A DNA stretch of 64,000 bases, from the NCBI RefSeq assembly GCF_000013445.1, contig NC_007796.1, forward strand, positions 1,834,936 to 1,898,935. The letters run 5' to 3'. The translations under genes and the position numbers were made by a program. Origin of the DNA: Methanospirillum hungatei JF-1. Lineage in GTDB: Archaea; Halobacteriota; Methanomicrobia; Methanomicrobiales; Methanospirillaceae. Below the pieces are notes generated by a model. That model had not been told where the DNA came from and made no database searches. It was given only the letters and a program-made list of their open reading frames with translations. Shown one piece after another: positions 1-64,000 of this stretch (its first letter is position 1; each line of letters begins with the position of its first letter).

Positions 1-1
1 G

Positions 2-541
2 CTTGCAGAGTCATTTAATCCCAGGGGATATATTGTAGAGCCCATCGGTCCCCCAAATGACTGGGAAAAGATGCATCATTACCTGTGGAGGTTTTATACA
101 CGGTTCCCAAGGAAAGGTCATATCACCATCTTTGATCGGAGCTGGTACGGCCGGGTACTGGTGGAGCGGGTTGAGGGATTCTGTTCTGAGTCCGAATGGC
201 AGCGGGCATACCATGAAATAAATGTCATGGAGGATGAACTTACCAGAGAAGGAACTATCCTCATAAAATTCTGGCTGCATATTGACAAAGATGAACAACT
301 CAGGCGATTTGAGGAACGTCAGAATACCCCGGAGAAAAACTGGAAAATAACTGAAGAAGACTGGAGAAACCGGGAAAAATGGGACCAGTATGAACGTGCA
401 GTAAATGCCATGATCCGTCGGACAACAACCATACAGGCCCCTTGGACGATAATTCCTGCAAACAATAAGTATTATGCACGAATAGCAGTTCTGGAAACCG
501 TCCGATCGGCTATGCAGAAACGATTAAAAGAGATGAAATAA
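2..541 (+). CDS. ppk2: Polyphosphate kinase 2 family protein, 5' end outside the window
   Basis: C-terminal part of a PPK2-type phosphotransferase, which uses polyphosphate to phosphorylate nucleotides (or the reverse). The frame is open from base 2, so the gene starts upstream; the first ATG at 71 is internal. Seen: a PRGY motif, then HHYLWRF, then the family's Walker B-like block FDRSWYGRVLVERVEGF, an FWLHIDKDEQLRRF segment, and a basic helical end. The Walker A loop would lie in the missing part. The family is strongly conserved and the match is easy to see; whether the preferred substrate is AMP, ADP or GDP cannot be told here. A convergent response regulator ends 12 bases further on. Confidence 0.9.
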   Translation, partial: LAESFNPRGYIVEPIGPPNDWEKMHHYLWRFYTRFPRKGHITIFDRSWYGRVLVERVEGFCSESEWQRAYHEINVMEDELTREGTILIKFWLHIDKDEQLRRFEERQNTPEKNWKITEEDWRNREKWDQYERAVNAMIRRTTTIQAPWTIIPANNKYYARIAVLETVRSAMQKRLKEMK

Positions 542-553
542 TATCCGGCCTCT

Positions 554-1189
554 TTAAGAACCGGAAAATAATTTATTTTTAAGTTCTTCACACCGGGCCT
601 TATGGGTTTCAAACCGGTGGACGAATTCATGCAATTCCGGAATCTCAAGATCAGTCTCAATAGTCCCGTCCCGCTGAATCGGGTATATTCTTCCCAGAAT
701 CTCAATAAGGCGCTGCTCTACCTGCACCCGTTTTAAGAGTTCCCCATACTCGTCAACATCTGCAGGACTACCGCCATTCTGCAGGGCACGCTCCTTTTCA
801 CGATTTATCTCGGCATTCCTTGCTCCGACTCCGTCGATCGATCTGATAAGGTCTGGAAGGCGTACAGGTTTTATAAGGTAATCATCAATCTGGTCACCAT
901 ACCGGAGGACATCCTTTATTGTCAGGCTTTTCCCGGTCTGCATAATAATCGGAACAGTCCGTGCCTGCTCATGTTCCTTGATATGCAGAAGGGTCTCCCA
1001 CCCGTCCATCGGCTTCATCATGACATCGAGGATGATGATATCAGGCACATCCTCATAGACCATAGTAATGGCTTCCTGCCCACTCAGTGCACCACGGGCA
1101 TCAAACCCCTGTTGCTTTAAGGTTTCGACAAAGGCCATCTTGAGGAGGGCTTCGTCATCAACATACAGGACTTTCAGTCTTTTCCCCAC
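554..1189 (-). CDS. Response regulator with archaeal C-terminal helical domain
   Basis: Receiver-domain protein of 211 residues. Residues 5-125 form a CheY-like fold: acidic pair VDDE near residue 11, phospho-acceptor Asp in LDVMMKP near residue 55, the switch residue in MQTGK, and the conserved Lys in YLIKPV. Residues 130-211 are helical (EYGELLKRVQVEQRLIEILGRIY) and match no DNA-binding domain I know. The protein at 4396-5022 has the same two-part layout (LDIMMEPMDGWETL, then NEYGRLVKSTEITKRLL), so these are paralogues. It is a single gene facing the ppk2 end. The output is unknown; a protein-protein signalling role is likelier than transcription. Confidence 0.85.
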   Translation of the reverse strand: MGKRLKVLYVDDEALLKMAFVETLKQQGFDARGALSGQEAITMVYEDVPDIIILDVMMKPMDGWETLLHIKEHEQARTVPIIMQTGKSLTIKDVLRYGDQIDDYLIKPVRLPDLIRSIDGVGARNAEINREKERALQNGGSPADVDEYGELLKRVQVEQRLIEILGRIYPIQRDGTIETDLEIPELHEFVHRFETHKARCEELKNKLFSGS

Positions 1190-1262
1190 AATCGTTCACC
1201 ACCCCTGGGACCTGATACGGTTCACCGCACCCCGGTATTATTGTAGACAGTATTGTCCGCGA

Positions 1263-2348
1263 TCATGATATCAGTTTTTTCTCATCAACATCGGTGAGTC
1301 CCACACCCTGATCAGGGTTGACATCCTCCTTCATGATGGCACGGGTCTCATCCTCAATGGACTTGACAACTTCCATGATCCGCTCTGCAGTGGGAATATC
1401 TCCCAGAAGACTCTCGTCTAGCGGAACATCATACACCTCCTTGTCATCCATGGATTCAGTCGCACCCAGATACTTCGCTCCCTGCTTAATGAGACTTGAT
1501 ATCTCGAAGGGGAAGATGATCTTGGTTGCCTGGCCGTTTGCCATCGTTTTTAATGCATCAAAGGAAAGGACCGTAATTGCACGCTTATCAAGAGACCTGG
1601 ACCCGAGTGCCAGTATCCGCAGACCCTGTGACTCTCCCTGTGCACGCAGGATCTGTGACAGCCGTTCTCCTTCAGCTTTCAGGATCTTACTCTGCCGTTC
1701 TCCTTCAGCCTCCAGGATCATACTCTTCTTCAGACCTTCAGCCTTCAGGATAGCAGAGCGTTTTTCTCCATCCGCACGAAGAATTGCAGCTCTCCGCTCC
1801 CGTTCTGCTGCGGTCTGTTCAGTCATGGCCTGTTTGACCGTCCCAACCGGATCAACTTCCTTGATCTCAACACGTTCAACTTTCACACCCCACTGATCAG
1901 TCTCACGGTCAAGAATGTCACGAAGTCTCGTATTGATGCTTTCACGGTTGTAGAGCACTTCATCAAGCTCCATGTCACCAATAATGCCACGAAGACTTGT
2001 CTGTGCAAGGGCAACGGTTGCCATCCGGTAATTTGAAACCTCAAAGAAAGCTTTCTCAGGATCAACCACACGGATGTATACAATTGCGTCAACATTTGTC
2101 GGGGAGTTATCCTTCGTAATCACCTCCTGGCTTGGAACATCCATCACCAGAGTTCTGAGATCCAGCTTGACGACCTGGGTGATGAGCGGGATAACCCACC
2201 GGAAACCAGGGTTCATCCTCCCGATATATCTCCCCAGACGGATCTGCAGGCCCTGCTCATATGGCTGGACAATAATCACACCGCGGGCAAAGATGATCAG
2301 AATTACAATTACCAGAAACAGGGTTACAAGAGTTTCAAAAACTGCCAT
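1263..2348 (-). CDS. SPFH/band 7 membrane protein (stomatin/QmcA-like)
   Basis: Membrane-anchored SPFH protein of 361 residues. Residues 5-25 form one hydrophobic anchor. The SPFH domain follows to about residue 190 (RLGRYIGRMNPGFRWVIP, then VEIKEVDPVGTVKQAM). A charged coiled-coil made of repeated AEGE-type units spans roughly 180-235, and the tail is acidic. Such proteins oligomerise into membrane rings or microdomains and often accompany NfeD proteins and membrane proteases. The neighbour supports this: the NfeD gene stops at 2349, directly abutting this ATG, so the two are almost certainly co-transcribed and coupled. Confidence 0.93.
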   Translation of the reverse strand: MAVFETLVTLFLVIVILIIFARGVIIVQPYEQGLQIRLGRYIGRMNPGFRWVIPLITQVVKLDLRTLVMDVPSQEVITKDNSPTNVDAIVYIRVVDPEKAFFEVSNYRMATVALAQTSLRGIIGDMELDEVLYNRESINTRLRDILDRETDQWGVKVERVEIKEVDPVGTVKQAMTEQTAAERERRAAILRADGEKRSAILKAEGLKKSMILEAEGERQSKILKAEGERLSQILRAQGESQGLRILALGSRSLDKRAITVLSFDALKTMANGQATKIIFPFEISSLIKQGAKYLGATESMDDKEVYDVPLDESLLGDIPTAERIMEVVKSIEDETRAIMKEDVNPDQGVGLTDVDEKKLIS

Positions 2349-2804
2349 TTATTCCTCCTCCACAACAATATGCACACCCTGCGAAGCAATAACTTTCACT
2401 TTTGCCCCTTCAGGGATGATGCCGGACTTTGATTTCGCACTAAATATCTGACCTTCAACAGATACTTTTCCAGACAGGGTTTCTTCATCCGCAGGATTTA
2501 ATACCCTGCCGGTTCTTCCTACCAGTGAATCCATACTGATAGTCAGGGGTTTTTCATCCCCCGGGGTCAGACGGCTGTACAGATATACCGTCACTATGGC
2601 TGCCAGAAGGGCGATACCTATGCCCAATACAATACCATACGTGGATGAGAAGATATCTACCCCGAGTATCACCAGCACGCCGATAATGAGCAGGACCGTT
2701 CCCGGGACCAGGAGAAAAAAACCCGGCGAGAAGACCTCAAGGACAAAGAACAATGCACCAAAGAGGACGATGATCCATCCATATGAGAAATCTTCAAAAA
2801 CCAT
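2349..2804 (-). CDS. NfeD family membrane protein
   Basis: Short NfeD of 151 residues without the ClpP-like protease part. Residues 10-80 hold three hydrophobic segments, and residues 90-150 form the OB-fold NfeD domain (SLVGRTGRVLNPADEETLSG, later SGIIPEGAKVKVIASQG). Short NfeD proteins bind SPFH partners and may tune membrane microdomains or membrane-protein quality control. It is the first gene of a two-gene minus-strand operon; the SPFH gene starts at the next base after its stop. Family and pairing are secure; the process served is inference. Confidence 0.92.
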   Translation of the reverse strand: MVFEDFSYGWIIVLFGALFFVLEVFSPGFFLLVPGTVLLIIGVLVILGVDIFSSTYGIVLGIGIALLAAIVTVYLYSRLTPGDEKPLTISMDSLVGRTGRVLNPADEETLSGKVSVEGQIFSAKSKSGIIPEGAKVKVIASQGVHIVVEEE

Positions 2805-2863
2805 ATGGTATTCTTGTCAGGATGGAAGAAAAAGTTGTGTATATGTGATTTAAGACTGGAATC

Positions 2864-3718
2864 TCAATTTCTCAGGAGAGCCAGTTTATCCCCTCGTTTC
2901 ACTCCGAGCTCTTCAGCAATCGGATCACATTTCGCTGCCAGGAGATACGCAACGGGAGGAAGACCCTGCTCTTCCCGAAGGCTTTCGTAATTTGCCATGC
3001 CCTTTGATATGATAAGCGAACACCGGTCAAGCGCGAGCAGGAGTTCATCTGACATCAGATCAAACCGAATCCCGTGTTCAACCCCTGCACCAGTTGTAAG
3101 CAACCGGGCAACCTTCTTGTCCAGACCCAGACGGATGGCATCTTCCATGGTTGCATCATTGAGAATCGGCTTGTCCCTAACGACCAACGTTATGCGGCTG
3201 CCATGTGCAGTAAGCCAGGAGATTAGAGCCTGGTCAAAGACAATCTCCCCGCAATTATCCGTAAAATAGACAATATCACTGCAGAGCGGGAATATCCGAT
3301 CAGTATCATCAACCACAAGGCCCTTTGTAAATTCCTCATCAAAGTATGATACAAAATCGCTCCTGACTTCGTGATCCTTCACCCCGTAATCAAACATGTT
3401 GCCGATTACGCTGGCAATAACATGCTCCCGAAAACCGATAAGACGCCCGGATACAGCCTGTAATATCTGAATTGAAACTTCTTCGGATGCCTGCTTGAGC
3501 GCATAAAAAGGGTCATCGTTATTCAACCGCTGATAGATAACACGATGCAGAGCAGACGCAACCATCGGATGGGTCCAGGGAGTTTTGTGCAAAAACCGGA
3601 TAATCTCCTCTGCGTGCTCAGGAATATCAGAATATTTCTTTTTATCAACATTTGCCAGTTCAATCTCCAGATCAACTCTGGATAAAAGGCAGTCATAACA
3701 ACGTGGGTCATGTATCAT
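2864..3718 (-). CDS. DUF89 damage-control-type phosphatase (COG1578)
   Basis: Predicted metal-dependent phosphatase of the DUF89 family, members of which clear damaged phosphometabolites. Seen: N-terminal CYDC pair, the helical N-terminal region, then the two catalytic blocks, YFTDNCGEIVFD (Asp/Asn metal site) and SKGMANYESL (the KGxxNxE block), plus a Pro-rich C-terminal stretch typical of the archaeal group. The open frame reaches 3748, but the extra codons would lie inside tRNA-Pro, so I choose the internal ATG at 3716-3718 (MIHDPRCYDC), 21 bases after the tRNA 3' end. It may be transcribed with that tRNA. The substrate is unknown. Confidence 0.85.
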   Translation of the reverse strand: MIHDPRCYDCLLSRVDLEIELANVDKKKYSDIPEHAEEIIRFLHKTPWTHPMVASALHRVIYQRLNNDDPFYALKQASEEVSIQILQAVSGRLIGFREHVIASVIGNMFDYGVKDHEVRSDFVSYFDEEFTKGLVVDDTDRIFPLCSDIVYFTDNCGEIVFDQALISWLTAHGSRITLVVRDKPILNDATMEDAIRLGLDKKVARLLTTGAGVEHGIRFDLMSDELLLALDRCSLIISKGMANYESLREEQGLPPVAYLLAAKCDPIAEELGVKRGDKLALLRN

Positions 3719-3739
3719 ATCATTACCCGAAAAACAAAA

Positions 3740-3812
3740 TGGGGCCATCGAGATTCGAACTCGAGTCAGAAGACCCCCAGTCTCCTAGGATGCCAGGCTA
3801 CCCTATGGCCCC
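3740..3812 (-). tRNA. tRNA-Pro (anticodon GGG)
   Basis: On the minus strand a full cloverleaf can be drawn. The acceptor stem GGGGCCA/TGGCCCC is perfect with discriminator A. The D-arm contains AGCCTGG. The anticodon stem GGAGA/TCTTC closes a seven-base loop CTGGGGG with anticodon GGG at loop positions 34-36. The T stem TCGAG/CTCGA closes the loop TTCGAAT. Length is 73 without CCA, and no intron is present. An A/T-rich box near 3841-3852, about 30-40 bases upstream on the minus strand, could be its TATA element. Confidence 0.95.
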
Positions 3813-4036
3813 GTTCCATACTATTTTCTCAGCTGTCCCATATGTACTTAACCATAGTATTCTACACTCCAACAGGCAGGAGCAGGATTCCAAGGGGGAA
3901 AGATCGCTGGTACGCATACGCCCTATGGGAGTTGTATCATGTCACCGCTGATATCCTCATAAGGCAAAACAACAAACCATTAAATAATATAGCTCTGTGA
4001 CTATATCGTATTATCAGCAGGTAGCGGGAGCCGGGT

Positions 4037-4396
4037 ATGCTAAAAGAGAAGATTGCAGGAATAATTGAGAGTATCAGGTTGATTGAAGGGGTCAGATTAT
4101 GTGCACTCGTATCCCGTGACGGTATTATGCTTGGCCGGTACTCTGCCGGCGACTTTAATGAAGCATGGTTTGCTGCGATGTGTGCAACGCTCCTCGCCTC
4201 TGCAGAGTCAGCAGCCGTCATCGTGAAAGTCCAGTCTCCTGATATGGTGACCATCCATTCTTCTGACGGGATACTCATCATTATAGGAGCCGGAGAAAAG
4301 ATACTGTTAGCAGCGCTGGTAGACCCTGCCTGGGACCTGAAACATATGACCGGAATGCTCCGGGAGATTGCGGAAGACGTGGGAGGAACGTTCTGA
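4037..4396 (+). CDS. Roadblock/LC7 domain protein
   Basis: Single-domain roadblock/LC7 protein of 119 residues, the small alpha/beta fold that acts with Ras-like GTPases or signalling partners in prokaryotes. Seen: an initial helix (LKEKIAGIIESIRLIEGV), the strand LCALVSRDGIMLG, the central helix AWFAAMCATLLASAESAAVI, and the strands VTIHSSDGILIIIGAG and KILLAALVDP. Its TGA overlaps the ATG of the response regulator at 4396 (TGATG), so the two are translationally coupled and likely share a pathway. No GTPase gene is adjacent. Confidence 0.85.
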   Translation: MLKEKIAGIIESIRLIEGVRLCALVSRDGIMLGRYSAGDFNEAWFAAMCATLLASAESAAVIVKVQSPDMVTIHSSDGILIIIGAGEKILLAALVDPAWDLKHMTGMLREIAEDVGGTF

Positions 4397-5022
4397 TGTC
4401 AACAATACTGGTGATCGATGACAGCCCGTTTATCGTCGATATTTTTGTAACCATGCTGGAAAGAGGGGGCTATACAGTATACTCGGCAAATAGCGGCCCT
4501 GAAGGAATTGATCTGTTAAAAACCGTAACACCTGACCTGATTCTGCTTGATATTATGATGGAACCCATGGACGGATGGGAGACCCTTGTCGCCATCAAGC
4601 AGAACTTTGCAACAAAAGACATTCCGGTCATGATGCTGACGGCAAAACAGCTGACTCCACAGGAGGCACAGGAGTATGGAATGTATATCGAGGACTATAT
4701 CTTAAAACCGGTCACGCATTCCGAACTCTACGCTGCAATTGAAGGGGTCATCAACCGGAGGAAGCAGATAGCCGAAGATATGACCAGGGCAAAAGAAGGT
4801 GGGTTTGAGGATGCTCTCATCAATGAATATGGGAGGCTTGTGAAGAGTACCGAGATCACCAAACGGCTCCTGAAACTTCTCTCATCAACCTATGACCTCT
4901 CAGACCCGTCGATGAAGTTCTCTGATGATATCAATATCGCCATAAAAAGTATGGAAACCAATATGAAATTTCAGGAGCAGCGCCTGATCCAGATCCGCGA
5001 GATATTTTCAGGAGCTGCCTGA
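4396..5022 (+). CDS. Response regulator, paralogue of the one at 554-1189
   Basis: Receiver protein of 208 residues. The CheY-like domain (about 1-125) has IDDSP acidic residues, phospho-acceptor Asp in LLDIMMEPMDGWETL, MLTAK switch and LKPV lysine. The C-terminal 80 residues are helical (INEYGRLVKSTEITKRLLKL, then ending in EIFSGAA) and resemble the tail of the first response regulator, whose end is LFSGS. It is coupled to the roadblock gene upstream by a one-base stop/start overlap. There is no obvious DNA-binding output. Confidence 0.87.
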   Translation: MSTILVIDDSPFIVDIFVTMLERGGYTVYSANSGPEGIDLLKTVTPDLILLDIMMEPMDGWETLVAIKQNFATKDIPVMMLTAKQLTPQEAQEYGMYIEDYILKPVTHSELYAAIEGVINRRKQIAEDMTRAKEGGFEDALINEYGRLVKSTEITKRLLKLLSSTYDLSDPSMKFSDDINIAIKSMETNMKFQEQRLIQIREIFSGAA

Positions 5023-5098
5023 CACTCTCTTCTTCACCCCACTTCTTCCTGACATCTCCCACACTATGAAGTAAGAATACAAGCTAACCTCTTCTTCT

Positions 5099-6307
5099 AT
5101 GTTTGATCTCGTGTGCATCGGTTGTGGTGCAACATACCAGTCTGATGCCGTTATATACACCTGCAAAAAGTGCGGACACCTTCTTGAGGTCAGGTATGAC
5201 CTTGCCAATATCAATATTACCAGGAAGGACTGGCAAAAACGCCCGATTTCGGTCTGGAGATATCGTGAACTGCTTCCCGTAGCTGGTGAACCGGTTACCC
5301 TGCAGGAAGGAGGAACTCCCCTGTACCATCTCAAGCGTATCGGAGATGAACTTGGCATTAAGGAGTTGTATGCAAAGCACGAAGGGATGAATCCCTCCGG
5401 ATCATTTAAGGACCGGGGAATGACCGTCGGCGTTTCTATGGCTCTTCAGCTGGGGATGAAATCAGTGGCCTGCGCAAGTACCGGAAATACATCCGCATCA
5501 CTTGCAGTATATGGGGCTAAAGCAGGTATCCCGGTCATCGTCCTGCTCCCGTCAGGAAAAGTGGCTCTTGGAAAGGTTGCCCAGGCACTCATGCATGGGG
5601 CAAAAGTCATCTCCATCAATGGAAACTTTGACAGGGCACTGGAGATGGTCCGTGACCTGTGTGAAACAAAAGGCATCTACCTGCTCAATTCAGTCAACCC
5701 CTACCGTCTTGAAGGGCAGAAGACCATCGGATTTGAAGCCATCGATCAACTCAACGGTGAGGTCCCTGACCGAATGGTTCTGCCGGTTGGGAATGCCGGG
5801 AACATTTCTGCCGTCTATAAAGGGCTTATTGAACTTTCAGAACTCGGGTTTATTGACAAGATGCCAATGATGACCGGTATCCAGGCAGAGGGTTCCCAAC
5901 CGGTCGTGAGGGCAATTAAAGAGAACCTGCCTGAAGTCATTCCGGAAGGATCACCTGAAACCGTAGCAACCGCCATTCGTATCGGTGCCCCGGTCAACGC
6001 AGAGAAGGTCCTTCATGCGATCCGGATGAGCAAGGGAACCGCGGATTATGTCACCGATGCAGAGATTCTGGCCATGCAGCGTGATCTTGCTCAAAAAGAG
6101 GGTATTGGTGTTGAACCTGCATCTGCGGCATCAGTAGCCGGTGTCAAGAAACTGGTCGAGGCTGGGGTCATTGATCATGACGAGCGTATCGTATGCGTGG
6201 TCACTGGTCACCTGCTCAAGGATCCTGAAACGGTAATTAAACAATGTGCTCCACCAATCGAATGCGGCGCTACACTCGAATCACTGCTTTCTGCCTTACA
6301 GCTCTGA
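5099..6307 (+). CDS. thrC: Threonine synthase
   Basis: PLP enzyme making threonine from O-phosphohomoserine; 402 residues, normal for the archaeal form. An N-terminal zinc ribbon (CIGCG ... CKKCG, residues 6-25) is typical of this subgroup. The PLP lysine lies in MNPSGSFKDRGM near residue 105, the substrate-binding loop ASTGNTSASLAVYGAKAG follows, and the phosphate-binding glycine-rich loop is LPVGNAGNISAVYKG. The C-terminal part carries EGIGVEPASAASVAG. The ATG is the first codon after an intergenic gap. The next gene starts inside its 3' end. Confidence 0.95.
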   Translation: MFDLVCIGCGATYQSDAVIYTCKKCGHLLEVRYDLANINITRKDWQKRPISVWRYRELLPVAGEPVTLQEGGTPLYHLKRIGDELGIKELYAKHEGMNPSGSFKDRGMTVGVSMALQLGMKSVACASTGNTSASLAVYGAKAGIPVIVLLPSGKVALGKVAQALMHGAKVISINGNFDRALEMVRDLCETKGIYLLNSVNPYRLEGQKTIGFEAIDQLNGEVPDRMVLPVGNAGNISAVYKGLIELSELGFIDKMPMMTGIQAEGSQPVVRAIKENLPEVIPEGSPETVATAIRIGAPVNAEKVLHAIRMSKGTADYVTDAEILAMQRDLAQKEGIGVEPASAASVAGVKKLVEAGVIDHDERIVCVVTGHLLKDPETVIKQCAPPIECGATLESLLSALQL

Positions 6308-6852
6308 TCCTATGGATCCTGCCGGTTGCCGGGATTACCTTCTCGGCATCCGTTGATGAAGATGGGAAAGGATACTCTGCTGTCGTTCTGGTCAATAATA
6401 CCGACCGGTATGAACTGATTCAGCCGGGGATGGTCGGCGAGCGGATACCCCTGGAGACAAAAAACCTCACGGTTCGAAATGAGACTGATATCTTGTCGCT
6501 CACTCCTGACCGGGGGATCCTCACTTTTCCCAGGGGGAACTATTCCATCTCCTATGAAGCCATGGTGAATGCAAACACCATGCAGTTCCTCTTTACTGAA
6601 CCGGCAAATGTGACTGTGAGCATCCCCCGGCCGTTCATGGTAACAAACCCCCTCCTCACGTCCATCCAGCCATCAGGGTCAAAACTTGAAGAAGGGAATA
6701 ATACCACGAACATCTCCTGGAAGCAGGTCCGATCGGTTGAGATCAGATATTATGATGAAGGACAAGAACATCTGCTCTATCTCTTTGCGCAGTTCTGGCT
6801 GATCATCGCTGTAGTATTGTTATTACCGTTTTTTTTATCCAGAAATAATTAG
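6262..6852 (+). CDS. Predicted secreted/membrane protein of unknown function
   Basis: About 196 residues. An N-terminal signal-like segment (MRRYTRI, then a hydrophobic stretch ending at VAGITFSA), an extracellular beta-rich body of about 130 residues (VVLVNNTDRYELIQPGM; VSIPRPFMVTNPLLTSI), and a C-terminal membrane helix FWLIIAVVLLLPFF with the short positive tail SRNN. The layout suggests an outward-facing domain anchored at the C terminus; the closest family I can think of is DUF5803. It overlaps the thrC end by about 45 bases. A slightly earlier ATG at 6244 is also possible. Function is unknown. Confidence 0.7.
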   Translation: MRRYTRITAFCLTALILWILPVAGITFSASVDEDGKGYSAVVLVNNTDRYELIQPGMVGERIPLETKNLTVRNETDILSLTPDRGILTFPRGNYSISYEAMVNANTMQFLFTEPANVTVSIPRPFMVTNPLLTSIQPSGSKLEEGNNTTNISWKQVRSVEIRYYDEGQEHLLYLFAQFWLIIAVVLLLPFFLSRNN

Positions 6853-7370
6853 CGCACATCTTCACTCCCGGTGGAAGAACATATCCCATCAAACCCCCAT
6901 TTGGTGCCCCAAAAGTGACCTGACCATATGCGGCACCTCATGAAATTGACCTCATGAAGGATGATCAGGCCATCAGTCAGAACCCGACTGACAATGATGA
7001 AGGAAAAATGCCCGGAAATTTCCCCTTTTTCTCACAAAAAATATGACCTCATAGTTGTTTTTATTAGAAAATAAACGAAAATACTGGATTTTATAATGAT
7101 CCCGATGATTAAAAAGGCCTGAAATCACGCGCAAGCCCTAAAACAAATTAGAAATGACTTATTTCAATTATACGCCGAGATCAAAATCCCATTTTTGCCG
7201 TAAAATTAAATTTCAAGGATAAATCGATATTTTTTCATTAAAAAGGTTTTAAATTGCCTAAAATCAATTTTAATAGCCAAAATACAAAATTTTTCAATTT
7301 GGGCAGTTTTGATCAGAGTAAACCTTAAATCCTCAGGCATACACGTGAATGAGTCAAAAGGAGAAACACC
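6853..7370. other. 518-base A/T-rich stretch without genes
   Basis: No reading frame of note on either strand. The part from about 7020 to 7320 is strongly A/T-rich with many A and T runs, unlike the surrounding coding sequence. The part at 6890-7010 is of ordinary composition and has a locally repeated 'ctcatgaa' (near 6938 and 6950) and 'cagtcagaacccgactgac', an imperfect hairpin. It probably holds the promoter of the speD-like gene; AAGGAG just before 7371 is that gene's ribosome binding site. I see no convincing RNA gene. Confidence 0.5.
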
Positions 7371-7811
7371 ATGATAGACACACTTGTTCCAACCAGAGAA
7401 GGAATCGCAACCGCACCAGCAAAATCAGATCAGGAGATTATGGAGGAGTTTAAATCCAGAAACGCCTGGGGTCTGTATACTAGCGTTGATCTGAAGAACT
7501 GCAACCCGGAAACTATCAGAGATGCAGGAAAGATCAGGGAATTCGTCATCCAGCTCTGTGACCTGATTAAGATGAAGCGGTTTGGAGAGCCACAGATCAT
7601 CAACTTTGGTCCATGTGAGCGTGTAGCAGGATATTCCATGACCCAGCTGATTGAAACCTCACTTATCGGAGCACACTTTGCAAACGAGACCAATGCTGCC
7701 TACATTGATATCTTTTCATGCAAAGAATACGCCCCACAACTCACCGCTGAATTCTGCCGGGAATTCTTTGGTGCAGATAAGGTAACCGTTCATATTGCAT
7801 TCCGGGATTAA
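7371..7811 (+). CDS. S-adenosylmethionine decarboxylase-like pyruvoyl enzyme
   Basis: Prokaryotic AdoMetDC family protein, 146 residues. The family cleaves itself at an internal Ser to make a pyruvoyl cofactor. Seen: Ser97, His102 and Cys117, with the same spacing as Ser63, His68 and Cys83 of the Thermotoga enzyme, and the IDIFSC strand. Odd: the residue before the serine is Thr rather than Glu, the next residue is Leu rather than His, and the TWPE block reads FANE. The substrate may therefore differ; related SpeD homologues have become ornithine or arginine decarboxylases. The N-terminal 30 residues are extra. RBS AAGGAG lies nine bases before the ATG. It stands alone after an A/T-rich gap. 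Confidence 0.78.
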   Translation: MIDTLVPTREGIATAPAKSDQEIMEEFKSRNAWGLYTSVDLKNCNPETIRDAGKIREFVIQLCDLIKMKRFGEPQIINFGPCERVAGYSMTQLIETSLIGAHFANETNAAYIDIFSCKEYAPQLTAEFCREFFGADKVTVHIAFRD

Positions 7812-7874
7812 ACCCTCAATACCCTTTTCTTTTTATCCCTTTTAAAACCCGTCGGTTTGACTCTGAAAAAATGA

Positions 7875-8414
7875 TTATGCTGCCAGCACGGCTTTGGCAA
7901 CTTTTTCTCCAAATCCTGCCGCAGCGGGAGGACCATTCGCAGTAATAACCCGTCCATCAGATACAATCGGATCAGGCTTGTACGTCGCCCCCCCTTGCCG
8001 GAGCTGATGAATGGCGGCGTCATCATTCCATACCGTTGCCTGCTTCCCCTTCAGCACTCCTGCCTGTGCAAGAACTACTGTGGAAAGACAGATGGCAGAT
8101 AGTATCTTTCCTGCGGCATCAAACTCCTGGACCAGGGTCTGGAGAGGTTTATTGTTCCACAGGTGATCCGGCGAACCGCCTCCACCCACAATCAGAATTC
8201 CGGCATAGGGAGTAATCCCCGCCTCGCTGACATCACGAACGGTCTTTTCAATAAGAACCTTCCCACCCAGCATCCCGATTGCAAGACCGGTCTGTGTTGA
8301 GATGATATCATACCCGATTCCAGCCTTTTCAAGATATTTTATCGGTTCGGAGAGCTCTTCATCGCGAAACTTTACCGGGGCAATGACAATCAGAACCTTC
8401 TTTTCCACTGACAT
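7875..8414 (-). CDS. DJ-1/PfpI family protein
   Basis: Class I glutamine-amidotransferase-like fold. Seen: VLIVIAPVKFRDEEL at the start with the conserved Glu after the first strand, the GGGGSPDHLW loop, and the nucleophile elbow SAICLSTVVLAQAGVL with Cys as nucleophile and LKGKQATVW after it. Members act as chaperones, deglycases or proteases; this one cannot be placed more closely. I start at MSVEKKVLIV (8412-8414); an ATG ten codons earlier at 8444 is also open. It is last in a minus-strand run after PaaK-PaaK-ACT, with a gap of about 80 bases, so it may or may not belong to that operon. Confidence 0.85.
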   Translation of the reverse strand: MSVEKKVLIVIAPVKFRDEELSEPIKYLEKAGIGYDIISTQTGLAIGMLGGKVLIEKTVRDVSEAGITPYAGILIVGGGGSPDHLWNNKPLQTLVQEFDAAGKILSAICLSTVVLAQAGVLKGKQATVWNDDAAIHQLRQGGATYKPDPIVSDGRVITANGPPAAAGFGEKVAKAVLAA

Positions 8415-8496
8415 GCTCCTCACTGCAGGGAAGTCTGCTCGCAAATCAATAAAGGTATGGATCTGAAGTCAAGAAAAAAAGAAGAGAAGATGGGGA

Positions 8497-8931
8497 TTAC
8501 TGTATTGATTCAGAGGCAATGAGAGTAAATTTGTGTGAATGAAGCAAACGAATCGCCTCTTCAACCTGATCTACCCGCAAGATCAGAATTGCCTTATTTT
8601 TACCAGAGAAGGCATAGGAGTACTCGATATTTATTCCTGCTTCACTGAGCTTTGATGCTATCTCAAAAAGGCCGCCAGGCTCATCTTTCATCTCAACCGC
8701 AATGACATGGGTGAATGCGACATTAAAACCCATGGAGGTGAGTTTCTTAAATGCAACATCAGGTTTGTCCACAAGTGCCCTGATGACACCAAAACCCTCC
8801 GCTTCTGCGATAGAAAAGGCAAGGATATTAACATTCTCCTCCTGACATGCCTTTGCCATTGCAGCCAGTCTGCCAGGTTTGTTCTCAGAAAAAAGGGAGA
8901 TCTGGCGGATCATATACTGTTCACAACTCAT
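8497..8931 (-). CDS. ACT domain protein (tandem ACT)
   Basis: 144 residues made of two ACT repeats: QISLFSENKPGRLAAMAKAC at residue 10 and VEMKDEPGGLFEIASKLSEA at about residue 77, each with the Gly-rich turn that binds amino acids. Stand-alone double-ACT proteins sit beside PaaK-type ligases in many archaea and are thought to sense aromatic or branched amino acids. Here the ATG overlaps the stop of the second ligase gene (TAATG), which supports a shared operon and a regulatory role towards aryl-CoA ligation. Confidence 0.88.
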   Translation of the reverse strand: MSCEQYMIRQISLFSENKPGRLAAMAKACQEENVNILAFSIAEAEGFGVIRALVDKPDVAFKKLTSMGFNVAFTHVIAVEMKDEPGGLFEIASKLSEAGINIEYSYAFSGKNKAILILRVDQVEEAIRLLHSHKFTLIASESIQ

Positions 8932-10232
8932 TATATCAACCTCTTATCAATCACACGTTTTGCTTTCCCTTCAAACCGGGGCAAGGTTCCCGGCTCTGTC
9001 AGTTCAACCGATACCTGTACATTCAATGAGCTCTTCAATACTTTTTCAACATGCCGCTGCGTACGCATCAGATCTGAAATCTTATCGGAAAACGCCTCCT
9101 TTGCAAGCTCAACTTTGATGAGCATCTCGTCAAGGGCGCCTTTTCGGTCAACCTCTATCATGAAGTGTTCTGCAACTTCCGGAATCCCAAGCAGGGCATG
9201 TTCTATCTGACTGGGGAAGACATTGATACCACGGATGATGAGCATGTCATCGACCCTGCCTGACAACCGTTCAAGCCGGGGATGGGTTCTGCCACAGGGG
9301 CATGGATCTTCCCTGATCGCGGTAATATCACCGGTCCGGTATCTGATAATGGGAAGACCATCCTTTTGCAGCATAGTCACCACCAGTTCACCACGCTCAC
9401 CAGGCGGAAGAGGTTTTTGTGAGTCAGGATCCAGAATTTCAGGATAAATCAGATCACTCCAGACATGAAAGCCCTGCTGATACTCACATTCACAAAAGAG
9501 CGGTCCTGAAAGTTCACTGGTCCCGTAGATATCATAGGCATCAACCCCAAGACTCTCTTTAATCCGAAGCCGCATCTGCTCACTCCAGGGCTCGGCTCCG
9601 ACGATGGCTTTTCGGAGACGGGTGTCATTTTTAATTGAAACCCCCATCTTCTCTGCAACCTCTCCCATATGCAGGAGGTATGACGGTGTGCAGGCGATGG
9701 CAGTAACTCTCAGATCCTGCATCAGCTCAATCTGCCGCTCGGTATTCCCAACCGATGTCGGAAGGACTGTTGCACCAATCCGCTCAGCCCCATAATGAAG
9801 ACCAAGACCACCGGTGAAGAGACCATACCCATAACTGACCTGCATCACATCTCCCCGTCCGATACCGGCAGATGTCAGAGCGCGGGCGAGGGATTCGGTC
9901 CAGTTATAGATATCATTCTTCGTATATCCGACAACCGTGGGTTTCCCGGTCGTTCCTGATGACACATGATACCGAACCAGTTCCTCCTGTTCGCTCATGA
10001 TCAGACCGTCAGGGTACGTGTCCCGGAGATCTTTTTTATGCATGAAGGGAAGCCGGGTAATATCCTCCAGTGAATTAATGTCATCAGGATGAACCCCTGC
10101 TTCCTTCATGCGCTTGTGATAAAATGAGGAAAAACTGTAAACCCGGTAAACAAGGGTTTTTAGAAGTTTAAACTGAAGTTTTCGAAGGTCAGCGACGGGC
10201 ATCTCCTCGATTCGCGGGTCCCAGCACCGCAT
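8931..10232 (-). CDS. paaK: Phenylacetate-CoA ligase family enzyme (second copy)
   Basis: AMP-forming aryl-acid CoA ligase of 433 residues. The start MRCWDPRIEEMP matches the family's N terminus, the P-loop is HVSSGTTGKPTVVGYT near residue 90, YGTSELSGPLFCECE and RYRTGDITAI follow, then CPCGRTHPRLERLSGRVDDM and the C-terminal catalytic block RFEGKAKRVIDKR. In methanogens such ligases are thought to activate aryl acetates, supplying aromatic amino acid synthesis together with indolepyruvate oxidoreductase; that enzyme is not in this window. Its ATG overlaps the TGA of the first copy, and the ACT gene overlaps its stop. The two ligases are diverged duplicates. Confidence 0.92.
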   Translation of the reverse strand: MRCWDPRIEEMPVADLRKLQFKLLKTLVYRVYSFSSFYHKRMKEAGVHPDDINSLEDITRLPFMHKKDLRDTYPDGLIMSEQEELVRYHVSSGTTGKPTVVGYTKNDIYNWTESLARALTSAGIGRGDVMQVSYGYGLFTGGLGLHYGAERIGATVLPTSVGNTERQIELMQDLRVTAIACTPSYLLHMGEVAEKMGVSIKNDTRLRKAIVGAEPWSEQMRLRIKESLGVDAYDIYGTSELSGPLFCECEYQQGFHVWSDLIYPEILDPDSQKPLPPGERGELVVTMLQKDGLPIIRYRTGDITAIREDPCPCGRTHPRLERLSGRVDDMLIIRGINVFPSQIEHALLGIPEVAEHFMIEVDRKGALDEMLIKVELAKEAFSDKISDLMRTQRHVEKVLKSSLNVQVSVELTEPGTLPRFEGKAKRVIDKRLI

Positions 10233-11521
10233 CAGTCATCACCCCGCCGGTCAACAACGCGTTTTGCTTTTCCTTCAAACCGGGGCAGAGTTCCGGGTTC
10301 AACCAGGTGAACCGTGGTCCTGAGCTCGAGAACATCGCGGAGGGACTTTATGACCTTATTCTGAACGTTCTTTAGATCAGCCAGTTCTCCATGGAAATTC
10401 TCACGGGAAACCTCAACATCAATCGTCATCTCATCCATATGGTTTACCCGGTCAACATAAACCATGTAGTGATTGCCGACCTCAGGGATGGAAAGGAGGA
10501 CATGCTCTATCTGACTGGGGAAGACGTTGATACCACGGATGACCAGCATATCATCACTTCTGCCGGTAAAGCGGGCAAGTTTTTGACCTCGGCCGCAGGG
10601 ACACTCGTCCTCCATGATCATGGTGATATCACCAGTCCTGTACCGGAGGAGCGGCATAGCTTCTTTCGTTAGAGGAGTGACTACCAGTTCTCCCCGTTCT
10701 CCAGGACCCAGGTTCTCACCTGTCTTGGGATCAATAATCTCAACCAGATAGGAGTCATGCCAGATATGAAGCCCGTTATGTTCGGAGCATTCAAAGGCAA
10801 CCCCAGGACCGTAGAGCTCACTCATACCATAACTATCAAATGCCTCCACACCCAGTTTCTCCTGCAGTTCGTTCCTGGTCTTCTCGGACCAGGGTTCGGC
10901 ACCAAAAATACCCACTCTGAGGGAAGACAGATCCATCTTCATCTCAGCTGCAGCCTCTGCAAGATGGAGACCGTAACTTGGAGTGCAGTGAATAGCCGTA
11001 ACTCCAAAGTCATGAATCATCTCTATCTGCCGTTTCGTATTGCCAGTTCCGCTTGGGACCGCGGTCAGACCTGCCTTCTCGGCACCATAGTGAAACCCAA
11101 GTCCGCCGGTAAACATCCCGTAATTAACCATGTTCTGAAAGACGTCATCTTTCGTAAGACCCACCATGGTCAGATTTCGCGCAATCAAATCTGCCCAGGT
11201 GTTAATATCTCCGGCAGTATACCCGACAACCGTGGGTTTTCCCGTAGTCCCGGATGTTGTATGGATCCGGACGATATCCTTGAGCGGGACTGCAAGAAAA
11301 CCAAAAGGATACCCGTCCCGCAGGTCAGTCTTCCGGGTAAATGGTAATTTCTGCAGATCCTCAATCGTTTGGATATCAGACGGACGAAGCCCGGCTTCCT
11401 TAAACTTTTTCTGGTAAAACCCGACATTGGCGCAGCGGGACACTGTTTCCCGAAGACGCTTTTCCTGAAGTATCTTCAGATCAGCAGGTTTTATCGTCTC
11501 AATTGCCTCATCCCAGAACAT
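10232..11521 (-). CDS. paaK: Phenylacetate-CoA ligase family enzyme (first copy)
   Basis: First gene of the operon, about 429 residues from MFWDEAIETIKPADL, which aligns with the normal family start; the frame is open 24 codons further to 11593 but that extension looks unrelated. P-loop HTTSGTTGKPTVVGYT, later YGMSELYGPGVAFECSEH, RYRTGDITMI, CPCGRGQKLARFTGRSDDM and the C-terminal RFEGKAKRVVDRR block. It has the same motifs as the downstream copy but clearly different sequence, so they probably prefer different acids (for example phenylacetate versus hydroxyphenyl- or indoleacetate). That substrate split is inference. Overlapping stop/start codons couple all three genes. Confidence 0.92.
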   Translation of the reverse strand: MFWDEAIETIKPADLKILQEKRLRETVSRCANVGFYQKKFKEAGLRPSDIQTIEDLQKLPFTRKTDLRDGYPFGFLAVPLKDIVRIHTTSGTTGKPTVVGYTAGDINTWADLIARNLTMVGLTKDDVFQNMVNYGMFTGGLGFHYGAEKAGLTAVPSGTGNTKRQIEMIHDFGVTAIHCTPSYGLHLAEAAAEMKMDLSSLRVGIFGAEPWSEKTRNELQEKLGVEAFDSYGMSELYGPGVAFECSEHNGLHIWHDSYLVEIIDPKTGENLGPGERGELVVTPLTKEAMPLLRYRTGDITMIMEDECPCGRGQKLARFTGRSDDMLVIRGINVFPSQIEHVLLSIPEVGNHYMVYVDRVNHMDEMTIDVEVSRENFHGELADLKNVQNKVIKSLRDVLELRTTVHLVEPGTLPRFEGKAKRVVDRRGDD

Positions 11522-11790
11522 AACCTTGCTATCCTGAACTCCTCTTATGAGAAGTCTGTGATAATTACGTTGGAAGGGAGAGTGAATAACCATTGTTACA
11601 CGATAACATGGATCATGGATTTTGATAAATAAGCGATAAACAGATGATAAGATGTAAAAATACGGACAATAATTCAGTTATTTGTATGGGGTTGTCGGGA
11701 TAAGCCCTGAATTGCCTGACAGGTCTCCGGGGAAGAGCAACCCTGGAAAAACCCATTCCTTTATCTTTTGATACTGCCTTTTAGAATTAT

Positions 11791-12453
11791 ATGCAGGTTG
11801 TCGGCATCAACAGCAGCCCGAGGAAGAAGAGTAACACAGATCTTTTACTAACCACTGTTCTGACCGGTGCCTCTGACGGTGGATGTAAAACAGTCCATAT
11901 CGATCTTTACAATTACGAGATCGAGTATTGCAAAGCCTGTGATACCTGTTACAAAACAGGATCCTGTGTTCTCATGGATGAATTTCCTGACATCTATGAA
12001 GTCATACTGGAATCAGACGGGATCATTCTGAGCAGCCCGAACTATATCAACAATGTCACCGCCAAGATGAAAACCCTCCTTGACCGGATGGCCGATACGG
12101 TCCATTGTCAGCGGCTTTTAGGAAAATATTCCGCAGCGGTCAGTACTGCAGGAGGGTCCGGAGCACAGGAGGTTGCAGATTATCTGAACCAGTCGCTTTT
12201 CATCATGGGGGCCTCTGTTGTTGGATCGGTGGGGGTAAACCTCGCTGACGGTGAGGAGATGTTTCAAAAAGGGGTGGATCAGTCCTATCAGCTCGGAATC
12301 CAGCTTGCCGATGCAATTCTCACGAAGGCAGAATACCCTGACCAGCAGCAAGGACATGCAGCCATGTTAGAGCGGATGAAACAACTGGTGTCATTCAGGA
12401 GAGAAGAGTGGCCCTATGAATACGAATACTTTACACATAAAAAGTGGATATAG
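11791..12453 (+). CDS. Flavodoxin-fold FMN reductase/iron-sulfur flavoprotein family
   Basis: 220 residues. An FMN-phosphate loop near the N terminus (INSSPRKKSNTDLLL), then a cysteine cluster CKACDTCYKTGSCVL near residues 52-66 of the kind that binds a compact Fe-S cluster in methanogen flavoproteins (Isf), then LSSPNYINNVTAKMKTLLDR lining the flavin, and VSTAGGSGAQEV. These proteins move electrons from ferredoxin to O2, H2O2 or other acceptors. The gene at 22454 and the fragment at 29763 are relatives. It stands alone and is convergent with the acyl-CoA synthetase gene 10 bases away. Confidence 0.88.
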   Translation: MQVVGINSSPRKKSNTDLLLTTVLTGASDGGCKTVHIDLYNYEIEYCKACDTCYKTGSCVLMDEFPDIYEVILESDGIILSSPNYINNVTAKMKTLLDRMADTVHCQRLLGKYSAAVSTAGGSGAQEVADYLNQSLFIMGASVVGSVGVNLADGEEMFQKGVDQSYQLGIQLADAILTKAEYPDQQQGHAAMLERMKQLVSFRREEWPYEYEYFTHKKWI

Positions 12454-12463
12454 AGGAGAATAT

Positions 12464-14179
12464 TCAGGCTGTTTTAATCCTGGCAACTTCCTGAAGACCG
12501 AGCATCTCAATACCCATCTCCCGCATTTTAAACTTCTGAATCTTTCCTGATACCGTAATCGGGAAGGAATCGACAAAGGCATAATACCGGGGGATCTTAT
12601 ACCGGGCAATCTTCCCGTCTGCATAGGTCCGAATCTCGTCCTCGGTCAGAGAAGCCCCTTCCTCAAGTTTTATCCATGCCATCAGCTCCTCACCATACTT
12701 CTCATCAGGGACTCCGATGACATATACATCGGCAATCTTTGGATGCTGATGCAGGAACTCTTCAATCTCCCGCGGGTAGATATTTTCACCACCACGAATG
12801 ACCATGTCTTTAAGCCTGCCTTCGATATGGACGAATCCTTCAGGATCAAATGACCCCAGGTCTCCGGTATGAACCCAGCCATGCTCATCCTTTGCCTGCC
12901 TGGTTGCAGTAGGGTTATTGTAGTAGCATCGCATGGTCATGTAACCCCTCGCACAGATCTCACCAATCTCTCCACGGGGGATGATCTTCTTCGTCTCCGG
13001 ATCGATGATCTTGATTTCGGTATGGGGGAAAACCCGACCCACGGTAGTCACCCGTTTATCGAGCGGGTCGCGGGTAGTGGTCATCGTTACACCCGGAGAT
13101 AATTCGGTCTGACCATACACAATGACCACTTCTGACATGTGCATCTTGGTTGCAACCTCTTTCATTGTCTCAATGGGACAGGGAGATCCTGCCATGATGC
13201 CGGTCCGCAGTGATCGGAGATCGAATTTTGCAAAGTCAGGATGCCGGAGCTCAGCGATGAACATGGTTGGAACGCCATGAACTGCCGTGCATCGTTCGGC
13301 TTCAATGGTTCTCAGAACATCCCCTGGATCAAAGGCCGGGCCGGGGATGACCATCGTTGAACCATGCGAGACACAGGCCATATTTGAGAGGACCATACCA
13401 AAGCAATGGTAAAAGGGAACCGGAATGCAGAGACGGTCCTTCTCGGTAAAGCCCATACCCTCCCCGATGATGTATCCGTTATTGAGGACACCATGATGGG
13501 TCAGCACAACTCCTTTCGGGTACCCGGTGGTTCCTGATGTATACTGGATGTTGATGGCATCATCAAAGTCAAGTGCTGCTTCGCGCTCTCTTAATTCATC
13601 CTGGCTGATACTTTCTGCTTTTTTCAGGAGGTCATCCCACTGGTACATCCCGTTGTACGGAATATCGCCCATGAATACCACGGTTTTAAGGAACGGGAAC
13701 TTCTCAGAGAGGATGCGCCCGGGCCGTGACTCATATGCCTCCGGGCAGGTCTCATAAAACATACCCACATAATCAGAGGTTTTAAAACGGCCCTGAAGGA
13801 TGAGCAGTTTGATCTCTGACTGTTTCAGACAGTATTCAAGCTCAAATGTCCGGTACGACGGATTAATATTGACCATAATGGCCCCAATCTTGGCCGTCGC
13901 AAACTGCACGATGATCCATTCGGCATAGTTCATCGCCCAGATTCCAACGCGATCCCCTTTGTTGATATCAAGGGCCATAAGGCCCCGGGCAACCTGATCC
14001 ACCGCCTCCCGAAACTGACGGTATGTTAGTCTGATCTCCTGCTTTGGCGATACTATCGCTTCGTTTTCAGGATACTTCTCTGCAACCTCGTTCAGAATAT
14101 CCCCGATGGTCTGTCCAAGTAACGGGAAATCGGCAGTCCCACAGGCATAACTCAGTTCGGGAGTGGCCATTGAATCCAT
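12464..14179 (-). CDS. AMP-dependent acyl-CoA synthetase (FadD/AcsA-like)
   Basis: 571-residue ANL-superfamily ligase activating a carboxylic acid to its CoA ester. Seen: P-loop IQYTSGTTGYPKGVVLTHHG near residue 210, VIVYGQTELSPGVTMTT, the ARGYMTMRCYYNNP segment, HTGDLGSFDPEGF, the hinge GRLKDMVIRGGENIYPREIE and the catalytic Lys near the end in TVSGKIQKFKMREMG. The sequence matches the medium/long-chain group that is common in syntrophic bacteria; how a methanogen uses it is unclear (membrane-lipid or acid scavenging), and bacterial origin by transfer is possible but untested. It is monocistronic, with a tRNA-Trp gene diverging upstream. Confidence 0.92.
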   Translation of the reverse strand: MDSMATPELSYACGTADFPLLGQTIGDILNEVAEKYPENEAIVSPKQEIRLTYRQFREAVDQVARGLMALDINKGDRVGIWAMNYAEWIIVQFATAKIGAIMVNINPSYRTFELEYCLKQSEIKLLILQGRFKTSDYVGMFYETCPEAYESRPGRILSEKFPFLKTVVFMGDIPYNGMYQWDDLLKKAESISQDELREREAALDFDDAINIQYTSGTTGYPKGVVLTHHGVLNNGYIIGEGMGFTEKDRLCIPVPFYHCFGMVLSNMACVSHGSTMVIPGPAFDPGDVLRTIEAERCTAVHGVPTMFIAELRHPDFAKFDLRSLRTGIMAGSPCPIETMKEVATKMHMSEVVIVYGQTELSPGVTMTTTRDPLDKRVTTVGRVFPHTEIKIIDPETKKIIPRGEIGEICARGYMTMRCYYNNPTATRQAKDEHGWVHTGDLGSFDPEGFVHIEGRLKDMVIRGGENIYPREIEEFLHQHPKIADVYVIGVPDEKYGEELMAWIKLEEGASLTEDEIRTYADGKIARYKIPRYYAFVDSFPITVSGKIQKFKMREMGIEMLGLQEVARIKTA

Positions 14180-14233
14180 TCATCTCAGGTGGACTCTCCG
14201 TGAATTTATCTGTCGCGACTGACGATCATAATC

Positions 14234-14241
14234 TTTAAATT
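14234..14241 (+). promoter_or_regulatory. Candidate TATA box for tRNA-Trp
   Basis: TTTAAATT lies 28 to 35 bases before the mature 5' end of tRNA-Trp, a normal place for an archaeal box A given that tRNA transcripts usually begin a few bases upstream of the mature end. Confidence 0.5.
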
Positions 14242-14268
14242 CGCTTTCGTATTACCTATATGAGCACA

Positions 14269-14427
14269 GGGGTCGTGGCCTAGTCCGGCATGGCGACGGG
14301 CTCCAGCGGTCTTTGCATCCGGTGCAGATGATGACAAATGGGTCTTCTGATTTGGTGATGATCCGTTGGAGCACTGATGCATATCGGAGAGACCCGTCGA
14401 TCGTGAGTTCAAATCTCACCGACCCCA
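14269..14427 (+). tRNA. tRNA-Trp (anticodon CCA) with an 85-base intron
   Basis: Acceptor stem GGGGTCG/CGACCCC is perfect with discriminator A at 14427. The D-arm contains AGTCCGGCA. Anticodon stem ACGGG (14296-14300) pairs with CCCGT (14393-14397). The spliced loop CTCCAGA has anticodon CCA at 14303-14305. The T arm is GTGAG/CTCAC around TTCAAAT. The intron interrupts after position 37, the canonical archaeal site, and is expected to be removed through a bulge-helix-bulge by the splicing endonuclease. The intron itself is a guide RNA (see the next entry). Confidence 0.95.
14307..14391 (+). ncRNA. C/D-box guide RNA within the tRNA-Trp intron
   Basis: All four boxes are visible in order: C ATGATGA (14328-14334), D' CTGA (14347-14350), C' GTGATGA (14355-14361), D CTGA (14374-14377). 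The D guide pairs with the anticodon loop and its fifth base before box D is opposite C34 (14303). The D' guide pairs with exon 2 and its fifth base before D' is opposite C39 (14393). It therefore predicts 2'-O-methylation of C34 and C39 in its own pre-tRNA. This is the established arrangement in euryarchaeal tRNA-Trp; here position 39 is C rather than U. Confidence 0.93.
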
Positions 14428-14515
14428 CCTGTTTTCATAACCTCTGACTTTGCAGACCATAGGCTGCACTGGTGATTTATAGTCTGGTCGCTGAAATATA
14501 GGGGAAGGTTATCAT

Positions 14516-15697
14516 ATGTATCTGATAGGCGAAGCCCTGATCGGCGAAGGATCCGAACTGGCTCATGTGGACCTGATCGTCGGAGATAAGAACGGTCCGG
14601 TCGGGATGGCGTTTGCAAATGCACTCTCACAACTCTCAGCCGGGCATACCCCTCTTCTGGCTGTTGTACGTCCGAATCTGCTCACGAAACCGGCAACTGT
14701 CGTTATTCCAAAGGTTACTCTCAAGAATGAGGGACAGGTCAACCAGATGTTCGGGCCTGTCCAGGCTGCTGTTGCAAAGGCGGTCGCTGATGCGGTTGAG
14801 GAAGGGCTTTTTGGTGATATAAATATTAACGATATCTGTATTCTGGCCAGCGCTTTCCTCCATCCGTCAGCAAAGGACTATAACCGGATCTACCGGTACA
14901 ACTATGGTGCGACAAAGCTTGCAATATCACGTGCATTTGAAGAGTTCCCGGATGAAAAGACTCTGATTCATGAGAAAGACCGCGCTGCACATGCTGTCAT
15001 GGGCTTTAAGGTTCCGCGCCTCTGGGACCCGCCATATCTGCAGGTTGCCCTCGATATTGTTGACCTGGGCAAACTGAGATCTGTTCTCTCATCCCTGCCG
15101 GAGAATGACCACCTGATCATCGAAGCAGGAACCCCGCTCATCAAGAAGTTTGGTCTGAATGTCATCTCTGAGATTCGTGCTGTAAAACCAAACGCTTTCA
15201 TCGTCGCAGATATGAAGATTCTTGATACCGGAAACCTTGAGGCCCGGATGGCTGCTGATTCATCTGCTGATGCCGTGGTTATGTCTGGTCTTGCTCCCGC
15301 ATCTACCATCGAGAAGGCCATTACCGAAGCACGCAAGACCGGTATCTACTCGGTGATTGATATGCTCAACGTTGAGGACCCGGTTGGTCTCATCGCCAGT
15401 CTGAAGGTCAAGCCTGATATCGTCGAACTTCACCGTGCCATCGATGCTGAGCACACGTCCCATGCCTGGGGCAATATCGGTGACATCAAGAAGGCAGCAG
15501 GCGGAAAACTCCTGGTCGCAACCGCTGGCGGTATCCGTGTCCCGGTTGTCAAGGAAGCACTCAAGACCGGTGCAGATATTCTTGTGGTCGGCAGAGCAAT
15601 CACCGCAAGCAAGGATGTCAGGCATGCTGCAGAGGAGTTCCTCGAGCAGCTGAATAAGGAAGAGATCGATCAGTTCAGAATCATGACTGATTTCTAA
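14516..15697 (+). CDS. fae-hps: Bifunctional formaldehyde-activating enzyme / 3-hexulose-6-phosphate synthase
   Basis: Fusion of 393 residues. Residues 1-160 are Fae: His17, the catalytic base, in GEGSELAHVDLIVG, then PVGMAFANAL and KPATVVIPKVT. Residues 165-393 are the Hps TIM barrel: LQVALDIVDLG, EAGTPLIKKFGLNVI, FIVADMKILDTGNLE with the conserved Asp/Lys pair, EAR-rich middle and GGIRVPVVKEALKTGADILV phosphate loop. In methanogens it joins or releases formaldehyde with tetrahydromethanopterin and makes ribulose-5-phosphate for nucleotide synthesis. Ribosome binding site GGGGAAGG lies just upstream, with a possible TATA element TTTATA near 14476. A T-rich run follows the stop. Confidence 0.96.
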   Translation: MYLIGEALIGEGSELAHVDLIVGDKNGPVGMAFANALSQLSAGHTPLLAVVRPNLLTKPATVVIPKVTLKNEGQVNQMFGPVQAAVAKAVADAVEEGLFGDININDICILASAFLHPSAKDYNRIYRYNYGATKLAISRAFEEFPDEKTLIHEKDRAAHAVMGFKVPRLWDPPYLQVALDIVDLGKLRSVLSSLPENDHLIIEAGTPLIKKFGLNVISEIRAVKPNAFIVADMKILDTGNLEARMAADSSADAVVMSGLAPASTIEKAITEARKTGIYSVIDMLNVEDPVGLIASLKVKPDIVELHRAIDAEHTSHAWGNIGDIKKAAGGKLLVATAGGIRVPVVKEALKTGADILVVGRAITASKDVRHAAEEFLEQLNKEEIDQFRIMTDF

Positions 15698-15784
15698 TCA
15701 AATCTTTTTTATCCAATCAGATCTGGCTGTTGAAATACAGAAGATACGAAGACCTATATTGATTCTGACTGAATTACCTATAGG

Positions 15785-17389
15785 ATGAAATATTTCAATA
15801 CCGCCGGGCCTGTTAACTGCAAAGATCATTATTGCCTTCCTCCGCTCAGTCGATTCAATCTTTCAGAGATTCTCGGACTTATCTCCCAGAAGAAATATTT
15901 CGTCCTTCATGCACCAAGACAAAGCGGGAAGACCTCATGCCTTCTTGCCCTCGAGAATTACCTGAACGCTTCAGGATCATACAAATCCCTATATATTAAC
16001 GTTGAAGCAGCCCAGGTGGCCAGAAATAATGTTGAAAAAGGGATATTCGCAATTATTAATGAGATACAACGAAGAATTGAACTTTCCGGATATGATGACG
16101 ATTCACAAAGAATTGTGAAAGATCTTTGTGATCCACACCTATCGTTATCTGCACTGAACAGTGCTTTAACCAGGCTTGCAGAGTTATCTCCTTTACCTCT
16201 CGTCCTGCTCATCGATGAGATAGATGCTCTTGTTGGCGACACCCTGATATCGGTTCTCCGCCAGATTCGGTCAGGTTATGATTCCCGGCCTGACCATTTC
16301 CCATCAACAGTGATTCTCTGCGGGGTGCGTGATGTCCGTGACTACCGAATTCATTCAGATACCGAACAGATGATCATCACCGGTGGAAGTGCCTTTAATG
16401 TCAAGGCAGAGTCACTTCGCCTTGGGAATTTTTCTGAAGAAGAGGTCCGGACTCTGTGCCTTGAACATACGAAAGAGACCGGCCAGATCTTCACAACCAA
16501 GGCTCTTTCTACCATATGGGATCTTACCAGCGGACAGCCATGGCTTGTAAATGCCCTGGCATATGAGACCTGTTTTAAACTGGAGCACGGGAAAAACCGT
16601 GATAATCCCATCACGGATACTATGGTTGAACAGGCCAAAGACAACCTGATTATCCGGAGAGAGACACATCTTGATCAGCTGGCAGACAAACTCAAAGAAG
16701 AGCGGGTACGGCGAGTAATTGAACCGATCCTCACGGGAGATCTCTACGAAGGAATGCTCCGTGCTGATGATATTGAATATGTAAAGGATCTGGGCCTTAT
16801 CACCCAGGCACCGAACGGGGAGATATCCATCTCGAACAGGATATACCAGGAGATAATCCCTCGGCAACTATCCTGGGAAAGTCAGTCCGGTATGGCTCTT
16901 AAACAGGCATGGTTTGTCGATGATGATGGAAGACTCAATATCTTAAAACTTATCAGAGAGTTTCAGCAGTTCTTCAGGGAGCATTCGGAGAGCTGGATTG
17001 AGCGGTTCCAGTATAAGGAAGCAGGACCGCAGATCCTTCTTCAGGCATTCCTTCAACGGATCGTAAATGGAGGAGGGAGGATTGACCGGGAATATGGTCT
17101 GGGCCGGACACGGACCGATCTCTATCTTCGGTGGCCACTTCCGGATGGGACAGTCCAGAGGATCATTATTGAACTCAAGATCCTGCATAAATCACGGGAA
17201 AAAACGATTGAGGATGGTATGAAACAGGTGATGAAGTATATCGACCGGTGTGGTGCTGATGAGGCTCATATTATTGTTTTTGACCGGAGACCGGAAGTGC
17301 CATGGGATGAGAAAATATTTCGTGAGAAGAGAGAGTTAGAAGAGTGCCGGGAGAGGAACAGGGTCCCTGTAGTTATTTGGGGGATGTAG
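15785..17389 (+). CDS. AAA-like ATPase with C-terminal PD-(D/E)XK-like domain
   Basis: 534 residues. P-loop HAPRQSGKTSCLLALE near residue 50, Walker B LLIDEIDALVGD near residue 145, sensor-like VILCGVRDVRDYR, then the winged-helix region common to archaeal STAND-type ATPases (SGQPWLVNALAYE). The last 130 residues look like a restriction-endonuclease fold: a DLYLRWP strand with Asp, then IIIELKILH (ExK), then a helix with KQVMKYIDRC and HIIVFDRRP. This family is found in many copies in methanogen and bacterial accessory DNA; the role is unproven, with defence or mobile-element control suspected. Single gene. Confidence 0.8.
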   Translation: MKYFNTAGPVNCKDHYCLPPLSRFNLSEILGLISQKKYFVLHAPRQSGKTSCLLALENYLNASGSYKSLYINVEAAQVARNNVEKGIFAIINEIQRRIELSGYDDDSQRIVKDLCDPHLSLSALNSALTRLAELSPLPLVLLIDEIDALVGDTLISVLRQIRSGYDSRPDHFPSTVILCGVRDVRDYRIHSDTEQMIITGGSAFNVKAESLRLGNFSEEEVRTLCLEHTKETGQIFTTKALSTIWDLTSGQPWLVNALAYETCFKLEHGKNRDNPITDTMVEQAKDNLIIRRETHLDQLADKLKEERVRRVIEPILTGDLYEGMLRADDIEYVKDLGLITQAPNGEISISNRIYQEIIPRQLSWESQSGMALKQAWFVDDDGRLNILKLIREFQQFFREHSESWIERFQYKEAGPQILLQAFLQRIVNGGGRIDREYGLGRTRTDLYLRWPLPDGTVQRIIIELKILHKSREKTIEDGMKQVMKYIDRCGADEAHIIVFDRRPEVPWDEKIFREKRELEECRERNRVPVVIWGM

Positions 17390-17401
17390 GCAGATGTTGT
17401 G

Positions 17402-17746
17402 TTATAATTCCAATTGGAACCTGATTGCCTCGTGAATTTGTTGGATTAAGCTCTCATCATGAATACACCCAATTTCTTTCTTAAGTCGCCTTTTATCCAC
17501 TGTTCGTACTTGATAACACAGGGCGATTGAATCGGCAAATAAATTCGCAGATTCCTTTGGAATAAATACTTCATTTGGATAGATAATCCTTTCCTGCGAT
17601 TTTCGTGATGTGAGAGGTATGATATTTACTACGGGGAGAATCTGATTTATCTGCTCACGACTTATCACAAGGACCGGCCTTTGACCAGACTGCTCAGATC
17701 CACATACCGGACTTAATTGTGCTACAAAAATGTGCCACTGATACAT
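17402..17746 (-). CDS. PemK/MazF-type toxin
   Basis: 114-residue endoribonuclease-like toxin. Seen: N-terminal WHIFVAQL strand, the conserved QSGQRPVLVIS motif after a charged loop, NIIPLTS strand with the conserved Thr/Ser, a basic middle, and ADSIALCYQVRTVDKRRL followed by a C-terminal helix. Such toxins cut mRNA at short motifs. The gene overlaps the upstream antitoxin by one base (TGATG), the usual antitoxin-first order. The stop is 13 bases from the convergent ATPase gene. Confidence 0.88.
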   Translation of the reverse strand: MYQWHIFVAQLSPVCGSEQSGQRPVLVISREQINQILPVVNIIPLTSRKSQERIIYPNEVFIPKESANLFADSIALCYQVRTVDKRRLKKEIGCIHDESLIQQIHEAIRFQLEL

Positions 17747-18018
17747 CAGGACTCATGCTCCCACCATTCATCATCAACCGATGTAAAAGAAGCCATAGAT
17801 TCTTCAAGATCGGTCATGAACAAAGGATCCTCAATTGCTCTATGTAGCCTTTTCAGCTTTTCGTTAACATCAGAGTGTGGCCCGATTTTTGGCAGATTTT
17901 GTTCAATCATAAGATATTCATCCATAGGCAAAATTACCCCAATGGGATTGCCTTCACTATCAGTAATAATTTGTCTTTTTAAGATAGATTCAGACATATT
18001 CTTTCTCACCATTTCCAA
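17746..18018 (-). CDS. Antitoxin of the MazF-type pair
   Basis: 90-residue acidic protein. Residues 8-40 read SESILKRQIITDSEGNPIGV and LPMDEYLMIEQ, like the N-terminal DNA-binding part of Phd/YefM-type antitoxins. The C-terminal half is Asp/Glu-rich (DPLFMTDLEESMASF, ending DDEWWEHES) and would wrap the toxin. The start could be 18018 or the ATG seven codons later (17997). It is coupled to the toxin by overlapping codons. The family assignment is less certain than the toxin's. Confidence 0.75.
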   Translation of the reverse strand: MEMVRKNMSESILKRQIITDSEGNPIGVILPMDEYLMIEQNLPKIGPHSDVNEKLKRLHRAIEDPLFMTDLEESMASFTSVDDEWWEHES

Positions 18019-18205
18019 TATAATAGAGAAATCATTGACCTTATCCTTTATTATTCCGATTTTCTATGTCCTTTAAGAGCAAAAATATTACTCATAATCT
18101 TGACCACCATACCCATAGTTAAACACCCTACATCATAATCACAATACAATACATATATATACCAAGAAGTCGAGTTCTCTCATACCTTTACAGAGGTGAA
18201 AATTA

Positions 18206-18871
18206 ATGGGAATCGGCGAATTACTCAGTGACTCATTTGGCTATGCAAATGAGGGATTAATCGGAAAATGGGTGCGATGGATTATTCTTATTATCTCATC
18301 GATTATCTTCCCTCTGATTATGGGATATTCACTCCGGGTTATGAAAGGAACCACACCTGCTCCGGAACCAGGTGACTATCTTGGAATGTTCATCGACGGA
18401 ATCAAGATGATCATTATCGAGATTGTCTATATGATAATTCCAATCATCATTGCAATAGCAACTTTCTCTCTGAGCGGAGGATTTGGAAGTGCAGCAATGT
18501 ACGGGATGAATGTAGACAATCCACTTGCCTATTTCGGGATGCTGATTGCTACCTTTGGTTTATCCCTGGTTCTCTTCATGATTGTAGCCTTCATCTTTTC
18601 CCTGTTTGGAATTATCGGCATGGTACGGTTTGCAAGAACCGGCAGCATGGGAGAAGCATTTGCATTTGGTGAGATAACGAATACCATCGGGAAGATCGGA
18701 TGGGTCCAGTACATCATTGCCCTTATCGTGCTCTTCATCGTCATTTTTGTAATCTATGCAATAATCGGAATAATACCCGTAATCGGAGGAATTATCGATC
18801 TTATCATTGCTCCTTACATCGTAATGATGACCTCACGGTACTACTCAAATCTCTACGATACGGGTGCCTGA
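18206..18871 (+). CDS. DUF4013 membrane protein
   Basis: 221 residues with five or six membrane helices: WVRWIILIISSIIFPLIMGY, IIIEIVYMIIPIIIAIATF, a glycine-rich linker, LLIATFGLSLVLFMIVAFIF-like helix, WVQYIIALIVLFIVIFVIY and a final IIPVIGGIIDLIIAPYIVMM. DUF4013 proteins recur in methanogens; their function is unknown. Ribosome binding site AGAGGTG before the ATG. It is monocistronic; a T-run follows the stop. Confidence 0.85.
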   Translation: MGIGELLSDSFGYANEGLIGKWVRWIILIISSIIFPLIMGYSLRVMKGTTPAPEPGDYLGMFIDGIKMIIIEIVYMIIPIIIAIATFSLSGGFGSAAMYGMNVDNPLAYFGMLIATFGLSLVLFMIVAFIFSLFGIIGMVRFARTGSMGEAFAFGEITNTIGKIGWVQYIIALIVLFIVIFVIYAIIGIIPVIGGIIDLIIAPYIVMMTSRYYSNLYDTGA

Positions 18872-18888
18872 TACAGAAAATACAAAAA

Positions 18889-18900
18889 ACACTTTTTTTT
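18889..18900 (+). terminator. Poly-T terminator after the DUF4013 gene
   Basis: A run of eight T (18893-18900) lies about 20 bases after the stop at 18871. Archaeal RNA polymerase stops at such T-tracts without needing a hairpin. Confidence 0.5.
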
Positions 18901-19022
18901 GAGACGAATATTGTCCGGACACCTGGGTAATTATCGTATCACACCTGGTTTTTTCTCACCCGACCGGATATCACACCTTCAGAATCAAATAGCATAGAAT
19001 ACCAAAACCCTGAGAGATAATC

Positions 19023-20453
19023 ATGCCGCTCAATTCCCCCGCAGGTATTGATCAATCAGCCCTCACATGCCTTCTTGACGACGCGTGTTTTACCAGAAAA
19101 CACAGAAAAATCTGGTTCCTCTCATCGATGGGTATCCTCCTTGACGGATTTGACCTGTTTGTCCTTTCAGTCGCCCTGCCTCTCATTATTCATTATTTTG
19201 GTGCTACAGCATTACAGGCCGGTCTGATTGGAGCTGCTGCAACACTTGGGGCGATAGCAGGGTCTGTCATCGGAGGCCGACTTACTGACAAATACGGGCG
19301 AAAGAAGATTTTTCTCCTGGATCTCGGACTCTTTGTTACTGCGGCAATATGCTGTGGAATGGCATGGAGCGTGGAAAGTCTGATACTCTTCCGGTTTATT
19401 CTTGGCCTCGGTGTCGGGGCAGACTATCCCATCTGTGCATCCTATGTCTCGGAATTCATGCCAAAAAACATCAGAGGCAGGATGCTTATCGGAGCATTCT
19501 CATTCCAGGCGGTCGGGATATTCCTTGCTGCAGCCATCGGACTGTTAATTCTGGTTCTTTATCCCAATGAACTTGCATGGCGGTTTATGCTTCTTGTCGG
19601 TGCAATTCCTGCAACCATCATCCTTGTTGCACGACGGGACATTCCGGAGAGTGCCAGATGGCATATGAAGCGGGGTGAAACAACGGATGCAATCAGGATT
19701 ATCTGTAAAACTCTGCATGATCTGCCAGGAGCAATGAAAGACTGCATCTCACAATTCCGGATATCCCACCCCACCATCAATGAAAAACCAGACGTGAAAA
19801 GTCAGCCCTATTCAGTTTTATTTTCAAAGGAGATGCGAAAAAGGACAATACTTGTTACCGTTCCCTGGTTTTTGATGGATGTGGTCTTTTACGGAATTGG
19901 AATATTTACTCCTCTTCTCCTTGCTGCTATGGCATTTGAAGGGAGTGGAACAAATTTCATCGCAGATGATATCCTGGCTACCGAGGGGACGGCATTTCTT
20001 GATATCTTCCTTATCATTGGATTTATTCTGAATATTATCCTGATTGAGCGTATTGGACGAATGAAACTACAGATCATCGGATTTACAGGCATGGCAGTGG
20101 GCCTTGGTATCCTGATTATTGGATCCCTGTACAATTCAACCATGATTGGCCTTCTCTTTGTAGGGTTTGCGATCTACAACCTGCTCATGAATATGGGACC
20201 AAATGCAACGACCTTTGTCCTGCCGGCAGAGTTGTATCCGACAGAGATGCGGGCTACGGCACATGGGTTTGCTGCTGGAATCGCCAAACTGGGGGCTGCT
20301 CTGGGTATTATTCTTGTTCCCATCCTTAAGGAGGGGTGGGGTATACCGGTAACGCTTGGAGTCATGCTTGGACTTGTCATATTGGCCCTTATTATCACAT
20401 TCCTGTGCAGGATTGAGACAACCGGGAGATCTCTTGAAGAAATAACCGATTAG
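19023..20453 (+). CDS. MFS transporter of the sugar-porter/SV2-like group
   Basis: 476-residue twelve-helix carrier. Seen: GILLDGFDLFVLSVALPLI in helix 1, the loop 2-3 signature LTDKYGRKKIF, RFILGLGVGADYPICASYVSEF in helix 4, the RGRMLIGAFSFQAVGIFLAA block, DIPESARWHMKRG after helix 6, and the second-half signature ERIGRMKL. The ELYPTEMRATAHG motif near the end matches this group. The cargo (sugar, aromatic acid, phosphate or an organic acid) cannot be read from sequence. Monocistronic; the DUF4013 gene is upstream across a normal gap. Confidence 0.9.
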   Translation: MPLNSPAGIDQSALTCLLDDACFTRKHRKIWFLSSMGILLDGFDLFVLSVALPLIIHYFGATALQAGLIGAAATLGAIAGSVIGGRLTDKYGRKKIFLLDLGLFVTAAICCGMAWSVESLILFRFILGLGVGADYPICASYVSEFMPKNIRGRMLIGAFSFQAVGIFLAAAIGLLILVLYPNELAWRFMLLVGAIPATIILVARRDIPESARWHMKRGETTDAIRIICKTLHDLPGAMKDCISQFRISHPTINEKPDVKSQPYSVLFSKEMRKRTILVTVPWFLMDVVFYGIGIFTPLLLAAMAFEGSGTNFIADDILATEGTAFLDIFLIIGFILNIILIERIGRMKLQIIGFTGMAVGLGILIIGSLYNSTMIGLLFVGFAIYNLLMNMGPNATTFVLPAELYPTEMRATAHGFAAGIAKLGAALGIILVPILKEGWGIPVTLGVMLGLVILALIITFLCRIETTGRSLEEITD

Positions 20454-20507
20454 CTTCACGTTCCACCCACCATACCTTTATTACTTCCATAAACATCTGT
20501 ATCTTAT

Positions 20508-20900
20508 ATGACGACAGAGGACGTGCTCAAAGAGACAACAAAAAATATCGGTGATCTCATATCAGCCAGGCGAGTGATGGGTGACCCGATTGATCTCGGG
20601 GATAAGGTAGTCATACCGGTTACGAAGTTTGGACTGGCGTTCGGAGCAGGAAGCAGGAAAGAAAAGGAAGGAGACGGGAGCGGTGCTGGAGGTGGCGGGG
20701 GAATTGAACCAATGGCTCTGCTGGTCGCCCATAAGGAGATCAAAGGAGCAGAAGGAATCCAGGTCTTTTCGTTAAAGAAAGAAAACCCGGTCGCCCAGGT
20801 GATAACTGCACTGAGTGAATCACTCGTGCCCCAGGTCATCGAGCTGGTCAAACAGAAAGAACCGTCATCTGCCAATCCGACTGAAGAAGAGAAATCATAG
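20508..20900 (+). CDS. GerW/YtfJ family protein
   Basis: 130 residues with the GerW layout: a helical start (DVLKETTKNIGDLISARRVM), DPIDLGDKVVIPVTKFGLAFGAG as the core strands, a very Gly-rich linker (GDGSGAGGGGGIEP), IQVFSLKKENPVAQVI and a C-terminal helix. In Bacillus the homologue YtfJ is a spore-associated protein; archaeal homologues have no known role. It opens a three-gene plus-strand operon with a DUF2953 gene, the same pairing seen in spore formers. Confidence 0.88.
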   Translation: MTTEDVLKETTKNIGDLISARRVMGDPIDLGDKVVIPVTKFGLAFGAGSRKEKEGDGSGAGGGGGIEPMALLVAHKEIKGAEGIQVFSLKKENPVAQVITALSESLVPQVIELVKQKEPSSANPTEEEKS

Positions 20901-20908
20901 GAGTGCCT

Positions 20909-21556
20909 ATGTTCCATCCGGCTGGTGATCTGGTTGTCACGGTCGGCATTATCCTGTTTTTATTCATTTTTTTGAGATTTCTTTACACAATACCGCTGAA
21001 AATCTCACTTTCAGCAATCAGGGGTTCAAGCAGGTTGTGTGGGGAGAGTGAAGTGGGGCTTGGACAATTCAGTATTGCGGTTCTCTATGACGGGACCTTA
21101 TTCGGGGAGATGAGAATCGGCGGGAGGCGTCTTTTTTCCTTTTCCATACCGAAAACAGGGGAGGAGGGTGCAAACACCGATGAAGGAAAACCAGAAGCAG
21201 AAAGTATCCGATCCGGTATGAGATGGATACCGGTGATCGTTCAGGGCAGCAGACGAATCATCAGGCATTTCAGAATCGATACCCTCACCTGTCATGCACG
21301 GATAGGTTGTGGTGATCCCTGCACGACCGGGATGGTGTATGGATATATTCAGGCAATTATTCCATTGCTTCCGGGAGAACATGACATCTGTATAGTTCCT
21401 GACTTTTATGATCCGGTTCTCGAAGGTCACGTCAGACTGGATACCCGGTTTGTGTACCCCTTCGCTCTCCTCGTCTATTTATCCAGGATAATCATTCCGG
21501 AGGTTCTGAATAAACCAGTATTATCTGGAGGGAGGATTGATGCAGAATACATATGA
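20909..21556 (+). CDS. DUF2953 family membrane-anchored protein
   Basis: About 215 residues. Residues 5-25 form one hydrophobic anchor (DLVVTVGIILFLFIFLRFL); the rest is soluble beta-strand-rich sequence with an RHFRIDTLTCHARIGCGDP block (the DUF2953 hallmark) and a C-terminal hydrophobic segment. I choose ATG 20909: AGGAG lies five bases upstream, whereas the GTG at 20903 would touch it. The gap to gerW is only eight bases. In Firmicutes the DUF2953 partner of GerW is YtfI. Function is unknown. Confidence 0.8.
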   Translation: MFHPAGDLVVTVGIILFLFIFLRFLYTIPLKISLSAIRGSSRLCGESEVGLGQFSIAVLYDGTLFGEMRIGGRRLFSFSIPKTGEEGANTDEGKPEAESIRSGMRWIPVIVQGSRRIIRHFRIDTLTCHARIGCGDPCTTGMVYGYIQAIIPLLPGEHDICIVPDFYDPVLEGHVRLDTRFVYPFALLVYLSRIIIPEVLNKPVLSGGRIDAEYI

Positions 21557-21779
21557 TACAATACGGATCCTGGAACCGGTTGTGCTTGCCGGAAGAGAGA
21601 TCTACCCGGTTGTAAAGGTACATTCATGGATAGGGAAGCAGGGAGGAATGATATTGGGAACCCCCTGTGCCCTGCTCATCCGGGAAGATGAGGCATGGTT
21701 TTTTGTATCAGTTGATGATACGGTCCCCGATATAACATCACTATTTTCTCTTAATACTCCTGCTACACAGGAAAGATAA
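21540..21779 (+). CDS. Small protein of the gerW operon
   Basis: 79 residues, starting at the ATG at 21540 with GGAGG four bases upstream (21531-21535), and overlapping the DUF2953 gene by 17 bases. Seen: TIRILEPVVLAGREIYPVVK, a Gly-rich turn (WIGKQGGMILGTPCALLI) and an acidic middle (REDEAWFFVSVDD). The first half resembles the core strands of GerW itself, so it may be a second, shorter GerW-like unit. Not recognised otherwise. Confidence 0.65.
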   Translation: MQNTYDTIRILEPVVLAGREIYPVVKVHSWIGKQGGMILGTPCALLIREDEAWFFVSVDDTVPDITSLFSLNTPATQER

Positions 21780-22117
21780 TCAATGCCAGGTCCTTGAATG
21801 CATGATAAAAAGAGGGTTATCATAAACCGGTACTATCCTGCTTCCTGAGAAGCCCACATACCGGCTGGCAGAATGGATACAATACCTGCTATTCGCCACC
21901 GGGGGGAGGATCAAGGGAGAAAAAGGAATAATAATGTTCGACTACGGTGCCACGGACAAGAACGTCGGCTGGCATGATGAGTAATTCCCTGAGTACCAGA
22001 TAGTGCTTTTGTATAGAGACTCTATTGCACCCAGGAATTTCTGCTACGATACCATCACAAACCCCGGATTGACTCTCTAATAATGAATTCAAGTTGCAAA
22101 GAAAAATTTAATACATG

Positions 22118-22140
22118 ATGTAATAATAATTGTATTACAT
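22118..22140. promoter_or_regulatory. Perfect inverted repeat over the start of the RHH gene
   Basis: ATGTAATA, seven-base spacer, TATTACAT. The right arm ends inside the ATG at 22139. A TTTAATA box lies just upstream (about 22107-22113). The position suits an autoregulatory operator for the ribbon-helix-helix protein that starts here. Confidence 0.7.
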
Positions 22141-22384
22141 GGCGAAAACAAAACCTAAGAGACATGCAAGTGTCTCTCTCCGAATGCCCATTGAATTAAA
22201 GGATGCTCTTGAAAGCTATGTGGCAGAACATGAGATGAGCTCGATGTCAGAAGCTATCATTGCAATCCTTGTAGAAAAATTGAACCCGCCTATCCCGGGA
22301 TTATGCTGGCCGTGTAACTACCAGAACCCGATTGATGCGAAATTCTGTTGCAGATGTGGAAAGAAATTGAAGACTGATCAATAA
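22139..22384 (+). CDS. Ribbon-helix-helix regulator with C-terminal zinc ribbon
   Basis: 81 residues from MAKTKPKRHASV. An RHH domain: HASVSLRMPIELKDALESYV as the strand and first helix, then EMSSMSEAIIAILVEKL as the second helix. The C-terminal part is a short zinc ribbon with CWPCNYQNP and CCRCGKK, two CxxC pairs. RHH proteins bind palindromes as dimers; the two inverted repeats at 22118-22140 and 22387-22407 flank the gene exactly. The zinc ribbon may sense metal or redox, fitting the flavoprotein gene downstream. That link is inference from position. Confidence 0.8.
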   Translation: MAKTKPKRHASVSLRMPIELKDALESYVAEHEMSSMSEAIIAILVEKLNPPIPGLCWPCNYQNPIDAKFCCRCGKKLKTDQ

Positions 22385-22386
22385 TA

Positions 22387-22407
22387 TGTACTACAAATAG
22401 TAGTACA
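22387..22407. promoter_or_regulatory. Perfect inverted repeat before the flavoprotein gene
   Basis: TGTACTAC, five-base spacer AAATA, GTAGTACA, lying 47 bases before the flavoprotein ATG at 22454. A shorter palindrome, GTATTAAATAC (22421-22431), follows and contains a TATA-like TTAAATA. It resembles the repeat at 22118 (both arms begin TGTA and end TACA), so both are candidate sites for the RHH protein. Confidence 0.7.
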
Positions 22408-22453
22408 AATATACATACAAGTATTAAATACAGATTACGATGAGGTATACAAG

Positions 22454-23017
22454 ATGAAAATCGTCAGCATTATCGGAAGTCACCGGAAAAACGGGAACAC
22501 AGAGACAATGCTTAAGGCATTTGACAAGGAGTTCAAAGCACTGGAGATTCCGGATTATAAGAATAAATTTTACAACATCTCTGAGATGAATATTTATCCG
22601 TGCAGATCCTGCCTGAAGTGCATGAGGAAGAATAACTGTGTAATTGAGGATGATTTTGGAAAAGTTGCACTCAAAATGATCCAGAGCGATCTCATCATCA
22701 TGGGCTCACCAGTATACTTCTCTGATGTCAGTGCCCAGATTAAAGCCCTCTTTGACCGAACCTACTCCCTCTGGCACAAAAAGATGTTAAAAGGGAAGAA
22801 TATCATCTTCGTCGCTACCTGTGCAGAGTATGGGTCCGGACATACCATCGACACCATGAGGCACTGGGCATTGGATCATGAGATGAATATCATCGCTACC
22901 GTTGAGGGAAAAAGTGAGAAGAAGGGAAAGGTCCTAGAGAATGAGATGACCGTGAAAGCAATTGCCGATGCAGTCCGGGCATGTGACGGGATAATCCCAA
23001 AAACAGAGGAAAACTGA
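22454..23017 (+). CDS. Flavodoxin-fold FMN reductase family protein
   Basis: 187 residues. N-terminal GSHRKNGNTETML flavin-phosphate loop, PCRSCLKCMRKNNCVIEDDF cysteine cluster, IIMGSPVYFSDVSAQIKALFDR flavin-lining segment, VATCAEYGSGHTIDT loop and a basic C terminus. It is in the Isf-like group, though the cysteine pattern (CxxCxxxxxxC) is spaced differently from strict Isf. Its promoter region carries the inverted repeat at 22387, so it is probably under the RHH regulator. Likely a redox enzyme for oxidative or metal stress. Confidence 0.87.
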   Translation: MKIVSIIGSHRKNGNTETMLKAFDKEFKALEIPDYKNKFYNISEMNIYPCRSCLKCMRKNNCVIEDDFGKVALKMIQSDLIIMGSPVYFSDVSAQIKALFDRTYSLWHKKMLKGKNIIFVATCAEYGSGHTIDTMRHWALDHEMNIIATVEGKSEKKGKVLENEMTVKAIADAVRACDGIIPKTEEN

Positions 23018-23032
23018 AATAAAAATTCAAAA

Positions 23033-23221
23033 TCAGGTGTTTTTCTCTGAATCAATCATCAGGTATTCCCCATGCCCTTCACAGACCTCACAATAGAGAT
23101 CTATATAGGGAAAACACCGTGGACAGAGATGATATGAAGCTTTACCATTCATCATATGGATGAATATACCTTTTTTTGAATTTTCAGGCATCATCACCAT
23201 TATATCCAGATGCAAAACCAT
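23033..23221 (-). CDS. Small CxxC zinc-finger-like protein
   Basis: 62 residues. CPRCFPYIDLYCEVC gives two CxxC pairs nine residues apart, followed by EGHGEYLMID; a His lies before the first pair (YHLCPRC). It looks like a tiny zinc-binding protein. The start is uncertain because ATGs occur at codons 1, 8, 10 and 11. Upstream on the minus strand a repeated TCTCTATA motif occurs at 23233-23250. Not recognised; real but unproven. Confidence 0.5.
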   Translation of the reverse strand: MVLHLDIMVMMPENSKKGIFIHMMNGKASYHLCPRCFPYIDLYCEVCEGHGEYLMIDSEKNT

Positions 23222-23296
23222 AATGATATGGTATAGAGAATCTATAGAGATCCGAAAAATCAGGATTCGGATTCTCCATAATCGTTTTCCTTCAAA

Positions 23297-24301
23297 TTAT
23301 CCTGCAATCTTACCACGGGAATGATATTCAGGACTATACCGGCTGATATAGTACCCGGCGTCTGAGAGAAACTGCATTGCATCAGTCAATGACCGGGCAT
23401 GAAATGATCCTGACTCAATAGGAAGCGTATCTGCCATGGTATCATCGAATGACTCATACACAGGATAACTTCTTCTCCAGAGAATCTGAAGCGGCGCCAT
23501 ATGACAGGAGAATGAATTCATGGGATTTGGATATCTCTCAAATAATTGTATGGTGAGTGATAATCCTTTGATTTTAATAAGGGAATACCGTTCATGATAC
23601 TCATCCATAAAAAGTCCGATGATCAGAGTATCCCGATCCTTTATCCCCAGCGTAATTGGATAATCGAAGGAATCACTCCCTCTCATCCGGTTCACGCCTT
23701 GCATGAATGCACGGATCATAAAGCGATCTGATGATTCCAGATTATAGCAATATGCCCCATATTCTTCACGAGGGGTAAGATGATGAATCATCTCCTTGAG
23801 TGTACATCGGGCAAGATGGATGATCCCATAGAGAGTGTCAGTATTATCGGTCCCATGTATCCGAAGGAAGGGAAGACCAGGTTGATTTGTAATGCAATCA
23901 GGATCCCGAAGTATTTCATTGAAATGTAATATCCTGTTTCTAACCTCCATAGCCTCAAATGACCTCTCCGGAAACAATACAGACATTCCCATAAGGAGGG
24001 ACTCAGCTATGACCCGTAAATCTTCAGAAATCCTGTCAAAAAGTCTGAAAACTCCAGGAATCGTAATTATTCCCGAATAATCTACGGATGATCCCTCTAT
24101 CATAAACCGGTACTGATCTGGCACGGCGTGATGAGAATACACCGATTCCCTATCAACACAATATAAGCCATACTGAGCATGCTCAATCGCACGGTCCAGA
24201 ACCCGAATGAATAGAGACACATCATCGGTGGCTTCAAAGCCCTTCAATATTGCCTTCTTTTTATACGTGATTTTTTCAAGACAGAGATCACAATCAATCA
24301 T
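23297..24301 (-). CDS. Protein of unknown function, 334 residues
   Basis: A soluble protein without membrane segments. N terminus MIDCDLCLEKI contains a CDLC pair; the rest mixes helices and strands with no catalytic motif I recognise. Notable segments: YGLYCVDRESVYSHHAVPDQ, HRILHFNEILRD-like helix, EEYGAYCYNLESSDRFMIRA, a repeat-like CHMAPLQILWRRSY near residue 270. The start is well supported: AGGAGG sits five bases before the ATG. No neighbour suggests a role. The frame is clean and the codon use ordinary. Confidence 0.7.
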   Translation of the reverse strand: MIDCDLCLEKITYKKKAILKGFEATDDVSLFIRVLDRAIEHAQYGLYCVDRESVYSHHAVPDQYRFMIEGSSVDYSGIITIPGVFRLFDRISEDLRVIAESLLMGMSVLFPERSFEAMEVRNRILHFNEILRDPDCITNQPGLPFLRIHGTDNTDTLYGIIHLARCTLKEMIHHLTPREEYGAYCYNLESSDRFMIRAFMQGVNRMRGSDSFDYPITLGIKDRDTLIIGLFMDEYHERYSLIKIKGLSLTIQLFERYPNPMNSFSCHMAPLQILWRRSYPVYESFDDTMADTLPIESGSFHARSLTDAMQFLSDAGYYISRYSPEYHSRGKIAG

Positions 24302-24588
24302 ATATCCTCCTTTCTTCTCCAGGGCAAGGGAAAATCCAATTCGTAAGAGAGGATTTTCATAAACATATCTCCATTATCCGGATTTAGAAAGGATATACCC
24401 GGATTACAGAGACCCTGCCTATCAGGAACACGAATCCATAACGGCAGGCAGATGATTCTTTCTAGCCGATAAAACAAGATGAATATTTTCTCATGTAACT
24501 ATAGAGACCCCTATATTACCGGAGGAAATCACCGAATCATAAAAAATACGAACAGAGGAATGGCAGAATACAGATGTCAGAAAAAAAA

Positions 24589-24921
24589 TTAAAGGATCAT
24601 ATCCCCGTTTTCACGGGTCTGAATCCGTATGGCTTCTTCAACCGGAATAATAAAGATCTTACCGTCCCCGGTATTGCCGGTAAATGCACTTTCACACAGA
24701 ATATTAATTATCTCCTCCACATGTTCATCCTCCACAACCATCTCTACCTTCACCTTGGGCATAAAATCATAAAGAGATTCGATATTATACTGGTTTATCT
24801 CCCTTGATGTCCCCCGGTACCAGATATCATAATTGATCATCGAACCATGGCCCATGGCTTTCATAGCATTTCTTACATCATTGATCTTCTCAACCCGTAC
24901 AAACGCTTCGACTTTTTTCAT
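24589..24921 (-). CDS. PII-family signal protein
   Basis: 110 residues. MKKVEAFVRVEKINDVRNAM start, FMPKVKVEMVVEDEHVEEII strand and helix, and the ATP-binding C-loop TGDGKIFIIPVEEAIRIQT, all characteristic. The T-loop differs from GlnB/GlnK (IWYRGTSREINQYNIESLYD) and lacks the Gln-rich conserved block, though a Tyr at residue 51 remains. No amtB or nif genes are nearby, so this is an orphan whose target is unknown; the altered T-loop suggests a partner other than AmtB. A TATA-rich region with TCTCTATA lies upstream on the minus strand (24967-24980). Confidence 0.9.
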   Translation of the reverse strand: MKKVEAFVRVEKINDVRNAMKAMGHGSMINYDIWYRGTSREINQYNIESLYDFMPKVKVEMVVEDEHVEEIINILCESAFTGNTGDGKIFIIPVEEAIRIQTRENGDMIL

Positions 24922-25097
24922 CCACAGGAATAGAGATTTAAAAGTAAATATTATTTTCAGTAAAATAATATAGAGATATAAATTAAACTATATTCCTCAC
25001 AGAGACATCAGAGATCCTATATGGAATTGTTAAGGGAATACAGACCCCAGAGATATTCATCGTACCGCATTGGTTCACCCCCTAAACCTGATGCCAT

Positions 25098-27680
25098 ATG
25101 AACAATGATTCCATTATAACTGGCTTTGATCTCTCCGGATATTACCAGAATTCTGCAGGTTTCCATCCGGTAACGGAATACAAAAAATCACCAGAATCAG
25201 CCGACATCCATTCTGATGGTATCATCTCACACGATCCATCCACACTTATGAGCATTCTTGATGCTGCCCCGGTAGCCATTCAGATTGTCGGTCCTGAAGG
25301 GACATTCATCGATTGTAACCGGCAAACCCTGGAATTATTCGGAGCACGGGACCTGCACGACATTGTAGGAAAACCACCATCCCTTCTCTCTCCCCCGGTT
25401 CAGAAAAACGGGGAGGACAGTCAAAAGGCCTCTTTGACCCAGATTCAGGAGGCGTTTTCTGGGAAAAGAGTTACTTTTTCATGGGACCATAGAAAACTCT
25501 CCGGTGAAATCTTCCCAGCTCGGGTGACATTAAACCAGATACATTACGAAGGAACACCCTGCCTGATGGCCTCTGTTATCGACACCAGCGAACTTGTGGC
25601 ACAACTGGATGAGATCGCAAGTCTTGTGAAAGAATCGCCATATGCAATCTTCTCTATGGATCCATCCCTTCAGATACGTGATATCAACCAGGCAGGAGTT
25701 ACGATAACCGGGTATACGCATACACAGGCATGTTCAATGAATTTCAGAGATCTCTCATTCCTCGAATCACATGGGAAGAAGATCGAGGACGCAATTCAGA
25801 CAAAAAAACCGGCACATGGGAGAGCAATACTCCAGACCCCACAGGGTATCAGATATCTGAAGACCTCCTATATCCCAGTGCTCAGTCAAAAAGAAGAGAT
25901 ATCGAAAATATATGCCGTCTTTGCAGATCAGACCTCACTCATTGAGAAGATGAATGAAGCAGAAGCCCTGATCCAGGAAAATCCTGCAGGAATCCTGACT
26001 GCGGATTCAGAAGGCAGGATACTCTCTGTTAACCAGGCATTCATTGATATCTGTCGGATAAATCAGGATAAACTCCTGCAGATGAGGTTAGGAGATTTTC
26101 TCATTACAAAAAAGGAAGGAGCAGGACTTAAAGAGGCAATGGCCTCGAAAAAACCTGAGAAAGGTAGGATTACCGTAGATTTTGGCTCACACAGCAGAAT
26201 TCTTGATTCTACATACATTCCGGTCCTCAATGTGAATAAAGATATAGAAAAATTGGTCCTCATGTTCATTGACTGTACCGAAGTACAACAGCTTATCGAA
26301 TACCTGGACCATTCGGTGACAGCCATCTCTCAGGATATCACTAATCTTGCATCCGGAAAGACGGATTTTGCATCAAAGGCAATAAAAGGGAACGAGTATA
26401 CGCAAAAAGCAGAAAAAAATCTGAACACCATCCATGAATCCATTAACTCAACAAGGCTGGCACTTGAACACATTATCAAAGATATTGACAGAACAACTGA
26501 TGCTGCATTATCAGGAGATCTGTCATTCAGGGCAGATCCATCCGTACACCAGGGAAATTTCCAAAATATAATAGAGAAACTCAATAATACCCTTGATGCC
26601 ACCCTTACTCCGGTTGCCGAAGCCATGTCAGTCTCCCGTGAATATGCCAGATATAACTTTACCGCACGGTTTAACCCCGGATTAGAGGTAAAAGGTGACT
26701 GGGTCGCCTTTAAAGACGCTCTGGACCAGACAGGGAATGCAATTTCACATGCCATTTCTCTCCTGAACCAGAAAATCAGTGAACTTTCAGCAAGCATTGA
26801 AGAAGCAAACTCAAGTGTTGAGGAGATCACCTCCGGATCACAGGAAATTGCCTCTATCATGGAGAATATCAGTAAAAATAGCGAGTCAGGAGATTCTTCA
26901 ATCGCCCAGATCATCCGTGCCATGGAAGATCTCACCCGGACGGTCAGTGAGGTCTCTCACAAGGCAGATCGTGTTGCAGTACTATCACAAGGGGCAACCG
27001 TATCAGCAAAACAGGGAATGGAACGAGTCAGACGATCAGAACAGTCAATGTCTGAAATCATGACCGCCGCAGAACATGTCGATACCATTGTAAAAGACAT
27101 TAATGCAGAGATGAATGAGATCGGAAAGATAGTCAGAGTTATATCAGACATAGCAAACCAGACAAACCTTCTCTCCCTGAATGCCGCAATAGAAGCGGCC
27201 CGTGCCGGAGAAGCAGGAAGAGGGTTTGCTGTAGTTGCATCTGAAGTAAAGTCTTTGGCTCAGGATTCACGAACGTCAGCCGAAAACATAACTGAGATGA
27301 TCACAACTCTCCAGCAAAAAGCAAAAACCGCTGAGGATGCAATGGCCCAGTCGGTTCAGGTGGTTCATGATGGCAGTTCAGCCCTTGCTGAGACCGTTAC
27401 CTCATTTACTGACATTGCACAGGCAATTGGTGACATTCATCAACATATTACTGACGTTGCAGCTGCTTCAGAAGAGCAGGCGGCATCAGTAGAGGAAGTT
27501 ACCGCTAGTATGCAGGAAGTGGCATTTCTCACCCATAAAACATCAGAAGAAGTCATCAACACATCTGTCGCCATAAAGCAGACCTCTGCAGCCCTGGAAC
27601 AGATCAGTGAAGTCGTAAATACGATTGTCGTCATCAGTGACGGAGTACATCAGGAAATATCCCGTTTTACCGTAGGGTAA
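25098..27680 (+). CDS. Soluble methyl-accepting chemotaxis protein with PAS sensors
   Basis: 860 residues and no membrane helix. At least three PAS domains (about 45-165, 170-275, 280-385), a HAMP-like linker region (about 400-560) and the methyl-accepting signalling hairpin (about 565-860). The hairpin tip reads [20 protein letters not shown] and [13 protein letters not shown], the classical CheW/CheA-binding turn. It would sense an intracellular cue (redox or ligand through PAS) and feed the chemotaxis kinase controlling the archaellum. The next gene is a cheW, disrupted by a frameshift, so the pair was once a functional module. Confidence 0.93.
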
Positions 27681-27681
27681 G

Positions 27682-28198
27682 GTGAGCAGAATGACTCAAC
27701 GATTGATGGATACAAAACCGCAATCAAAACCACGAACGGTGACAAGACAGGAGATGCAGGTTATCGAATTTAATCTTGGGACAGACAGATTTGCCATAGA
27801 TATCCAAAATATTAAGGAAATCGTTGAATATACACGAATTCGACCCCTCCCTAACTCACCCCCCCCACATAAAGGGTATCATTGATCTTCGAGGAGAAAT
27901 TACCACCATCATCGATCTGGCTCTCTTTATGAACCAGGCATCAAAGACATCAGAGGAGAAAAAACGCATTATTATTCTTGATATCATAGAGAAAAACCAC
28001 AAACTTGGGTTCCTTGTAGACGATGTACATTCAGTCCTTGCCATAGACCAGAACCTGGTTGATTATTCTGTTCACCAGGGGCATGATGATGCCGGGCATA
28101 TCCAGGGAATAATTAAAAAGAGATATGATGAGGGGCAAAATTTTCATACAGATCTCATCATATGGCTGAATATAGAACAGATTCTGCTTGAGATATAA
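27682..28198 (+). pseudogene. cheW: cheW, frameshifted in a run of eight C
   Basis: Two frames together spell one CheW. The first gives MQVIEFNLGTDRFAIDIQNI and then LPNSP; the second continues HIKGIIDLRGEITTIIDLAL and runs to the C terminus LNIEQILLEI. They meet at a run of eight C (27859-27866). With seven C the protein reads LPNSPPHIKGIIDLRGE, the canonical CheW junction. As given, the first frame ends 67 codons in. It follows the MCP gene by one base. It could be a true mutation, phase variation, or a sequencing error in a homopolymer. The start may be GTG 27682 or ATG 27691. Confidence 0.85.
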
Positions 28199-28209
28199 AC
28201 AGGATATGC

Positions 28210-28812
28210 ATGCAGACATATCAAAAAATCCCGGATGAGATCCGACATCCCTCATGCATATCCAAAAACATTTCATCCCCATATCAAGCCGGAACTCCCC
28301 AGGCGACAAAACAGATCCTGTACGTCGATGATGAAGAGATCCTCCTTGAAGTTGGAAAACTTTTCATTGAACGATCCGGAGCATATCATGTCACAACCTG
28401 CAACAATCCTCTAAAAGCCCTTGAACTTCTCACATACAATTCATTTGATGCAATCGTTTCAGATTATGAGATGCCTGATATGAATGGGATACAGCTCCTC
28501 AAACAGGTCAGACGAACAGGAAACCAGATCCCTTTCATCATTTTTACCGGCAGAGGGCGGGAAAAGGTTGTAATTGCTGCACTCAATGAAGGAGCTGATT
28601 TTTACATCCAGAAGGGAGGTGAAAACAGATCCCAGTTTGCTGAGCTCGTTCATAAAATTACCGTTTCAATCGAACGCCGGGAAGTCCTGCTTGCACTTCA
28701 GGAATCTGAAAAGAAACTCTCAAATATCCTTGCAGCCCTTCCATATGCCACCTTTGCCATTGATGCCGAACACCGGGTAATTGCCTGGAATACCATCCAT
28801 ATATCCATATGA
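28210..28812 (+). pseudogene. Response regulator-PAS protein, truncated in the PAS domain
   Basis: 200 residues. Receiver domain from ILYVDDEEILLEVGKLFIER, phospho-acceptor Asp in [17 protein letters not shown], then IIFTGRGREKVVIAALNEGA and YIQKGGENRSQFAELV, the methanomicrobial receiver subtype. A helical linker (RREVLLALQESEKKLSNILA) leads to a PAS domain that is cut off after FAIDAEHRVIAWN. Intact relatives continue with the rest of the PAS and often a kinase. The downstream sequence shows no continuation in any frame, so the 3' part is deleted. The receiver itself may still fold. Confidence 0.75.
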
Positions 28813-28872
28813 AGAAGGCAGCAGACTCTGAAAAGTATATAACCACATAAGCAAATACCTATATGCTAACGT

Positions 28873-29766
28873 ATGGAGATATGTAACCAGTGTGAGGACT
28901 GTACAAAACTCTGCGAGATAGTTCCAAAGATGGCCGGAGTATTCAAAGCCCTTGGTGATCTGACCAGGCTGAAAATAATATATCTCCTCACCTGTGACAC
29001 TACTGGAACCCTTGGAGTATCCGAGCTTGCATCCAGACTTGGCATCTCCCAACCTGCAGTATCCCAGCATTTAAAAACCCTCAAATCAGAAGGCATTGTT
29101 GATTCACGCCGGGACGGGTTTTATATCTACTATACTATCAACCGCGACCGGATGGTAGAATTCCGGGATAATTTTGAACTGATGTATTCGAGTGTCATGG
29201 GAAGATGCAACCGGGAACTTATCAGGAAATCCTCACCTGATCAGGAAATCCGGGCATGTGTCATCTATTATTCATACTCAGGGGTTACCCGCCATATAGC
29301 AGAAGAGATACGAAATGCCAGCGGGTGCGACATCATTGAGATCAGAACGAAAAAACCCTATTCTTCCTTTTCAGCATATACAACCGGAGTTTTTCGATCC
29401 CGAAAGATGGCATGTGACCCAATTGAACCAGATTCCATAGATGTTTCAGCGTATGATCTCATCGTTATGGGAACACCGGTCTGGGCATGGAAACCAGCCC
29501 CTGCCATGAATGCTGCCGTTCAAGCACTTAAGGGGTGTGAGGGGAAGAGAGTTGTCATCTTTACCACCTGTTGCAATCAGCCCGGTGAAGCCCTCCCCAT
29601 TCTGAAGGAAGCACTGATCAGCCGGGGTGCCATCGTTGTCCTGGAGATCTCACTAACATCAGAGGACACAAAAAATCCTGATGCCGGGGGAGAAATTCTC
29701 CGAAGAATCATCCAGGCGGAACCATTCGGAGATACCACAAAAACACCGGATTCAGAGGAGAAATGA
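28873..29766 (+). CDS. ArsR-type HTH regulator fused to a flavodoxin domain
   Basis: 297 residues. N terminus with four cysteines (MEICNQCEDCTKLCEIV, residues 4-14), then an ArsR winged helix (VFKALGDLTRLKIIYLL; SELASRLGISQPAVSQHLKT; a hairpin wing with DGFYIYYTIN), then from about residue 125 a flavodoxin: VIYYSYSGVTRHIAEEI phosphate loop, IVMGTPVWAWKPAPAMNA flavin-lining loop and RVVIFTTCCNQPGEA. ArsR proteins sense metals or thiols; joined to a flavin domain and cysteine cluster this would be a redox-responsive regulator. The pairing is unusual. It couples by ATGA overlap to the next gene. Confidence 0.88.
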   Translation: MEICNQCEDCTKLCEIVPKMAGVFKALGDLTRLKIIYLLTCDTTGTLGVSELASRLGISQPAVSQHLKTLKSEGIVDSRRDGFYIYYTINRDRMVEFRDNFELMYSSVMGRCNRELIRKSSPDQEIRACVIYYSYSGVTRHIAEEIRNASGCDIIEIRTKKPYSSFSAYTTGVFRSRKMACDPIEPDSIDVSAYDLIVMGTPVWAWKPAPAMNAAVQALKGCEGKRVVIFTTCCNQPGEALPILKEALISRGAIVVLEISLTSEDTKNPDAGGEILRRIIQAEPFGDTTKTPDSEEK

Positions 29767-30014
29767 GCATGACAGATCCAAAACAAATTCTGGTTATCAT
29801 GGGCAGCCCCCGGAAAGGGAACACGTTCCAGGCATGTGAAATGTTCAGAGAGTACCTGGAGCAGGAGATTCCGGTTCAATGTGAATATGTCTGGCTGAAA
29901 GACCTCACCCTGCACCCTTGCAGAGGCTGTCTTCTCTGTTTCACCAAAGGAGAACAGGCATGCCCCATCCAGAATGATCCTTTCAGGATTTCAGATGGAG
30001 TGTCCCATGAGTGA
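29763..30014 (+). pseudogene. Flavodoxin-family N-terminal fragment
   Basis: 83 residues. ILVIMGSPRKGNTFQACEMF loop, then CRGCLLCFTKGEQACPI cysteine cluster, as in the Isf-like proteins at 11791 and 22454. After CPIQND the expected flavin-lining half is missing, replaced by a short unrelated tail ending in GVSHE. It is therefore a truncated gene; the cut point falls just before the radical SAM start, which overlaps it by eight bases. It overlaps the ArsR-flavodoxin stop by four bases. The cysteine half alone might still make a small electron-carrier, but that is speculation. Confidence 0.7.
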
Positions 30015-31113
30015 GCAGAGGATCTCTCCCGAGGATAGGCAGGAGCAGTACCGGGACCTCTTCAACACGACCATCGGTGAGGTCATCAGTCATGCTATCA
30101 GGATAATCGGGGCCGATCCTTCACTCATCATCCCTGCAGGAAAAATACTCCGGTACCAGAAGAAGGCAGCGAAAATCCGGGCCAAACACGAGAAAGAAGG
30201 ACTCCAGGTCCCACCGGTCATGATCATCAGCATCACCTCACGATGCAACCTTACCTGTAAAGGCTGCTACATGCATGCCAGAAATGAGAATCCAAGAACG
30301 GAAATGAGACCGGATATCCTCACATCAGTCATTGACCAGGCTGCTGATCTCGGAGTCTCCATTCTTGTCATTGCCGGGGGCGAACCCCTTGTTCGGGCAG
30401 ATGAGATATTCCGTATTGCACAGGCTCATCCCACAATCCTCTTCCCGGTCTTTACCAATGGCCTCCTCATAGATGAACAGATGGCTGACACCCTTGCATC
30501 ATACCGGAATATCGTCCCCCTGATAAGTTTTGAAGGACTTCGGCATGAGACTGATGCACGGAGAGGGGATGGAGTATTTGACCGGCTTATTACTACTTGT
30601 CATCTGCTCTCATCCCGTGGCATCTTCTTTGGCTGCTCAATCACGGCTACCAGGGCAAATCTTGAGATTGTCACCGGTGACGTATTTATCAGGCAGATGA
30701 CTGATGCCTCTATCAGGGTTTTTTCCTATGTTGAATATGTTCCCATGACACCAGGAACAATAGATCTGATCCTCACCCATGAACAGAAGCAAAACCTGCC
30801 AGGCATACTCACCCGTCTGAACCAAAAATACCCGGCACTCTTTCTTGGCTTTCCCGGAGATGAAGCATACTATGGAGGATGCCTTGCTGCAGGGCGTGGA
30901 TTTGTTCATGTCAGTCCGTCCGGAGATCTCGAGCCCTGCCCGGCAGCATCATACTCTGATGCAAACCTGACTGAAATGCCACTGAAAGAAGCGCTGAGAT
31001 CACGATTCCTTCAAAGACTGAGAGATATGCCAGAAGTGCTGACAGAATCAGCGGGCGGATGTGCCCTTCACGAAAACCAGGAGTGGGTGAGGGAAATTCT
31101 CTCAAAGACATAA
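30007..31113 (+). CDS. Radical SAM protein with SPASM-like C terminus
   Basis: About 368 residues from MSEQRISPEDRQ. Residues 60-70 have a lead-in helix, then the Fe-S/AdoMet site SRCNLTCKGCYMHA (CxxxCxxC), the GGEP motif in VIAGGEPLVRADE, and barrel strands to about 280. A cysteine-rich C-terminal segment follows: GGCLAAGRGFVHVSPSGDLE then PCPAASYSD and GGCALHENQEWV, resembling SPASM/twitch extra-cluster regions. It may modify a peptide or cofactor; the substrate is unknown. It belongs with the ArsR-flavodoxin operon upstream. Confidence 0.85.
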   Translation: MSEQRISPEDRQEQYRDLFNTTIGEVISHAIRIIGADPSLIIPAGKILRYQKKAAKIRAKHEKEGLQVPPVMIISITSRCNLTCKGCYMHARNENPRTEMRPDILTSVIDQAADLGVSILVIAGGEPLVRADEIFRIAQAHPTILFPVFTNGLLIDEQMADTLASYRNIVPLISFEGLRHETDARRGDGVFDRLITTCHLLSSRGIFFGCSITATRANLEIVTGDVFIRQMTDASIRVFSYVEYVPMTPGTIDLILTHEQKQNLPGILTRLNQKYPALFLGFPGDEAYYGGCLAAGRGFVHVSPSGDLEPCPAASYSDANLTEMPLKEALRSRFLQRLRDMPEVLTESAGGCALHENQEWVREILSKT

Positions 31114-31123
31114 CTTTCCGCCG

Positions 31124-33040
31124 TCATCTGTCAGGAGCGGGCGGCGTTGATCTTCTCATAAAGCAGGAATCCCGATATCTCCAGCATCCGAACGGGACCA
31201 GCATCTCAAATCTGACCCCCTGACCCGGCACGCCGTTTTCGGTTATGGAAATCCCGGTAAATGAAAGTATCTCACGAATCAAAAATAATCCAAGACCGGT
31301 ATTTTTCCCATGTCCTTTCTGGAATATAAGACCCTTTTCACTCTCTGCAACTCCTACCCCGTCATCACAATACACAAACCGGCACACATCTCCGGATATC
31401 TCATATGACAGGGCAATCCTGGTCACTCCTTCCCCATGCCGGATAGAATTTTCAATAAGATTATAGAGAACCTTCTCAAAGAGAGGATCAGCATAGATCT
31501 CCACCTTTTCTATCGGGATGGTAAGAGAAACTCCACCAGTAAGCGATTTGAGGACATCCTTCTGCAATATCTCATCTATTCGCTGCCAGACAGGCTCATG
31601 AACACCAAGATCCTGGTATTCCCGTGTAAAATCTATCAGGTGCTGGATATCTTTTCCAGATGAGAAGATGGTCTGCATCGTTGTTCTCCACTCTGCATCA
31701 GGATACTCTTCCAAAAGGATCTCACTATATCCGGTAATGACCATCACCTTATTCAGAATATCATGTCGTGTTATGCTGTTTAATAGACCAATCTGATGAT
31801 TTGCTTTTGTCAATGCTTTATAAGCCCGGGTAAGGCTGTCGATATCATTGATGAGCAGTAAAATTGCGATATCTCCCTGGATGGTGATGTACCTGGTTGA
31901 GAGGATAGCATACCGCTCCTGACCGTCTGCAAGCCTGATACAGGTCTCATACTTTTCTCCAGGCTGCAGGGAGAGGATTTTTAAAAACTGATCCTCGTTA
32001 TTGGCATCAGTGGAGAAAAAACCTAAATTTTGAACCTTATGCCCAAGCGAACAGATTTTTCCGACATCAAACCATTCTTCACACTGCCTGTTCATATCCA
32101 GTATAGTCCCGTCCTGCCGAAATATCAGCACCGGATCCGGAACCTCCTGGAAAATGGTAACAAACCGTTCTTCATTCTCACGAATGGCCTTTTCAGTCTC
32201 CTTCCGCTGCGTTATATCCCGGATAACATACAGAATACTATCAGGCCGGCCCTGATTATCATTAATTATCTCTGAATGACTTTCAATATACAATTCAGAT
32301 CCGTCTTTCCGGACCGCACGGTACTCATGAACCCCCGTATTCGTTCCTGCTTTCAGTTGCCTGACATCATGTTTGAACCTGGCCCTATCAGCAGGGTGAA
32401 TATGATCAAGAATCGGCATCCCATACGGTGACCGGTCCTTGTCATTATATCCAAACATCCGAACGGCTGCCGGAGAGACCATGAAAATCTTACCCAGCAT
32501 ATCCACCATCGTAATATTATCAGGAGAGGTTCTGATGATTGACCGGTATAACTCCTTATTCTTTTGAAGCGTCTGCTCCAGTTCTTTCTGATGGTTAATG
32601 TCAGTAAATCCACAGATAACGGCTTTTTCTTCCAGAATGGAGATTGGGTTGGCAGACAGATATGCCCAGAAAAAACGACCTCCCCGTGCAAGAAGTCGGG
32701 TTTCATAATCCACCAGTTTCTCATGATGATTTAGATAAGACATAATGTCATGAAGATCATCAGGACAGACAAAAAAATCCAGAATGGGTTTAGAAATTGC
32801 TTTCTCTTTTAAAATCCTGAATAGATCAGCAGCCCTGGTATTTAAAGCAATAATCTTCAGATCTGAAACACGAAAAATTACAGCAGGAAAAGGTGAATAT
32901 TCAAGGAGGGTGGCATAATACTGTATGGTTTTTTTCATCTCACGAGGTCGGAACGATTGATAAAGGAACAAAATACCAAAAAAAGCGCAGGCTATGATGA
33001 AGAGAAGACCGATCAAAGAGATGAAATTATTTATATCCAT
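31124..33040 (-). CDS. PAS-containing histidine kinase, membrane anchored
   Basis: 638 residues. N-terminal helix FISLIGLLFIIACAFFGILF (5-27), three PAS/PAC units (about 40-155, 160-280, 285-400), then the dimerisation helix with the phospho-His in SITRHDILNKVMVITGYSEI, and an HATPase with NLIENSIRHGEGV (N box), DDGVGV (G1) and GKNTGLGLFLIREIL (G2). The H-box ITRHDI is shared with the kinase at 35523. A short basic tail follows. It is last in a minus-strand signalling operon and only 87 bases downstream of the MCP gene. Confidence 0.92.
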   Translation of the reverse strand: MDINNFISLIGLLFIIACAFFGILFLYQSFRPREMKKTIQYYATLLEYSPFPAVIFRVSDLKIIALNTRAADLFRILKEKAISKPILDFFVCPDDLHDIMSYLNHHEKLVDYETRLLARGGRFFWAYLSANPISILEEKAVICGFTDINHQKELEQTLQKNKELYRSIIRTSPDNITMVDMLGKIFMVSPAAVRMFGYNDKDRSPYGMPILDHIHPADRARFKHDVRQLKAGTNTGVHEYRAVRKDGSELYIESHSEIINDNQGRPDSILYVIRDITQRKETEKAIRENEERFVTIFQEVPDPVLIFRQDGTILDMNRQCEEWFDVGKICSLGHKVQNLGFFSTDANNEDQFLKILSLQPGEKYETCIRLADGQERYAILSTRYITIQGDIAILLLINDIDSLTRAYKALTKANHQIGLLNSITRHDILNKVMVITGYSEILLEEYPDAEWRTTMQTIFSSGKDIQHLIDFTREYQDLGVHEPVWQRIDEILQKDVLKSLTGGVSLTIPIEKVEIYADPLFEKVLYNLIENSIRHGEGVTRIALSYEISGDVCRFVYCDDGVGVAESEKGLIFQKGHGKNTGLGLFLIREILSFTGISITENGVPGQGVRFEMLVPFGCWRYRDSCFMRRSTPPAPDR

Positions 33041-33127
33041 AGTTCAGCCTTACATCTTCGTGAATTATCTACCCATCCTGCATTGTCATACCCCATGCCA
33101 AAAGACATGTATGAAAAGGGGAGGTAT

Positions 33128-35539
33128 TTACACGGTAAACCCGCTTATCCCTCCATGAATCTCTTCGGCGTACCGCGCAACGGCTTCAATATGACCGGAT
33201 ATCTGTTCAATCGACCGGCAGGATGAAGCACAGGCCTCTGCAGATGACCCGGCATCCCGTGCTGTCTCCACCATCAAATCACCAATTCTCCGTGCCCGTT
33301 CATTCAGATCGCGAATCCTGCTCTCCTGCTCATGTGACAGTATCCCGGTCTCCCGGCTCATGGTAGCGATAACCTCAACCTCTCCGGCCATCTTTTCAAA
33401 TAAATGAACCATTTCACATATGGCATGGCTTCTGGACTCAATCTCTCCCTGAACCTGTGAGACCTTATCCCGCACCTCCCGGAAGGCATCATGCAACGCC
33501 GCAAGCGTCTGGGAAATACTGGTTGTGGACTCTTTTGACTGCACAGCCAGATGCTTTACCTCACTTGCAACAACCGCGAATCCCCTTCCATAGCTTCCGG
33601 CATGAGCCGCTTCAATTGCTGCATTTATGGCAAGTAGATTTGTCTGGTTTGCAATGTCCGTAACTACCTTGATGATCTTCTCAATGCTGATCAGCTCTTC
33701 ATGGATACGGGAAATCCCACTGTCCACCGACCCGGCTGCATCTGATATGGCGTCAATCCCTTCACGGCTCTGTGTTGCCAGCACCACTCCCTGCGATGAC
33801 ATCTCATGCGTTCTGGCAGATGTCTGGGCTACCTCCTGCACCTTCTCATTCATCCCGCAAAGCGCCTGCATGGCAGTATCTGCACTCATAACCATCTGCC
33901 TGACCTCATCCTGGACACTGACTGCCCGTTCAGATACGGCACTGGTGTAACAGGCAAGGGTCTCAGCCTGCCCTGAAACCGCTGCTATCTCCCGTTTAAT
34001 CCCATCAGACTCTTCAGTCAGCACATCTGCTGCATTTCTGAGCACCGTGATACTTTCAGATACCTGAACCCCGATATTGTCAAGCGAACTTCGGATGGTA
34101 GTGAAATCCCCCGTCACCTCAAGTTTTGAACTCATATGGGCGGTAAAGTCACCAGATGCATACCGGCTGCTTACCCGGTCAATCTCCCCGACAACAGCTG
34201 AACACCAGATCCCGATCGAATCCATGGACTCTTTCATACTGGCAAAATCTCCGGGATATGCAATCTTCTCATCCATCCGTGAGGAGAATTCACAGGCTGC
34301 AAAGGCCTTCGCAACCCGTTTCATCTCAAGAAGGGGCGTATTGAGTCTGACCAGCATCTGATTCATTCCTGCAATCATCGCCTGATAATAACCGGAAAGA
34401 CCTGATGTTTCCCCTTTCACGGTAAGATTTCCCTCCATAACCGACATCGTGAAGGATTCAACAGTTGCAATCATGAGCTGCAGACTATCCAGTGCCCCGT
34501 TCAGATCCTGAATGATACCGGTAAACGGACCTTCCTCTGGTGCTGATATGGAGAGCGGAATCCATCCTGAGTTCATCTGGGAGATTCCGTCAGTCAATGC
34601 CTGAAACTGCAGCTGTACCTGCTCCATCATGGTATTTACCGCCTGAATACCGGGCTTAAGATCCTCCGGACAGGATTCTATCTCCATCCGGTATGAGAAA
34701 TTCCCTGCAGATATCGCTGATGCCAGCTGTTCCAGTGCAGAAGAAAGAGCAGAATTGTCAGGAGTATCTGCCTTATCATTAACCGGGGATATTAGTTCAG
34801 TTATGGTCAGAAACAGGACCGAACGCTTGAGGAGAACCACTTCACAGACCCGGACCGTAATCAGGTATGCGACCTCTAATACGGTATTTTCGTGAATAAA
34901 CCGAATCTCTGTCCCGGGATGATTGTGAATGCCCAGTATTGCAGGATGCTCTGAGAGAGCGTCCCACTTCAGGATGTTATTATTCAGAAGAACATCAGCC
35001 GGGATGGGAATTGAGGACCCGGAAGATATGGAGAGGATAGTCCCATCCATCTCGGCGAGGATCTCACAGGATTCAGAAAGAGACCTCCTGATCGTATCAT
35101 ATGAGGGAAAGTCCGGCGGATTGTCCGGCTTGATAAAGAACACCAGCATGACCGGAACAGACTGGCCTTCAGGCACCGTAGGAAGGGCACGAACCTCATA
35201 AAACCCTGCCCCTGTCGGAAAGACGACCTCCGCTATCCCTGATGTTATCCGTCCGGAGAGAGCAGCATCCCAGACCGACTCGCCGGAGAGAAGAGACACC
35301 GGGAGGTTTTTAAAATGCATCCCTTTCATTGTCTCATTCTGAAACCCGGAGATACTGAGGAAGGCTTCGTTTGCATGTGAAATCGTCAGAGTGTGATCAC
35401 AGAGGAGAACCGGAACCGGGAATGCATCAATGGAATCATCCCAGCATGAAAATGCATACGACCCCTGTGATATATGCTGAATAAACGAATCCGCCGCAGC
35501 ACCTTGTCTTGAAACAACAGAATTATGAATCATCGGCAT
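33128..35539 (-). CDS. Methyl-accepting chemotaxis protein, soluble
   Basis: 803 residues from MPMIHNSVV (AGGT upstream; the TTG at 35554 is less likely). N-terminal PAS region (about 35-150: [20 protein letters not shown]), a second sensor domain (about 150-270), a HAMP-like array (about 285-520), and the signalling hairpin with [20 protein letters not shown] and [16 protein letters not shown]. No membrane helix is seen. Its start lies inside the end of the receiver-kinase gene (overlap of 17 bases), so their translation is coupled. Inputs are probably internal. Confidence 0.92.
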
Positions 35540-37175
35540 GCACCTGCCCTGCAAAAGAAGTGTGTAAAGCGTTCATCAGTTCCTCCCCTTTGTAAAACCG
35601 GTAACAACTCTTCGGAATACATATCTCAAACCTGGCACCTTTTCCATAGGTTCCATTCTCAGTAATGCTCATCCCGGTCATCCCCAGAATTTCCCGGGTG
35701 TAAAAAAGACCAAGACCTGAATTCCGGCCCACTCCCCGTTCAAAGATGACCTTCTTTTTATTATCCGGAATACCCATCCCGTCATCCTCAATGATGAGAA
35801 GGCCATTATCAATCCTCTCAACAAACCGAATTTGTATTGCAGAAACCCGGCTCCCGTGCATCAGGGCATTTTCAACAAGATTGATGACTATCTTTCCAAA
35901 CATCGGGTCGGTATACACCTCAAGCGTCCCGGTGGAATGGAGGATGGAGACATTGCCAAATCCATGAGACTGGGTAATATTCTCGATGATACGGGAGATA
36001 GAAAGCCACTGGGGTTTTTGAATACCAATCTTCTGGTATACATCGGAGAACATCAGATGTTCCTGGATATTATTAAGAGAAATCCCCAATTCTTTTACAT
36101 CAGGCGCAATCTCCGGATACTTGTGCGAAAGTTCAAGCAGATTATCATAATGAAAGAGCTGGGCGGTCAGTTCATTCCTGATATCGTGCCGGGTTATCGT
36201 ATTGAGGATATCGAGTTTTTTATTCGTCCCAATCAGATTTTCCATCTCGTTATGCTCTTCCTGGAGGAGAAAGTGATGAAGAGCGTATGATATCTCCCGT
36301 GCAACATCCTGCACCATCGCCTGTTCGTCAGGATCCCGGGCATATTCAGGCTCGAGAGTCACAGATACAATGCCAAAGACCGTTCCTGCATGTTCCAGTC
36401 TGACCGTCAGGGTATGGGCATCATGATGACCTGAGTAGAGCGGGCATAATACGCAGGTCTCATCAGGAGCACAAATAACCGGGCCACTCCTGCTTTGCAG
36501 TGCCTTCTTGTAACAGGATGTCCGGTTCCCTGCCTGAAGATACGAGAGGAACCGGCCCATCTGCTCTTCAAGACCGGCATGATACACCCCGGTCACATTC
36601 CCATTTGCATCAAACAGGACGATACGCATGTTCTGATATCCGGGTTCAGAGGTAATCCTGCTGCAGAGACGGGCAAAAACCTCTTCTCTCCTTTCATTCC
36701 CATGAATGGTGTCAGATACCTCCCGAAGAACCTGAAATATCCGGGAGAGATGCCTGAGTTTTTGCTGATCCCGGTACTGCCGGTATGCCTTCATGACCTT
36801 ATCAGATAGTTCTGCATACTGTGAACGAGGCTCTCCTCCCTTTTGTACGTAAAAGGTGGCTCCTGAATTGATTGCTGATACCGCAACACTTTCTCTTCCC
36901 CGGCCGGTAAAAAGAATAAAAGGAATATCACATCCATGACCTCTGATTGTTTGCAAAAGCTCAATTCCACTCATGTCCGGCATTTCATAGTCGGAGATGA
37001 AGACATCAACCGAATACACAGTCAGATGTTCAAATGCCTCCTGTACCGATGAACATGAATAGACCCGGATATGACCGGAGCGTTCAAGAAACGCCTTGGT
37101 GACCTCCAGAATATGGACATCATCATCGACATGGAGGACGTGGACTGGAAACAGGTGAGGTAATGAGTGGTACAT
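35523..37175 (-). CDS. Receiver-GAF-histidine kinase (reversed hybrid)
   Basis: About 550 residues from [20 protein letters not shown]-terminal receiver: VDDD acidic site, phospho-acceptor in [50 protein letters not shown]. The middle is GAF-like with [15 protein letters not shown]. The C-terminal kinase has [20 protein letters not shown] (H box) and [24 protein letters not shown] and [15 protein letters not shown]. The receiver-first order means it may receive a phosphate before acting as a kinase. The start follows the 76-residue gene by six bases. The wider open frame to 37262 overlaps that gene and is less likely. Confidence 0.9.
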
Positions 37176-37180
37176 TGGGA

Positions 37181-37411
37181 TCACCCCAGTTTCCCGATCT
37201 TGTCTGCAAGTTCCTGGGCCAGATCCTGCTCTATGAACATGGCTGAAGCAAGACCAACCCATTTCGCCAGTTCCTTACAGTGTTCAGGGCCGATATCGGG
37301 AAAATTCAGACCCTGAAGATGAAACTTTGTCTGTCGTTCCAGGAGGGTGATTGCTGCAGGACCGAGATATTCAACCGCAATCTCAAGCACTGCATCAGAG
37401 GTTTTGCTCAT
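37181..37411 (-). CDS. Small conserved-looking protein of the signalling operon
   Basis: 76 residues: MSKTSDAVLEIAVEYLGPAA, TLLERQTKFHLQGLNF, then a helix CKELAKWVGLASAMFI. Helical and mildly amphipathic, ending QDLAQELADKIGKLG. It sits between the HAMP sensor and the receiver-kinase, with 20 and 5 base gaps, so it is a true operon member. Not recognised; an adaptor for the kinase or methyl-accepting protein is a reasonable guess. Confidence 0.65.
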   Translation of the reverse strand: MSKTSDAVLEIAVEYLGPAAITLLERQTKFHLQGLNFPDIGPEHCKELAKWVGLASAMFIEQDLAQELADKIGKLG

Positions 37412-37431
37412 AAAAATCCCCCGTCTACCAG

Positions 37432-38247
37432 TTACTCATGCTGGTAGTCCTGGTGCATCAGGATCTTCAGACTGGTAATCATCCGTTTGAATGATGAAGC
37501 AAGTTCTCCAATCTCATCGTTCCGATTAATTGAGATAGACACATTCGTATCCCCTCTGCTGATCTTATTTGCCGATTCTATCAGCATGTGAATGTCACGG
37601 ATCATGGTCCGGGAGAATATGGCAATAATAAGTCCAGCACAGAGAATGCCAAGGAACAGAATCAGATAAATGGTCTGACCAACAAAGTCCATCCGGTTCT
37701 GTACAACCGCTGCATCCATATCCACACCAACAATACCAATAACCTCCCCCCTGGCATTCTTAATCGGTGCATACCCGGCAAGTACAGTCCCCCAGGGCCT
37801 CTCAACAAAGTCTTTTTCAACAGAGGGACCAGTAAATGCTGATATCATGGCAGGTGTCGGATTTGAGACGGGATTGCCAATTTTTACATCCCTTTTCCCG
37901 ATATTATACCCGCTGTCTATGACATATTCCATCCCGTCACCCTGTTTTCTGGCGGTGAAAATCTTCACGATCTCATGATCAGCCTGGGACATATGGGCCA
38001 GTTGTTCAGCATTCATCAGATAGAGGATTTCAGCCTCCATTCCAGGTTTTAATTTGGCGATCTCATCTCCGTTCAGGTCTGCTGCAGTGAGAGAGGCAAG
38101 AGCCACCAGCTCCTGCTGAGTTGATTCCTGAATTTTATCAGTCGATGCACCGACGGTAAACAAAAATGTAAGTCCGGTAATAAGAATTACCAGAATAACA
38201 AAACCGGCGGTGAGTTTTGTCATAATTGAGTGCAGCATATCTGCCAT
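37432..38247 (-). CDS. HAMP sensor lacking an output domain
   Basis: About 271 residues from MADMLHSIMTKL (GGAGAG lies about ten bases upstream; the longer frame to 38328 is not supported). Two membrane helices (GFVILVILITGLTFLFTVGA; IYLILFLGILCAGLIIAIF) flank an extracellular single-Cache-like domain of about 160 residues ending APIKNARGEVIGIVGVDMD. A HAMP domain (KISRGDTNVSISINRNDEIG) follows, then a 20-residue stub. With no kinase or methyl-accepting hairpin it must signal through partners, most plausibly the operon's own kinase or MCP. First gene of the signalling operon. Confidence 0.82.
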   Translation of the reverse strand: MADMLHSIMTKLTAGFVILVILITGLTFLFTVGASTDKIQESTQQELVALASLTAADLNGDEIAKLKPGMEAEILYLMNAEQLAHMSQADHEIVKIFTARKQGDGMEYVIDSGYNIGKRDVKIGNPVSNPTPAMISAFTGPSVEKDFVERPWGTVLAGYAPIKNARGEVIGIVGVDMDAAVVQNRMDFVGQTIYLILFLGILCAGLIIAIFSRTMIRDIHMLIESANKISRGDTNVSISINRNDEIGELASSFKRMITSLKILMHQDYQHE

Positions 38248-38473
38248 AGAATTATTCTCTCCAAAAATTTCCGAATCACAGGCCGGAAAACATCCGGTCA
38301 GGATCGGAATGTATGCATATAAGATCATGTGCCGGTTCGATAATGATTCGGCATAGAGTCTATTGGTCGATATAGTGAGAATAGAGAACTATAAAGACAT
38401 CATATTCCTCATGAGTACCCATATCTCTCTATATTCTCTATCGGAAACGGGGATAATACAGGGATGACAATGG

Positions 38474-39328
38474 ATGACGGGATTTATCATGTCTCATACA
38501 ATGAAAACTCCGGTTCTCCGGATGGCAGGAATCATATTCCTGCTCTGTGCTGTCTTCTGTGCCACTGCCCCCGTTATGGCTGAAGAGACGACGTTAAGTA
38601 TCTCAGGCTCAACAACCGTTCTTCCGATCGCCTCTGCATGTGCAGAAGCATTCATGGATGCCCACCCTGATGTTGATGTTCAGGTTAGTGGCGGGGGATC
38701 TGGTGCTGGTATCAAGGCAATAGGCGAAGGTGTTGTCAGCCTTGCAATGGCATCCCGTGAACTGAAAGACGAAGAGAAGACCAAATACCCCAATCTTCAG
38801 ACCGTTGCAGTCGCAAAGGATGGTATTGCAGTCATTGTAAACCCTGAAAACGCCGTAGAAGCACTTACTCTGAAACAGATCAAGGACATCTACACCGGGA
38901 CCATCACCGGATGGCAGGATGTTGGCGGAGAGACCGCAAAGATTGAGATCGTCGGACGTGACAGTGCATCAGGAACCAGAGAGTTCTTCCTTGAGAGAGT
39001 CCTCAACAAGGAAGACTTCACCAAGTTCATGCTTGAAAAGAACTCCAATGGTGCGGTCCAGCAGTACGTATCCCAGACCCCGACCGCAATCGGATACGTC
39101 GGTATGGGCTTTGAAGATGGCGTAAAGGTCATTGAGATCACGGGCGACGATGGAAAGAATTCAAAACCATCAGTCGAGACCGTAAAGTCCGGTGCATACC
39201 CACTCTCCCGTGAATTATACTTCGTTACCGCCGGTGAGCCGGAAGGCCTTGCAAAAGAGTTCCTTGACTTTGTCCTGAGCGCTGAAGGACAGAAGATTGT
39301 CGAAGAACAGGGCTTTGTAAGCATCTAA
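38474..39328 (+). CDS. pstS: Phosphate-binding protein PstS-like
   Basis: 284 residues. Signal peptide (positively charged start, then RMAGIIFLLCAVFCATAPVM). Mature part: LSISGSTTVLPIASACAEAF, the phosphate-binding loop SGGGSGAGIKAIGEG, the VGRDSASGTREFFLERV loop, and PLSRELYFVTAGEP near the end; all canonical. In most genomes pstS is followed by pstCAB; here the next gene is on the other strand, so it is an orphan and may serve the permease elsewhere or act as a sensor subunit. A/T-rich palindromic motifs (TCTCTATA, ATAGAG) upstream suggest regulation. Starts at 38489 or 38501 are also possible. Confidence 0.92.
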   Translation: MTGFIMSHTMKTPVLRMAGIIFLLCAVFCATAPVMAEETTLSISGSTTVLPIASACAEAFMDAHPDVDVQVSGGGSGAGIKAIGEGVVSLAMASRELKDEEKTKYPNLQTVAVAKDGIAVIVNPENAVEALTLKQIKDIYTGTITGWQDVGGETAKIEIVGRDSASGTREFFLERVLNKEDFTKFMLEKNSNGAVQQYVSQTPTAIGYVGMGFEDGVKVIEITGDDGKNSKPSVETVKSGAYPLSRELYFVTAGEPEGLAKEFLDFVLSAEGQKIVEEQGFVSI

Positions 39329-39392
39329 AAGAATCATAAAGGATTACAATCCGAGGAGAGATAATTCTCTCCGTTCCTGTTCTTCAGTTCTT

Positions 39393-40079
39393 CTATTCTA
39401 CATCCGGCGTTACATCGGTATCAATTCTTCCATCAACAAACCTGATGACCCGGTCAAAGTACTCCTCATGCCAGGGCTCATGGGAAACCATCACGATAGT
39501 TTGTCCATGCTCCCGGTTCAGACGTTGAAACAGGTCAAGAACCATTCGTGAAGAAGCAGTATCAAGATTGGCACACGGCTCATCGGCAAATACGATTGCA
39601 GGTTCATTCATCAGGGCTCGTGCAATCGCTACCCGTTGCTGCTGACCGCCGGAGAGCTCACGCTTCAGGTGATGAGCCCGGCCTGAAAGACCAACCTCTT
39701 CAGTAAGTCTCATAGCCCGATCCATCACCTGATAATAATCCATTCCCAGACCAAAACCCGGCACAGCGATATTTTCTACAACCGTCAGATCCTCTATGAG
39801 AGCATAGTCCTGAAAGACATACCCCATGGTTTCGAGTCGAAACCGGGATCGTTTTTCATTGGAAAGCAAAGAGACGTCTGTTCCGGAAATCAGAACCTTT
39901 CCTGAGCTCTGGGAGTCAAGCAATCCGATGAGATGGAGAAATGTGGACTTTCCACTTCCGGATGGCCCCATAACTCCCACAAACTCTCCTTTCTCTATCC
40001 TAACCGAAATCCCCCGTAATGCATGAACGCTGACATCACCCATCGCATAGGTTTTTCGAAGGTCGCAGGTCTCAATCAT
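39393..40079 (-). CDS. ABC transporter ATP-binding protein, MacB/LolD type
   Basis: 228 residues. Walker A GPSGSGKSTFLHLIG near residue 36, Q-loop YVFQDYALIEDL, signature LSGGQQQRVAIARALMNEPA, Walker B IVFADEPCANLD and switch His in VSHEPWHEEYFD. It fits the FtsX-permease partner group that exports peptides, lipoproteins or drugs. It overlaps the permease stop (four bases), making a three-gene operon with the exported beta-sandwich protein first. The TetR regulator diverges upstream. Confidence 0.93.
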   Translation of the reverse strand: MIETCDLRKTYAMGDVSVHALRGISVRIEKGEFVGVMGPSGSGKSTFLHLIGLLDSQSSGKVLISGTDVSLLSNEKRSRFRLETMGYVFQDYALIEDLTVVENIAVPGFGLGMDYYQVMDRAMRLTEEVGLSGRAHHLKRELSGGQQQRVAIARALMNEPAIVFADEPCANLDTASSRMVLDLFQRLNREHGQTIVMVSHEPWHEEYFDRVIRFVDGRIDTDVTPDVE

Positions 40080-41275
40080 CGGTTCACCAGATCCAGAATA
40101 TCTTCAGATGTTGCCTGCTTAGCAGGAATAAAACCGGCTATCAGGGAAACGAACCCAAGAACCATAAGAGAAGGAAGAAGGACAGTCAGATCAAACACCG
40201 GATACACTGCACCGGCCGGAAACTGAAGAGGAAAAGCCCTGAAATATTCACTCAGACACGTAAAGAGTGCCACCCCGCAGAGAGCACCACATCCATAGAT
40301 GACGGCCACCTGAACCAGGTAGTCCCTGATTATATCCCGTTCAGGAATACCAATGGCCTTGAGAATGCCTATCTGTCTTCTTTGATGGGTTGTGTTGATG
40401 TATACTACAATAAATATGACAATGCTTGCAATAACGAGGGAAAAGACCAGCATGATTGAATTCAGGAGGGAGAAACTCTTCAATGCGTCACCAATTATCC
40501 CTTCTCCTTTTTCGGTTACCGTCTTGATGTCATCACGAATTCCAAACTCCATAAGCCGTATCTTGGTCTGAGCAAGGGTCTCTGCACCAGATGAGCGGAT
40601 GAGAATGAGAGACGATTTGTCAGTCGGTCCAAGTACTGATTCCATCTCTTTTTGTGTGATGAATGCTTCATTATCAGCAGAGATGGAGCCTGTCTCAAAT
40701 ATCCCTGCCACGGTCATTTTCCTGACAATGCCGTTCTGAAATGTAACTTTTAGTGAATCACCGGCATGAACCCCGCCCAGCGATTCCATTTTATCCTTTT
40801 TTTCATCATCATGACCGGCAAGCACTGAACCGAGCAGAATCACATCAGTGTCTCCATCAGAGAGATACCGACCTTCAGTTATCTTCCCAAAGGTCTTTGT
40901 GACACGTTCTTCATCAGACGGGATAATTGCGACAACCCCCCGTGATAGAATCTTTTTATCCGATTCCAACGAAGTACTGACGATCATATGTGACGAGGTT
41001 GCAGCGATACCGGGAGTCCGCTCGATGGTTCTGACCAGCATATGAGTATCTGATAGAACCTGATTATCATCATCCGGTTCGATAATCAGGTCAGCATACT
41101 GGTAATCACTGACCTGCTGATTATATGCCCCGGTAAGTCCTGCGGTAAGGGATGGCATAAAGACCATTAAAACAAAGGATAATGCCACGATCATGATAGT
41201 AAGGAGAAATGTCCCCTTATTCCCCCTTTGTATTGCACGAACAGCCAGATAAACCGGAATATTAACCGTCTTCAT
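40076..41275 (-). CDS. FtsX-like ABC transporter permease
   Basis: About 399 residues from MKTVNIPVYLAVRAIQRGNK. First membrane helix near 20 (TFLLTIMIVALSFVLMVFM), then a large extracellular MacB-like domain of some 230 residues, then the three-helix FtsX core (SIMLVFSLVIASIVIFIVVY; VAVIYGCGALCGVALF; VFDLTVLLPSLMVLGFVSL). The EIGILKAIG-type coupling helix appears as QIGILKAIGIPERDI. Its ATG overlaps the exported protein's TGA (ATGA). Substrate unknown; the operon's exported protein may present or receive it. Confidence 0.92.
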   Translation of the reverse strand: MKTVNIPVYLAVRAIQRGNKGTFLLTIMIVALSFVLMVFMPSLTAGLTGAYNQQVSDYQYADLIIEPDDDNQVLSDTHMLVRTIERTPGIAATSSHMIVSTSLESDKKILSRGVVAIIPSDEERVTKTFGKITEGRYLSDGDTDVILLGSVLAGHDDEKKDKMESLGGVHAGDSLKVTFQNGIVRKMTVAGIFETGSISADNEAFITQKEMESVLGPTDKSSLILIRSSGAETLAQTKIRLMEFGIRDDIKTVTEKGEGIIGDALKSFSLLNSIMLVFSLVIASIVIFIVVYINTTHQRRQIGILKAIGIPERDIIRDYLVQVAVIYGCGALCGVALFTCLSEYFRAFPLQFPAGAVYPVFDLTVLLPSLMVLGFVSLIAGFIPAKQATSEDILDLVNR

Positions 41276-42567
41276 ACCGTAGGCTCCGACTGCCGGCGAC
41301 GATATTCCACGATACCACCACCGATGAGACACAGGATAATAACGGCCGGAATGAGCAGTGGATTTCCCCTGGGCGCAATAGTCAGCGAAAGAGTATCATC
41401 CATGACATATTCCGTCCCTTCATGTTCCATCCTGATCATTATCGGGATCTGATAATCCCCGGCGGGAGCTTCCTGAAGATAGAATACCGCAGGGCCGTCA
41501 TTATCCGGTTCAATCTTCCCGACAAAGGCCTCTTTTGTCCCTTTTACCGGGGCATCGATTACTGCCCTGACTCCATTTGCATCCCCGGTCCCCGTGTTCT
41601 CAATCCGGACGATGAGCGAGAAGGGCATTCCTTCCGATATCCGGACCGGATCTGAAGTTACTGCTGCAATGGCAAGATCCGGTTTCCCGGAAATTTTAAC
41701 CGGCACCTGTTCGGTCTGTGTCAGGATCGTCCCTCCTGCGGTACTATACCTGAGGGTGCAGACAAGGAGCGATATTCCCTCTGGTGTCTTCCGGCTCGTT
41801 GAGATCGTAAGAGGGATGCTCACATCCTCACCTGGTCCAAGGCGGGATATATGGGTTATAACCTTGCTGGCTACAGAGATTTCAGGGCTTGCCGGGCTGA
41901 TATTCACCATAATTTCTGATGCAGCCGTATCACCGTCATTTTGGAGAATAAGAGTCCCTTCTGCATTTTCACCAGGTATTACCGAGTCAGGAATCTCTTT
42001 TGTTATCTGGAGGGCAGGATTCTTCTGTACCAGGCTGTCATCATTGACATTCACCGGTATCGGGTATTTCAGGCTCCTTCCTCCTTCGGTTGCGATATGC
42101 AGCTCTGGAAAGTAGATTCCTGATTGATGCGGAGCCTGCACCAGGAATGTCAGGGGTACTGACTGCCCAGGACCAACCTCTCCGACCCGGCGGTAATCTC
42201 CGGACTCCACCCGAAGCCCGTTTCCAAAGAGGGAGACATCTGATAGGTAGACATTGATATCCCTCGTCTCGGTTACCGACTGCCCGGTTGTCTGATCTCC
42301 ACCGGTTTTCGTTACCGATGCACCTTTTGCGGTGTTTGATACCTGGACGGTAATGAGAGCAGAGCCTCCGGGCATGATCACGTCAGGTCTGACCTCATAC
42401 GAGGAGATTACAATGGTCGGTTCACTTGCGGTCACAATTCCCGTAAGTCCGATCCCCGCCAGAATGATAAGGAAAGATATGAGGATGCAGACCTTTCGGT
42501 AATGAACAGTTTCTGTTTTTAGCCGGTATGAAAGGAGAGATACCGGACATGCTGACATTTGCGTCAT
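41272..42567 (-). CDS. Exported beta-sandwich (CARDB/S-layer-type) protein of the ABC operon
   Basis: 431 residues. A hydrophobic N-terminal helix (VCILISFLIILAGIGLTGIV), three or four Ig/CARDB-like repeats with PGGSALITVQVSNTAKG, PGENAEGTLILQNDGDTAAS and EGMPFSLIVRIENTGTGDAN, and a C-terminal membrane helix LLIPAVIILCLIGGGIVEY with a basic end. This is the type of accessory protein that partners with FtsX-like exporters in archaea (COG1361). The ATG overlaps the upstream operator cluster; alternate starts within 30 bases are possible. Confidence 0.85.
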   Translation of the reverse strand: MTQMSACPVSLLSYRLKTETVHYRKVCILISFLIILAGIGLTGIVTASEPTIVISSYEVRPDVIMPGGSALITVQVSNTAKGASVTKTGGDQTTGQSVTETRDINVYLSDVSLFGNGLRVESGDYRRVGEVGPGQSVPLTFLVQAPHQSGIYFPELHIATEGGRSLKYPIPVNVNDDSLVQKNPALQITKEIPDSVIPGENAEGTLILQNDGDTAASEIMVNISPASPEISVASKVITHISRLGPGEDVSIPLTISTSRKTPEGISLLVCTLRYSTAGGTILTQTEQVPVKISGKPDLAIAAVTSDPVRISEGMPFSLIVRIENTGTGDANGVRAVIDAPVKGTKEAFVGKIEPDNDGPAVFYLQEAPAGDYQIPIMIRMEHEGTEYVMDDTLSLTIAPRGNPLLIPAVIILCLIGGGIVEYRRRQSEPTV

Positions 42568-42622
42568 TTATAATAACATAGATGTCATTATACTGACATA
42601 AATGTTACTGACGAACGTGTCA
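42553..42622. promoter_or_regulatory. Four TGAC-N6-GTCA operator-like palindromes
   Basis: Sites of 14 bases at 42553 (TGACATTTGCGTCA), 42574 (TAACATAGATGTCA), 42594 (TGACATAAATGTTA) and 42609 (TGACGAACGTGTCA). Steps are 21, 20 and 15 bases, the first two being two helical turns. They cover the divergent promoter region between the ABC operon and the TetR gene, so they most likely bind that TetR protein and switch both sides. Confidence 0.75.
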
Positions 42623-42651
42623 TTATATTATCTCACAACCAACATTCTCCT

Positions 42652-43242
42652 ATGCCTCGGGTAGTCCCGGAATATAAAAAAGAAGCAAAGAAACGAATAC
42701 TGGAGGTTGCCACCCGGATAGTTTTTGAAAAAGGGTACCAGCATGTGCGGATGGATGATATTGCGAAGGAAGCAGGAATCTCCAGACCCACCCTCTACCT
42801 CTATTATGAAAATAAAGAAGCCCTCTTTCTTGAGATCATCAAATCCATCATCGCCGATGTCAGTTCTATGGCACAAGAGTCCATACAGTCAGGTGAGATC
42901 CAGTCCCTTGGAGATTTTTTTGCAGAGGCCAATAACCAGTATAGGAACCAGTTTGCGATGATCTTTGAGGTCATGGCAGGACTCCCAAAAAAACACCGGT
43001 TAATTTCAGAGATTGCCCTGCTTCATGACGAGATGATACATCAGATCGCTATGTACCTTTCGATGCGGTTTCCTGACCGGCCAGTGGAAATTGACCCGGA
43101 AATTATGGCAAATGCTATGCTTGCCCTGTTTATTGGTCTGCAGATAAGGCAAAGACTCGGTCTTGATCCGGAGAAAGCAGCACGAGTATGGGAAACAGTA
43201 ATATCAGCCCCGTTTCAAATTAGCAGAACTTACCGAGTCTAA
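42652..43242 (+). CDS. TetR family regulator
   Basis: 196 residues. HTH start KKRILEVATRIVFEKGYQHV and MDDIAKEAGISRPTLYLYYE, a clear TetR HTH, followed by KEALFLEIIKSI and a helical ligand domain of about 130 residues ending RVWETVISAPFQISRTYRV. It is divergent from the MacB-like export operon, with four palindromes between, so it probably represses the exporter and itself until an exported compound binds. Start PRVVPEYKKEAKKRI fits with the ATG at 42652. Confidence 0.92.
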   Translation: MPRVVPEYKKEAKKRILEVATRIVFEKGYQHVRMDDIAKEAGISRPTLYLYYENKEALFLEIIKSIIADVSSMAQESIQSGEIQSLGDFFAEANNQYRNQFAMIFEVMAGLPKKHRLISEIALLHDEMIHQIAMYLSMRFPDRPVEIDPEIMANAMLALFIGLQIRQRLGLDPEKAARVWETVISAPFQISRTYRV

Positions 43243-43259
43243 ACCCCTACGAAGAGAAC

Positions 43260-43871
43260 ATGACCGACCAGGCCGATCTTATCCTTCGAACACTCACTCC
43301 CGGTGAGGATATCCCATATAATCTCCTCTTACTCGCTGATGAGACAAATTATGAAGATGCGATCTCCCGGAGTTATTATGCCTTGTATTATGCAGCCAAA
43401 GCTCTGCTCTCTTCAAAAGGGATTATTACAAAAACCCACAAAGGACTCATTACTCAAATCAGTGACCATTATGTGAACAATGGTCTTGTGGATCATCAGA
43501 TCTGGCATACTCTGGCCTATACCGAATCCTTAAGAGAATCAGCAGATTATAGTACCGGAGAACAAATCACAGAGGAAATATCACTAGATGTTATCGAAGA
43601 GAGTAAAAAAAATTCATTCAGGTATGCGAAATTCTGGTTTTACGACAAAGATAAGTTTAACAATAAGTTCATGATCCCAGAAAAAAATAGGGGTGGGTAT
43701 CAACAATACACTTTTACCTCCCCTATCCCCTCCCCTTCCCCACCTTACGGATTACTCTCCACAAGCCGGACAGGATTCACTGCTTCAGTCGGCATCCGAC
43801 CGCCAAACCCCCAGGGTCCCTTGTACACCCCGTCCGGAGCGAGATCCCTATCATGTTCCTTCAGCCAGTAA
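43260..43871 (+). CDS. HEPN domain protein with an altered 3' end
   Basis: 203 residues; the HEPN part is the first 120 or so (NLLLLADETNYEDAISRSYYALYYAAKALL; helix IWHTLAYTESLRESADYST). HEPN proteins are usually toxins paired with a nucleotidyltransferase or act alone as RNases; no partner is adjacent. After KFMIPEKNRGGYQQYTF the protein runs into low-complexity Pro/Ser-rich sequence that is the antisense of the gene at 43745, so the original end was lost when this element inserted. It is 17 bases after the TetR gene. Confidence 0.75.
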   Translation: MTDQADLILRTLTPGEDIPYNLLLLADETNYEDAISRSYYALYYAAKALLSSKGIITKTHKGLITQISDHYVNNGLVDHQIWHTLAYTESLRESADYSTGEQITEEISLDVIEESKKNSFRYAKFWFYDKDKFNNKFMIPEKNRGGYQQYTFTSPIPSPSPPYGLLSTSRTGFTASVGIRPPNPQGPLYTPSGARSLSCSFSQ

Positions 43872-44062
43872 AACTGATGGTGGTATACATACACCCCTTT
43901 CGTGTTGGAATCCCTCCGCTCCACCAGCTCATGCCCGATAAGTTTCCCAAACTGTTGAAATTTCTTTCCCATCGTTTTCACCGGAAACCGGGAAGAAAGA
44001 CTGATGTAGAGTGTTTTTCGAAGATACGAATAATTCAGTGGATTATCAAGCCAGGTAATCAT
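43745..44062 (-). CDS. Small protein at the end of the replicon-like operon
   Basis: 105 residues, basic at its N-terminal half: MITWLDNPLNYSYLRKTL, KKFQQFGKLIGHELVERR, then VYVYHHQFYWLKEHDRDLAP and a Gly-rich tail. The middle (RDSNTKGVYVYHHQF) looks like a winged-helix wing, so DNA binding is possible. Its ATG overlaps the TGA of the ATPase gene, so it is co-translated. Unknown family. Confidence 0.6.
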   Translation of the reverse strand: MITWLDNPLNYSYLRKTLYISLSSRFPVKTMGKKFQQFGKLIGHELVERRDSNTKGVYVYHHQFYWLKEHDRDLAPDGVYKGPWGFGGRMPTEAVNPVRLVESNP

Positions 44063-46143
44063 AGTGGATTCTCCTTTTCATACAGATATTTCATTTCATC
44101 CAGGTGTTTCTGACAGACCTGGTTATACGGCCGATCCGGGATCCAAAACATCGCTGATGACCGGGTTGAAGCGGTGCATCCCTTGCACCTGCAGTATAAT
44201 TCTGTTCGGTCCTCATCCGGAATAGGAACATATGCATGGACCGGAAGGTCAGGACTCATACCATGATATACAGCAAATTCCTGGAAGATGGTAAACTCTG
44301 ACAGGGCTCGCGATGTGTCTTCGTGGGCAGGCTGCACCAGACCATCTCCAGGCTGAGAGAATCTTTGTGCATCGCCACCATTCGGTTTATTAAACGATTC
44401 AATACCAGCCATTTCAGTTTGGAGAACCTGATATTCAGGGCCTCTCAGGCATTCCGGACAATCGGGGATCTCTCCACCAGACTCATCATAATAATACCGT
44501 TGCATAATCTCCAGCCATTTCCTTCTGGTTGGAATCTCCAGAGCCCGGATATTTTTTATCCCATGTGCAGTCTGAACCCGCTTCTGTCTGCTCACCATAC
44601 CGATGCCTCCAAGAGCCCGGGAGACACTTTTTGAACTGCACTTCAGACCTTCGGTAATCATTTTGGAGGTAACCGCCTGAATTCGTCCTTCATAGTAATA
44701 TTTACCAAATTCTGGATCGCTGATCAGGATTTCATCGCCCAATGCCAGGGAAAGAACATAATTGAACATAATACCTTCATACGATTCAGCCCGTGTCCGC
44801 TTGATCTCCTCCTGCCGGCTTTTGAGGTACCGTAAAAACCGCTCCTGCCCGTCAGGAAAGAGAGTCAGAATAATGGAGAGAGGTCGTGCCATCTGCTTGA
44901 GTCGTCCTTCTATTCCGTTTCCTATACAGGAGAGCATGCATTCTTCTGAAACACGGGGCCAGTGCTCAAGAGTAAACCTGGCAATAAGAGCCCTTATTAC
45001 CGCTACCTCCTCTGCATACGTGGATGGAAGTTCAGGAGGAATATCATCCCGTGTGGTCTCATCCGGAGAGAAGGAAAGACACCGCCCCTCGGTTGCGGTA
45101 TCCTGGAACGGCTGTCTCATGGCGATGAGTTTGGGACCAAACGGATCAAAGAGATGAACCCTCGAAACGTCGTTTTTATCGGTCAGGATGAAGAAATTAT
45201 CCTTTTCAAATCCGAGATTCAGGTACTTGATAAGGGGAGATGACTGATCACCTTTCAGATCTGATTCATCAATCAGAAGTGTTCCCATCCATTTCTCTTT
45301 AAATCGCATGATGCCGGAGATTGAAGACGCCCCTGATGCCCGGATTGGATAGAAACAAAGATCAGAGATAACTTTTAAAAACCGGCTCTTTCCTTTCCCG
45401 GTATCACCAAGGAACCGGAGATAGGGCGTGGTGCTGCATTTTGAGTAATACCAGGAGTACAGGATATAGTAGACAAATAACTCATAATCATGCTCGTCAG
45501 CATCCAGGTATCTGAACAAATGATCCCTGATTCGGGCATATAATGCACCGGGTGTCAAAAGTTCTGCCTTTTCCAAAAGATCAGTCCGTGGAATTCCGAC
45601 AATATAACTGGTCGTACCCCGATCCTGATGAACGGGGAGCTCCGGAGGCATCGTGACTATCCCGGACGGATCGGTCTCTTCGCTTGAAAATACCACGGTG
45701 CCATCCTGCAGGTGAGCATATGAATACCGGACATCCGGACTGATACAGGTAAGGTAGAGGACCCCGTCTTTCTCAAAAAAGGGAATATGCCTGATTACCT
45801 CCTCTTCTTCCGGGGTATCAAACAATTTCACGGTTTTGATATAGGAATATGCCAGATCCTTGATCTCCGAAAGAGCCCCATAATCCAGTCGTTGATACTC
45901 TTTCAGCTTCTTATTCCGGTTCTGCAGGGTTTTAATAACTGCATCGGAGGGTTTTCGGTTGGAGAGCAGATAGACAGCAATATCCCAGAACTCCTGTCTC
46001 ATATCTCCTTCTTCAGGAGGATCCATGGTGAAAAGGTATGCACCGGATTCTTTTACCTTTGAATAGGAGCGGTCTCCTGCCATACCTAAAGCTCTTCTCA
46101 TCGTATCAGTGAAGGGGGAATGAATTGTCATTACTTCGGTCAT
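44059..46143 (-). CDS. Replication-type ATPase/helicase of a mobile element
   Basis: 694 residues. P-loop YLRFLGDTGKGKSRFLKVIS near residue 245, Walker B MGTLLIDESDLKG, then ILTDKNDVSRVHLFDPFGPKL and a later ALGGIGMVSRQKRVQ winged region. A C-terminal zinc-ribbon-like part has CPECL and CRCKGC pairs. It resembles the SF3/DUF927-like helicases that follow primases in plasmids and integrated elements. It overlaps the primase stop and the small gene start (ATGA twice), forming one operon. Confidence 0.8.
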   Translation of the reverse strand: MTEVMTIHSPFTDTMRRALGMAGDRSYSKVKESGAYLFTMDPPEEGDMRQEFWDIAVYLLSNRKPSDAVIKTLQNRNKKLKEYQRLDYGALSEIKDLAYSYIKTVKLFDTPEEEEVIRHIPFFEKDGVLYLTCISPDVRYSYAHLQDGTVVFSSEETDPSGIVTMPPELPVHQDRGTTSYIVGIPRTDLLEKAELLTPGALYARIRDHLFRYLDADEHDYELFVYYILYSWYYSKCSTTPYLRFLGDTGKGKSRFLKVISDLCFYPIRASGASSISGIMRFKEKWMGTLLIDESDLKGDQSSPLIKYLNLGFEKDNFFILTDKNDVSRVHLFDPFGPKLIAMRQPFQDTATEGRCLSFSPDETTRDDIPPELPSTYAEEVAVIRALIARFTLEHWPRVSEECMLSCIGNGIEGRLKQMARPLSIILTLFPDGQERFLRYLKSRQEEIKRTRAESYEGIMFNYVLSLALGDEILISDPEFGKYYYEGRIQAVTSKMITEGLKCSSKSVSRALGGIGMVSRQKRVQTAHGIKNIRALEIPTRRKWLEIMQRYYYDESGGEIPDCPECLRGPEYQVLQTEMAGIESFNKPNGGDAQRFSQPGDGLVQPAHEDTSRALSEFTIFQEFAVYHGMSPDLPVHAYVPIPDEDRTELYCRCKGCTASTRSSAMFWIPDRPYNQVCQKHLDEMKYLYEKENPL

Positions 46144-47114
46144 GATCTCCTCCGTGATCTCTTCCAGGCAATCCGTTCTAAAAACCTGACTTCAGGCTTT
46201 TCCCGATCCAGCACCTCCAGATGCCGTCTCATCACATCCGAATCATATGTCCCGCCACAGGACATAATTCCCCGGCATATGGCATCCCAACCGGCTGCAT
46301 CATACCCGGCAGCACACCGGAAACAGTAGACAACGCCTTTGTAAGGGTTCATCGCCACATTTCCTCCTGGTGACGTGCTCCCATGAACCGGATGCACTCC
46401 CCGGATCTCGCTTCCCGCTATCCTGGCATCCCGTGGGAGGTTGTCCATGACAGAGAGACCATACCGCTCGGTAATTGTCTTTCCTCTGCTTTGTACAGGG
46501 GCATGAGATTCCGGTTCAGGGATCGAATCAGCGAGAGCCGGGCTTATGATTCTGGCGATATTCTCAATTTCAGACCATCTGACGGTCATTATGGACGCAT
46601 CAGGATCATATATTTCATACCGGTTCCCATTCGGATGCAGAGAGCCAGGTCCGATACACTGACCACCGGTTTTCTCCATTCCAGCCGGGAAGAAGAGTTC
46701 AACGATGGTATGGTCCAGAACGTTACGGATCGAGAGTTTGTGCCCCCGGAAGTGAGCAGGAATATCCGGACAGGAGACGATGGCCCGGTATTTATGCCAG
46801 TCAGGCCATGCTGAATACCGGAATGTCTCCCTGACCAGATCCTTCCCGCCTGCTGCATGAAATGTCCCTCTATCATCCACGTCAAGAGAGAGGATATCTG
46901 AACCGGGAGCAGGATAATACCCATAATTCCCACCATGTTGCAGATGTACGGCCAGAATGGGATCATCAGACCGCCTCCCCTGTGATACCAGGTTCCAGCC
47001 CTTGTACGTCGGGCCCTTCTCCCCGGCCGGAACCATGACATAGAGCAGGTCTTCACGCTGCATCTGCCTGGGTATACCAGAGCCATGGGGTACAGAGGTT
47101 GTTGTTTTACTCAT
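46140..47114 (-). CDS. Primase-polymerase with zinc-binding tail
   Basis: About 324 residues from MSKTTTSVPHGS (GAGGGG upstream; the longer frame to 47153 is not supported). The Prim-Pol catalytic parts are visible: SLDVDDRGTF (DxD), VRETFRYSAWPDWHKYR and the GPGSLHPNGNRY motif with the catalytic His, then IVELFFPAGMEKT. The C-terminal part GVHPVHGSTSPGGNVAMNP, ending VVYCFRCAAGYDA, looks like a primase zinc module. Together with the ATPase it makes an archaeal plasmid/integrated-element replication pair. No integrase is visible in the window. Confidence 0.8.
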   Translation of the reverse strand: MSKTTTSVPHGSGIPRQMQREDLLYVMVPAGEKGPTYKGWNLVSQGRRSDDPILAVHLQHGGNYGYYPAPGSDILSLDVDDRGTFHAAGGKDLVRETFRYSAWPDWHKYRAIVSCPDIPAHFRGHKLSIRNVLDHTIVELFFPAGMEKTGGQCIGPGSLHPNGNRYEIYDPDASIMTVRWSEIENIARIISPALADSIPEPESHAPVQSRGKTITERYGLSVMDNLPRDARIAGSEIRGVHPVHGSTSPGGNVAMNPYKGVVYCFRCAAGYDAAGWDAICRGIMSCGGTYDSDVMRRHLEVLDREKPEVRFLERIAWKRSRRRS

Positions 47115-47345
47115 TGAGTCCCCCTCTGGACCCCACAGCATCAAGGATGTCATGAATCCAGTTCAAAGATAGTTCATCAGATCGTTTTTGATTAATACTG
47201 GGATCTTCCATTTTTTCTCAATCCTGTCGATATTAGCGTTTTCCCATAACGGCGATCGTGGAAAAGAACACATGTGTGCTCATTTCTCTCTACTCTCGTT
47301 ATCCGTGCTTCCATATAAGCATTGGTATTATAATACTATGTATTA

Positions 47346-47380
47346 ATTCATAGCAATATATTCATAGTAATAAGTTCATA
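47346..47380. repeat. Three 14-base repeats upstream of the primase operon
   Basis: TTCATA at 47347, 47361 and 47375, each in an A/T-rich 14-base unit, lying between the divergent primase gene and the gene at 47391. A nearby near-palindrome CTATG...CATAG straddles the first unit. Regular short direct repeats next to a primase/ATPase operon suggest replication-origin iterons or operators; which of the two is undecided. Confidence 0.55.
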
Positions 47381-47390
47381 TACATAGGTC

Positions 47391-48284
47391 ATGACTGAAG
47401 GGAGAACGCGGGGTCAGGGCAACAATCCAGGGGTTACGAAACGAAAGATTATCGAGATTATCTTAAAGCAATCTGAACCTACCCCGGAACCATTGATTCG
47501 GGACAGTATTGCCAGCGATCTTGGAATAAAAGAACCAAAGAGTACAAAGATACAACTCGCCGCTGCAAAGGAAGAAGGGATTCTCCTGAAAGATACAAGA
47601 AGCGGCGTGAATTACTGGGATATTGATTTTACTTCTGAAGCTCTTCTTGGATATGTCATTGACATCATCACCCTGATGCCGGGGAAGGATCGGGTCCCGT
47701 TCTTCTCCTCTTTATATGTTCAGGACCTGGTACTGAAAATGGCAGGGTTTTTGGCACGGACAAATCATCCAAAAACACGGGTCGGATATTACAGCACAAA
47801 ATTATCTGAATACTGGGGCTTTTTGAAGAGTGAGCCGATTCATGAGACTTTGGATGAAGAATTACCAGATGACGTTCTCCGGGCCGTGCGGTTTTACCAA
47901 TGGGTGGTAACCCGCTCGCCATCCTTTTTCCTGTATTCATTTCAGGATGCAGCCCAAATCGATCCGTTCCTCGAATCTATCCTTGCATCATACATACACA
48001 AGGCTGAATGGAGAGATTTTGATCTCCTCTATTTTGTCGGGACGATGGGGCTCATTATCGATTACAGCAGGGCAGATGAGCGATACCGGGATGAAATAGC
48101 AGCATTCCTGGGAGAGAATTCACGCGATATCTTCAATCACACATCCATAAAATATCCCGACCGGTTATTCCGGAATATGATACAGGCACATGAGATGATG
48201 CAAGAGAGGCATACCATTCCCACCACTCAAGGGGGTTCCCAGAAAGCATTTCGAACGAATTTGAATATGTTTGAGAAATTATAG
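47391..48284 (+). CDS. Protein of the replicon-like element with an HTH start
   Basis: 297 residues. The first 60 residues look like a winged helix (TKRKIIEIILKQSEPTPEPL; RDSIASDLGIKEPKSTKIQL, then a wing with GVNYWDIDF). The rest is mixed alpha/beta with many aromatic residues and no known motif. It diverges from the primase operon across the repeats, so a regulator of that operon is plausible. It ends just before the inverted repeat copy C. Confidence 0.6.
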   Translation: MTEGRTRGQGNNPGVTKRKIIEIILKQSEPTPEPLIRDSIASDLGIKEPKSTKIQLAAAKEEGILLKDTRSGVNYWDIDFTSEALLGYVIDIITLMPGKDRVPFFSSLYVQDLVLKMAGFLARTNHPKTRVGYYSTKLSEYWGFLKSEPIHETLDEELPDDVLRAVRFYQWVVTRSPSFFLYSFQDAAQIDPFLESILASYIHKAEWRDFDLLYFVGTMGLIIDYSRADERYRDEIAAFLGENSRDIFNHTSIKYPDRLFRNMIQAHEMMQERHTIPTTQGGSQKAFRTNLNMFEKL

Positions 48285-48306
48285 GGATTTAACGAAAAGA
48301 AGGCAT

Positions 48307-48352
48307 TGTAGCAGTTGTAACACTTGTAGCAGCTCTATGGAAAAGAGACCTG
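48307..48352 (-). repeat. Repeat copy C, inverted, 46 bases
   Basis: The minus strand repeats the start of copy B: 41 of 46 positions agree, including CAGGTCTCTTTTCCATAGA and the 9-base units CTGYTACAA. Only the end part of the element is present here. Copies A and B lie on the plus strand at 50283 and 51409, so the protease-like gene between C and A is bounded by inverted repeat ends. Confidence 0.65.
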
Positions 48353-48473
48353 AATAGTTTTTCATCAGTATCTGATCTGAATCCGGGTCTGAACATGCAG
48401 AATATCTGGAAAATATGGACGGGTCTGAATTCATAGATTCAGACGAGCGATTAATAGACCATACCTGGATCGA

Positions 48474-49951
48474 TTACAACCCCTTCTTTGAAAATGCCCT
48501 GATTACCTCTTCACAAACACCAAAGGCATCACATTCTGATATCTGCATGTAATAATAATTATGTCCATGTTCGTTAATATTCGCTCGAAAACCCTGGCTA
48601 TCCCAGTTTTGCTGAATACCCTCCCGAAACTCACCTGCCGGTAATGTATCGCTGGCACAGAGTTGTTGCAGGTGTCTGACTTCGTGAGCTACCGTTCCAA
48701 TAAGGACAGCAGGATCTTTCCAAATCTCTGAATCAGGTCTTATGAGGATGGTCTTATCACTGTCAATAAAAGCTGCCTCCTCTCCAGGATTCAGTTCTTC
48801 TTCATCTGCAAACCGAACTTCATTGAGATATTCTTTGTCAAATTTAAGAGCTTCAATTATCGCATTCGCGATTATATTTGCAAATTCTTTCTTTTCTTTG
48901 AGGTCCCTTGGTTCATCCTTCCATGAATCTAATTTTTTTTGTACTTCGGGATCTTTTGTTATGGTATCATAGATTTTTTGAGCTACCCGGAGATGCTCAC
49001 CTTCTGGAATAGGGGTTCCAAATATCGGATATGCACTCTCTATTTGCACCCAGTTCCTATCCCAGTTATTTTTATCGGGATTTTTTTCAAAATATTGCAC
49101 AGGTATTGGGTCATCGTCCGGATATCTCATAGAATATACGAAATTTCCATCTGGGCTTATAGACCAGTCATCTGGGTACTTATCAGAGCCCTTCAAATTT
49201 TTATTCAAAGATGAAATAACTGCATTTGCAGCGTTTTTCAATGAATTCTGTACATCCAGTCCCTTATTTTCTTCTTTTCTCTCTTTTTTATCAGCATTGT
49301 GTTCTATTTCAGGGGTTTTTTCAATATCTTCTTTTTTGTCAGGTTCAGCGGATTGTGTATTAGTATTTAAATAATAATTAAGAGAAATATCATTATTATT
49401 TAGGTTTTCCGAATCCCTTTTTTCAATATCTGTCTGTACATCATGGGTTTGGGATTTTTCTGATATCATCTCATCCAATGATGGATTTTCATCAGGCGAA
49501 GATATTGTATTGGAATGGTCTTTTTCTTTAACAAGATCTGGATTTTCGTTTATCAGAGTATTTTTAATCTCATTCCATCTTCGCTCCAATTCTTCCTCTG
49601 AATACGTTGACTGGGTAGTTACGTACCCAAACTCATTGAGATAAAAGACGGTCTTGGTTTTCGGATCATAGAACTGATTTGTCTTTTCGTCAATGATTAT
49701 CTCATCAGATGCTTTTGATTCATTCACATGAACATCCGGAATTTCTGTGGGCTTTGGGGTACTTGTCAATGGAGGGTATTTATCGTTATCAACGTCATAA
49801 TCACAGACCCCATTCCCATCAAGGTCAATGTAATCCTTGCAGATGTGTGGTGAGTTATGAAAACAGGTTGCTGCTGAGGTGGGAACACTCCACAGAAGAG
49901 ATAGAATGAGAGATAAACAAATGAGTGCAAGAAAGGAAGACTCACTCTCAT
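48474..49951 (-). CDS. Secreted HEXXH-like protein, start region frameshifted
   Basis: The frame runs to 49949 without a usable start: it encodes a signal peptide (FLALICLSLILSLLWSVPTS) and a calcium-loop-like stretch DYIDLDGNGVCDYDVDND, then a Thr/Glu/Lys-rich linker, and from about residue 250 the C-terminal domain with VAHEVRHLQQ, a HEXXH-type zinc site, plus NINEHGHNYYYM. An ATG at 49951 is one base out of this frame, so a single lost base probably removed the start. The TTG at 49769 has no ribosome binding site and would delete the signal peptide. Predicted secreted metalloprotease-like protein, now probably not made correctly. Confidence 0.7.
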
Positions 49952-50282
49952 TGTTGCAGGATCAAAAAAGTCTATCGTCTATCTCTGGATGGTATATCCA
50001 TCAGAGATCATGGAGAAAGTATATCAATCACTCATGAATGATATGGCTACATCGTTAAAAATATTTTAATTTTTTATGCAAAATTTTTTCCGGATTTGTT
50101 CGATTTAGCGTGTCAATCCCTCTTTGTTTTCGTGTTCTCTCTGTCGGTATGTGAATGCCATCCCTGTGTCGTGGGGGAGGAAATCATACAACCTGGTGAT
50201 TGGAAGGGGATGTACCTGCTATTTTTCAATATCCATCAGTATCCAGCACTTCATCGAATTCCTCACACCGAAATTTTTTACC
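49952..50282. other. 331-base stretch without a gene
   Basis: No coding frame of note. A/T-rich runs and a TTTATGCAAA segment near 50074; no repeat or hairpin of note until copy A begins at 50283. Confidence 0.5.
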
Positions 50283-50541
50283 AGGGTCTCTTTTCCATAG
50301 AACTGCTACAACTGTTACAACTGTTACACGGGCGTTAAATTGGATAAAAATGCTTTAATGCTCCAATAATGATTAAAAGTGATAATTCCGCTCAATACTG
50401 AGGAAGGGGCTCGATTAGTCAACCTTTTTATATAATGAATTGTGGAGACAGTGTTGCCACAATTATGAATCATGAGATTATTTCTCCCCATAAACGGTTT
50501 TTGCACCTTTTGGAGACACGAATGGGATAAGATAAAAAGGA
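50283..50541 (+). repeat. Repeat copy A, direct repeat of copy B
   Basis: About 255 bases. The first 181 bases match copy B at 51409-51591 with few differences: CATAGAACTGCTACAA, three 9-base units CTGYTACAA, a shared middle, a perfect archaeal TATA TTTTTATATAA at 50428-50435, then a stem-loop AATTGTGG (50438-50445)/CCACAATT (50457-50464). Beyond the hairpin similarity continues weakly (GACACGAAT) for about 75 bases. The VapBC pair lies between the two copies. Confidence 0.7.
50428..50464 (+). promoter_or_regulatory. TATA box with an inverted repeat in copy A
   Basis: A strong TTTATATAA box is followed at once by the stem-loop AATTGTGG-(11)-CCACAATT, which would overlap the transcription start. 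The same arrangement is present in copy B at about 51552-51589. This suggests a regulated promoter carried by each repeat. Confidence 0.55.
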
Positions 50542-50677
50542 TACCCAGATTTACAAATTTTTCCGGGGTGTCTTCCATAAGTAGATACTTACTATTCAAT
50601 AAATCATAGATATTAAGAAATTATGAGCGATAACCTGATGAGTTACCATTGCATATAATAGGTAAGGAGGAACTGGG

Positions 50678-50953
50678 ATGTTAAGGACATATAAGGCGAT
50701 TATAAGAAATAATTATGTTGAATGGGATAACGACATTCATGAAGTAATAAACTCAGATAATCCTGTTTCAGTGTATATTACTATTTTAGATGAACCCAAA
50801 CCAGATAATAATACCGAAAGAGGCAAATGTATGGTTTCAGCTTTGAACAAGTTAGTTAAAATAAAAGCATTTGGCGATGTTGATGATCCTGTTGAGTTCA
50901 TACGAGAGATGAGGCAGGAGAGAGAGCTACCGGGAAGACAAGATGCTGATTGA
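50678..50953 (+). CDS. Antitoxin of the VapBC-type pair
   Basis: 91 residues. A short beta N terminus (TYKAIIRNNYVEWDND) as in AbrB/DUF104-like antitoxins and an acidic, Lys-containing C-terminal half. It overlaps the toxin start by 11 bases. GGAGG lies eight bases before the ATG (preceding GGTAAGGAGGAAC). The family is less sure than the toxin's, but order and overlap are typical. Confidence 0.75.
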   Translation: MLRTYKAIIRNNYVEWDNDIHEVINSDNPVSVYITILDEPKPDNNTERGKCMVSALNKLVKIKAFGDVDDPVEFIREMRQERELPGRQDAD

Positions 50954-51305
50954 TAGTAATATAATCATTTATGCCATGCATCCCGATAAGGAAATTGTCC
51001 GTAAATTAATTGAGAAGAATTCACCCTTTGTCTCCGTTGTCAGTTATGTCGAGGTACTCGGATATCATAAATTATGTGAAATGGAACGGGAATATCTCGA
51101 AGATTTTTTCAAAAATGCGAAAATGTTACCGATTTCTCAAAGCGTTTTAGATTATGCAGTAAAACTCAGGCAAATAAGAAAAATGACATTGGGAGATGCT
51201 CTCATTGCTGGCACTGCACTAACTCATGATATTAAATTAGTTACCAGAAATATTACCGACTTTCAATGGATTGAGAACCTAGAGTTAATTAATCCATTTG
51301 AATAG
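50943..51305 (+). CDS. vapC: PIN-domain toxin (VapC type)
   Basis: 120-residue PIN ribonuclease. All four acidic residues are visible: LIDSNIIIYAMHP (first Asp), VSYVEVLGY (Glu), LGDALIAGTAL (Asp), and the last Asp in TRNITDFQWI. Such toxins cut tRNA or rRNA. It follows its antitoxin with an 11-base overlap. The pair is bounded by direct repeats A and B, so it may move or be duplicated as a unit. Confidence 0.92.
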   Translation: MLIDSNIIIYAMHPDKEIVRKLIEKNSPFVSVVSYVEVLGYHKLCEMEREYLEDFFKNAKMLPISQSVLDYAVKLRQIRKMTLGDALIAGTALTHDIKLVTRNITDFQWIENLELINPFE

Positions 51306-51408
51306 ATTATTGCATTTATTGTAGATTTAGTTCCTTTCATCGTAGTGTATGTTGGATAAAATATAAGATCAGTAACCCTCCCACCAGAATACCTACAATT
51401 ATTTGTGC

Positions 51409-51667
51409 AGGTCTCTTTTCCATAGAACTGCTACAACCGCTACAACTGTTACACGGGCGTTAAATCTGATAAGGATAGCTCAATGCAACCATAATGCTGA
51501 AAGGTGATAATTCCGCTCAATACTGAGGGAGGGGCTCGATTAGTCAACCTTTTTATATAATGAATTGTGGAGACAGTGTTGCCACAATTATACTTGAAAG
51601 GATAGATCTCGTCATAGAGAAATTTTTGCTCCATTAGGTGACACGAATCTGAAAAGATGAAAAGAGT
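51409..51667 (+). repeat. Repeat copy B, direct repeat of copy A
   Basis: The same elements as copy A in the same order, ending with the hairpin AATTGTGG (51563-51570)/CCACAATT (51582-51589). Both copies also keep an open minus frame across the unit, but the differences between them do not favour synonymous sites clearly, so I treat it as non-coding. A/T-rich non-coding sequence follows to 51854 with nothing else recognised. Confidence 0.7.
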
Positions 51668-51854
51668 AATTATTTATAAGTTTAATTTCTCTTACTATAA
51701 AAAAATGCTGCCATGAAAACGGTACAATTTATGGGATTTTAATTTATCAATAAAAACATTTTTCTATGTCTATCATTATAGAACTTATATCGTACAATCA
51801 TATTACCATCCGCGTTTTCAATAGCACCTCCAATTTCTCTCCAATCCAGATACC

Positions 51855-52064
51855 ATGACCGTGAACCAGAATCCTGAACAGATAGCCAGGGACACCATCG
51901 ACCGGAAATTAAATGAATCCGGGTTCGCGGTTCAGCATAGAAAACATATCGACTGGAAGGTATTTTCCGGTATTGCGGTCAGTGAGTATCCGACCGATGC
52001 TCTGCCTGCTGATTATGTTCTGTTTGTGGACCTGATTCCTGTTGGGGCTAATGAAGCGGTATAA
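51855..52064 (+). pseudogene. hsdR: hsdR remnant, N-terminal 69 codons
   Basis: The start of a type I restriction subunit: EQIARDTIDRKLNESGFAVQ, KHIDWKVFSGIAVSEYPTD, PADYVLFVDLIPVG. It stops after GANEAV, where the nuclease motif (VIEAK in full-length genes) should follow. About 95% of the gene is missing. The system can therefore not cut DNA from this locus. Confidence 0.85.
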
Positions 52065-52129
52065 GAATTAAGAGCACAATAAAGGGTACAGGATTTAGAC
52101 AGCCATATAAGGGGATTACAGAGTATATC

Positions 52130-54226
52130 ATGCCACAACTTGAACTCATCGAAGCAATCGAGAGACGCCTCTGGAAATCGGCGGATAATCTTCGTGCAAA
52201 CTCCAACTTTGCCAGTAACGAGTACTTCCTTCCCGTGATGGGTCTTATCTTCCTTCGTCATGCATACAGTCGGTATCTCATGGTGAAGGATGAGATAGAG
52301 AAGACCCTTCCAAAGCGTGGCGGAAAAACCCGTGCTCTCACGAAGGAGGATTTCTCCCAGAAGAGTGCTATTTATCTCCGGCCACAAGCCCAGTATGATT
52401 ACCTGGTCTCTCTTCCGGATAGCAGTGACCGTGCGGGTGCAATCATTGCGGCGATGGAATCGATAGAGGAGGATTATGATCTTGAAGGTGTACTGCCAAA
52501 GGAAGAATACCGTGCTCTTGAGAATGATGTCCTGAAACAGACTCTTCAGATCTTAAACCCGGACGAACTGAAACAAGCTTCCGGAGATGTGTTCGGCAGG
52601 ATATATGAGTACTTTCTTACCCAGTTTGCCGACCTCAAAGCCCACGACAACGGAGAATTTTTCACCCCGGTATCTCTGGTATCACTCATCGCCAATATCA
52701 TAGAACCGAAAGAAGGTATTGTGCTTGATCCGGCCTGTGGTTCCGGAGGTATGTTTGTCCAGAGTGCTCATTTTGTAGAACGGCTGAACCAGAGTCCGAC
52801 TGAACATCTGACCTTCAAAGGGATGGAGAAGAATGCAACGACCATCCGGCTTGCGAAGATGAACCTGACCGTTCATGGTCTGGAAGGAGATATCATGAAA
52901 GCGATCACCTATTATCAGGATCCTCATGAACTCTTTCAGAAAGCGGATTATGTGATGGCAAATCCTCCGTTCAATGTTGACGAAGTGGATGCCGATAAGG
53001 TAAAGAACGATCCCCGTCTTCCGTTTGGTCTCCCCGGAGTTAATAATCAGGATAAAGTCTCGAATGGGAACTATCTCTGGATCAGTTACTTTTACAGTTA
53101 CCTGAATGAGAAGGGCCGGGCCGGGTTTGTGATGTCTTCCCAGGCATCAAGTGCAGGTAGGGACGAAGCAAAAGTCAGGCAGAAACTTGTGGAGACCGGA
53201 GCGGTTGAAATCATGGTCTCTATCAGATCAAACTTCTTTTACACCCGTACGGTTCCCTGTGAACTCTGATTTTTAAACAAGGCCAAGCCGGAAGAAATGA
53301 AGGATTCGGTCCTGATGATCGATGCCCGGAATATCTTCCGAAAGGTAACACGGAAGATCTATGATTTCAGTCCTGAGCAGGAACAGAATATTCTTGCGAT
53401 CGTCTGGCTGTACCGGGGTGAGACAGGGCGATACCTGGAACTTGTATCCCGGTACTGTGAGACGATGCTGAGAGAGGCTGAATCATCGGTCAATTCCGGA
53501 GATGAGAACCTTTTCAATCAGTTCTGCCAGAAGATGACTCTGTTTTTAGACACCGCCCGGCCCCATATCATCAGACTTTCGGGGGATTATGCAGCAAAAG
53601 AGATCTTCTCCGAGCTTGAAGGAGAGAACGCCCAGTTATCTAAAGAGATTAACGGATTTGCGAAGGGTACATCTCATGAACTGAAACTCTGGGAGAAGCA
53701 GGATACCTCAAACGGGGGGCTAAAGAAAGCAGTTGACCGGCTTTCTTCTCTTCCGGATAGCAGTCATGCACTGGTAACCCAGGTAGATCTGATATCAAAA
53801 CTTGCAAACCGGCTTATGGAGACGTGTGAGAAGGAGGGTCAGGCAAAGGGGTCTGATCTCTGGTCAGGTCGGGATTTGAACAGGATTCTGAAAGATGCTG
53901 AAGGTGTCAGGGAGGAACTAATTTTCGATCTGAAACAGGTCAGATACTTTTGGAAACAGGCTCACTGGCTGGTTGAGCGGTTCCCGGACGGAACATACCG
54001 GGATGTGGAGGGTCTGGTAAAGCGGGTCTCCCGGTCAGAGATTGCAGCAAATGACTGGAGTCTTACTCCGGGGAGGTATGTGGGAGTTGCTCCGGAAGAG
54101 GTGGATGAGGAGTTTGACTTTGAAGAGGCTCTCCGGGATATTCATATCGAACTGGAAGGCCTGAATGCAGAGGCTGTAGAACTTGCCGGGATAATACAGA
54201 AGAACTTTAAGGAACTTGGGATATGA
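52130..54226 (+). pseudogene. hsdM: hsdM, type I DNA methyltransferase, with an in-frame TGA
   Basis: The first part (52130-53269) has HsdM landmarks: DVFGRIYEYFLTQFADLKAH, the AdoMet loop LDPACGSGGMFVQSAHFV and the catalytic NPPF in YVMANPPFNVD. After TRTVPCEL comes TGA, then the same frame goes on FLNKAKPEEMKDSVLM and IDARNIFRKVTRKIYDFSPE, with a helical tail to 54226. Relatives have Trp (TGG) at that place, so one base change made the stop; the remaining 309 codons look intact. The downstream ATG at 53297 could start only the tail. Two separate reading frames result. Confidence 0.9.
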
Positions 54227-54720
54227 CCGTGGTTCTGACTGACGAAGAGATAAAGTCCCTTATCGGTGAAGAGAAAAGAATCCCACCGGACTTTTTCCCG
54301 ACATTTCATCTTGTCAGAAAGGGCGGCCACAGGGAAGGGAAAAAGGATCTCTCTGGTAGTCAGGGCAACCATTTTCGCGTGATTGTTCGTCAGGGGTGCT
54401 TTAATCACCTAGACTTTTCCATTGGTCTTTTATATTTTCCAAAAAATTCTAACAAAGCGTTTATCCTGAAGAAATATAATGGAAAGAGTCATCAGCATAC
54501 AAATAAGATTGAAAAAGAAACATTCTATGATTTCCACATTCACACCGCCACTGAACGATACCAGGAAGAGGGGATAGACTGTGAAGACGGATATGCAATT
54601 GTCTCCGACCGATATTGTGAGATTACCGGAGCAATGAGATGCATGGAAGAAGATTGTGGATTTGTTATCCAGACAGATAATGTAACTCTTGATGTATTCG
54701 GGGTGAATAATGACGAGTGA
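54223..54720 (+). CDS. DUF6978-like protein in the restriction locus
   Basis: 165 residues: LTDEEIKSLIGEEKRIPPDF start, RVIVRQGCFNHLDFSIGLLY, HTATERYQEEGIDCEDGYAI and a C-terminal beta end. I place it in the DUF6978 family from the opening LTDEEIxxLI pattern; not certain. It overlaps the hsdM stop by four bases (ATGA), so it was translated with the methyltransferase. The frame is intact even though the methyltransferase is broken. Role unknown; with the next gene it may form a separate cargo unit. Confidence 0.65.
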   Translation: MTVVLTDEEIKSLIGEEKRIPPDFFPTFHLVRKGGHREGKKDLSGSQGNHFRVIVRQGCFNHLDFSIGLLYFPKNSNKAFILKKYNGKSHQHTNKIEKETFYDFHIHTATERYQEEGIDCEDGYAIVSDRYCEITGAMRCMEEDCGFVIQTDNVTLDVFGVNNDE

Positions 54721-55480
54721 TGTAATCCTCCAGTCTTTCAGGCAGACCGTCTGCCATGATCTGACTCTTGTACCTGAAGGTATTGAGAGGTACCGGGTTT
54801 TTTCTCCGTTTATGTTCCATGATGGAGATCACCTTGCCCTCGTTCTGAAACGGGAAGAATCCGGATGGGTTTTGAGTGATGAAGGTCACACGATGATGCA
54901 TCTGTCATACCGGATGGAGTATAAGGACCTGACACAGGGGAAAAGAGGGGAGATAATAGATTCAATTCTGGCGAAACATGGTATTCGTGACCGTGATGGA
55001 GAGTTTATCTGCCCGGTTCCTGATACCCAGTATGGAGACGCCCTGTTTCAGATGGTGCAGGGACTTTTGCGAGTGAGTGATATATCATTCTTATCACGGG
55101 AACATGTCAGATCTACCTTCCGTGATGATGTTTCAGCATATATAAATGCATTACCCGGTCTCTCCGGACAGGTAACCTGGGAATGGCATGATCCAGTTCA
55201 TGATCCGGAAGGAATGTACCCTGCCGATGGGTATCTTACGGGTTTAGATGAGCCTACCGTCCTGTTCCTGCTCCAGAATGATGACCGGGTTCGGGATGCA
55301 ACCATAAACCTTCTTCAGTATGAAAAGTGGGGGGTCCCGGTTCATTCGGTTGCAATATTTGAGAACCAGGAAATGATTAACCGGAAAGCACTGGCAAAAC
55401 TTTCAGATGTCTGTGATAAGATGTTCTCGAACTTTACCGGAAACAAGGACAGGATTCGTCAGTACCTGGTACATGTATAG
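54710..55480 (+). CDS. DUF1828/DUF1829 domain protein
   Basis: 256 residues. The DUF1828 core is visible (FSPFMFHDGDHLALVLKREE; GWVLSDEGHTMMHLSYRMEY), followed by the DUF1829 half (FRDDVSAYINALPGLSGQVT; EPTVLFLLQNDDRVRDATIN). Such proteins recur next to DUF6978 genes and in mobile DNA; no function is proven. It overlaps the DUF6978 gene by 11 bases. Both genes look intact in a decayed locus. Confidence 0.8.
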   Translation: MTSDVILQSFRQTVCHDLTLVPEGIERYRVFSPFMFHDGDHLALVLKREESGWVLSDEGHTMMHLSYRMEYKDLTQGKRGEIIDSILAKHGIRDRDGEFICPVPDTQYGDALFQMVQGLLRVSDISFLSREHVRSTFRDDVSAYINALPGLSGQVTWEWHDPVHDPEGMYPADGYLTGLDEPTVLFLLQNDDRVRDATINLLQYEKWGVPVHSVAIFENQEMINRKALAKLSDVCDKMFSNFTGNKDRIRQYLVHV

Positions 55481-55482
55481 AA

Positions 55483-55722
55483 ATGATTGGTATGGGTTAT
55501 CTGATGGGGATGTCCTGTAGTTCTATTTTTGGTAATGGTTTATCAAGATCTGACTTCTCCGAGTTGGATTATGAGAAATGTTTGAATGATCCAATTGTGG
55601 AGTCAGTGACTCCACTATTTTCATTTGAAGGAACGGTCTTTATCTCCCGATATTTCCTTGAGTTGCCGAAGAAAGAGGAGGTAGAGAGGTTTATTGAAAG
55701 GCAGATTCGGGGAAGGGTATGA
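55483..55722 (+). CDS. Small protein before hsdS
   Basis: 79 residues: MIGMGYLMGMSCSSIFGNGL, then DPIVESVTPLFSFEGTVFIS and a charged helical end (KKEEVERFIERQIRGRV). It follows the DUF1828 gene by two bases and could be part of that unit or a remnant. Not recognised; the start could be later (codon 4 or 8). Confidence 0.5.
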   Translation: MIGMGYLMGMSCSSIFGNGLSRSDFSELDYEKCLNDPIVESVTPLFSFEGTVFISRYFLELPKKEEVERFIERQIRGRV

Positions 55723-55764
55723 GATGATTGTTTCGTGTTACGTATAAAAATCTTTGTGAGTTAG

Positions 55765-56070
55765 ATGCCACAAATGAAAACAAATTGCTTAAAGGGATGG
55801 AAAAAAGTGCCCTTATGCGATATTGCTAATATTACAATGGGTCAAAGTCCACCGTCGGAATATTATAATAATGAAAATTTAGGTTTACCTTTTTTTCAAG
55901 GTGTAACAAATTTTGGAGACCGTTACCCCAAAGTTACTATTTATTGTACAAAAGAGCAAAAAGTAGCTAATCCTGGAGATATCTTATTTAGTGTAAGGGC
56001 ACCAGTTGGGCGGATAAATCTCGCCCCTGAAAAATTGATAATTGGAACCTCACCTCCCGAAAACCTTTAG
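55765..56070 (+). pseudogene. hsdS: hsdS remnant, first target-recognition half
   Basis: 101 codons. The start of a type I specificity subunit: GWKKVPLCDIANITMGQSPP, then FFQGVTNFGDRYPKV and NPGDILFSVRAPVGRINLAP. It breaks after KLIIGTSPPENL, where GRGL would be expected, at the point where the insertion sequence begins. The composition becomes A/T-rich here compared with the neighbours. Confidence 0.85.
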
Positions 56071-57067
56071 GCGCATAGACTTAATACAGTCAAAATTTCT
56101 CTATTTTTCTTACTGACTTTAGATTGAATAATCTCTCCCTGAGATAGTACAAAAAGTTTAACCCCCTCCGATAATCCGCGGTGTACAAAGAAGATTTTAG
56201 AATTATTTCACTATTCGCGCGGCTGATAAACTTGGATTGTAAAAGTGCAATGCGAATTCAATCCTTTTAAGAATTAAGAAACAAACCGAAAGATCAAAGA
56301 TAAAAGAGGGAGAATTCTATTTGATAATTTTGAAAACTCCCATAATAGTAGACACTTCTGATCATAAATGGATTTTGCTGAAGAAAATTCTAGGTGTTTT
56401 AGAGACACGCAGATGCCGCCAAGAAATTGCAAAATTTGGGATAAAACCAGCAAATCAGGCTTACACGAATTTAGCTATCTTATTGCTGTCAATGTTTTTT
56501 TCAGTAGAAATTTCCTATGCAATAACGGAAATTGAAAAAAGAATAGAATTGCAGCAATTTTTACGAATAGATAATATTCCTACCCCTAACGGTGTTTATC
56601 GTTTCATGAGTCAATTTTCTGCAGAGCAATTTATTTCAATGACTCATGGTATTTTAAACGCAGTTTGCCCCAAGAAACGACATTATTTTCGAAAAACAAT
56701 AATCATTGATGGGACATCGCTGTCTGTAGATATAAATTGGTTCAGAAAACGCATTCAAAAATCAAAGTTAGTAAATAAACCCTATAATTGGCAATATTCT
56801 CCTTCTAAGGGATTTTATATTGGTTTAAAATTAACACTTGCGATCGATCAGAATAATCTTCTTCCCTTAGCGTTTCTTGTTCATCAGAATCCAGTCGCTG
56901 ATTCAAAAATATTCCCGTTAATTCTTCAAGAATTGAAACGGAGGAGGATTTTAAACAAAGGAGATAGAGTGTTACTCGATCGTGGGTACTATTCTTACAA
57001 AAATTATGTATTATCATTGATAGAATACAGTGTAATTCCTTTAATTCTTCCGAAAAAAGGATTTTAA
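56061..57067 (+). mobile_element. Truncated insertion sequence in the restriction locus
   Basis: A/T-rich insert between the hsdS fragment and a minus-strand gene fragment that it cuts at 57068. Its transposase lacks the C-terminal part, so the right end is deleted together with part of the host sequence. I could not find clean terminal inverted repeats or target duplication, which fits later deletion. The first 250 bases have no gene. Confidence 0.65.
56321..57067 (+). pseudogene. IS4-like transposase, C terminus missing
   Basis: 248 residues from a TTG start (GAGGGAG upstream). DDE-type segments: FRKTIIIDGTSLSVDINWFR (first Asp), the LTLAIDQNNLLPLAFLV strand, NPVADSKIFPLILQEL, and RVLLDRGYYSYKNYVL (second Asp in LLDRGYY). 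The last Asp/Glu block that should follow ILPKKGF is absent. So it is inactive on its own. Confidence 0.8.
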
Positions 57068-57212
57068 GTGGGATCCCATCCTTCAGAAAGGCATGAATAA
57101 ACGGCCTGATAGAATCGGAAACTCCCGCTTTTTCTGCTGAAGTCGTCATCTTTTTATACTTGTACAAAGTAGGATCCATCATAAAGACTTCAGAATCCAA
57201 GGCGGTGATCAT
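57068..57212 (-). pseudogene. Fragment of an operon gene cut by the insertion sequence
   Basis: 48 codons from the ATG at 57212, which overlaps the stop of the SWIM gene (ATGA): MITALDSEVFMMDPTLYKYK, then KKMTTSAEKAGVSDSIRPFI. The frame runs on only into inserted sequence. It must be the start of a partner gene of the SWIM protein. Family unknown from so short a piece. Confidence 0.6.
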
Positions 57213-58431
57213 GAGCCATCACCTGACTCTTCATGCATCTTTCGTAGTTTTACGAAAAAACGGGTTGATTCATACGTACTGAAACGGTTCTTATAAATGG
57301 ATTTCTTGAGCCATTTAATCGCCTCCATTTTTTTGTTTAACCGTTACAATAATGATATGTATGGAAGATCGCGGTTCTGTTTCTCCGCAAGACGGTGTGC
57401 AAATGCAATCGCCTCATCACCTCTTCCCGACCGCTCAAGTGCCATCTCTATCCAGTCTGCATTGTCCAACAAGTCAGCATCTGAAGAGGACCCGATCGTA
57501 TTCTTCCCTTCTTTGTCCTTCCCAAACAGACTGTCAGCTACCTTTGACCATTCAGATTCAGGGTGTGAGCGATTGATAAAACCCCGAATATCATCGGTCA
57601 GATCGTACTCATCTTCCCTGATTAACTCAATCGCAGACAAAACCTTCTGATGGACCGGAAGATCCGAGAGTTCGAATGCTTTTGCAACAACCTCCATACA
57701 ATCCGAAATTTGAGAACTGATTGAACCTGATTCATCATCCATCTCAAGCTGAGCAGCGGCTTTTTCAAGGAGGAACCGACCAAGGTGGATAAGATCAGCA
57801 TATCGCTTCGCCTCAAGCAAAGCGGAGAAACTCTCATAGATACCGGAGTAATCCGGCATATCCTCTTCATCCATCTCATACCAGTCAGAATAGGAGACCT
57901 CCTCTGAGGTTACCAGTTCAATTTCAGCAATTACCGCCGATAACGATGAATCGGATGAACTCTCCTCAATTCTCTGTCGCCGGTCAAGGGACACCCCAAT
58001 ATCATGCCCCTCAAGCCCGGAAAGGATGATAGATATCAGTTCGTCTTTGAGAGCGACTGTAAATACGCTGTCATGTCTTTCGTTCGGTTATGAATAACCG
58101 GAGCAGGAAGAAGAAATTCCTTCGATCCCGAATCAAGAAGCGTATGATATGTCCGCTCATACTCCTTTTCAGGAGGTTTTGATACCTCAATACCCCGTTT
58201 TAACCGCTCGAGATACTCCAGCATCAATGCAACGCCATGTTTACAGTCCAACCCCACCGGACAGGTACATCTCGAGGAGAGACTATCTGATACTGATACT
58301 GATACTACCGTATCATACTCTTTGGTCCCCTCTACCGACCCGCAGATAATATCGTCAGAGATCTGATATACGCTTGATACATGCCCGGATCTTTGATATG
58401 ATCTCCCTCTTGAAGCCGTCTGTTGTCTCAC
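57209..58431 (-). pseudogene. SWIM zinc-finger protein, broken by a frameshift and a stop
   Basis: The first frame (58036-58431) carries the SWIM finger CTCPVGLDCKHGVALMLEYL. Between about 58036 and 58080 the frame shifts, continuing DELISIILSGLEGHDIGVSL and a helical region (57344-57994). A TAA at 57344-57346 then interrupts, but the same frame goes on MEAIKWLKKSIYKNRFSTYE and VKLRKMHEESGDGS to a natural stop at 57209. Three lesions with the neighbour's truncation show a decayed two-gene unit. An intact SWIM partner of a helicase is at 61721. Confidence 0.8.
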
Positions 58432-58577
58432 CCAGGAGTTCAGATCATGATAGGAGAGATCCCTGAACTGTTATAATAAAGAGCTCTCCCCTGGAGCATA
58501 TCAACGGATGGATCGATACGATCAATCCCATTATGTGAGCAGAAGGAGACTATGTATGCACATCTGAGGAGCCCTGA

Positions 58578-61500
58578 GTGACCGCGAAACGACCAGCACC
58601 AATCCACGATAAAGAAGAAGAGACCATACCCGATACTTCGCTTCCGGTCTTTCATGCCCTGATTTACCCGGCCGTTGAAGGGGTAGCGATATGTGCCGAA
58701 TATATAACTGATAAACCTGCACCGGTCAGGAAAAAAGGCTACGCAAAGGATAAACCTGGCGAATATCCATATTCCCTGGATCATACCGCCCTTAAAACGC
58801 TCATAGAGAACTGTTTTGGAGCATATGATGACCTGAAGGCTACCAGATGGATTATCTATCTCCCCGCTGAAGAAACGGTTCCTCCTTCCTCTCAGTTCTC
58901 ATCAAAAAAGAAGCCATCACCAAAGGAGAAAAAACTCCCCCTTGTTCCGATGTATATCCCCGTTCTTCTCTGCCCGTATGAAACCTTTTTTCAAATCTGG
59001 AAAGCCGCTCAGAATACAGATAAAAATTATATTGCTGGCGATTCCTTCCAGTACATCTCCATTCTGATGGAGAGTACCGTCCGGCTCATACAAAACGGAC
59101 GGTTCAAACCATCTCTAGAACGGACCTTTGCCGGATATCATGCCGTATGGGTACCTGCCCTTTCTCCTCAGGATATGGAATGGGTATCAGATTTTTCAAG
59201 CCGGATGCCAACGGTCTGCAAGTACGCTATCCCCCGGGTCGCAAAAGATCCCTACATTTATAAACCTGAGACCAGATTAGAGAAATTCATCGTTGAGATG
59301 ATGCGGGTGATCATCCGTACTGCCCTTGGTGGTTATACACTGAAAGAAGAGACAGATCCCTTTTATGAACCCTCAGAAAACGAGATGCAGTTCATGACTG
59401 ACCTTCTCGGGGTAACCGACCCAATAAGGAACAAAGGATTTGAGAGAACTTTCTTACGGGCGATGCAGGACTGGCTGACCTTCTCAAGTTCAGGACGGTT
59501 TGCTCCCTTTGAGTTCTGCATGATCATAAAAGATCCACCAGAAGGACAGACAGAACCATGGGATTTCACTCTCGCGGTCAGATCAGAGGCAGAACCATCT
59601 CTTCTCATCCCGGCAGAAATAATCTGGGAATTGCCTGATCACCAGAGCGGGCTCTTCCCCCAGGCAGCCTATCTCAAACATATCCTCCTTGCTGGTATCG
59701 GGCTCTTGACCTCATCATCATCGGCATTATGGCGTCCCCTGTCCGGATCGAAACCCACCGGGGGAAGTATGACCCTGAAAGAGGCTGCAACGTTCTTGGG
59801 TTCAGACCTCGCAAGAGCCAGGAGGAAGGGAGTAACGGTGCTCCTGCCAGACTGGTGGACTGATACGACCTATACACCACGGGTTGAAATCCATGCAAGG
59901 CGGCGGGATCCCACCCATACGCAGACACGGATAGGACTGCAGGAACTCCTTTCTTTTGATTACCGGATTGCAATCGGTGATGAGTCATTTTCACCGGATG
60001 AGTTCTGGGAAAAGGTAAAAGAAAAGGCTCCCTTTATCTGGCTGGGGAACCGGTGGATATCCTTTCATCCGGATGCGATACAACATGCCCTGGATTCTTT
60101 CAGCAGGCATCAGAGCAAAGGAGGGGATACAATAGGAGATCTGCTCCGGCTCTCCCTGAAAAAAATGGAGGATTCCGCGGTACCGGTATCGATTCATGCA
60201 AAAGATGACTGGGTTGCGGATCTTCTGGATTTTTTCAGGACCGAAACAAATCAGGCAGTTCCAGTCCCAAAGAAATTTAAAGGGATACTCAGGCCATACC
60301 AGGAAGAGGGGTTCTCCTTCCTTTGTCAATGTACCAGAAGGGGCTTTGGAGCCTGCCTTGCAGATGACATGGGGCTTGGAAAAACTCCCCAGACACTTGC
60401 ATGGCTGGTCTATCTCAAGGAGAAAGAAAAACCCACGACTCCGTCCCTCCTTATATGCCCGATGTCGGTTGTTGGGAACTGGGAGCGGGAGATACAGCGG
60501 TTTGCGCCATCACTCCGTTCATGGGTGCATCATGGGACTGACCGATGCAAAGGCGATGATTTTGTGAGACATGTCGGTTCATATGACCTGGTCCTGACCA
60601 CCTATCATCTGGCAGCACGGGACGTAGACCACCTCAAAACCGTTCCCTGGTCTGCAATCATTCTTGACGAGGCACAAAATATCAAGAACCTCCATGCAAA
60701 CCAGACCGTAGCAGTCAAATCTCTCACCGGTGAGAGACGGGTTGCTCTGACCGGAACCCCGGTGGAGAACCGGTTACTCGAACTCTGGTCTATCATGGAC
60801 TTTTTAAATCCAGGATACCTTGGTTCACAGAGTGCATTTACAAACCGCTATTCCCGCCCGATTGAGCAGGAAAAAAATACGGAACTGATACAGGAATTAA
60901 GGTCCCTCATCCGTCCGTTCCTGCTCAGGCGGATGAAAACAGACAAGCATGTTATCGATGATCTTCCGGAAAAGATGGAGAACCGGGTATATTGCACCCT
61001 CACACCCGAACAGGCAACCTTATATCAGGCTGTTGTGCTTGATATGGCAAAGAACCTTGATAAAGTGGAGGGTATTGCCAGGAAAGGGGCAATCCTTGCT
61101 GCGATCACACGACTGAAACAGATCTGTAACCATCCGGGACGTGTTGGCAGGGATAAAACAATAAAGGCTGAGCGGTCCGGGAAGGTGAGCCGGCTGCTTG
61201 AGATGATTGAGGAGATCACTTCCGAAGGGGACTCAGCACTCATATTCAGTCAGTATGCAACATTTGCTGAGGAACTGGCAGGGATGATAGAGAAACAGGG
61301 AGATACGCCCGTTCTTCTCCTGACCGGGTCAACACCACGGAAAAAACGGGAACAGATGATAGAGGAGTTTCAGGCCTCAACCACCCCGATAATCTTTGTT
61401 ATTTCTCTGAAAGCCGGGGGAACGGGTCTGAACCTGACGAAAGCGACTCATGTGTTTCATGTAGACCGGTGGTGGAATCCGGCGGTTGAAGACCAGGCTA

Positions 61501-61724
61501 CTGACCGGACGTACCGGATCGGACAAAAGAGAAATGTCCAAGTTCACCTGATGATAACCGCCGGAACCCTGGAGGAACGGATAGATCTGATAAACCAGGA
61601 GAAACGGACGCTTGCAAAGGAAGTCCTTGCACAGAGTGATGAGTATCTGACAAATCTCTCAACAAAAGAACTTCTGGAGATTGTATCACTTCGTGACAGT
61701 CTCTTTCGCGGGGAGGATGCATGA
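58578..61724 (+). CDS. SNF2 family ATPase/helicase
   Basis: 1048 residues. N-terminal 500 residues include the SNF2-associated region (DUF3670-like: EFIVEMMRVIIRTALGG-type helix, WELPDHQSGLFPQ). The motor: Walker A CLADDMGLGKTPQTLAWLVY near residue 590, ILDEAQNIKN (DEAQ), ALTGTPVENRLLELWSIMDF, FLLRRMKTDKHVIDDLPEKM, SLKAGGTGLNLTKATHVFHV and DQATDRTYRIGQKRNVQVHL. The start is GTG at 58578. It overlaps the SWIM gene at 61721 (ATGA), the usual bacterial/archaeal helicase-SWIM pair. DNA repair or nucleoprotein remodelling is likely. Confidence 0.93.
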   Translation: MTAKRPAPIHDKEEETIPDTSLPVFHALIYPAVEGVAICAEYITDKPAPVRKKGYAKDKPGEYPYSLDHTALKTLIENCFGAYDDLKATRWIIYLPAEETVPPSSQFSSKKKPSPKEKKLPLVPMYIPVLLCPYETFFQIWKAAQNTDKNYIAGDSFQYISILMESTVRLIQNGRFKPSLERTFAGYHAVWVPALSPQDMEWVSDFSSRMPTVCKYAIPRVAKDPYIYKPETRLEKFIVEMMRVIIRTALGGYTLKEETDPFYEPSENEMQFMTDLLGVTDPIRNKGFERTFLRAMQDWLTFSSSGRFAPFEFCMIIKDPPEGQTEPWDFTLAVRSEAEPSLLIPAEIIWELPDHQSGLFPQAAYLKHILLAGIGLLTSSSSALWRPLSGSKPTGGSMTLKEAATFLGSDLARARRKGVTVLLPDWWTDTTYTPRVEIHARRRDPTHTQTRIGLQELLSFDYRIAIGDESFSPDEFWEKVKEKAPFIWLGNRWISFHPDAIQHALDSFSRHQSKGGDTIGDLLRLSLKKMEDSAVPVSIHAKDDWVADLLDFFRTETNQAVPVPKKFKGILRPYQEEGFSFLCQCTRRGFGACLADDMGLGKTPQTLAWLVYLKEKEKPTTPSLLICPMSVVGNWEREIQRFAPSLRSWVHHGTDRCKGDDFVRHVGSYDLVLTTYHLAARDVDHLKTVPWSAIILDEAQNIKNLHANQTVAVKSLTGERRVALTGTPVENRLLELWSIMDFLNPGYLGSQSAFTNRYSRPIEQEKNTELIQELRSLIRPFLLRRMKTDKHVIDDLPEKMENRVYCTLTPEQATLYQAVVLDMAKNLDKVEGIARKGAILAAITRLKQICNHPGRVGRDKTIKAERSGKVSRLLEMIEEITSEGDSALIFSQYATFAEELAGMIEKQGDTPVLLLTGSTPRKKREQMIEEFQASTTPIIFVISLKAGGTGLNLTKATHVFHVDRWWNPAVEDQATDRTYRIGQKRNVQVHLMITAGTLEERIDLINQEKRTLAKEVLAQSDEYLTNLSTKELLEIVSLRDSLFRGEDA

Positions 61725-62614
61725 GGAGACGCAAGAACCGATGGTGGATCAAATCCATTCATGATGTTCCTGAAGAAAGAAAGATCCGGCTGAAAGCTCA
61801 GGATGGCCCGGTTGGGACGTCATGGTATGCACGGGATTTTGTCAGGGCAATGGAGGCTGTTGCAGAGAAGAAACGGCTTGCCCGGGGCCTTGACTGTGCC
61901 AGGAATCATGAGGCTTCCAGACTGGTATTCAGGCCGGGATGGATTACGATCGGGATCAGTTGCTCCGGGTATACGATTCGTGATGTTGACTTTTCGGTTA
62001 CCGAGTTCGTAAAGCCTGAATGGGATAAACTGATAAATACAATTGCTGCAGATGCATCTCTGACCGGGGCACTGGTATCCGGGGATTTCTCCGAACATTT
62101 TGTTGATGAACTCCGGCGTGTTGGTATTGACCTGATCCCCTCGAGTGGCCAGGGATTTTACTGCTATTGCAACTGCGGTGACCATCATGATCCCTGTATT
62201 CATCAGATCGCCGCACGATATTTTATTGCAGAGGCACTGGATGATGATCCCTGGAATCTTCTGTACATCAGGGGAAAGAGCAGAGATGATGTGTTGAATG
62301 CGGTACGGCAGGTCAAGTCGGTTCAAACAGAGACGGTGAGCAATAGTGGCGGGACACCGGTATCCGGATTTTTTCCTTCAGGGATCTCACTCCCAGAAAA
62401 GGCCGCTCCTACCGGGTTTTTCACCTGTGAAGGGGAGGGTCCACTTGTCCCAATCCAGAGAGAGTCGGTACGGGTCATTCCTATAAAGTTGCTTGGAAGA
62501 TCTCCCTATTATTTTGGGAGAGAAAACATGGCAGATGCAGTTACAGAACTGTATTCCTCTATCTTTTCATATGCAGACTCAATTCTTCCCGATGAAAAGG
62601 AGGAAGAGGAGTGA
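61721..62614 (+). CDS. SWIM zinc-finger partner of the SNF2 ATPase
   Basis: 297 residues. N-terminal basic segment (RRRKNRWWIKSIHDVPEERK), WYARDFVRAMEAVAE, a beta-rich middle ending PGWITIGISCSGYT, and the SWIM finger FYCYCNCGDHHDPCIHQIAA (CxC...CxH) near residues 146-165. The rest is a weakly conserved tail ending in DEKEEEE. SWIM modules bind DNA or protein partners. It is translationally coupled to the helicase gene by four overlapping bases. Confidence 0.9.
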   Translation: MRRRKNRWWIKSIHDVPEERKIRLKAQDGPVGTSWYARDFVRAMEAVAEKKRLARGLDCARNHEASRLVFRPGWITIGISCSGYTIRDVDFSVTEFVKPEWDKLINTIAADASLTGALVSGDFSEHFVDELRRVGIDLIPSSGQGFYCYCNCGDHHDPCIHQIAARYFIAEALDDDPWNLLYIRGKSRDDVLNAVRQVKSVQTETVSNSGGTPVSGFFPSGISLPEKAAPTGFFTCEGEGPLVPIQRESVRVIPIKLLGRSPYYFGRENMADAVTELYSSIFSYADSILPDEKEEEE

Positions 62615-62932
62615 TCGCTCTCTTCCCTATCCCTTCCCGAGTACAGGGTTCCAGATGAACAGACTATTTGTATGATGTGATACCCAATAAGAAGAGGCCA
62701 CCCATCCCCCGTGTAGGAGAGGATATTCGGAAAAAGATGGGCTTGTGCTCTATGGATGAACTGGTTGCCTCTGGTGAAACCTCATTAGGAGGTCCCTCTC
62801 ACTTATTCAATGGTTGTTTTAGTAGTACGACCAGACCATTACCCGGTCCAATAATTGCATATAGCCAACAAAGAGGAGACACAACTATTATTACTAATAA
62901 ACGAAAAATAGATTTTTGTTTATTGGTAATAT
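62615..62932. other. 318-base stretch, possible gene remnant
   Basis: A plus frame here reads IPNKKRPPIPRVGEDIRKKM and MDELVASGETSLGGPSHLFN, a short basic-then-helical stretch, then runs on into sequence unlike protein. It could be the broken 3' part of a gene, but nothing identifies it. A/T-rich promoter-like sequence (TTATTACTAATAA) lies at about 62888-62901, before the next gene. Confidence 0.4.
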
Positions 62933-64000
62933 ATGATCCCTCATCACACTCTGAAAGAAGTCATTGCAGATCAACTGAAACGATTTACGAATCAGGACCC
63001 TGGTATACCACGGAGAATCGATCCTGAACAATACCGTAACAAGGATAGGATTGTCGTCATTTCCGGAGTCAGAAGGTCTGGAAAATCCACTTTCCTGAAA
63101 CAATTATCCCTTGGATTTCCCTCATTCTTATATCTGAATGCTGATGATGACCGGTTGATCGGTGCTGCTCCAGAGGATCTTGCATCCCTTCTTTTCATCT
63201 GGGAGGAATTATATCCTGGAGTAAGAACGGTCTTTTTTGATGAGATCCAGAACATCCCCGGATGGGAACGGGTTATAAGAAGGATGCATGATGATGGATA
63301 CCGGATTTTCCTGACCGGATCAAATGCACAGATGCTCAGTAGTGAACTTGGAACCCATCTTACCGGGAGATATGTACGGATTGAACTTTTTCCCTTTGGA
63401 TTTGATGAGTACTGCACATTTCATCAATTCTCGTGGAATCCATCAGGCATTCATACCACCAGTGAATCTGCTGCTGCTCTCCGGCTTTTCTCACAGTACA
63501 TTGATGACGGGGGATTTCCAGAATATCTGAAAGATCCGGATCCGGAGATCCTGCAAAGAACATTTGATGATATTTTATTCCGTGATGTTATTGCCAGATA
63601 TGGGATTCGTGAAGTCAAATCATTCCGATTATTATGCCGATATTTATATTCAAATATGACGAGAGAAGCAAGCCTTACCTCTCTGGCTTCTGTCGTGCAG
63701 ATGAAAAGTCCTGTTTCCTTAAAGAACTGGATCGGATACCTGGAAGACACCTATCTTATCGGAACTCTCTCTCCCTTTGAATATTCAATGAAAAAACAAC
63801 TCTCAAGGAACCAAAAATATTACGGAATCGATACCGCTCTCCGAAACGCTGTATCTTTCAGGTTTTCAGATGACCACGGCCTTCTCCTTGAAAATATTGT
63901 ATGGCTGGAACTTCGCCGGAGAGGATATGAATTATACTGGCTGAAAGGAGAGAATGAATGTGATTTTATCGTAATTGAACAGGGAAAAGTGAGTATGGCG
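62933..64000 (+). CDS. AAA ATPase with DUF4143-like C terminus, cut by the window end
   Basis: The frame is open from ATG 62933 to the window end (356 codons so far). P-loop VISGVRRSGKSTFLKQLSL near residue 45, Walker B RTVFFDEIQNIPGWE, sensor IFLTGSNAQMLSSELGTHLT, GRYVRIELFPFGFDEY, then DGGFPEYLKD and the C-terminal DUF4143 part with LYWLKGENECDFIVI, which contains the start of a nuclease-like Asp. Such ATPases are frequent in archaeal accessory regions; the function is not established. The stop lies outside the window. Confidence 0.9.
   Translation, partial: MIPHHTLKEVIADQLKRFTNQDPGIPRRIDPEQYRNKDRIVVISGVRRSGKSTFLKQLSLGFPSFLYLNADDDRLIGAAPEDLASLLFIWEELYPGVRTVFFDEIQNIPGWERVIRRMHDDGYRIFLTGSNAQMLSSELGTHLTGRYVRIELFPFGFDEYCTFHQFSWNPSGIHTTSESAAALRLFSQYIDDGGFPEYLKDPDPEILQRTFDDILFRDVIARYGIREVKSFRLLCRYLYSNMTREASLTSLASVVQMKSPVSLKNWIGYLEDTYLIGTLSPFEYSMKKQLSRNQKYYGIDTALRNAVSFRFSDDHGLLLENIVWLELRRRGYELYWLKGENECDFIVIEQGKVSMA

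Follow-up and report, generated by a model that had tools for sequence, protein, structure and literature searches.

A predicted box C/D guide RNA in the tRNA-Trp intron of Methanospirillum hungatei and the co-change of guide and target among archaea

The intron of euryarchaeal pre-tRNA-Trp is known to harbor a box C/D guide RNA, with the sR3 family and Haloferax as precedents; the initial annotation of the present locus had noted that the system is known in euryarchaea. In the passages of PMC11408192 and PMC4090602 that cite Clouet d'Orval 2001, Singh 2004, and Joardar 2008, the Haloferax volcanii guide agrees with that of M. hungatei in its intron site, its box order, a D guide directed to C34, a D' guide directed to position 39, and duplexes spanning the exon-intron junctions. 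Unlike M. hungatei, the Halobacteria sequences we read have U39 with A or G in the guide and A41 with U in the guide, and their boxes are often degenerate (CCGA, CAGA, and GACGA) within introns of approximately 96 to 128 nt. In a review table, the entry for the tRNA-Trp intron guide reads "Cm34 and Um39 (or Cm39)" (PMC6313347), and the excised intron is stated in reviews to act in trans as well (PMC4090602, PMC11408192). The Pyrococcus-type intron guide, named sR50 (PMC7994747), corresponds to Rfam sR3 (RF01133), whose consensus D' guide (...CGGGUCUg) shares G at base -5 with M. hungatei, the differences between the two being confined to details of sequence. Stand-alone archaeal C/D sRNAs directed to tRNA anticodons, such as the one for C34 of Haloferax elongator tRNA-Met, share the boxes, the N+5 rule, and the proteins but are separate trans-acting genes, whereas the M. 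hungatei guide sits in the intron of its own target.

We analyzed a window of 64,000 nucleotides from the M. hungatei JF-1 genome, which is a single contig of 3,544,738 bases. The window contains a tRNA-Trp gene that was missed by ARAGORN (Table 1), and the previously reported 85-base intron with boxes C, D', C', and D in that order was recovered with the same coordinates and anatomy. Counting 5 bases back from box D and from box D' leads, as had been claimed, to bases opposite C34 and C39, and the guide base is G at both. The intron site, the box order, the 12-nt guides, and the -5 register are those of the euryarchaeal tRNA-Trp intron guide (sR3). The intron ends form bulge-helix-bulge splice sites, with CUCC of the anticodon loop able to base-pair to a GGAG close to the 3' end of the intron, and by inspection GUGCA 5' of box C and UGCAU 3' of box D could form the terminal stem of a C/D kink-turn. 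Just 3' of the tRNA-Trp gene, on the same strand, a reading frame at 14517-14900 resembles, by inspection, a formaldehyde-activating enzyme (fae).

Table 1. Features of the tRNA-Trp locus, in positions of the window
Feature	Position	Strand	Basis and remarks
tRNA-Trp(CCA) gene	14269-14427	+	Rfam tRNA, 48.8 bits; cloverleaf parsing
5' exon, positions 1-37	14269-14306	+	Rfam tRNA, cloverleaf parsing; C34 = 14303, G37 = 14306
Intron, 85 nt, between G37 and A38	14307-14391	+	Sequence and minimum-energy fold
Box C, AUGAUGA (ATGATGA)	14328-14334	+	Rfam sR3 and sequence
D' guide, CAAATGGGTCTT, 12 nt	14335-14346	+	Base -5 = G 14342, opposite C39
Box D', CUGA (CTGA)	14347-14350	+	Rfam sR3 and sequence
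D'-C' loop, TTTGG, 5 nt	14351-14355	+	Sequence
Box C', UGAUGA (TGATGA)	14356-14361	+	Rfam sR3 and sequence
D guide, TCCGTTGGAGCA, 12 nt	14362-14373	+	Base -5 = G 14369, opposite C34
Box D, CUGA (CTGA)	14374-14377	+	Sequence
3' exon, A38 to discriminator	14392-14427	+	Rfam and parsing; A38 = 14392, C39 = 14393

The Rfam sR3 model matched full-length inside the intron (62.3 bits, E 2.2e-14, gathering threshold 41). Among 20,000 dinucleotide shuffles in which the splice-site ends were held fixed, a 10-pair D guide adjoining CTGA did not occur (0/20,000), an 8-pair D' guide occurred in 8, and both guides together occurred in none. Fibrillarin, the C/D RNP methyltransferase, is encoded in the genome (PF01269, 146 bits). 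The intron is thus very probably a euryarchaeal tRNA-Trp box C/D guide of the sR3 family aimed at C34 and C39 of its own pre-tRNA, and the earlier dual-guide reading is backed by anatomy, Rfam, and conservation, with the methylation itself predicted from sequence. That the main in vivo target lies elsewhere, in rRNA or another tRNA, with the tRNA-Trp complementarity incidental, is highly improbable; rRNA is the usual target of archaeal C/D RNAs (PMC7994747), but here the complementarity crosses both exon-intron junctions and co-changes with the intron ends and the exon, and the shuffles that never produced both guides exclude a chance match.

For the intron guide acting on its own precursor, protein binding, catalysis, and timing can be proposed by analogy with Haloferax. 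The intron would bind L7Ae, Nop5, and fibrillarin, before or after excision, and both 12-nt guides would pair across the exon-intron junctions of pre-tRNA-Trp that is still unspliced, either in cis or, with greater likelihood, in trans. A predicted Cm34 would be directed by the D guide and a predicted Cm39 by the D' guide. The D guide duplex comprises positions 31-37 and the first 3 intron bases (10 pairs, 7 exonic and 3 intronic), and the D' guide duplex comprises positions 38-43 and the last 2 intron bases, with the third as a possible G-U (8-9 pairs, 6 exonic and 2-3 intronic). With these intronic pairs, the tRNA offers a better target before splicing than after it. The guides do span the exon-intron borders, as had been noted, but the further claim that their action is restricted to the stage before splicing goes too far, given the 7 D and 6 D' pairs that are exonic. 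Pairing with the guides is incompatible with the anticodon stem and the bulge-helix-bulge, so that methylation would take place in a different fold from splicing. The minimum-energy fold of the pre-tRNA is the splice-competent form, with the anticodon stem made, and guide pairing therefore requires either that the precursor refold or that another molecule take part, which the Haloferax papers likewise state (PMC4090602, PMC11408192, PMC7994747).

In the Rfam model search, sR3 was identified in 10 of 11 additional members of the genus; at the level of the order the count was 110 of 120 genomes, and at that of the phylum 197 of 296, although the model misses Halobacteria, which do have the intron. 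No match to the pattern CTCCA...TGATGA...TGGAG was found in genomes lacking an sR3 match. In total, 323 loci were parsed, yielding 250 distinct pre-tRNA-Trp sequences with guides, and the C'-D spacing was 12 in 248 of these; for Thermococci, we relied on the Rfam consensus and published work. An Archaeoglobi-type tRNA-Trp intron guide also occurs on a contig assigned to Bathyarchaeota (JdFR-04; L164), which is probably mislabelled or from a mixed assembly.

Across the 250 distinct sequences, position 39 and guide base -5 formed a pair without exception (C-G in 178, U-A in 63, and U-G in 9). Every sequence with an intact guide that we read from Methanomicrobiales, Methanosarcinia, Archaeoglobi, and Methanonatronarchaeia (L204) has C39, and U39 was confined to the Halobacteria sampled. 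A scan of 84,980 species, blind to Halobacteria since its pattern needs TCT and CTGA, returned at least 118 canonical-box tRNA-Trp introns with G at -5 and none with A, C, or T. The initial annotation had treated C39 as a departure from U; C39 is instead usual outside Halobacteria, and a special change is unsupported, given that Cm39 already appears in the review (PMC6313347) and that C39 was predicted as a target in P. furiosus (PMC7668247). Guide and target have indeed changed together, separating Halobacteria (U39 with A or G) from the rest (C39 with G), although in the direction opposite to that implied. The alignment proposed as a check, covariation of position 39 with the D' guide within Methanomicrobiales, showed no variation; C39 is invariant there, and the test is consequently uninformative in this order.

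Co-change extends beyond position 39. In Halobacteria, the guides carry compensating changes for those at positions 31, 39, and 41 and at intron bases 1 and -1, and in Archaeoglobi (L155, L189, L231) intron base 1 is U and is matched by A in the guide. In several Methanospirillum, C41 has become U and its stem partner A while the guide G is kept, leaving G-U, and the guide does not track changes at position 43 in Archaeoglobi or, in some Methanothrix, at intron base -1. In 1 locus (L061, G013), an extra base before D' moves the predicted N+5 target from C39 to A38. We collapsed the sequences to 57 distinct target-plus-guide sets and measured pairing in the core duplexes. The core D duplex was 99.6% paired, against 94% with guides shuffled among sequences and 34-56% with guides slid by 1-3 bases, and the core D' duplex was 99% paired, against 82% and 20-41%, respectively; relatedness remains after guide shuffling, so these differences reflect few independent events.

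These values also bear on whether the D' guide works at all. In this lineage, activity might be limited to the D guide (Cm34), with the D' guide kept for folding or splicing or as a once-working relic, and we regard this as unlikely. In its favor, mass spectrometry failed to reveal methylation at the predicted C39 target of P. furiosus tRNA-Trp (PMC7668247), so that in certain lineages with C39 the D' site might have little or no activity. In addition, the D' guide reproduces the 5' strand of the anticodon stem, and changes at exon positions 41 and 43 sometimes go untracked. Yet core D' pairing exceeds that of both shuffled and slid guides, the box register is exact to the base with a -5 pair in 250/250, and the D' guide has no apparent role in the splice fold. 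Should C39 methylation prove to be lacking in lineages with C39, the conservation of an inactive D' guide would itself be a novel finding.

The sequences make C39 look ancestral and U39 derived, with the Rfam sR3 consensus carrying G at -5, i.e., C39. Two sequences, from Euryarchaeota archaeon Ods01 (L144) and from a genome of the same class as the Halobacteria sampled (L335, G214), combine C39 and A41 with U at guide base -7, which suggests that the change at position 41 preceded that at 39. In one Halobacteria family (f13), U39 faces a guide G, either as an intermediate or as a reversal. We lean slightly towards a stepwise co-evolution of guide and 3' exon from C39/C41, with guide function lost several times elsewhere. 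Such a path would begin with C39/C41 and guide G at -5 and -7; toward Halobacteria, C41 would change to A with guide U, and next C39 to U, the guide G being tolerated through a G-U pair before guide A was fixed. In separate lineages, guide function would have been lost repeatedly, giving intronless genes and short or boxless introns. The M. hungatei case is an ordinary example of an established system, and the co-change survey is a modest evolutionary extension of it. The comparative set nevertheless amounts to natural experiments on a guide RNA whose substrate is its own precursor, including a lineage-specific switch of the target base, G-U at the modified base, close relatives whose introns lack guides, and expanded D'-C' loops. 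With such material one can ask whether the position-39 mark is made, and whether it is selected, in lineages where it is only predicted.

Intronless tRNA-Trp genes were identified in 4 genomes (G123, G124, G140, and G145; loci L331, L332, L334, and L330), and boxless tRNA-Trp introns of 31 nt or 37 nt in 2 genomes (G125, L339; G156, L351). These genomes belong to several families of the phylum, and the guide has thus been lost repeatedly. A further apparent short intron (L097, G338) was dropped because it contains NN, an assembly gap. A member of the same family as M. hungatei (G077; L333/L344) has a tRNA-Trp intron of 96 nt in which the splice ends and 1 TGATGA are retained but D, D', and the guide sequences are missing, making it a natural guide-less intron, and no sR3-like match was found elsewhere in its genome. 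Stand-alone replacement guides were sought with TGGAGNNCTGA in the intronless and guide-less genomes, and among the part of the matches that was read, none had a C' box upstream. In 5 other genomes, the D'-C' loop has grown from 4-12 nt to approximately 58-120 nt (L308/L327 in G440, L049 in G011, L050 in G113, L051 in G109, and L052 in G008). The guides and the 12-nt C'-D spacing are intact in these introns, and the expanded loops hold strong hairpins, with z scores of -4.4 to -5.9 in the 4 that were folded.
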